In this document: one piece after another, positions 1-21,335 of the stretch
Position numbering within the stretch: position 1 is the first letter of the stretch
Layout of the letters: the number at the start of each line of letters is the position of its first letter
Source: a virus
Length of the DNA: 21,335 bases
Direction: 5' to 3' (one strand)
Virus record (IMG/VR): IMGVR_UViG_3300033388_002097
Span: 1 to 21,335 of that record
Notes under the pieces: generated by a model
Databases searched by the model: none
Told to the model about the DNA's origin: nothing
The model's input: only the letters and a program-made list of their open reading frames with translations
Program-made: the position numbers and the translations under genes

Positions 1-2
1 CC

Positions 3-308
3 CAGCAGTTGCCTGAGAGACCGGGCAACACCCGCATCCGCACGTTCTGGAAGAAGGTCTTTGCGCCTATAGGCCGGGGCATAGACAAGATCCCCTTCGA
101 GTGGGTCATCTACGCTCCACTAGCGATTGCTGCAATGGGCCTCATGCTCAAGAACTTGCGTCACCTAGGTGGGTACGAGCAGCGTGGGAAGATAGTCTCT
201 ACTATCGGCAGACGCCATTCTCAGCGCCAGCAACGCAAAGTCAACAAAAAGTGGCATACACGGAACTACGGTAAAAGAGCGAAGTTCAAGGGCGGGAAGG
301 TCTACTAA
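3..308 (+). CDS. 3' end of a basic protein with one hydrophobic segment (partial)
   Basis: The frame is open to the left edge, so this is probably the end of a longer gene. The only in-window candidate start is a TTG at position 9 with no visible Shine-Dalgarno site. The visible part (about 100 residues) has a hydrophobic stretch, IYAPLAIAAMGLML, near the middle, followed by a strongly basic tail rich in Arg and Lys that ends GKRAKFKGGKVY. That layout would fit a membrane-associated or DNA-contacting virion protein, but no family is recognised. The stop overlaps the next ATG (TAATG at 306-310), so the two are translationally coupled. In T4-type phages the region just before the protease holds portal and small prohead-core genes; this sequence does not obviously match either. 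Confidence 0.6.
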   Translation, partial: QQLPERPGNTRIRTFWKKVFAPIGRGIDKIPFEWVIYAPLAIAAMGLMLKNLRHLGGYEQRGKIVSTIGRRHSQRQQRKVNKKWHTRNYGKRAKFKGGKVY

Positions 309-706
309 TGAGTCTCCGACGTCAGCGACAGGTGCTGAAGTTGTCCGAGCTGAAGATCGAACCCAAGATCCGACAGCAGTTGGTCGAGGGCATCATCCGT
401 CGTACGCAACGTACGGTGAAGTTGTACGCCTGGAAGGTCAGCTCCCCAGACAATCTGGCCGAGCAGGCATTCTTCTCCCAGCGAGCTGCCCTCACTGACT
501 GGTATGCAGAGAACCGCGTGTGGGAAAAAGACGAGCCTCCAAAGGGCGTCGTCATCCACGAGTGGGATATTTGCGCTGACGATTTGATCCCCTGTATCAA
601 GGGTGGGAAGGTATTGAATATGTCTCTCACCGAGGGCGCTCGAATCGAGGTTGCCACCATGCCTTCCGACCTCTATGAAGACATCCAGCAGGCCCTAGCT
701 CGATAA
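308..706 (+). CDS. hypothetical protein, 132 aa
   Basis: This gene starts at an ATG that overlaps the upstream stop (TAATG), which implies translational coupling. The protein has a basic, probably helical N-terminus (Arg/Lys/Gln-rich, about residues 1-40). A mixed alpha/beta middle with several Trp residues follows, including the segment VVIHEWDICADDLIPCIKGG. No catalytic motif, signal peptide or membrane segment is visible. It lies five genes before the capsid gene, where T4-like phages keep small prohead-core or portal-associated genes, so a head role is likely by position only. I do not recognise the family. Confidence 0.7.
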   Translation: MSLRRQRQVLKLSELKIEPKIRQQLVEGIIRRTQRTVKLYAWKVSSPDNLAEQAFFSQRAALTDWYAENRVWEKDEPPKGVVIHEWDICADDLIPCIKGGKVLNMSLTEGARIEVATMPSDLYEDIQQALAR

Positions 707-813
707 CCCTGGAAAACCAGCCTCCATTTCAGGTAGTTGTATCTCCAACTAGCTTATTGAAGGATTAGGGAACTGGTGTTTTTCACCAACACATTACTAC
801 AGGAGGTAACAGA
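707..813 (+). promoter_or_regulatory. leader region with two small hairpins and a strong RBS
   Basis: This 107-base gap holds two short inverted repeats. TAGTTG (734-739) pairs with CAACTA (746-751) over a 6-base loop. TGGTG (774-778) pairs with CACCA (784-788) over TTTTT. A CTTATTGA element (753-760) lies between them. AGGAGG sits 7 bases upstream of the ATG at 814. Neither hairpin is strong and neither is followed by a clear T-run, so I do not call a terminator. A promoter or mRNA-stability role is an inference from the gap size in an otherwise compact operon. Confidence 0.35.
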
Positions 814-1089
814 ATGGCCTATCCGAATATGGATCTCCAGAGTCTACCCGGTTGGGATACTGATCTCAGAGTGGGTACGGACCCGACAGAGCGGGCTATC
901 CAGCTCTCTTACTGGCAAATCTGGGCCGGTATCCAGTCGCTCCACGCTATCGACGAAGCGAACTCGTACCCCGAGCAGGTTGTGAACGCAGCAGGAACTG
1001 CCGCATTTGACACCGCTATCGCGGCACTCGTCGTTGATCTCGTCGCAGCCATGATTCACTTCGACGAAATCTTCGCACTCGTTCCGTAA
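814..1089 (+). CDS. hypothetical protein, 91 aa, strongly initiated
   Basis: A near-perfect Shine-Dalgarno site (AGGAGGTAA) precedes this ATG and decides the start over an overlapping ORF in another frame at 776. The protein begins MAYPNMDLQSLPGWD and then becomes mostly helical. Its C-terminal half is rich in Ala, Val and Ile (FDTAIAALVVDLVAAMIHFD), which could be an amphipathic or membrane-facing helix. No family is recognised. Its own leader and strong ribosome site suggest a product needed in quantity, such as a minor capsid, core or decoration protein, but this is inferred only from context. Confidence 0.75.
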   Translation: MAYPNMDLQSLPGWDTDLRVGTDPTERAIQLSYWQIWAGIQSLHAIDEANSYPEQVVNAAGTAAFDTAIAALVVDLVAAMIHFDEIFALVP

Positions 1090-1101
1090 GGATCTGAGTA
1101 G

Positions 1102-1464
1102 ATGCAACCCCGCCGTTCTATCCAAGCTGATGTGGTTCCGGGTGCTGTCACCCGGTTTCACCTCGACATGGAGAGTTCGATGCTCCCTACGAACAATACG
1201 GAGCTGCATGTGTCTCACTACCCTGACGGCGATACCACAGAGCACGCTCAGTGGTATCAAATCTATGAACATCCCACTGAGTGGGATCTAACCCTCATCC
1301 GTGAGGCCCTTAGCATCGACGAGGAAGACTGGAAAATCCTTGAGCATCTCCTGGGTAGCTACTACTGGGTGGTCTTCAAGCATCCTACTCCTCCTCAGCG
1401 ATCTGAAATCCGCGTAGACGTGCCAGCCATGAAGGTAGGCAAATGGTCTACGACCTATTTTTAG
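1102..1464 (+). CDS. hypothetical protein, 120 aa
   Basis: The ATG follows the previous stop by 12 bases, with AAGGATCTGAG as a weak ribosome site. The protein looks like a compact alpha/beta fold with many aromatic residues (WYQIYEHPTEWDL, YYWVVFKHP) and a final segment, VPAMKVGKWSTTYF. No signal peptide, membrane segment or catalytic motif is visible. It ends 9 bases before the prohead protease and shares its transcript, so it probably acts in head assembly. I do not recognise the family. Confidence 0.72.
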   Translation: MQPRRSIQADVVPGAVTRFHLDMESSMLPTNNTELHVSHYPDGDTTEHAQWYQIYEHPTEWDLTLIREALSIDEEDWKILEHLLGSYYWVVFKHPTPPQRSEIRVDVPAMKVGKWSTTYF

Positions 1465-1473
1465 GAGCTACTG

Positions 1474-2958
1474 ATGAACGACTTGATCGAAGTGATGCCT
1501 TTCGACTACCAGATTGTAGAATCTGCGAATGGCTGCTTGCGTGTTGAGGGCGTTTTTCAGCGGTCGGACGTTGAGAACGCGAACAAGCGGGTCTACCCCC
1601 GTAGCATCTGGGAACGCGAGCTGGAGGCACCCCGTGTAGCCGACGCACTTGAGAGCAAGGCGATGTTCGGCGAATTGGACCACCCTTCAGATGGCAAGAC
1701 AAAACTTCAACGGGTCAGCCACGTGATCACCGACCTGAGTCTTCAGGAAGATGGCGTGATGACCGGTGGCGCAGAAATTCTACCCACTCCCAACGGCAAG
1801 ATCTTGCAGAGTCTGTTTGAGTCAGGCGTGCAGGTCGGCATCAGTTCCCGAGGTTCGGGGAGTGTAAAGGACGGACGCGTTCAGGAGGACTTCAAGCTCA
1901 ATACATTTGACTTTGTAGCGCGACCGTCTACCCCCGGTGCGCTCCCCCGTCCTTCGGGGGAAGATAAAGGTGGGAACAAGACCGAGGGCATCGAAGATGC
2001 CGTCGTAACCGTTGTCGAAGATGATCCCGAAATCGAGTCACTCATGCAGGATCTGCGTGACCTCGGCATCGAGACCTACGAAGACGACGAAGAGTTCCGC
2101 ACCAGAGATTTCAACGACATCGCCGAGCACGTTATCACGCTGCATAACGCGACACACGTGGAAGATCTCGAACGGACCCCAGACCTGATCGAGGCAGTTA
2201 ATGCCCAGGTTCTGGAGCTTGGACACGAACTCACAAGTCTGGCTGCGGAGTACCCCGAGTACCGAGCAGTGGTCACAGACCTACTGAGCAAGGTAGAAGA
2301 AAGCCGTGACGCCATGCTGACGTGGCGCACATTCGAAAATACACAACAGGAGGAACCCATGAAGAACAGGCTCGAATTCATCAAAGATCGCCTTCAAGAG
2401 GCTGATGAAGAGTTTTTGGGTGAGGCTGAAGAGCTTCGCCAGGAACTCGACCAGTACTCTGACGACGACCTCGTTGAGATGGCCCTGGACGCTGGTGTGA
2501 TCTCTCCCGAAGACCTCGAAGAAGATGAGTATGAGGACGATGACGAGGTGGAAGTCACCCCGCAAGACCTCTTCGATCACATCGAGGCCCTCGAAGAGGA
2601 TCTCGCCGAAGCGACCGAGGTTATCGAATATCTGGCATCGTTGGAAGAAGATTCCGACGAAGTCGCTGATCTCCAGCTCAAGTATGAAGCCTCTCTCGGC
2701 ATCATCCAAGAGACTGTTGGTCGCTACCAGCTTTTGGCTGAGGCGGTCGGTGGAGATGACAAGGCTGACGAGCTGATGGAATCCCATCTCGCTAAGCTCG
2801 AAGCCGAGGAAACTGCCTCGGGTGAATACATCAACGAGGAAACTGATGACATCGACGACGTTGAAGCCCTTTTGGGCGCAGATAGCGTCGAAGACAAAAC
2901 TATGGCCCGGTATAAGGAACTCACCGAGGGTGCCCTTGACCGTACTGGCCTGAACTAA
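1474..2958 (+). CDS. prohead maturation protease fused in frame to scaffold
   Basis: This 494-residue protein joins two head-assembly functions. Residues 1-165 match the T4 gp21-type prohead protease (herpesvirus-protease-like fold). The likely catalytic His is H70 in FGELDHP, the nucleophile is S124 or S125 in GISSRGSG, and a conserved-looking FDFVARPSTPGA segment lies at 145-156. This family cuts scaffold and capsid proteins during maturation. From about residue 175 onward the protein is very acidic and predicted coiled coil, typical of a scaffold (T4 gp22-like role). The start has TAGGAG six bases upstream. In T4 the protease and scaffold are separate genes; here they share one frame, and a second strong start lies inside at 2359. 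The capsid gene follows directly. The protease call is firm. The scaffold call rests on composition and position. Confidence 0.9.
   Translation: MNDLIEVMPFDYQIVESANGCLRVEGVFQRSDVENANKRVYPRSIWERELEAPRVADALESKAMFGELDHPSDGKTKLQRVSHVITDLSLQEDGVMTGGAEILPTPNGKILQSLFESGVQVGISSRGSGSVKDGRVQEDFKLNTFDFVARPSTPGALPRPSGEDKGGNKTEGIEDAVVTVVEDDPEIESLMQDLRDLGIETYEDDEEFRTRDFNDIAEHVITLHNATHVEDLERTPDLIEAVNAQVLELGHELTSLAAEYPEYRAVVTDLLSKVEESRDAMLTWRTFENTQQEEPMKNRLEFIKDRLQEADEEFLGEAEELRQELDQYSDDDLVEMALDAGVISPEDLEEDEYEDDDEVEVTPQDLFDHIEALEEDLAEATEVIEYLASLEEDSDEVADLQLKYEASLGIIQETVGRYQLLAEAVGGDDKADELMESHLAKLEAEETASGEYINEETDDIDDVEALLGADSVEDKTMARYKELTEGALDRTGLN
2359..2958 (+). CDS. candidate nested scaffold protein from an internal in-frame start
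   Basis: An ATG at codon 296 of the protease-scaffold frame is preceded by AGGAGGAA (2348-2355), which places AGGAGG 5 bases upstream. This is as good as any ribosome site in the window. Translation from here would give a free 199-residue acidic protein starting MKNRLEFIKDRLQEADEEF. It is almost entirely predicted coiled coil, with dense Glu/Asp clusters (EEDEYEDDDEVEV) and the C-terminus ELTEGALDRTGLN. The arrangement parallels lambda C/Nu3, where scaffold is made from an internal start within the protease gene. That would supply abundant scaffold plus a minor protease-scaffold fusion that carries the protease into the prohead. The sequence signal is clear. Expression is inferred. Confidence 0.7.
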   Translation: MKNRLEFIKDRLQEADEEFLGEAEELRQELDQYSDDDLVEMALDAGVISPEDLEEDEYEDDDEVEVTPQDLFDHIEALEEDLAEATEVIEYLASLEEDSDEVADLQLKYEASLGIIQETVGRYQLLAEAVGGDDKADELMESHLAKLEAEETASGEYINEETDDIDDVEALLGADSVEDKTMARYKELTEGALDRTGLN

Positions 2959-2971
2959 GGAGGAGGCTGAT

Positions 2972-4375
2972 ATGAATGCTCAAGAACTCCAGACCCAAGG
3001 AATGGGCGAAATGGGCAAGCAGCTAGCCGCTACCAAGTGGCGTCCTTTGGTTGAGTCCATTGAGGACAAAGGTGCTCGTGAACTCACCGCTGTGCTGCTC
3101 GAAAATGAAGCAAGGTACATCGCGAACATGGAAGAGGATGTGAAGATCCAAAACATTGGTTCCTTCGAGAAATTCGTCTTTCCTATCGTCCGCGCCGTGT
3201 TCCCTAACCTGATCGCCAAGGACATCGTCTCGGTCCAGCCTATGACGGGACCGACATCGTTGGTGTTCTATCTTGATGCTGTCTATGGTACCTCCAAGGG
3301 TACTGTCACCGCTGGTGACACCATGTTCAGCGCCCGTAAGGGTCACCTCGCCGACGACCAGTATTCTTCGGAAGCTGTCAATGGTGAGACTCTCCTTGCT
3401 GTGACATCTTCTAACGATCTGGTCATCCCCTCGTACACGCTTGCGTTTGGAAGTGCTCGTCCGGGTACGGTGGTCATTTCTGGTTGGGTACACGGAACCT
3501 CTCCTGTTGAGGCGTTCACCCTTCGTGACAATGGTGTGGGCAGCTTCACTGCTACCAACATCACGCTGGCCAGTGGTACGATCAACTACGCGACCGGCGT
3601 AATCGGTGACCTCACCTTCACCAGCACCGGTGCTATTGACGCCACAGCAATCCTCGTGAGCTACTACTACAACTCTGAAGGTAGCGCGAACATCCCAATC
3701 GTGGACATCAACCTGTCGAGCGTCCCAGTGCGGGCGATTCCTCACAAGTTGCGTGCCCGCTGGTCCGTCGAAGCGGCAACCAACCTCAAGGCGATCCATG
3801 GAATGGACGCTGAGAGTGAGCTGGTCGCCCTTCTGTCCGAGAAGATCCGTTGGGACATTGACCGTCGCGTCATCTCCGACCTCTTCACCATCGCGTCTGC
3901 TGGTTCCGTGACCTGGAACAAGCCTGCGCCAGCCGCTGTGTCGTACAACGATCACAAGCAGACCTTCATTGACGCACTCATTGAAGCAAGCAACCTGATC
4001 TTCCGTGCGACTCGTCGTGGAACTGGTAACTTCGTGGTCTGCGGTACCAACGTTGCCAACGTGGTCGAGAGCCTCTACGGCTTCCGTCCGCAAGCCGTCG
4101 CCGGTAACGGTGTGGTCTTCATCGGTACCCTCCAGGGCCGTTGGAGCATCTACAAGGATCCGTACCTCGACGCCGACACCTTCATGGTGGGTTGGAAGGG
4201 CAGCTCCTTCCTCGAAGCCGGATATGTGTTCGCGCCGTACGTGCCGCTGTACACCACTCCAACCTACGTTCTCGATGACATGCTCAACCGTAAGGGGATG
4301 ATGTCCCAGTACGGTGTGAAGGCCATCAACGGGGACTTCTACGCGACTGGTTCCATCACTTACACCGTGGTGTAA
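2972..4375 (+). CDS. major capsid protein (T4 gp23-like)
   Basis: This 467-residue shell protein follows the scaffold and has a strong ribosome site (AAGGAGGAGG). The hallmark IVSVQPMTGPTSLVFYLDA at about residues 85-103 matches the VQPM.GPT motif of T4 gp23-type HK97-fold capsids. The region RWSVEAATNLKAIHGMDAE and the C-terminal part also fit this family. The N-terminus is helical and may be a cleaved arm; L42-L43-E44 fits the (L/I)-x-E rule of gp21 proteases, though the following Asn is not the usual small residue. Residues about 150-236 form a beta-rich insertion with the motif GTINYATGVI, which also occurs in the sheath gene. A strong terminator follows. Confidence 0.93.
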   Translation: MNAQELQTQGMGEMGKQLAATKWRPLVESIEDKGARELTAVLLENEARYIANMEEDVKIQNIGSFEKFVFPIVRAVFPNLIAKDIVSVQPMTGPTSLVFYLDAVYGTSKGTVTAGDTMFSARKGHLADDQYSSEAVNGETLLAVTSSNDLVIPSYTLAFGSARPGTVVISGWVHGTSPVEAFTLRDNGVGSFTATNITLASGTINYATGVIGDLTFTSTGAIDATAILVSYYYNSEGSANIPIVDINLSSVPVRAIPHKLRARWSVEAATNLKAIHGMDAESELVALLSEKIRWDIDRRVISDLFTIASAGSVTWNKPAPAAVSYNDHKQTFIDALIEASNLIFRATRRGTGNFVVCGTNVANVVESLYGFRPQAVAGNGVVFIGTLQGRWSIYKDPYLDADTFMVGWKGSSFLEAGYVFAPYVPLYTTPTYVLDDMLNRKGMMSQYGVKAINGDFYATGSITYTVV

Positions 4376-4393
4376 GCTCGGACAACCTGCTAG

Positions 4394-4434
4394 AAAACCA
4401 GCCCCCCGGCTCTTGCCGGGGGGTTTTGTCTTTA
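4394..4434 (+). terminator. rho-independent terminator after the capsid gene
   Basis: A perfect 9-bp GC stem, CCCCCCGGC (4402-4410) with GCCGGGGGG (4415-4423), closes a TCTT loop. It is followed by TTTTGTCTTT and preceded by an A-run that can pair with the T-run. It lies 18 bases after the capsid stop and would limit read-through, so the capsid message can be more abundant than the neck genes downstream. Confidence 0.92.
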
Positions 4435-4455
4435 TTACTTGAATGGAGGCCATAA

Positions 4456-5319
4456 ATGGCTACTGAAAAACCCAAGTTGTACGTCTACTTCGGTCGTGTC
4501 CCCACCAACGTGTGCTGGAACGGCTGCTCTTTTCCCGTGATGCCCGGTGAGGCTATCCAGGGCTATGAGGCTCTGATCACAGCACACATCGACCCCAAAG
4601 TGCTCCGCGAGGTTCCGCTCGGATCCCAAAAGGCGAGACACACCTTCGGCCACCAACCCTTCTTCATCAAGAGGGATCCCACGGGCGGGTTGCCTGTTCG
4701 GTCTAGTACCGATCCCAACGCCTTCAAGGATAAGACGCCAAAACCTGTACTAGCAACGTCCCCTGCCCTGTTGGAAGAGTCGATGGAGGGTAACCCCTAC
4801 GACCTCGGTCTTGACGAAGCGGGTAACCCCACTGACGCCAAAACGACGATCACTACCTTCCAACAACCTGCGGAAGAGGTCAAGGCCAACCCCGAAGGGG
4901 AGAAGGTGGACGAAGAAGTCGTTGTGGTCACCACACCGTTTACCGAAACTGTTGCTGATGTCGAGGAAGCCGACCCGGAAATCGACGCAGAAGGCGAGTC
5001 CCCCGACTTTGTTATCACGGATGATAACGCAGAGGTTATCGAAGACGAGGAAGAAGATAACGCAGACGTTATTTTTGGTGACGACGAACCCGTTGTCGAA
5101 CTCGCTGGTGACCAGGGGCCGAAGTACCTCCCAACCCGTACCGAGCTGCGGAAGCTCAACGTGGAAGACCTTCGTGAGAAGGCCATCGGTGTTGCCAACG
5201 CTGAGTGTCCTCTGAAACCTGAGATGCTGGACGCCTTCCAGGGCTTCGACGAAGAGACCACCAAGGGTGTGATGTTCGTCGCCATGTGGACGTATTTCGG
5301 TTTCGACGAGAAGGAGTAA
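4456..5319 (+). CDS. acidic post-capsid protein, 287 aa, unknown function
   Basis: The start has TGGAGG six bases upstream and follows the capsid terminator. The protein has three parts. The first, residues 1-75, looks like a small folded domain (KLYVYFGRVPTNVCWNGCSFPVMPGEAI). The second, about 75-215, is a long low-complexity Asp/Glu/Pro/Thr-rich linker with an 11-residue near repeat (DNAEVIEDEEE / DNADVIFGDDE). The third, about 225-287, is a helical C-terminal domain beginning TRTELRKLNVEDLREKAIG, reminiscent of Rho-N or HeH/LEM-type small helical domains. The position between capsid and neck genes suggests a head accessory or decoration protein. No firm family is seen. The linker DNA carries alternating GTTATC/GATAAC arms. 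Confidence 0.75.
   Translation: MATEKPKLYVYFGRVPTNVCWNGCSFPVMPGEAIQGYEALITAHIDPKVLREVPLGSQKARHTFGHQPFFIKRDPTGGLPVRSSTDPNAFKDKTPKPVLATSPALLEESMEGNPYDLGLDEAGNPTDAKTTITTFQQPAEEVKANPEGEKVDEEVVVVTTPFTETVADVEEADPEIDAEGESPDFVITDDNAEVIEDEEEDNADVIFGDDEPVVELAGDQGPKYLPTRTELRKLNVEDLREKAIGVANAECPLKPEMLDAFQGFDEETTKGVMFVAMWTYFGFDEKE
5011..5073 (+). repeat. alternating GTTATC/GATAAC inverted arms inside the acidic linker
   Basis: The arms run GTTATC (5011-5016), GATAAC (5023-5028), GTTATC (5035-5040), GATAAC (5056-5061), GTTATT (5068-5073). Most are spaced by exactly 6 bases. Part of this is a 17-base direct repeat (5023-5039 and 5056-5072, one mismatch) that codes the DNA(E/D)VI peptide repeat. Adjacent arms can pair, giving mutually exclusive small hairpins. 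Confidence 0.7.
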
Positions 5320-5322
5320 CCC

Positions 5323-6048
5323 ATGGTCGTCCCTGCGAAGTTCACGATCACCTACATCCGTGACTGGATCAACAAGAAGCTGGGAGATCCCACTGTCTGC
5401 GTCGAGCTAGACGAGACTCAGGTCACCCACGTCGTTGATGACGTCCTTGAGCTTTTTGGTAAGTACCAGCCTCGGGTTACGGTCCAGTCGTATTCAGCGG
5501 CTCGTGGTCACCACGTCCTCCCTCCCCCAGATGACGACCACCTGGGGATCCTTGACGTGGAATTCGTGCGGGTAGACTACTCGACCTACGAATCCATCGA
5601 GGGGGCGTTGCTGTACGACCCCTTCTATTTCCTGTCTGCGGGCGGGATTAGTGGAATCGACGTTCAGACCTATGACATGATCCGTCATTGGACGGAGATG
5701 ATCTCCCGTGAATTCGGTGCTGAAGAAGGCTTCTACATCACAGATGAGGGTCCGATCTACATCCAGTGTCCGGGTCAGATGAACGTCACCATGCACTGGG
5801 CACGCCCGTACGATGGGGTATGCGACGTGAAACGCCCATACCAACAGCTTTTTCTAAAGCTCTCGCTCGCTATGGCCCGTCAGGTTCTCGGGAGCATCCG
5901 GGGCAAGTTTGCCCAGGGTGTTCCTGGTGCTGGGGGCATGGTCAACCTGGACGGCGACTACCAACGCCAGAAGGGTGAAGCCGACGAGGAGAAGTACACC
6001 GACGAGCTGATGCGGACCAGTATCCACTTCCTGCCGTCCATGGGGTAA
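5323..6048 (+). CDS. putative neck / head-completion protein, 241 aa
   Basis: The ATG has AAGGAG six bases upstream, spanning the previous stop. The N-terminal 55 residues (YIRDWINKKLGDPTVCVELDETQVTHVVDDVLELFGKY) are helical, with the spacing seen in phage adaptor and neck proteins that sit under the portal. The middle carries aromatic, beta-rich segments (DVEFVRVDYSTYESIEGALLYDPFYFLSAGG). A long helix, LFLKLSLAMARQVLGSIRGKF, lies near residues 182-202. In T4-like order the genes after the capsid encode the gp13/gp14 neck ring, so a gp13-type role is the best guess. This is an inference from position and general architecture. Confidence 0.6.
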   Translation: MVVPAKFTITYIRDWINKKLGDPTVCVELDETQVTHVVDDVLELFGKYQPRVTVQSYSAARGHHVLPPPDDDHLGILDVEFVRVDYSTYESIEGALLYDPFYFLSAGGISGIDVQTYDMIRHWTEMISREFGAEEGFYITDEGPIYIQCPGQMNVTMHWARPYDGVCDVKRPYQQLFLKLSLAMARQVLGSIRGKFAQGVPGAGGMVNLDGDYQRQKGEADEEKYTDELMRTSIHFLPSMG

Positions 6049-6051
6049 TAG

Positions 6052-6558
6052 ATGCCTACGTTTTCATGCACCAAAGACCGTGAGTATATGGCCAGTATCG
6101 GGAAAGAGATGTACGAACTGTACATGCACAAGATCAAGATCTACAAACTCAGCTTCCGGACGGAGACGTTCGATATCCTCTACCACGAGGATATCAATAG
6201 GGATATCCCTGAGGACGCCACGTACGAGGTGCCTGGGTTCGTCGAGGTTAGCGATCCCGGTCAGGCCAACCTCTACAAGATGGGTCAGCAGCTCGACCGC
6301 ACGCTGATGGTCTTCATGAGTAGAAAGGCTGTGGAAGACGAGATCGCGAGCCTCGGCCTGGACAGGTATCGAGACGTTCCCACGGATGGGGATGTTGTTT
6401 GGCTCCAAGACATCTTCTGGGAGATCACCACAGTGGACCCCAAGGGGTTCCACATGAACGCCCGTAGGTTCCCCTTTGACTACCAGTTCCTGATTACGCC
6501 TTGGGTCCGGAAGGGTACGCCGAAGGATGCTACTCGCCAGCCGTTCCAGAGGTACTAA
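6052..6558 (+). CDS. putative neck / head-closure protein (gp14-like), 168 aa
   Basis: The gene starts 4 bases after the previous stop with only a weak ribosome site, so it is probably coupled. The segment ILYHEDINRDIPEDATYEVPGFVEVSD (about residues 42-68) follows the DPLYGE..-type pattern I associate with gp14-like neck proteins. The C-terminus has WLQDIFWEITTVDPKG and a final beta-rich part. Such proteins close the head after DNA packaging and form the docking site for the tail. Its stop overlaps the next start (TAATG). The functional name is moderately supported; that this is a structural gene is well supported by context. Confidence 0.6.
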   Translation: MPTFSCTKDREYMASIGKEMYELYMHKIKIYKLSFRTETFDILYHEDINRDIPEDATYEVPGFVEVSDPGQANLYKMGQQLDRTLMVFMSRKAVEDEIASLGLDRYRDVPTDGDVVWLQDIFWEITTVDPKGFHMNARRFPFDYQFLITPWVRKGTPKDATRQPFQRY

Positions 6559-7097
6559 TGGCTTTCCGCACCCGTGTGCGTAGAGCGATCACCAAGGCTC
6601 TGAAACTCTTTCGTATCCGGCGACCCTCTGCTCGTAAGGCGAGTGCTGAGGCCCGTAAGGTCAAGATCACGCCGGGGATGACTATCACCGGTCTTACCCA
6701 AGAGATGGCCGAAGAGTTCGCCGACGATCTCAAGGAGATTCTCCAGCGTCAGCTCATTTCCTGGGTGCCGCTCAAGGCTGGGTACGCCAAGAGAAAACGT
6801 ATGCTCGGGTTAGACCCCCGCATTTTGATCGCGACAGCCCGGTACGTGAAGTCGATCCAGGCCACCCAACAGCGAGACGGCACCTGGATCGTAGCCGTTC
6901 CCAAGGAACCTCTATCCGCTAGGAGCAAGTACACTCTGCGTGATCTGGCCAAGTGGCTGGAGTACGGAACACGGACCATGCCCGCTCGCCCACATTGGCG
7001 TCCTGCTATGCAACTGTGGCGTACGAAGATTTATCAAGTGAGGCGTCGTGCGAGACACACCCTCACCCAGCAGATGAAGAAGGCAGGATTTAGATGA
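6558..7097 (+). CDS. HK97-gp10-like tail completion / head-tail joining protein, 179 aa
   Basis: I choose the ATG at 6558, inside the TAATG overlap, over an upstream TTG at 6501 that would lie within the previous gene. The first 35 residues are very basic (RTRVRRAITKALKLFRIRR). A helical part follows (LTQEMAEEFADDLKEILQR). Residues 130-151 contain LAKWLEYGTRTMPARPHWRP, the GT..MPARP signature of HK97-gp10-like proteins, which sit at the head-tail interface or act in tail completion. The C-terminal helix is basic. Its place among the neck genes agrees. The last bases overlap the next start (ATGA). Confidence 0.78.
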   Translation: MAFRTRVRRAITKALKLFRIRRPSARKASAEARKVKITPGMTITGLTQEMAEEFADDLKEILQRQLISWVPLKAGYAKRKRMLGLDPRILIATARYVKSIQATQQRDGTWIVAVPKEPLSARSKYTLRDLAKWLEYGTRTMPARPHWRPAMQLWRTKIYQVRRRARHTLTQQMKKAGFR

Positions 7098-7804
7098 GCA
7101 TCTACCGTGAAGACGACTTCGGCGATCAGGTACAGGAGATCAAGCGGGAACGCGTAGAGAACTACGACGTTATTCGCAGCCACGATGTCGCGATCATGAA
7201 CGGCTTCAAATTCTGGGTACCTTACAGCGACGAGTCTACCGGCAAGCTGATGCAGAAGATGGTCCCTCAGGTCTTCGCTACACCACGGAGAGAAGTCTCG
7301 GAACGGGACATCCATACGCAGACTGACGATAAGCGTACTGCGATGGAATGGGAAGGCGAGTTCGCTCCCACCCAGCTTGAGCGTATCGTCCACCCAGCAA
7401 TCTCGGTTTCCCGGCTGGATATCACCTTCGACCAAGTGCGGTTCACCTACGCCCCGTGGCGTAAGCTGCTCTACTCTAATGACTTGAACTTGGTCCTGCA
7501 ATCCAACTTTCCGCTCCCCTACAACTTCACCTACCAGTTTGACTTCTGGGTGTTGGAGCAGTCGGAGCTGAACATGATGATGGAACAGTGGGCGAGGAAG
7601 TTTCCTCAACCCACCTACTACGTGGATGTCAGATATCCACCACCATGGGGAGAGCAGGGTGTTCACATGCAGAGCCAGGGTGTTTTTTCTAACGTGTCTA
7701 CTCTTGAGGGCGGGGAGCAGCAGCGTGAGCTACGAGGAGTGGCCACAGTCAATCTCTTCGGGTGGATCCCGCTTCCGACGTCCTGGGTACGAACAGTACA
7801 GTAG
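7094..7804 (+). CDS. putative tail terminator / sheath-completion protein (gp15-like), 236 aa
   Basis: The ATGA overlap couples this gene to the one before. Residues about 108-185 (SVSRLDITFDQVRFTYAPWR, then NFPLPYNFTYQFDFWVLEQS and MMMEQWARKFPQP) follow the pattern of T4 gp15-type completion proteins. In those, a 'P-Y-hydrophobic' strand is followed by a helix that ends in 'Q/W..F.P'. These proteins cap the tube and sheath and join the tail to the neck. The amber stop (TAG at 7802-7804) is followed in the same frame by 40 open codons that look protein coding, so a longer read-through product is possible. The family call is moderate. Confidence 0.6.
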   Translation: MSIYREDDFGDQVQEIKRERVENYDVIRSHDVAIMNGFKFWVPYSDESTGKLMQKMVPQVFATPRREVSERDIHTQTDDKRTAMEWEGEFAPTQLERIVHPAISVSRLDITFDQVRFTYAPWRKLLYSNDLNLVLQSNFPLPYNFTYQFDFWVLEQSELNMMMEQWARKFPQPTYYVDVRYPPPWGEQGVHMQSQGVFSNVSTLEGGEQQRELRGVATVNLFGWIPLPTSWVRTVQ

Positions 7805-7927
7805 GTTACCATTGACCTAATCGAAGACAGCACAGAAGTCATCCTCCAGACCCTGGAGACCGAGTGGGCCGATACGCAGCTCTTCTGGGATACTGGAGAA
7901 AAAGATCAAGTATTGGAGTGGAAGTAA
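7805..7927 (+). CDS. candidate 38-40 aa ORF lacking a standard start codon
   Basis: Directly after the amber stop at 7802-7804, and in the same frame, 40 sense codons remain open to a TAA at 7925-7927. That TAA overlaps the next ATG (TAATG), the coupling style used elsewhere in this operon. The peptide reads VTIDLIEDSTEVILQTLETE and ends GEKDQVLEWK. It looks like an ordinary acidic phage protein. There is no ATG, GTG or TTG at its beginning. The first candidate is an ATT at 7811 with AGGT (7803-7806) four bases upstream. Options are an AUU start, read-through of the amber codon, or a sequence error or mutation that destroyed a start codon. Confidence 0.45.
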   Translation, partial: VTIDLIEDSTEVILQTLETEWADTQLFWDTGEKDQVLEWK

Positions 7928-8181
7928 TGAAAGATGAGATCGAACGACGTCATGACGCAACCAACGCGAGGATCCGTGCAGGAGCCAAGGCCGGGAAGTT
8001 CTGGCTGCTCCGTGCTGAGGATCGGGAAGAGATCATCCGGAGGGTCATCGAGGACACCATGTCCGGTGCCATCGGGGGCTTCGACATGCCTATGAAGATC
8101 AGCCAGAGCGACGATTCCATGGCTGGACGCAGGCGTTTTCCGAAGAAAGCAAAGAAGAAGACGGCTACGTTCTTCAGGTAA
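7927..8181 (+). CDS. small basic protein, 84 aa, unknown function
   Basis: I choose the ATG at 7927 over an upstream GTG at 7864. The 21 extra codons of the longer form overlap a better coding frame and read like shadow sequence (GRYAALLGYWRKRSS), while GGAG lies shortly before the ATG and the upstream TAA overlaps it. The protein starts MKDEIERRHDATNARIRAGA, continues with a charged helix (EDREEIIRRVIEDTM) and ends in a Lys/Arg-rich tail (RRRFPKKAKKKTATFFR). No family is recognised. The position between tail-completion and sheath genes suggests a minor tail or neck role. Confidence 0.65.
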   Translation: MKDEIERRHDATNARIRAGAKAGKFWLLRAEDREEIIRRVIEDTMSGAIGGFDMPMKISQSDDSMAGRRRFPKKAKKKTATFFR

Positions 8182-8226
8182 CTGGGCCTTACGTTGATTT
8201 ATTGAGAGACCAAGTTAGGAGGGTCC

Positions 8227-8574
8227 ATGAAGAAGTATCTTGTAATCGGAAAATCAGAGCAGGTTCGCTCTAGTTTCCGTCGTGACCCAGCCACTGGCAA
8301 GTTCGTGCAGTTCAAGATCGGCAGAGGCATCAAGGTCGAGCTGACCGAAGAAGAGATGACGTTCCATATTGAGCGCCAAGCCGGATTCGGCATCCTCAAG
8401 ATCGCTGAGATCGAAGTCAAAGAGGAAGCCCCTGTCGTGGTTGAGGTTGTCCCCGAAAAAGAATCACCTATCACTTGGGTAGATCCAGAGCCGGAAGCTG
8501 TGGAAGAACCCGAGAAACCTGCTCCGAAGAAGCGTCGTACCAGCCGTAAGAAGAAGGTTGAGGACGACGAATAA
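8227..8574 (+). CDS. small protein with N-terminal beta domain and charged tail, 115 aa
   Basis: The start has TAGGAGGG just upstream in a 45-base gap. Residues 1-65 look like a compact beta-rich fold (KYLVIGKSEQVRSSF, then KIGRGIKVELTEEEMTFHIE). The VELTEEE pattern recurs in small phage head-tail module proteins. Residues 70-115 are low complexity: an acidic, Pro- and Val-rich stretch followed by a basic cluster (PKKRRTSRKKK) and an acidic end. It immediately precedes the sheath gene. Function is unknown; a tail accessory role is inferred from position. Confidence 0.65.
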   Translation: MKKYLVIGKSEQVRSSFRRDPATGKFVQFKIGRGIKVELTEEEMTFHIERQAGFGILKIAEIEVKEEAPVVVEVVPEKESPITWVDPEPEAVEEPEKPAPKKRRTSRKKKVEDDE

Positions 8575-8606
8575 GACCCTGGATAAGACCGTTTGGAGGT
8601 TAGACC

Positions 8607-10439
8607 ATGAGCGTATATGTTTCCCCCGGTGTGTACACCCGCGAAGTTGATCTTTCGCTGTATGTGCCCGCGTTGTCCACCACTATCGTAGGTATGATCG
8701 GCGTGTCCTCGAAGGGACCGACGAACGTACGTACCTACATCACCAACCAGCAACAGTTCATCGAGACCTTCGGTGCGCCTGACAGCTCGATTGGGTACGA
8801 GTCCTACGCGGCTCTCCAGTACCTGCGTCGTGGCCGTCAGCTCTGGTTCGTCCGTGTAGTCGGTGACGCGGCTGCTTCCGCTGCCCAGACCATCTCCTAC
8901 GGTACTGCTGCTACCGCTGAGAATCTTACCCCGACTCCCGCATTCGACGACACTACCAAGTCGTTCGTCCTGGCCGCTCCTGCCGCACTCGGCGACAGCG
9001 GTATCCAGCCTGGGTCTGTGACCGTCATCTTCACCATGAGCGATGACAGCCTTGAGACCTTCACCGACGACGGTGCTGGTGTCCTGACTGGCTCGGTCGA
9101 TGGCGCGGGTACGATTGTCTACGCCACAGGCGTGATCACGATGGCCTTCGGTACACTCGCTCCGAAGACTGCCAGTGCTGTGGATGCGGATACCACCTCC
9201 CTGTCAGACGCAGCCGAGTTTACGGCGCTCTCCGAGGGTGAGTGGGGCAACAACGTCTCGATCAGCATCGGCGCGGGTACCCTCGCCAGCACCGTGAAGA
9301 TCAACATCTTCATGGACGGTGTTGCGGTTGAGTCGTTCAACAACGTTGATCTCGATGACACGACTGGAAACACCCAGTACATCGAGACCAAGATCAACGA
9401 CGTGTCCGACTACGTGACCGTGGAACTCGATGTAGCGTTGGCCAGTGCTTCGACTGAGCTGCCTGCCACCGTCGCAACTGCGGTTGCCTTGGCCGGTGGT
9501 TCCACCGATGCGGGCAACGTGAGCGCAACCGAGATCAACGGTGTGGCCTGGGACGCTCTCCTGTCCTCACCCACCGGTCTCCAGCTCTTCGCTTCGCCGA
9601 GTGCGGTTGACATCAACCTGCTCGCTGCTCCTGGTTGGGCTGACGCCGCTGTCGTCAACCAGCTCATTCTGCTGGCCGAGACCAGAGCTGACTGTCTCGC
9701 CATCGTTGACCCGCCAGAGAACCTGCGCCCCTCCGAGGTCGTGGACTGGCACAACGCAACGGGAGACTACCTTGGACAGCACGCTGCGTTCAACAGCTCC
9801 TACGCTGCAACCTACTGGCCCTGGGTCAAGATCTATGACTCCTACAACGGGGCCTATGCCTGGACTCCTCCCTCGGGACACGCCTTGGCAGTGTTCGCTT
9901 ACACTGACCAGAGCACCGAGAGCTGGTTCGCTCCAGCCGGTCTGACCCGAGGTCGCGTGATCTCTGGTATCGACGTCGAGATGGGTGCCACTCCTGGTGA
10001 GATGGACCTCCTCTACGGCGACCAGAACTCCGTGAACCCCATCGCCAAGTTCACGAAGGATGGACTGGTCATCTGGGGCCAACGCACGCTGCAACGTGCG
10101 CCCACGGCTCTCGACCGGATCAACGTGCGCCGTCTGCTCTTGTATCTCCGTAAGGTGATCTCGACAGCCGTCCGCTACCTCGTGTTCGAGCCGAACGACG
10201 AAAAGACCTGGAGACTCTTCGGGCACCTCGTCATTCCGTTCCTCAACGACGTTACCCAGCGTCGTGGCTTGTACGACTTCCGCGTGAAGTGCGACGAGAC
10301 CACGAACACCCCTGCGGTGATCGACCGGAACGAGATGAACGCCCAGATCTTCCTGAAGCCCGTCAAGGCTGCGGAATTCATCCAGGTTGATCTCGTGATC
10401 ACCGCTACCGGAGCGAACTTCGACGAGATCCTCTACTAG
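8607..10439 (+). CDS. tail sheath protein
   Basis: This 610-residue protein has the typical phage contractile sheath start, SVYVSPGVYTREVDLS, followed by IVGMIGVSSKGPTNVRTYIT and FIETFG. It forms the helical sheath that contracts to drive the tube into the host. EGEWGNNVSISI at about residues 210-221 and the C-terminal half (GLVIWGQRTLQRAPTALDRI, then INVRRLLLYLRKVI) are family hallmarks. A beta-rich insertion at about residues 112-190 contains GTIVYATGVITMAF and resembles the insertion in the capsid protein of the same phage. The ribosome site is TGGAGGT. The length is within the range of large T4-like sheaths (T4 gp18 is of similar size). Confidence 0.95.
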   Translation: MSVYVSPGVYTREVDLSLYVPALSTTIVGMIGVSSKGPTNVRTYITNQQQFIETFGAPDSSIGYESYAALQYLRRGRQLWFVRVVGDAAASAAQTISYGTAATAENLTPTPAFDDTTKSFVLAAPAALGDSGIQPGSVTVIFTMSDDSLETFTDDGAGVLTGSVDGAGTIVYATGVITMAFGTLAPKTASAVDADTTSLSDAAEFTALSEGEWGNNVSISIGAGTLASTVKINIFMDGVAVESFNNVDLDDTTGNTQYIETKINDVSDYVTVELDVALASASTELPATVATAVALAGGSTDAGNVSATEINGVAWDALLSSPTGLQLFASPSAVDINLLAAPGWADAAVVNQLILLAETRADCLAIVDPPENLRPSEVVDWHNATGDYLGQHAAFNSSYAATYWPWVKIYDSYNGAYAWTPPSGHALAVFAYTDQSTESWFAPAGLTRGRVISGIDVEMGATPGEMDLLYGDQNSVNPIAKFTKDGLVIWGQRTLQRAPTALDRINVRRLLLYLRKVISTAVRYLVFEPNDEKTWRLFGHLVIPFLNDVTQRRGLYDFRVKCDETTNTPAVIDRNEMNAQIFLKPVKAAEFIQVDLVITATGANFDEILY

Positions 10440-10442
10440 GCC

Positions 10443-11579
10443 ATGGCGAGCCGCGTGACTACCCTTGCAGAAGCTAGGGCCTGGAGACAGGCCCTGGCTA
10501 ATGCTGCTCGTAGACCCGGTAGAGAAGTCAAGGCTGCTGCGAAGGACATCGGTCGTTACCGCCGTTCTTCGAAGTACCTCGCCAGCCCTCAACGGCGTAT
10601 GGACCATCTCAGCAGAGAACAGAACCTCCGTACCCTGCCTCTGGGCGTTGTTCAACAGCGTAAGCTGTCGAATAGGGTTGCTGTGCAGGACCGTCACTAC
10701 AAAAAGATGGCCGGGATCCGAGATTCTGCACTGAAGAACTCGGCTATCCGGGCTGGTATGGGTATCACTGCGGTTCTTGCTACAGGATACGCCATCAAAA
10801 AGATCCGCAATTTCAAGCACAAGGCTCTCCTCAAGAGAGAGGCTCAGTACCGTGGGTACGAAGTGTACCCACAGCACCACCATGCCGCTGTCCCTGAACA
10901 GCGCGTCAACCGCATGGTCTACTACAAAGACAATGAGATCGGTGGGGGCGCTCCCAGGGTGAACGAGGCCCGGAAGCCCCGAGAACTTCCCAAGCAGATC
11001 ACAGGGTTCCAACGCAAGCGCAGACGGTTCCGGTATAGCGGGATCCGTTCGAAGCTACACCCCGTTACAAAGAAGATGAACCCCACCCATGCCAAGAAGA
11101 GATTCGAGGCGTGGTTCAAGAAGCGTGAAGAGGCTCTCCAGAAGAAGATGATGCGCCAAGAACGTACTGTCCAGGCAAGTCCCTCTAGGACTCTGGAGTA
11201 CAACAGACAGCGTATTGGTCGCGGAGGCGTTCGGATCGCAGGAGGGGCGCTCGCAGGCCACGTGGCGGGCAGACTGATGTCGGCTGGCTCACCCAGCCGT
11301 TACGTTCGTAAAAATGTACCGAGACTTGGCACCGCGCTCGGTGCTTTCGCCGGGGCAGGCATCAACGCCGTGCGTAACGAGAAGGATCACTACCACTCGT
11401 TGCACCGCGCTGTGAACGCTCCGAAACAGGAAACTCCAATCGATCTCCCAGCTAGTCATTACATGCAGGCAGGGAAGAAAGCGAGGACATCCAACCACAA
11501 ATTGCGAATGTCCCTCATGCGTGGCGAATCCCGTGATGAGGTCATTAGCCGTTTGGTAGAAAGTCTTCTCGGGGCTTAA
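10443..11579 (+). CDS. large, very basic protein between sheath and tube, 378 aa
   Basis: This gene starts 3 bases after the sheath stop with little ribosome site, so it is probably coupled to sheath translation. The protein is strikingly rich in Arg, Lys and His throughout (for example RKRRRFRYSGIRSKLH and KKREEALQKKMMRQER). It has three Gly/Ala-rich hydrophobic stretches: about 101-118 (AIRAGMGITAVLATGYAI), 262-278 and 295-310 (LGTALGAFAGAGINAV). The C-terminus ends in an amphipathic helix (DEVISRLVESLLGA). Sheath and tube genes are usually adjacent, so an intervening gene is unusual. The composition would suit a DNA-binding, ejected or membrane-active virion protein. I do not recognise the family. 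Confidence 0.75.
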   Translation: MASRVTTLAEARAWRQALANAARRPGREVKAAAKDIGRYRRSSKYLASPQRRMDHLSREQNLRTLPLGVVQQRKLSNRVAVQDRHYKKMAGIRDSALKNSAIRAGMGITAVLATGYAIKKIRNFKHKALLKREAQYRGYEVYPQHHHAAVPEQRVNRMVYYKDNEIGGGAPRVNEARKPRELPKQITGFQRKRRRFRYSGIRSKLHPVTKKMNPTHAKKRFEAWFKKREEALQKKMMRQERTVQASPSRTLEYNRQRIGRGGVRIAGGALAGHVAGRLMSAGSPSRYVRKNVPRLGTALGAFAGAGINAVRNEKDHYHSLHRAVNAPKQETPIDLPASHYMQAGKKARTSNHKLRMSLMRGESRDEVISRLVESLLGA

Positions 11580-11627
11580 CCCGCGACGGCTCTTTATTTG
11601 ATGTGAACTTACATAGGAGGGTTTACC

Positions 11628-12170
11628 ATGCCTTACTGGGAACCAATCGGATCTGATCTTCTGGGAGCCAAGCACATCGCCAATCCAGGCGGTGGCTATG
11701 AGCCACAGAGAGGACACAACTTTGAGCTGCTCATCACCCCTCCCGCAGGCGATGCAGAAATCCTCTTGAAGTCTGTTGAGACCTCACTCGGTATTAGCCA
11801 CAACAGTGAGCCTATCCAACTGCCCTACATGAACGAGACCGTGTACATCGCTGGCCGTCCGCTCTACGCGCCTGGACCTGTGGTGTACCGCGATATGGTC
11901 AACATGGGTGTCTACGCCATGATCGAAGCATGGTCGAACCTCGTGTACAACCCACTCACCTCTGAGATCGGCTACGCCAGCGATTACAAGAGCATGGGTA
12001 CCCTGACCATGTACGACACCAAGGGATCCATGAGCCGCTCTTGGGAGCTGATTGGTGTGTGGCCGCAAGACATCTCGCAGGAATCACCGTCCCATGTGAA
12101 CGGCGATATCATGCGCCTCAATGTGACGTTCCAGTTCGACAAGGCAGTTCCAACGTTCGTGTCGATCTAA
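11628..12170 (+). CDS. tail tube protein (T4 gp19-like)
   Basis: This 180-residue protein forms the inner tail tube through which DNA passes. It shows the usual family layout: an early RGHNFELLITPP strand, a central LPYMNETVYIAGRPLYAPG segment, the conserved WSNLVYNPLTSEIGYASDYK, then GTLTMYD, WELIGVWPQDISQ and the final ndI..LNVTFQFDKAVP strand. The length is close to T4 gp19 (163 residues). The ribosome site TAGGAGGG is strong, in keeping with a major virion protein, and a terminator follows. Confidence 0.92.
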   Translation: MPYWEPIGSDLLGAKHIANPGGGYEPQRGHNFELLITPPAGDAEILLKSVETSLGISHNSEPIQLPYMNETVYIAGRPLYAPGPVVYRDMVNMGVYAMIEAWSNLVYNPLTSEIGYASDYKSMGTLTMYDTKGSMSRSWELIGVWPQDISQESPSHVNGDIMRLNVTFQFDKAVPTFVSI

Positions 12171-12206
12171 TTTGACGTTTTTCGACCTTCGCGCTATAAG
12201 AATTTT

Positions 12207-12248
12207 CAGCCTGCCTTCTTCTTCCGATAAGAGGCAGGCTGTATTTTT
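12207..12248 (+). terminator. rho-independent terminator after the tube gene
   Basis: A perfect stem, AGCCTGCCT (12208-12216) with AGGCAGGCT (12232-12240), can be extended by one C-G pair at 12207/12241. It encloses a 15-base loop and is followed by TATTTTT. It lies about 40 bases after the tube stop and separates the abundant tube message from the chaperone and tape-measure genes. Confidence 0.85.
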
Positions 12249-12282
12249 ACAATAACCTATCAATAATGACTAGGAGGACACA

Positions 12283-13302
12283 ATGGCGAACGAGTATGAT
12301 TTCTTGGAGCCGATCCCGAAGACTACGGTCTCGGTGAGTCTGCCATCACGAGGCATCCTGTACCCGAAGGGTACGCCGATGAACTCGGGCAAGCTCAGCC
12401 TTACCCCAATGACGATGGTCGAAGAGGCCATCTTCAATACCCCCGGTGGTGATTCCATCGACAGGATGCTCAAGCGGTGCATCGCTGAAACCGTGGAAGT
12501 CAACAGCCTTATCGGCAGTGATAAGTTCTTTCTCTTTCTCATGCTCCGGGCCATCTCGTATGGGCCTGAGTACACGTTCAACTGGACGTGCCCCTCGCGC
12601 AAGAACATGCGGGAGTCATGCGGACACAAGAACACTAAGACGGTGAATATCCCTGATGACTTCCAGATGAAGTATCTCGATGACGCTGATGTCGAACCGT
12701 TCACAGTGCGCCTGCCAGATTCCCAACGGGAGATTTCTTTCAGGCTCATGCGTGGGTACGACGAGCCGGTCATCGAACGGTACTCCAAGGGCCTTGAAAC
12801 CCAGCGTAAGCAGGGGATCACCGTGGAGAATACGGTTCCGGCCTTCCGGCTGTCCCGTCAGATCCTCAAGGTGGACGGTAAAGACGTCACCAACGCCCCT
12901 GAAGAGAAGCTGATGGCCTTCATCATCTCGCTCCCGGCCAAGGACGTGCAGTTCTTGAAGGCTCAGGTCTCGTTCTACACACCGGGGATCAGCACCGACG
13001 TGACGCTCGTGTGCGACTCGTGTGGTTATGTGCAAGAGGGGGATTTGCCGTTTACGGCGACCTTCTTTCGCCTCTCAGATGAGGAGCTTATCGGATCAGT
13101 GGGCGATGAAGTTCGACATGATGTACTACCTGAGGATGAGCAACCGCGAGATCATGACGATGGATCTAGCGGAGCTGATGTGGCACCACAAGAAGCTGAT
13201 CCAAGTGAAGGAGTCGGAGGCGTCGATGGAGAAACTGAAGATCGACGCCATGCTCCTCGGCGCATCAGCAGGGACAATAAAACGCGCAGCAGGAGGCGGT
13301 AA
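12283..13302 (+). CDS. T4 gp26-like baseplate hub / tail assembly chaperone
   Basis: The N-terminus, VSVSLPSRGILYPKGTPMN, then LTPMTMVEEAIF and RAISYGPEYTFNWTCP, is the pattern of the T4 gp26-like baseplate family. Two Cys sets are visible: C103 and C113 (CPSRKNMRESCGH) and C244/C247 (CDSCG), which could bind a metal ion. This protein lies directly before the tape measure, where tail assembly chaperones normally sit. Residues 1 to about 265 look authentic. The last 68 or so are Asp/Glu/Arg-rich low complexity (ending RISRDNKTRSRRR) and lie opposite a better coding second frame. That suggests the functional product may switch frame near 13080-13105. The start has TAGGAGG. Confidence 0.82.
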   Translation: MANEYDFLEPIPKTTVSVSLPSRGILYPKGTPMNSGKLSLTPMTMVEEAIFNTPGGDSIDRMLKRCIAETVEVNSLIGSDKFFLFLMLRAISYGPEYTFNWTCPSRKNMRESCGHKNTKTVNIPDDFQMKYLDDADVEPFTVRLPDSQREISFRLMRGYDEPVIERYSKGLETQRKQGITVENTVPAFRLSRQILKVDGKDVTNAPEEKLMAFIISLPAKDVQFLKAQVSFYTPGISTDVTLVCDSCGYVQEGDLPFTATFFRLSDEELIGSVGDEVRHDVLPEDEQPRDHDDGSSGADVAPQEADPSEGVGGVDGETEDRRHAPRRISRDNKTRSRRR

Positions 13303-13324
13303 AGAGCCTCCTAATTTGGAGTAG
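13079..13324 (+). CDS. overlapping +1-frame ORF: C-terminal part of the tail chaperone
   Basis: This frame is shifted by one base relative to the gp26-like gene. From the ATG at 13079 it gives about 81 residues: MRSLSDQWAMKFDMMYYLRM, then MTMDLAELMWHHKKLIQVKE, ending KRAAGGGKEPPNLE. It looks far more protein-like than the overlapping upstream frame. The pattern of an aromatic helix, then 'E..W', then a charged coiled coil resembles the second part of tail assembly chaperone pairs that are often joined to the first by programmed frameshift. There is no Shine-Dalgarno site before 13079 and no upstream stop nearby for coupling. So a +1 or -2 shift, giving a fused protein of about 346 residues, is the likely route of expression. 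Confidence 0.62.
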   Translation: MRSLSDQWAMKFDMMYYLRMSNREIMTMDLAELMWHHKKLIQVKESEASMEKLKIDAMLLGASAGTIKRAAGGGKEPPNLE

Positions 13325-13327
13325 CCC

Positions 13328-15988
13328 GTGACACCTGATCTTGACCAGTCCCTCTCGATGAAGGCGCAACTTGACGACAAGGTTACGCCTGAACTCCAGA
13401 AGATTGAACGACATGCCCGAACTACTCGTGAGGCAATCTCCCAGATGGTGGAGGAAGTCCAGAGCGGTGAGGGCAAGTTGGGGAGTTCTGCGTCCAAAAT
13501 GTCCAGCGACGTCAGGGAGAGTACCGCTACCCTGAAGAAGGAACTGGATGAGGTCAGCGATTCCTTCCGCGAGACTAGCGACAACGCGACTCAGAGTTCT
13601 CAGAAAATTGGGCAGGCTATTGAAGACTCGATGTACTCACAGGGCGCATCGAGCAAGATGAATGAACTCGACGACGATCTCGGGAGATTGGACCGTACCT
13701 TCAAGGGTATGGCCAGCACCCAGAAATCTGTGTCTGGTAAGGCCCGTTCGATCTCTGCGGTAGCTCACGACAGCCTTAACACCAAGGTTATCCCCGCCTT
13801 CCAAAACCTGCACGCGACCCTCGAAGACTATCCAGATACCCTCGAAGACATCAACAAGATGGAAGAGGAACGGATGAAAATGCTCGAAGAGGGTGGCGGT
13901 GTCATGGACCGCATGAAGGGCCGGGTCGAGGGCGTGAAAACGGCTGTAGACGAAATCCAGCTAGGGATGATGGACGCTGCGAGCGTCATGTCAGCAGGAA
14001 CTTTGGGCGTCATCGGGGCAAGTGTTCAAGAGAAGCAAACGAGCGCGTCACAGATTCAGGGTTCAGATATCTGGGAGTCTATGCCTGCGCTACTTCAGGA
14101 CGTCTCAACTCAGGCGAGAACGACTATGGACAACGTCATGCCCATCATGGAAGCCATGATGGAGCTACGCTCAACTCCGAAGGACGTCATGGCTCCTATC
14201 GTTGCTGAGATCTACGACATCCATAAGGCAACAGGCATTGCAGGCGAGAGCATCGTTGAGCTGCGTGACCAGTTCACCCGGCTAGGTGGTGCGACCCCCG
14301 AAGAATTCACCAAGCTAATGGATGAGGCCGCGTTTATGGCCCACGAGACTGGGATGGGCATGGAAGAGATGTTCGGTGTCCTGCAATCCTCTGGTGACCA
14401 GATCATCATGTTCGCCAGGGATGCCAGAACAGCCTACGTCGAGTCAGCGATGGCTGCTGCTGCTACCGAGAAAACCATGGGGCTGGATACGGGCACTGCT
14501 GCCGGGATGCTCCAGTCGCTCTACGACAGCCCCGAGATGGTAGCCAAGATCCAGGGCCTTCTTGCCGCTGGTGGGTCGGATGCTAGTCTTGCCGCTGGTG
14601 GGTCGGATGCTAGCCTGAGAGACATCATGCAGGACGGAGATCAGGACAGGCTGCTCGCAGAAGTCTCAAAAGCCTCTCAGAATGTATACGAAGGCTACGA
14701 CATGAAGGACTCGCAAGATCGGCGAGCATTAAGTCTCCAGACCGATGGGTTCGTCACGGCAGATATGCTCACGCGTTTCCGTGAAGGAGTCACCGAAACA
14801 GGAGAAGGCAAAGATATCGAGGATATCAAGGCAGCGATGCTCACCGATGCCCAAGGTACCATCAAAGAAGACGCGGGTATGATCCGAACCACAACGGCTG
14901 AACGTACAGAACAGATGATGGGAGCCTTCCAAAAGGGTCTGATCATCCCCGCAGAAAAAACCATCGACTCGTTTTCAAAGGTCGTCGAGGGATTCGGTTT
15001 CGCCGTTGGGGAAATGTCCGATTTCTTCATCGAAAAAGACAGAGAATCGGGCGGGCAATGGTCCACGTTAGTTGCGGGTGCGGTAGCTGGTGAAGCTGCG
15101 GTAACGGCCCAGAAGGCTGTTGGGGGAGCTATCGGTAAGCTGGACGTCCCCTTTGCTGACCAATTTGGTGACCTGATTGCCGGTGGGATGATCGAACACG
15201 GCGCTGTCCGTGCAGGCGTGATGGCTTTCACCGCTGGAAGACAGAACATTAGCATTGAGGAACTTGTCAACGATCCCGAGAAACTAGAGGAACTCCGCGC
15301 ACAATTGCGCGAGGAAGGACATTCTGAAGAAGAGATCGCGGCAATTGAACAGAAAGTTGTCAGAGAGGCTCAAGATGAGATGGGTGTTTTGGACACTACC
15401 GTCATGGGTGGAGAAAGTCTCATAGACAACGCGACTGCCGGTGCAGGCAAGCTCTGGGATTGGGCGGCGTCAAAAATGCCTTGGGCAGGCGACGAACAGA
15501 CTACTCCCCAGGATCTTGTGGATCAGCCTTCAGTGGAACTCACTGAAACATCTTCGGGGCATCCCTTCGAAGACTTGGACATGAGTGACGCCGTACAGCG
15601 TCGATCCTTCGAGCAGATGTCTGGGGGGGACGCAGAAAACTACGACTCGTTCATGGAGCAGATAAAGTCAGGATCGGGTTTCAACCTTGCACTACAGAAC
15701 ATGTCTCTACCTTCGGTGGGTACCCCTGACTTCAGCGATCAGCAAGACGCTATGACGTCATCGGCTTCAGCAGCCGGGGAAACTATCAACGACATGGTGA
15801 ACATTCTGGACAAGGCTGACCCCAATAGCGAGAAGCAGACTGGTCTCCAAACGGAAATGACAGGGTTCCTCGGACAGATTAGCGAGACTCTCACGAAGAT
15901 AGCCAACGCTCCGGTGCCATCACTATGGGGCCAGCCGAAATACACCGATGATGGTGAGGCATACCGTACGAAAGACAGCGGGAGGTAA
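13328..15988 (+). CDS. tape measure protein
   Basis: This 886-residue protein starts at GTG, with GGAG 6 bases upstream inside the end of the overlapping ORF. It is the longest gene here and lies between the chaperone and the baseplate genes, the standard tape-measure position. The N-terminal 220 residues are heptad-rich coiled coil (for example MSSDVRESTATLKKELDEVS). The middle is helical and Ala/Met-rich. A weakly hydrophobic Gly/Ala stretch lies near 578-600 (TLVAGAVAGEAAVTAQKAVG). A final domain ends with SETLTKIANAPVPSLWG. Tape measures set tail length and may leave with the DNA. Residues 412-420 and 421-429 are an exact duplication (LAAGGSDAS). No lysozyme or peptidase motif is visible. 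Confidence 0.82.
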   Translation: MTPDLDQSLSMKAQLDDKVTPELQKIERHARTTREAISQMVEEVQSGEGKLGSSASKMSSDVRESTATLKKELDEVSDSFRETSDNATQSSQKIGQAIEDSMYSQGASSKMNELDDDLGRLDRTFKGMASTQKSVSGKARSISAVAHDSLNTKVIPAFQNLHATLEDYPDTLEDINKMEEERMKMLEEGGGVMDRMKGRVEGVKTAVDEIQLGMMDAASVMSAGTLGVIGASVQEKQTSASQIQGSDIWESMPALLQDVSTQARTTMDNVMPIMEAMMELRSTPKDVMAPIVAEIYDIHKATGIAGESIVELRDQFTRLGGATPEEFTKLMDEAAFMAHETGMGMEEMFGVLQSSGDQIIMFARDARTAYVESAMAAAATEKTMGLDTGTAAGMLQSLYDSPEMVAKIQGLLAAGGSDASLAAGGSDASLRDIMQDGDQDRLLAEVSKASQNVYEGYDMKDSQDRRALSLQTDGFVTADMLTRFREGVTETGEGKDIEDIKAAMLTDAQGTIKEDAGMIRTTTAERTEQMMGAFQKGLIIPAEKTIDSFSKVVEGFGFAVGEMSDFFIEKDRESGGQWSTLVAGAVAGEAAVTAQKAVGGAIGKLDVPFADQFGDLIAGGMIEHGAVRAGVMAFTAGRQNISIEELVNDPEKLEELRAQLREEGHSEEEIAAIEQKVVREAQDEMGVLDTTVMGGESLIDNATAGAGKLWDWAASKMPWAGDEQTTPQDLVDQPSVELTETSSGHPFEDLDMSDAVQRRSFEQMSGGDAENYDSFMEQIKSGSGFNLALQNMSLPSVGTPDFSDQQDAMTSSASAAGETINDMVNILDKADPNSEKQTGLQTEMTGFLGQISETLTKIANAPVPSLWGQPKYTDDGEAYRTKDSGR
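14561..14614 (+). repeat. 27-bp tandem duplication in the tape measure gene
   Basis: Copy 1 is 14561-14587 and copy 2 is 14588-14614. They differ only at the last base (AGT versus AGC). Each codes for LAAGGSDAS. The near identity and head-to-tail joint indicate a recent in-frame duplication. Confidence 0.95.
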
Positions 15989-15990
15989 CG

Positions 15991-16599
15991 ATGGGTGACT
16001 ATGATGGAGGGCAGGGGCACGCACGGGTACTATCCCCGGAAGCGTACTGCTTCATCTACGATTTGGATAACGACAACAGACTTGAGTGGCAGCTCATGCC
16101 TGAGGCTATCTCCGAGAATAAGAGTGCGATGTACCACGAGGTTCCTATCGTTGGACGTAGTCTCCCGCTTCTCGGGTATGGTTCGTCTTCCTCTCGGTCT
16201 ATGGGGCTGAGCCTCCAGTTCACCGCTACCAACCGTGAGGGCAAGTACTCTCCCGAGTGGGTGGTGAAGCAGGTACGCTGGCTGGAAGCCAAGGTCTACC
16301 CTGAGTACGAGGATGGGTTCACCTACCCACCACCACGTCTACTTGTTGTAGCCGGTGTAGCCATTGGGCTACAGTGCGTCATGGTCAGCGTCAACACCAC
16401 GTGGATGGGACCATGGGCCTTTACGGATGCCGTAGCTACACCGTTTCGTGCTCAAGTGGACTGCCAATTCCAAGAGTACGGGGCCAACGAGGACGAAGTC
16501 GGTCACCCGAACAGCCACACCGAAGCACTGGAAGGAAAGAACCAGCGTTGGGAAGAGAGTGGTGCTACGCAGTATGTAGACATTCCGTTGGGGGTGTAG
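15991..16599 (+). CDS. putative baseplate hub / tube-initiator protein, 202 aa
   Basis: The ATG lies 2 bases after the tape-measure stop, with GGGAGG spanning the end of that gene. The core pattern is AISENKSAMYHEVPIVGRSL, then GYGSSSSRSMGLSLQFTATN, a helix containing VRWLEAKVYPEYEDG, a PPP loop, and VSVNTTWMGPW before a final FQEYG. It matches phage and contractile-injection-system proteins that start the tube on the baseplate (gp48/gp54-type or Afp7-type). These bind the tape measure and the first tube ring, which fits its place next to the tape-measure gene. The exact T4 equivalent is uncertain. Confidence 0.62.
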   Translation: MGDYDGGQGHARVLSPEAYCFIYDLDNDNRLEWQLMPEAISENKSAMYHEVPIVGRSLPLLGYGSSSSRSMGLSLQFTATNREGKYSPEWVVKQVRWLEAKVYPEYEDGFTYPPPRLLVVAGVAIGLQCVMVSVNTTWMGPWAFTDAVATPFRAQVDCQFQEYGANEDEVGHPNSHTEALEGKNQRWEESGATQYVDIPLGV

Positions 16600-16600
16600 T

Positions 16601-16963
16601 GTGCCTATCACGAAGACGCTCCTGACGCCTCTAACGCACGGGCAGATCCCGCAGGCCCAACGACATACCCCTGGGCGCTACTCGAAGTCCTGGGCCTATC
16701 AGGACGCTGATAGCCGGTATTTCCTCGGCACGTTCCCACCTATCTCGGTACCCCCGCACTCAACGGACACGCTGTACGTCCTTGAGGCGGGTCATGTTGC
16801 TCGCCCGGACCTCATCTCCTACATGTTCTACAAGACACCAGCTTACTATTGGGTTATCCTGTGGCTTAACGGGATCAGCGACCCCTTCGAACAGATGTAC
16901 GCGGGGATGACTCTACGGATCCCGACCATGCGCAGGCTAGCGCAGTATGGAGTGAAAGCCTAA
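16601..16963 (+). CDS. baseplate wedge protein (T4 gp53-like, LysM-type)
   Basis: This 120-residue protein starts at GTG one base after the upstream stop, with GGGGGTG upstream. Residues 75-112 (RPDLISYMFYKTPAYYWVIL, then NGISDPFEQMYAGMTLRIP) are the hallmark of the gp53 wedge family, a LysM-like fold used here for protein contacts. gp53 clamps baseplate wedges around the central hub. The length is shorter than T4 gp53 (196 residues), which is common among relatives with a minimal baseplate. Its stop overlaps the next start (TAATG at 16961-16965). Confidence 0.85.
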   Translation: MPITKTLLTPLTHGQIPQAQRHTPGRYSKSWAYQDADSRYFLGTFPPISVPPHSTDTLYVLEAGHVARPDLISYMFYKTPAYYWVILWLNGISDPFEQMYAGMTLRIPTMRRLAQYGVKA

Positions 16964-18516
16964 TGCCTCCGTCGAACACTGATCGCCCACCGATGCACCA
17001 AACCCATACTCCATTCGTGGAGTTTTATATGGGAGGGGTTGACGTACTACGAAGTCCCGATGGGAGACCCCGAGAGCTGATCTCCTTCACCCACGCGATC
17101 TCCATGCGCGGACAAGGCTCTTGGGTGATAGAGGTTTTTGATCCGGCGTACACCGCGCTGGAAGAGCTTATCTTCGATCTTAACGCTAACGACTCAACAC
17201 GAAATGAGGGGACAGGTCCAGGGGAAGTTGCAGCGCCAGTCATGTTCAAATATGGCTATGTCTCTCGGGATGGAAACGTTCTCTCGACTCCTCCAACAGG
17301 GGAGGAGTACTACGTTGGAAGCATCTCCAAGTTTACCCCTGACTACCAGCCTCACGGAACGCACTACACGGTCGAAGGTCTTTCCATCTACAGAGGGAAC
17401 TGGAATTACGCTGTGGATAAGAGAACCTTTTACTCCACAAGTATTTACGACATTGTCAAGCAGGTGTGTGACTTTCAAGGTTGGAAGTTTATCCCTCTAC
17501 TAGAGCCGGAAGGGACCAAGGAACTTCCGGAGGACAAGCGCCCGGAGGTGATACTCGACACTGGACAGGCCGTAGAATCGACGGAAGAGCAACCCCGTAG
17601 TTTCAAGATGCGTTCGGGCGAGGGTCCATTCGAGTTCATCAAACGGCTGTGCGGTTACGCTCGTTCACAGGGTACGCAGTACCAGGGGTTCACGTGCCGC
17701 CTAGAGTACCGTGCGGACGGACAAGAAAACGATACAGGCGTCGTTCCCACCAAGACCCAAGGGTACCTCTATTTTGGCCCCATGGATCCTCTCGTTAACC
17801 CCGTACGGAAGTACGTCTACATGCGCGATCCGCATTCCGACATCCTATCCTTCGCGCCAAACATCATGGCCGATATCGCTGTGACCTCTGGATCCGCTGG
17901 AGTTCACACGCGTAACGAAGATGCCCGCCACGGCGAGATGGCCTTTCACTCCTACTCTGAGGTTGACCGGAAGGTCAAGTACTTCGGAGGGCGTCGTCCA
18001 AAGTCTGGGATGACCATGGCAGAGCTGGGCGTATTCCAAGAGGGAGAAGCTGAAGAGGAGACCGAGGAAGAGGCCATCGAGGGTGCTACAACCGGCCCAC
18101 AACAGATCGCTCCGCTGAAGAAAGATGAGCCTGACTCTCCGAGTGTGGAGCACGTTTTGCCCATCAACAACCGCTATTTCGCGGACAGAGAATATATGCA
18201 CGTGTGGTTGCAATCGCAGATGTTTGTCTCCCAAGCCACCCTACAGGTCTTCGGCGACCCCTACATCTTCCCACCGCAGACCGTTGCGGTTTATATTTTC
18301 GTCCCAGTCGAGAATGACGAATTTCGAATCCACTGGACGTCCAGCATCTGGATCGTAAACGGGGTTGTCCATAACATCTCTAGTGGAACGTTTACTACGA
18401 GTCTTACCATGCTCCGTAACGGATCGAACGGTAAGGGTGGCGTAGCTACGAAGGCGCTGTACAAGACCCTGGTTGACACCATGGACGAGGATGCCCTAGA
18501 TCGGCTGGGGGCGTAA
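16963..18516 (+). CDS. baseplate hub protein (T4 gp27 / gpD-like)
   Basis: This 517-residue protein begins with a short disordered stretch, then FVEFYMGGVDVLRSP and FTHAISMRGQGSWVIEVFD, the first hub beta-domain. EEYYVGSISKFTPDY and YTVEGLSIYRGNWNY continue it. A helical segment (YDIVKQVCDFQGWKFIPLL) and FIKRLCGYARS fit the central domain. An acidic linker (EGEAEEETEEEAIEG) lies near residues 363-377. The C-terminal part, ATLQVFGDPYIFPPQ and VNGVVHNISSGTFTTSLTML, is the classic last barrel of gp27/late-control-D proteins. This hub forms the trimeric adaptor that holds the spike. TAATG coupling links it to gp53, and the stop abuts the spike start. Confidence 0.85.
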   Translation: MPPSNTDRPPMHQTHTPFVEFYMGGVDVLRSPDGRPRELISFTHAISMRGQGSWVIEVFDPAYTALEELIFDLNANDSTRNEGTGPGEVAAPVMFKYGYVSRDGNVLSTPPTGEEYYVGSISKFTPDYQPHGTHYTVEGLSIYRGNWNYAVDKRTFYSTSIYDIVKQVCDFQGWKFIPLLEPEGTKELPEDKRPEVILDTGQAVESTEEQPRSFKMRSGEGPFEFIKRLCGYARSQGTQYQGFTCRLEYRADGQENDTGVVPTKTQGYLYFGPMDPLVNPVRKYVYMRDPHSDILSFAPNIMADIAVTSGSAGVHTRNEDARHGEMAFHSYSEVDRKVKYFGGRRPKSGMTMAELGVFQEGEAEEETEEEAIEGATTGPQQIAPLKKDEPDSPSVEHVLPINNRYFADREYMHVWLQSQMFVSQATLQVFGDPYIFPPQTVAVYIFVPVENDEFRIHWTSSIWIVNGVVHNISSGTFTTSLTMLRNGSNGKGGVATKALYKTLVDTMDEDALDRLGA

Positions 18517-19797
18517 GTGAACATCATCAAGCGCGATCTGCAAAACATGAACAACGGGCTGTCGGATTGGATGTTCCAAGAAGGACAGCACGCTCCTAGG
18601 CCACACCTACTACGTGGCGTTGTAGAGTACACCCGCGACCCCGAACGCAGGGGGCGTGTGCTTGTCCGTGTGGTAGAAGACGGCCCCGAGATGCAGGTGG
18701 CAAATACGAATGTGCCACGTACAGCCACCTTCGATCTCACGTGGTGCGATCCGCTCTTTCCCGCTGGAGCGGGCATGGGGTTCGGCTCCTTCACGGTGCC
18801 ACCTGTGGGGTCGCGGGTCTTTGTGCTCTATGAACGAGGTCACGCTGACCAGCCCGTCTACTTCGGTGGGTGGTACGCCAACTCTCCTCGTCAGCGTCGG
18901 TACGGTGTCACGAAAACCACGATAACACCACCCAATACGCAGCACGATGACGATCCTGGGTACAACGAGAACGGCAACCCAGGTGGCGACTTCCGCTACC
19001 CACCGAAACCCACACCCTACGGGGGTCACTGGACGGAGGAACAGGGGCCTGAGCTACCCCTAGAACTCAATGAGATGCTCGACCACACGCCTGACACCCA
19101 GATGTTCTTCAAGACGCTCAAGGGTGCTACAATGGTGGTCAAGGAGCGGGATGAAGTCGAGGAGTTCTTTCTCATCGACCGTCTCGGCTCTGAGCTGCGG
19201 TTCGAATCGAGTGTTGAAACCCAGGAGGACGGAGTCACCCGACGCGGGATGAACTCGGTCTCCCAACTAGAGCCTATGGGGTTGGATAACCTCATCGACC
19301 CGGCCCAGCGTGTATCGCTACTCACAGCGGCAGGCACCGGCATTGAAATGGAGTCAGGTAAACATGGGAACGATGGAATTCATATCCAAACTGCTCCAGC
19401 CAGCGAAGTTTCCAAAAACCGTGCTCGTGAGCTGTCGTCTACTCGAATGGCGGTTGAGCTTGACGAGGGAGAACAACGTCTCCGTATCCTCTTTTTGGAA
19501 GCAGGAGTTACCACAGGCGAACTCACGTTCGATGCCGTGTCGAACCGTATCGACCTTAGGGGACTCGATCATGTTCAAATCGAATCGGATCGTGCGATCC
19601 AACTTGAAGCCCCTCAAATCCGGATCCGAGGAGACCTAGAGATCGATGGCGAAATCAGACATATCGGCGGGGATAAGATGACCTTCGTGGACAACGACAC
19701 CACGCCATACGACTCCCAGATGCGTAACTTCTGGGACATCAGAGACAACGACGATTGGGATGGCTTCCGACGTGACGAAGATCCCGACAGGTGGTAG
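18517..19797 (+). CDS. central spike protein (gp5/gpV-like OB-fold, no lysozyme)
   Basis: The GTG start follows the hub stop immediately. Residues 31-120 form the OB-fold domain seen in gp5, VgrG and gpV: LLRGVVEYTRDPERRGRVLV, then WCDPLFPAGAGMGFGSFTVP, VGSRVFVLYERGHADQPVYF and GGW. A Pro/Gly-rich linker (about 125-170) follows. The C-terminal third has short alternating strands (NRIDLRGLDHVQIESDRAIQ, LEAPQIRIRGDLEIDG) typical of a trimeric triple-stranded beta-helix spike. It ends in a very acidic tail (DNDDWDGFRRDEDPDRW). T4 gp5 carries a lysozyme domain between these parts; none is visible here. It would pierce the outer envelope on contraction. Confidence 0.85.
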   Translation: MNIIKRDLQNMNNGLSDWMFQEGQHAPRPHLLRGVVEYTRDPERRGRVLVRVVEDGPEMQVANTNVPRTATFDLTWCDPLFPAGAGMGFGSFTVPPVGSRVFVLYERGHADQPVYFGGWYANSPRQRRYGVTKTTITPPNTQHDDDPGYNENGNPGGDFRYPPKPTPYGGHWTEEQGPELPLELNEMLDHTPDTQMFFKTLKGATMVVKERDEVEEFFLIDRLGSELRFESSVETQEDGVTRRGMNSVSQLEPMGLDNLIDPAQRVSLLTAAGTGIEMESGKHGNDGIHIQTAPASEVSKNRARELSSTRMAVELDEGEQRLRILFLEAGVTTGELTFDAVSNRIDLRGLDHVQIESDRAIQLEAPQIRIRGDLEIDGEIRHIGGDKMTFVDNDTTPYDSQMRNFWDIRDNDDWDGFRRDEDPDRW

Positions 19798-19799
19798 CA

Positions 19800-21335
19800 A
19801 TGGCTGACACAGACGTACCGGAAACTTCATATGGCCAGCAGCAAGACACTGGCCTAGGCGACCTTGGCAAAGAGCTGACTACGGCGACAGGTGACATCCG
19901 TGACCTGTACGCCTACTACCGATTCTCGGACCACGAGATGACCAGTGTCACGCTCAAGGGAAAGGTGTTCCAGAAGGAAGAGGTGTGGTTCGAAGGCCAT
20001 ATGGACTGGACCTTTAAGACATGCTTCTTCAAGGAGAAGTTCCACTTCGGCGTCGAGGGCGACCGGCTGGAAGAGGACACCCGCGAGACGGACGTCAACC
20101 AGGAACCGTTCCCCCCGTACGGCAACAACGGGCTGCACTTCACACAGTGTAAGTTCACCGAGAGCTTCGAGATCAAGGACCACTGTAACGTGGTCTTCCA
20201 CCAGTGTACCTTCGAGGCCGATGACCCCCTCGTGTTCGGCGACAACTGTCGAGTGGAGTTCATCGAGTGCGACTTCGAAGTCGCCCTGACGTTCGAAGAC
20301 TACTGTGACGTCAAGTTCCGTCGCTGTACGTTCGACGAGACCGATAGCCACTTCGTCAAGGCTACCAATAGCTGCAAGCTGTACGTGGACCAGTGTGACT
20401 TGAGCAACGCTCCCGAAGAGGTCTTCTTCGAGATCGAAACAGACTGTGTCTTGTCGATCAACAACAGCGATACGCTGACCGCCGATATGGCCAAGGCCAT
20501 CGTGGCCAAGAACAGCAGCCACGTCCGTGTCTACCAGATGACGAGCATCACGACTACCACAGGTGTGGCCATCACCCTGGAGAGTGGGAGCAAGTTCGAG
20601 GCCCATGAGGTCGGGACCATCAGCGCCGCGAACGCCAACTGCCTGGAGATCACCGACTCCGAGTTCTTCATGCGGGATGGGTCACTCATCTCTTCTGCGG
20701 TCGGCAAGGCTATGCTGCTGGATAACGCGACCATCCGCTGTGCGCTGGTGGAGACCATCAGCACGGGGCAGGGAACGTGCATCGACGCCACTGACTCACT
20801 AATCTATGTCAACGGATCCGTTTCGGTGACATGCGGGCAGGGTACCTGCCTCAAAGGGAGCAACGCGTCCTTCGAATTCAACGATGTCATCACGATTTCC
20901 TCAGGCCAGGGTACCTGTATGGATCTGTCTGGGAACGGTCGTTCCTATTTTAGGAATGTCAACAACGTCACGTCGGGCAACGGTACCTGCCTCATCATCG
21001 CCAAGAACCATGAGACCTACTTCAGCGACACCACCACGATCTCTTCGGGGTCGGGCATCGCTGTCAGCCTAGACACCGCTCGCTTCGAGGACATGGGTGG
21101 GACCGACATCACCGGAACGCTGGGAGGGATCGATGCAACCGATAGCCATATCCGTATCAACATCACCGGGAGCATCGTTGGTGGTGACACGGGCGTAGGC
21201 GTAGACCTAACGAACTGTGTCTACGACATCCGCGACGTGGTTACCATCTCTGGGAAGGGGGGGTTCTTCACCACCAACAGCAAGGGGATCCTGAACGCCG
21301 TCACCACTGTTGACGGTGGCCAAGGCGTTGGGGCA
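19800..21335 (+). CDS. cysteine-rich parallel beta-helix tail protein (partial, first 512 codons)
   Basis: The ATG at 19800 follows the spike stop by two bases, and the frame stays open to the right edge. Residues 1-110 are an N-terminal domain that may attach to the baseplate. Residues about 114-201 carry coils of roughly 20 residues with the pattern C-x-V-x-F-x-x-C-x-F: C129/C136, C150/C157, C169/C176, C192/C199. From about 230 to the edge there are at least 12 coils of 22-24 residues. Four are marked G(Q/N)GTC (323, 346, 369, 393), and related turns (GSGIA, GGID, GVGVD, GGFF) continue. This is a right-handed beta-helix architecture, as in tailspikes and fibre-like host-contact proteins. 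No catalytic residues can be assigned from the visible part. Confidence 0.8.
   Translation, partial: MADTDVPETSYGQQQDTGLGDLGKELTTATGDIRDLYAYYRFSDHEMTSVTLKGKVFQKEEVWFEGHMDWTFKTCFFKEKFHFGVEGDRLEEDTRETDVNQEPFPPYGNNGLHFTQCKFTESFEIKDHCNVVFHQCTFEADDPLVFGDNCRVEFIECDFEVALTFEDYCDVKFRRCTFDETDSHFVKATNSCKLYVDQCDLSNAPEEVFFEIETDCVLSINNSDTLTADMAKAIVAKNSSHVRVYQMTSITTTTGVAITLESGSKFEAHEVGTISAANANCLEITDSEFFMRDGSLISSAVGKAMLLDNATIRCALVETISTGQGTCIDATDSLIYVNGSVSVTCGQGTCLKGSNASFEFNDVITISSGQGTCMDLSGNGRSYFRNVNNVTSGNGTCLIIAKNHETYFSDTTTISSGSGIAVSLDTARFEDMGGTDITGTLGGIDATDSHIRINITGSIVGGDTGVGVDLTNCVYDIRDVVTISGKGGFFTTNSKGILNAVTTVDGGQGVGA

Follow-up and report, generated by a model that had tools for sequence, protein, structure and literature searches.

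Why should the head and the tail of one phage carry what appears to be the same domain? The question is raised by a stretch of 21,335 bases from an IMG/VR virus record (the window, by which we mean the whole of the DNA analysed), in which the T4-like virion genes of an uncultured phage are found. Two of these genes carry the domain. The first, at 2972..4375 on the + strand, encodes a major capsid protein of the gp23 type, 467 aa long (PF07068 Gp23, E 1.4e-67; PHROG 138, major head protein). At 229.2 bits against a Pfam gathering cut-off of 24.4, its membership of the gp23 type is secure. The second, at 8607..10439 on the same strand, encodes a 610-aa tail sheath protein of the gp18 type, which matches PF04984 (51.7 bits, cut-off 31.4) and PF17482 (59.3 bits, cut-off 26.9) above the gathering cut-offs and PHROG 23, tail sheath, at E 4e-98. 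Two other frames of the window may be recorded here. The product of 1474–2958 is a head maturation protease (PHROG 207 across residues 17–248) whose C-terminal half is long and acidic; to judge by its length and composition, it may combine a protease and a scaffold in one chain. The open-ended frame at 19791–21335 contains short repeat units resembling a beta-helix, and no PHROG match was found for it.

In the capsid protein a beta-rich module extends over residues 137–238 (3380..3685), the position of the gp23 insertion (I) domain. Within it lie a D-N-G-x-G turn (residues 186–190; 3527..3541) and the peptide GTINYATGVI (3575..3604). Among 23 aligned capsid modules D186 and G190 of the turn are invariant, and G188 is nearly so. 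The beta-rich module of the sheath extends over residues 105–200 (8919..9206), the position of domain I in T4 gp18. Alignments place in it a D-D-G-x-G turn (residues 154–158; 9066..9080), and comparison with the DNA of the capsid motif places the peptide GTIVYATGVI at 9108..9137. All of these features lie on the + strand.

Are the two modules related by descent? The initial annotation had claimed that 3419–3679 and 8940–9176 resemble one another. These coordinates correspond correctly to capsid residues 150–236 and sheath residues 112–190, and the homologous block defined by the profile match is slightly longer, from about 3416 to 3685 and from about 8922 to 9206. When only the two full proteins are compared, the local score is 79, against a maximum of 77 over 1000 shuffles. 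For the domains by themselves the score is 72 and the highest of 5000 shuffles 62, a margin that is small if taken alone. Likewise, the pairwise BLASTP E of 1e-5, obtained without composition correction, is suggestive only. We gathered relatives at 11 loci for the capsid and at 27 loci for the sheath. The HMM of the capsid domain matches the sheaths, and that of the sheath domain matches the capsids, in all close relatives, with E from about 1e-13 to 1e-6. The profile–profile comparison (hhalign) gives a P of 5e-15 across 72 columns. Searched against reversed-ORF decoys, a mixed seed HMM and an iterated HMM gave zero matches at E 0.001. The segment is present in both proteins of all close relatives where both genes could be compared. 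The claimed resemblance is thus confirmed, and highly significant, by profile. Since the profiles of the relatives decide the matter, the pairwise comparison alone being only suggestive, we conclude that capsid residues ~137–238 and sheath residues ~105–200 share ancestry.

What fold do they adopt? Two AlphaFold2 models were made from separate alignments, one of capsid copies only (pLDDT 85.7) and one of sheath copies only (pLDDT 86.5), and the structural ranking comprised 1000 re-aligned PDB chains. Both predicted models are beta-rich. Their top PDB match is identical, the P1 major capsid protein 9ukm_A, and it covers essentially the same range of that protein, residues 201–303 for the capsid model (Z 7.9) and residues 202–300 for the sheath model (Z 8.0). 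The strength of the match is moderate, with PDB TM-scores below 0.6, and Z values around 8 may also arise from an arrangement that is simply common. When compared with the predicted viral structures of BFVD, the sheath model matches two major capsid proteins of phages (E 8e-7 and 3e-4), and also one tail sheath (TM 0.76). By prediction, then, the capsid and sheath modules share one fold; neither of the two outcomes that the initial annotation had named as refuting it, placement in different folds or a lack of significant profile similarity, came about. It had also called the fold Ig-like. The non-phage structural neighbours of both models are mostly Ig V-type domains (rmsd 3.2–4.4), and the module reaches no Pfam Ig model. 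Because these V-type neighbours appear only at Z 5–6, the description is plausible rather than proven. That two unrelated beta-domains have converged on a common turn-and-hairpin motif is scarcely credible: beta-rich domains are frequent and the pairwise similarity by itself is modest (E 1e-5), but the profile similarity spans 72–75 columns (P 5e-15), independent alignments lead to the identical top structural match, and the reversed-ORF decoys give no match.

How close is the capsid copy to the domain of P1? The I-domain of P1 gp23 (PDB 9ukm) is beta-rich, protrudes outward from the capsid and touches the neighbouring capsomer (PMC12810830). Both models have it as their top match, along the entire length of the domain, and it shares with the capsid copy a DNGxG...LNYxxG pattern and a place within an HK97-fold capsid protein. 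On the other hand, the identity is only ~20%. The top PDB sequence match of the capsid profile is P1 gp23, residues 229–303 (E 0.027), and against the whole P1 genome this profile makes a single match (E 1.9e-5), in an open frame of 586 codons that we take as gene 23. The sheath profile has no sequence match to P1 gp23 in the PDB and none in the P1 genome; it is joined to P1 only through the fold match at Z 8.0.

The same place in the capsid is occupied by the module in the gp23 proteins of Bacillus phage SP-15, Listeria phage LIS04, GXN1, phiXF1 and Vibrio 1.031.O, and it is weakly detected in the capsids of Colly_1 and LR756511. Profiles did not detect it in the capsids of T4, phiM12, HTVC008M, S-RIM32 and RM378. 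The I-domain of T4 gp23/gp24 has an equivalent position on the scaffold, but no significant sequence match to T4 was obtained with any profile. We conclude that the capsid copy is the gp23 I-domain, a domain of the P1 kind that is common in gp23-type capsids, the T4 and cyanophage groups excepted.

Where does the sheath copy sit? Aligned with T4 gp18 and the sheaths of SP-15, LIS04 and GXN1, the module occupies the slot of T4 gp18 domain I, whose boundaries we take to be residues ~98–188. Domain I is the outermost lobe of T4 gp18 and lies at a distance from both the tube and the contraction contacts. It has the same position in the chain as the sheath module but shows no significant sequence match to it. 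By profile, neither T4 gp18 domain I nor the T4 capsid I-domain is matched as a sequence relative, although for gp18 this leaves room for a distant relation. That both are missing from the structural match lists speaks neither for nor against kinship. The sheaths of SP-15 and LIS04, ~47% identical over the matched remainder, have a clean empty site. Of the sheaths of cultured phages examined, none contains the module. In other uncultured phages there are sheaths with one to four copies, and in one distant uncultured phage (L202) the module is found in both capsid and sheath. The initial annotation had described both segments as inserted domains. For the sheath, with its empty site in relatives, the word is apt; it fits the capsid less well, since gp23 relatives commonly have the domain. 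The surface position that it assigned to both is supported, for the capsid by homology to the outward-facing I-domain of P1 gp23 (PMC12810830) and for the sheath by the domain I slot. Multiple copies occur as well: the sheath of one relative (L020:3458-5629) has two in tandem, and those of L035, L189, L126, L157 and L202 have several each.

Is the domain confined to capsids and sheaths? Searches of whole records gave matches in 12 of 14, with up to eight per record. Other carriers in the relatives of this phage are a Tail_P2_I baseplate protein, an NHL-repeat protein of ~1,700 aa, a protein of ~220 aa, and a fibre-like protein of 779 aa. The 22-copy mixed alignment was too divergent for degenerate patterns, and viral contigs were therefore scanned by peptide motif. 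Among the matches listed were gp6-type baseplate wedges, gp23 capsids, sheaths and PHROG 6128 proteins; 7 of the 120 motif ORFs, again among the matches listed, lacked a domain call over the motif. Because the scan selects GTIDYATG copies, its carrier counts are not prevalences. Two kinds of protein encountered in these searches deserve mention in their own right. One, the protein of ~1,700 aa, has a partial copy of the module and occurs in the relatives L069, L071, L073, L075 and L076, the L075 example having NHL repeats. The other, at L188:5458-8508 (− strand), is of the baseplate wedge type and combines an intein splicing domain with two copies of the module.

The signature of the family reads P-G-[ST]-V ... 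D-[DN]-G-x-G ... G-T-[IV]-[DN]-Y-x-T-G, followed by a Y in the final strand, and its carriers comprise gp23 capsids, sheaths, gp6 baseplate wedges, Tail_P2_I proteins, an NHL-repeat protein and PHROG 6128 proteins. No model in Pfam or NCBIfam describes the domain, and a literature search for the motif returned nothing relevant. Two existing families come near it. PHROG 6128, a phage protein of 1200 aa, contains the module up to six times among the matches listed, but it is a different, larger carrier protein, and we rejected it as the name of the domain's family since it is a container only. The C-terminal half of DUF2460 / TIGR02217 (the Rcc01695-type distal tail protein) matches family members repeatedly and weakly (E 0.006–0.07), but under every curated cut-off; it is a lead only. 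We conclude that both modules are members of a widespread, unnamed phage domain family that is used in many virion proteins.

If the family is so broadly distributed, was one module nevertheless copied into both head and tail, as the initial annotation proposed? The DNA match that it reported is present: 3575–3604 and 9108–9137 agree, ungapped, at 24 of 30 bases. Synonymous resampling with the proteins' own codon use gives an expectation of 22.5 ± 1.5 matches, and P(≥24) = 0.26. The match adds nothing, because the peptide GTINYATGVI/GTIVYATGVI, identical at 9 of 10 residues, already predicts it. Recent direct copying of DNA is rejected, such an identity being expected from the common peptide. 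Within genomes, capsid and sheath copies are not paired (intra- versus inter-genome likeness, p 0.54), and concerted evolution within genomes is unsupported by this test and by the distance correlation (r 0.23, p 0.09). A tree of 125 copies was built on 87 columns, and many of its forks are unresolved; in it the 11 capsid copies of the clade form one group (support 96/86). The clade's sheath copies are scattered over several groups, one of which adjoins copies from baseplate proteins of these phages. A duplication of the capsid module into the sheath within this lineage, or the reverse, would suit the motif identity and the occurrence of the domain in both proteins of all close relatives compared. 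We consider it very unlikely nonetheless: the shared peptide accounts for the first of these, no within-genome pairing is seen, and the supported capsid group stands apart from the several groups of sheath copies. With members of the family in six or more kinds of virion protein, the proposal of a single module copied into both is not supported. The evidence points instead to repeated reuse of the family, rather than to one head-to-tail copying, because these phages also carry related copies in further virion proteins.

How have the modules changed relative to their carriers? Across close relatives the mean identity of the capsid domain is 47%, against 89% for the rest of the protein; in the sheath the corresponding values are 40% and 74%. 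Two close pairs of capsids give dN/dS values of 0.35 in the domain versus 0.08 in the rest, and 0.32 versus 0.04. In other capsid pairs the gap is small (0.07 versus 0.03 for L008-L009; 0.10 versus 0.08 for L002-L003), and in sheath pairs there is little difference (0.14 versus 0.13; 0.09 versus 0.08). At synonymous sites several pairs have reached saturation; where dN/dS is estimable it is at most 0.35, and the domain is under purifying selection.

Might the modules simply be filler, kept as spacers at insertion-tolerant sites and having neither a binding nor a stabilising role? Their high divergence relative to the scaffold and the sheaths of SP-15 and LIS04, which do without the module, are what one would expect of spacers, and in Evseev et al. 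2022 the additional domains of the T4 sheath are held to be non-essential to sheath formation (PMC9230969). But purifying selection at the level just given, the near invariance of the signature residues and the retention of both copies in close relatives all speak for a constrained domain, and we regard filler as unlikely.

Could the modules instead bind sugars, as the initial annotation guessed? Two outward Ig-like modules that weakly bind carbohydrates of the host or of the surrounding matrix would enrich the phage near cells. The outward-facing homologue in P1 (PMC12810830), the strong divergence of both modules and the occurrence of the family in a fibre-like and an NHL-repeat protein are consistent with such an adhesin, and adhesion has been proposed by Evseev et al. 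2022 for additional Ig-like domains of sheaths (PMC9230969). Yet the module matches no lectin or carbohydrate-binding family above cut-off, and the solved homologue of P1 is described with contacts between capsomers. Moreover, the conserved positions look structural, being residues of the turn and the strands, and no conserved pocket was identified. Glycan binding is a candidate role with support in neither direction, and one that we would not favour.

The reading that we prefer, to which we assign a probability of about 0.75, joins these observations: one unnamed beta-rich family that acts as an I-domain clamp in the capsid and as an outward accessory domain in the sheath, and that has been reused repeatedly. 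By analogy with P1, the capsid copy would face outward, clamp capsomers together and expose fast-changing loops, although the contacts seen in P1 need not apply here. The sheath module may be an outward, change-tolerant accessory domain that was gained, or else one that SP-15-like relatives have lost. At the surface of the tail it might provide lateral stabilisation or weak adhesion.

How does this relate to domains described previously? Fraser et al. in 2006, as cited in PMC9230969, reportedly found Ig-like domains to be common to the virion proteins of many phages, and the present family resembles these in that one module type is reused across phage virion proteins. It is not, however, any named Ig family, because no Pfam or NCBIfam model matches it. 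The additional Ig-like sheath domains of Evseev et al. 2022, for which stability is proposed as well as adhesion, are in the available text likewise beta-sandwich accessory domains, placed on the sheath core and away from the tube; but that survey is structural and, in the same text, draws no sequence link from a sheath domain to the capsid I-domain (PMC9230969). As far as the literature available to us shows, that link is what the present analysis adds.

The capsid insertion domain and the outer lobe of the sheath, usually treated separately, are thereby joined by sequence, and a widespread domain family is defined that is unnamed in current Pfam and NCBIfam. With a profile of this family, regions that now carry no label could be annotated in capsids, sheaths and baseplate wedges, and in large phage proteins of unknown function as well. 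The role of outward accessory domains becomes testable on the head and the tail of the same phage. A bolder and rather unlikely extension is that one mobile beta-domain family, exchanged among virion proteins, supplies the exposed accessory domain of the major capsid protein, the sheath, the baseplate wedge, further baseplate proteins and fibre-like proteins in tailed phages at large, and that a single fast-evolving type of surface sets non-specific adhesion. If this were true, the head and the tail of the phage would be covered by one fast-evolving surface type.
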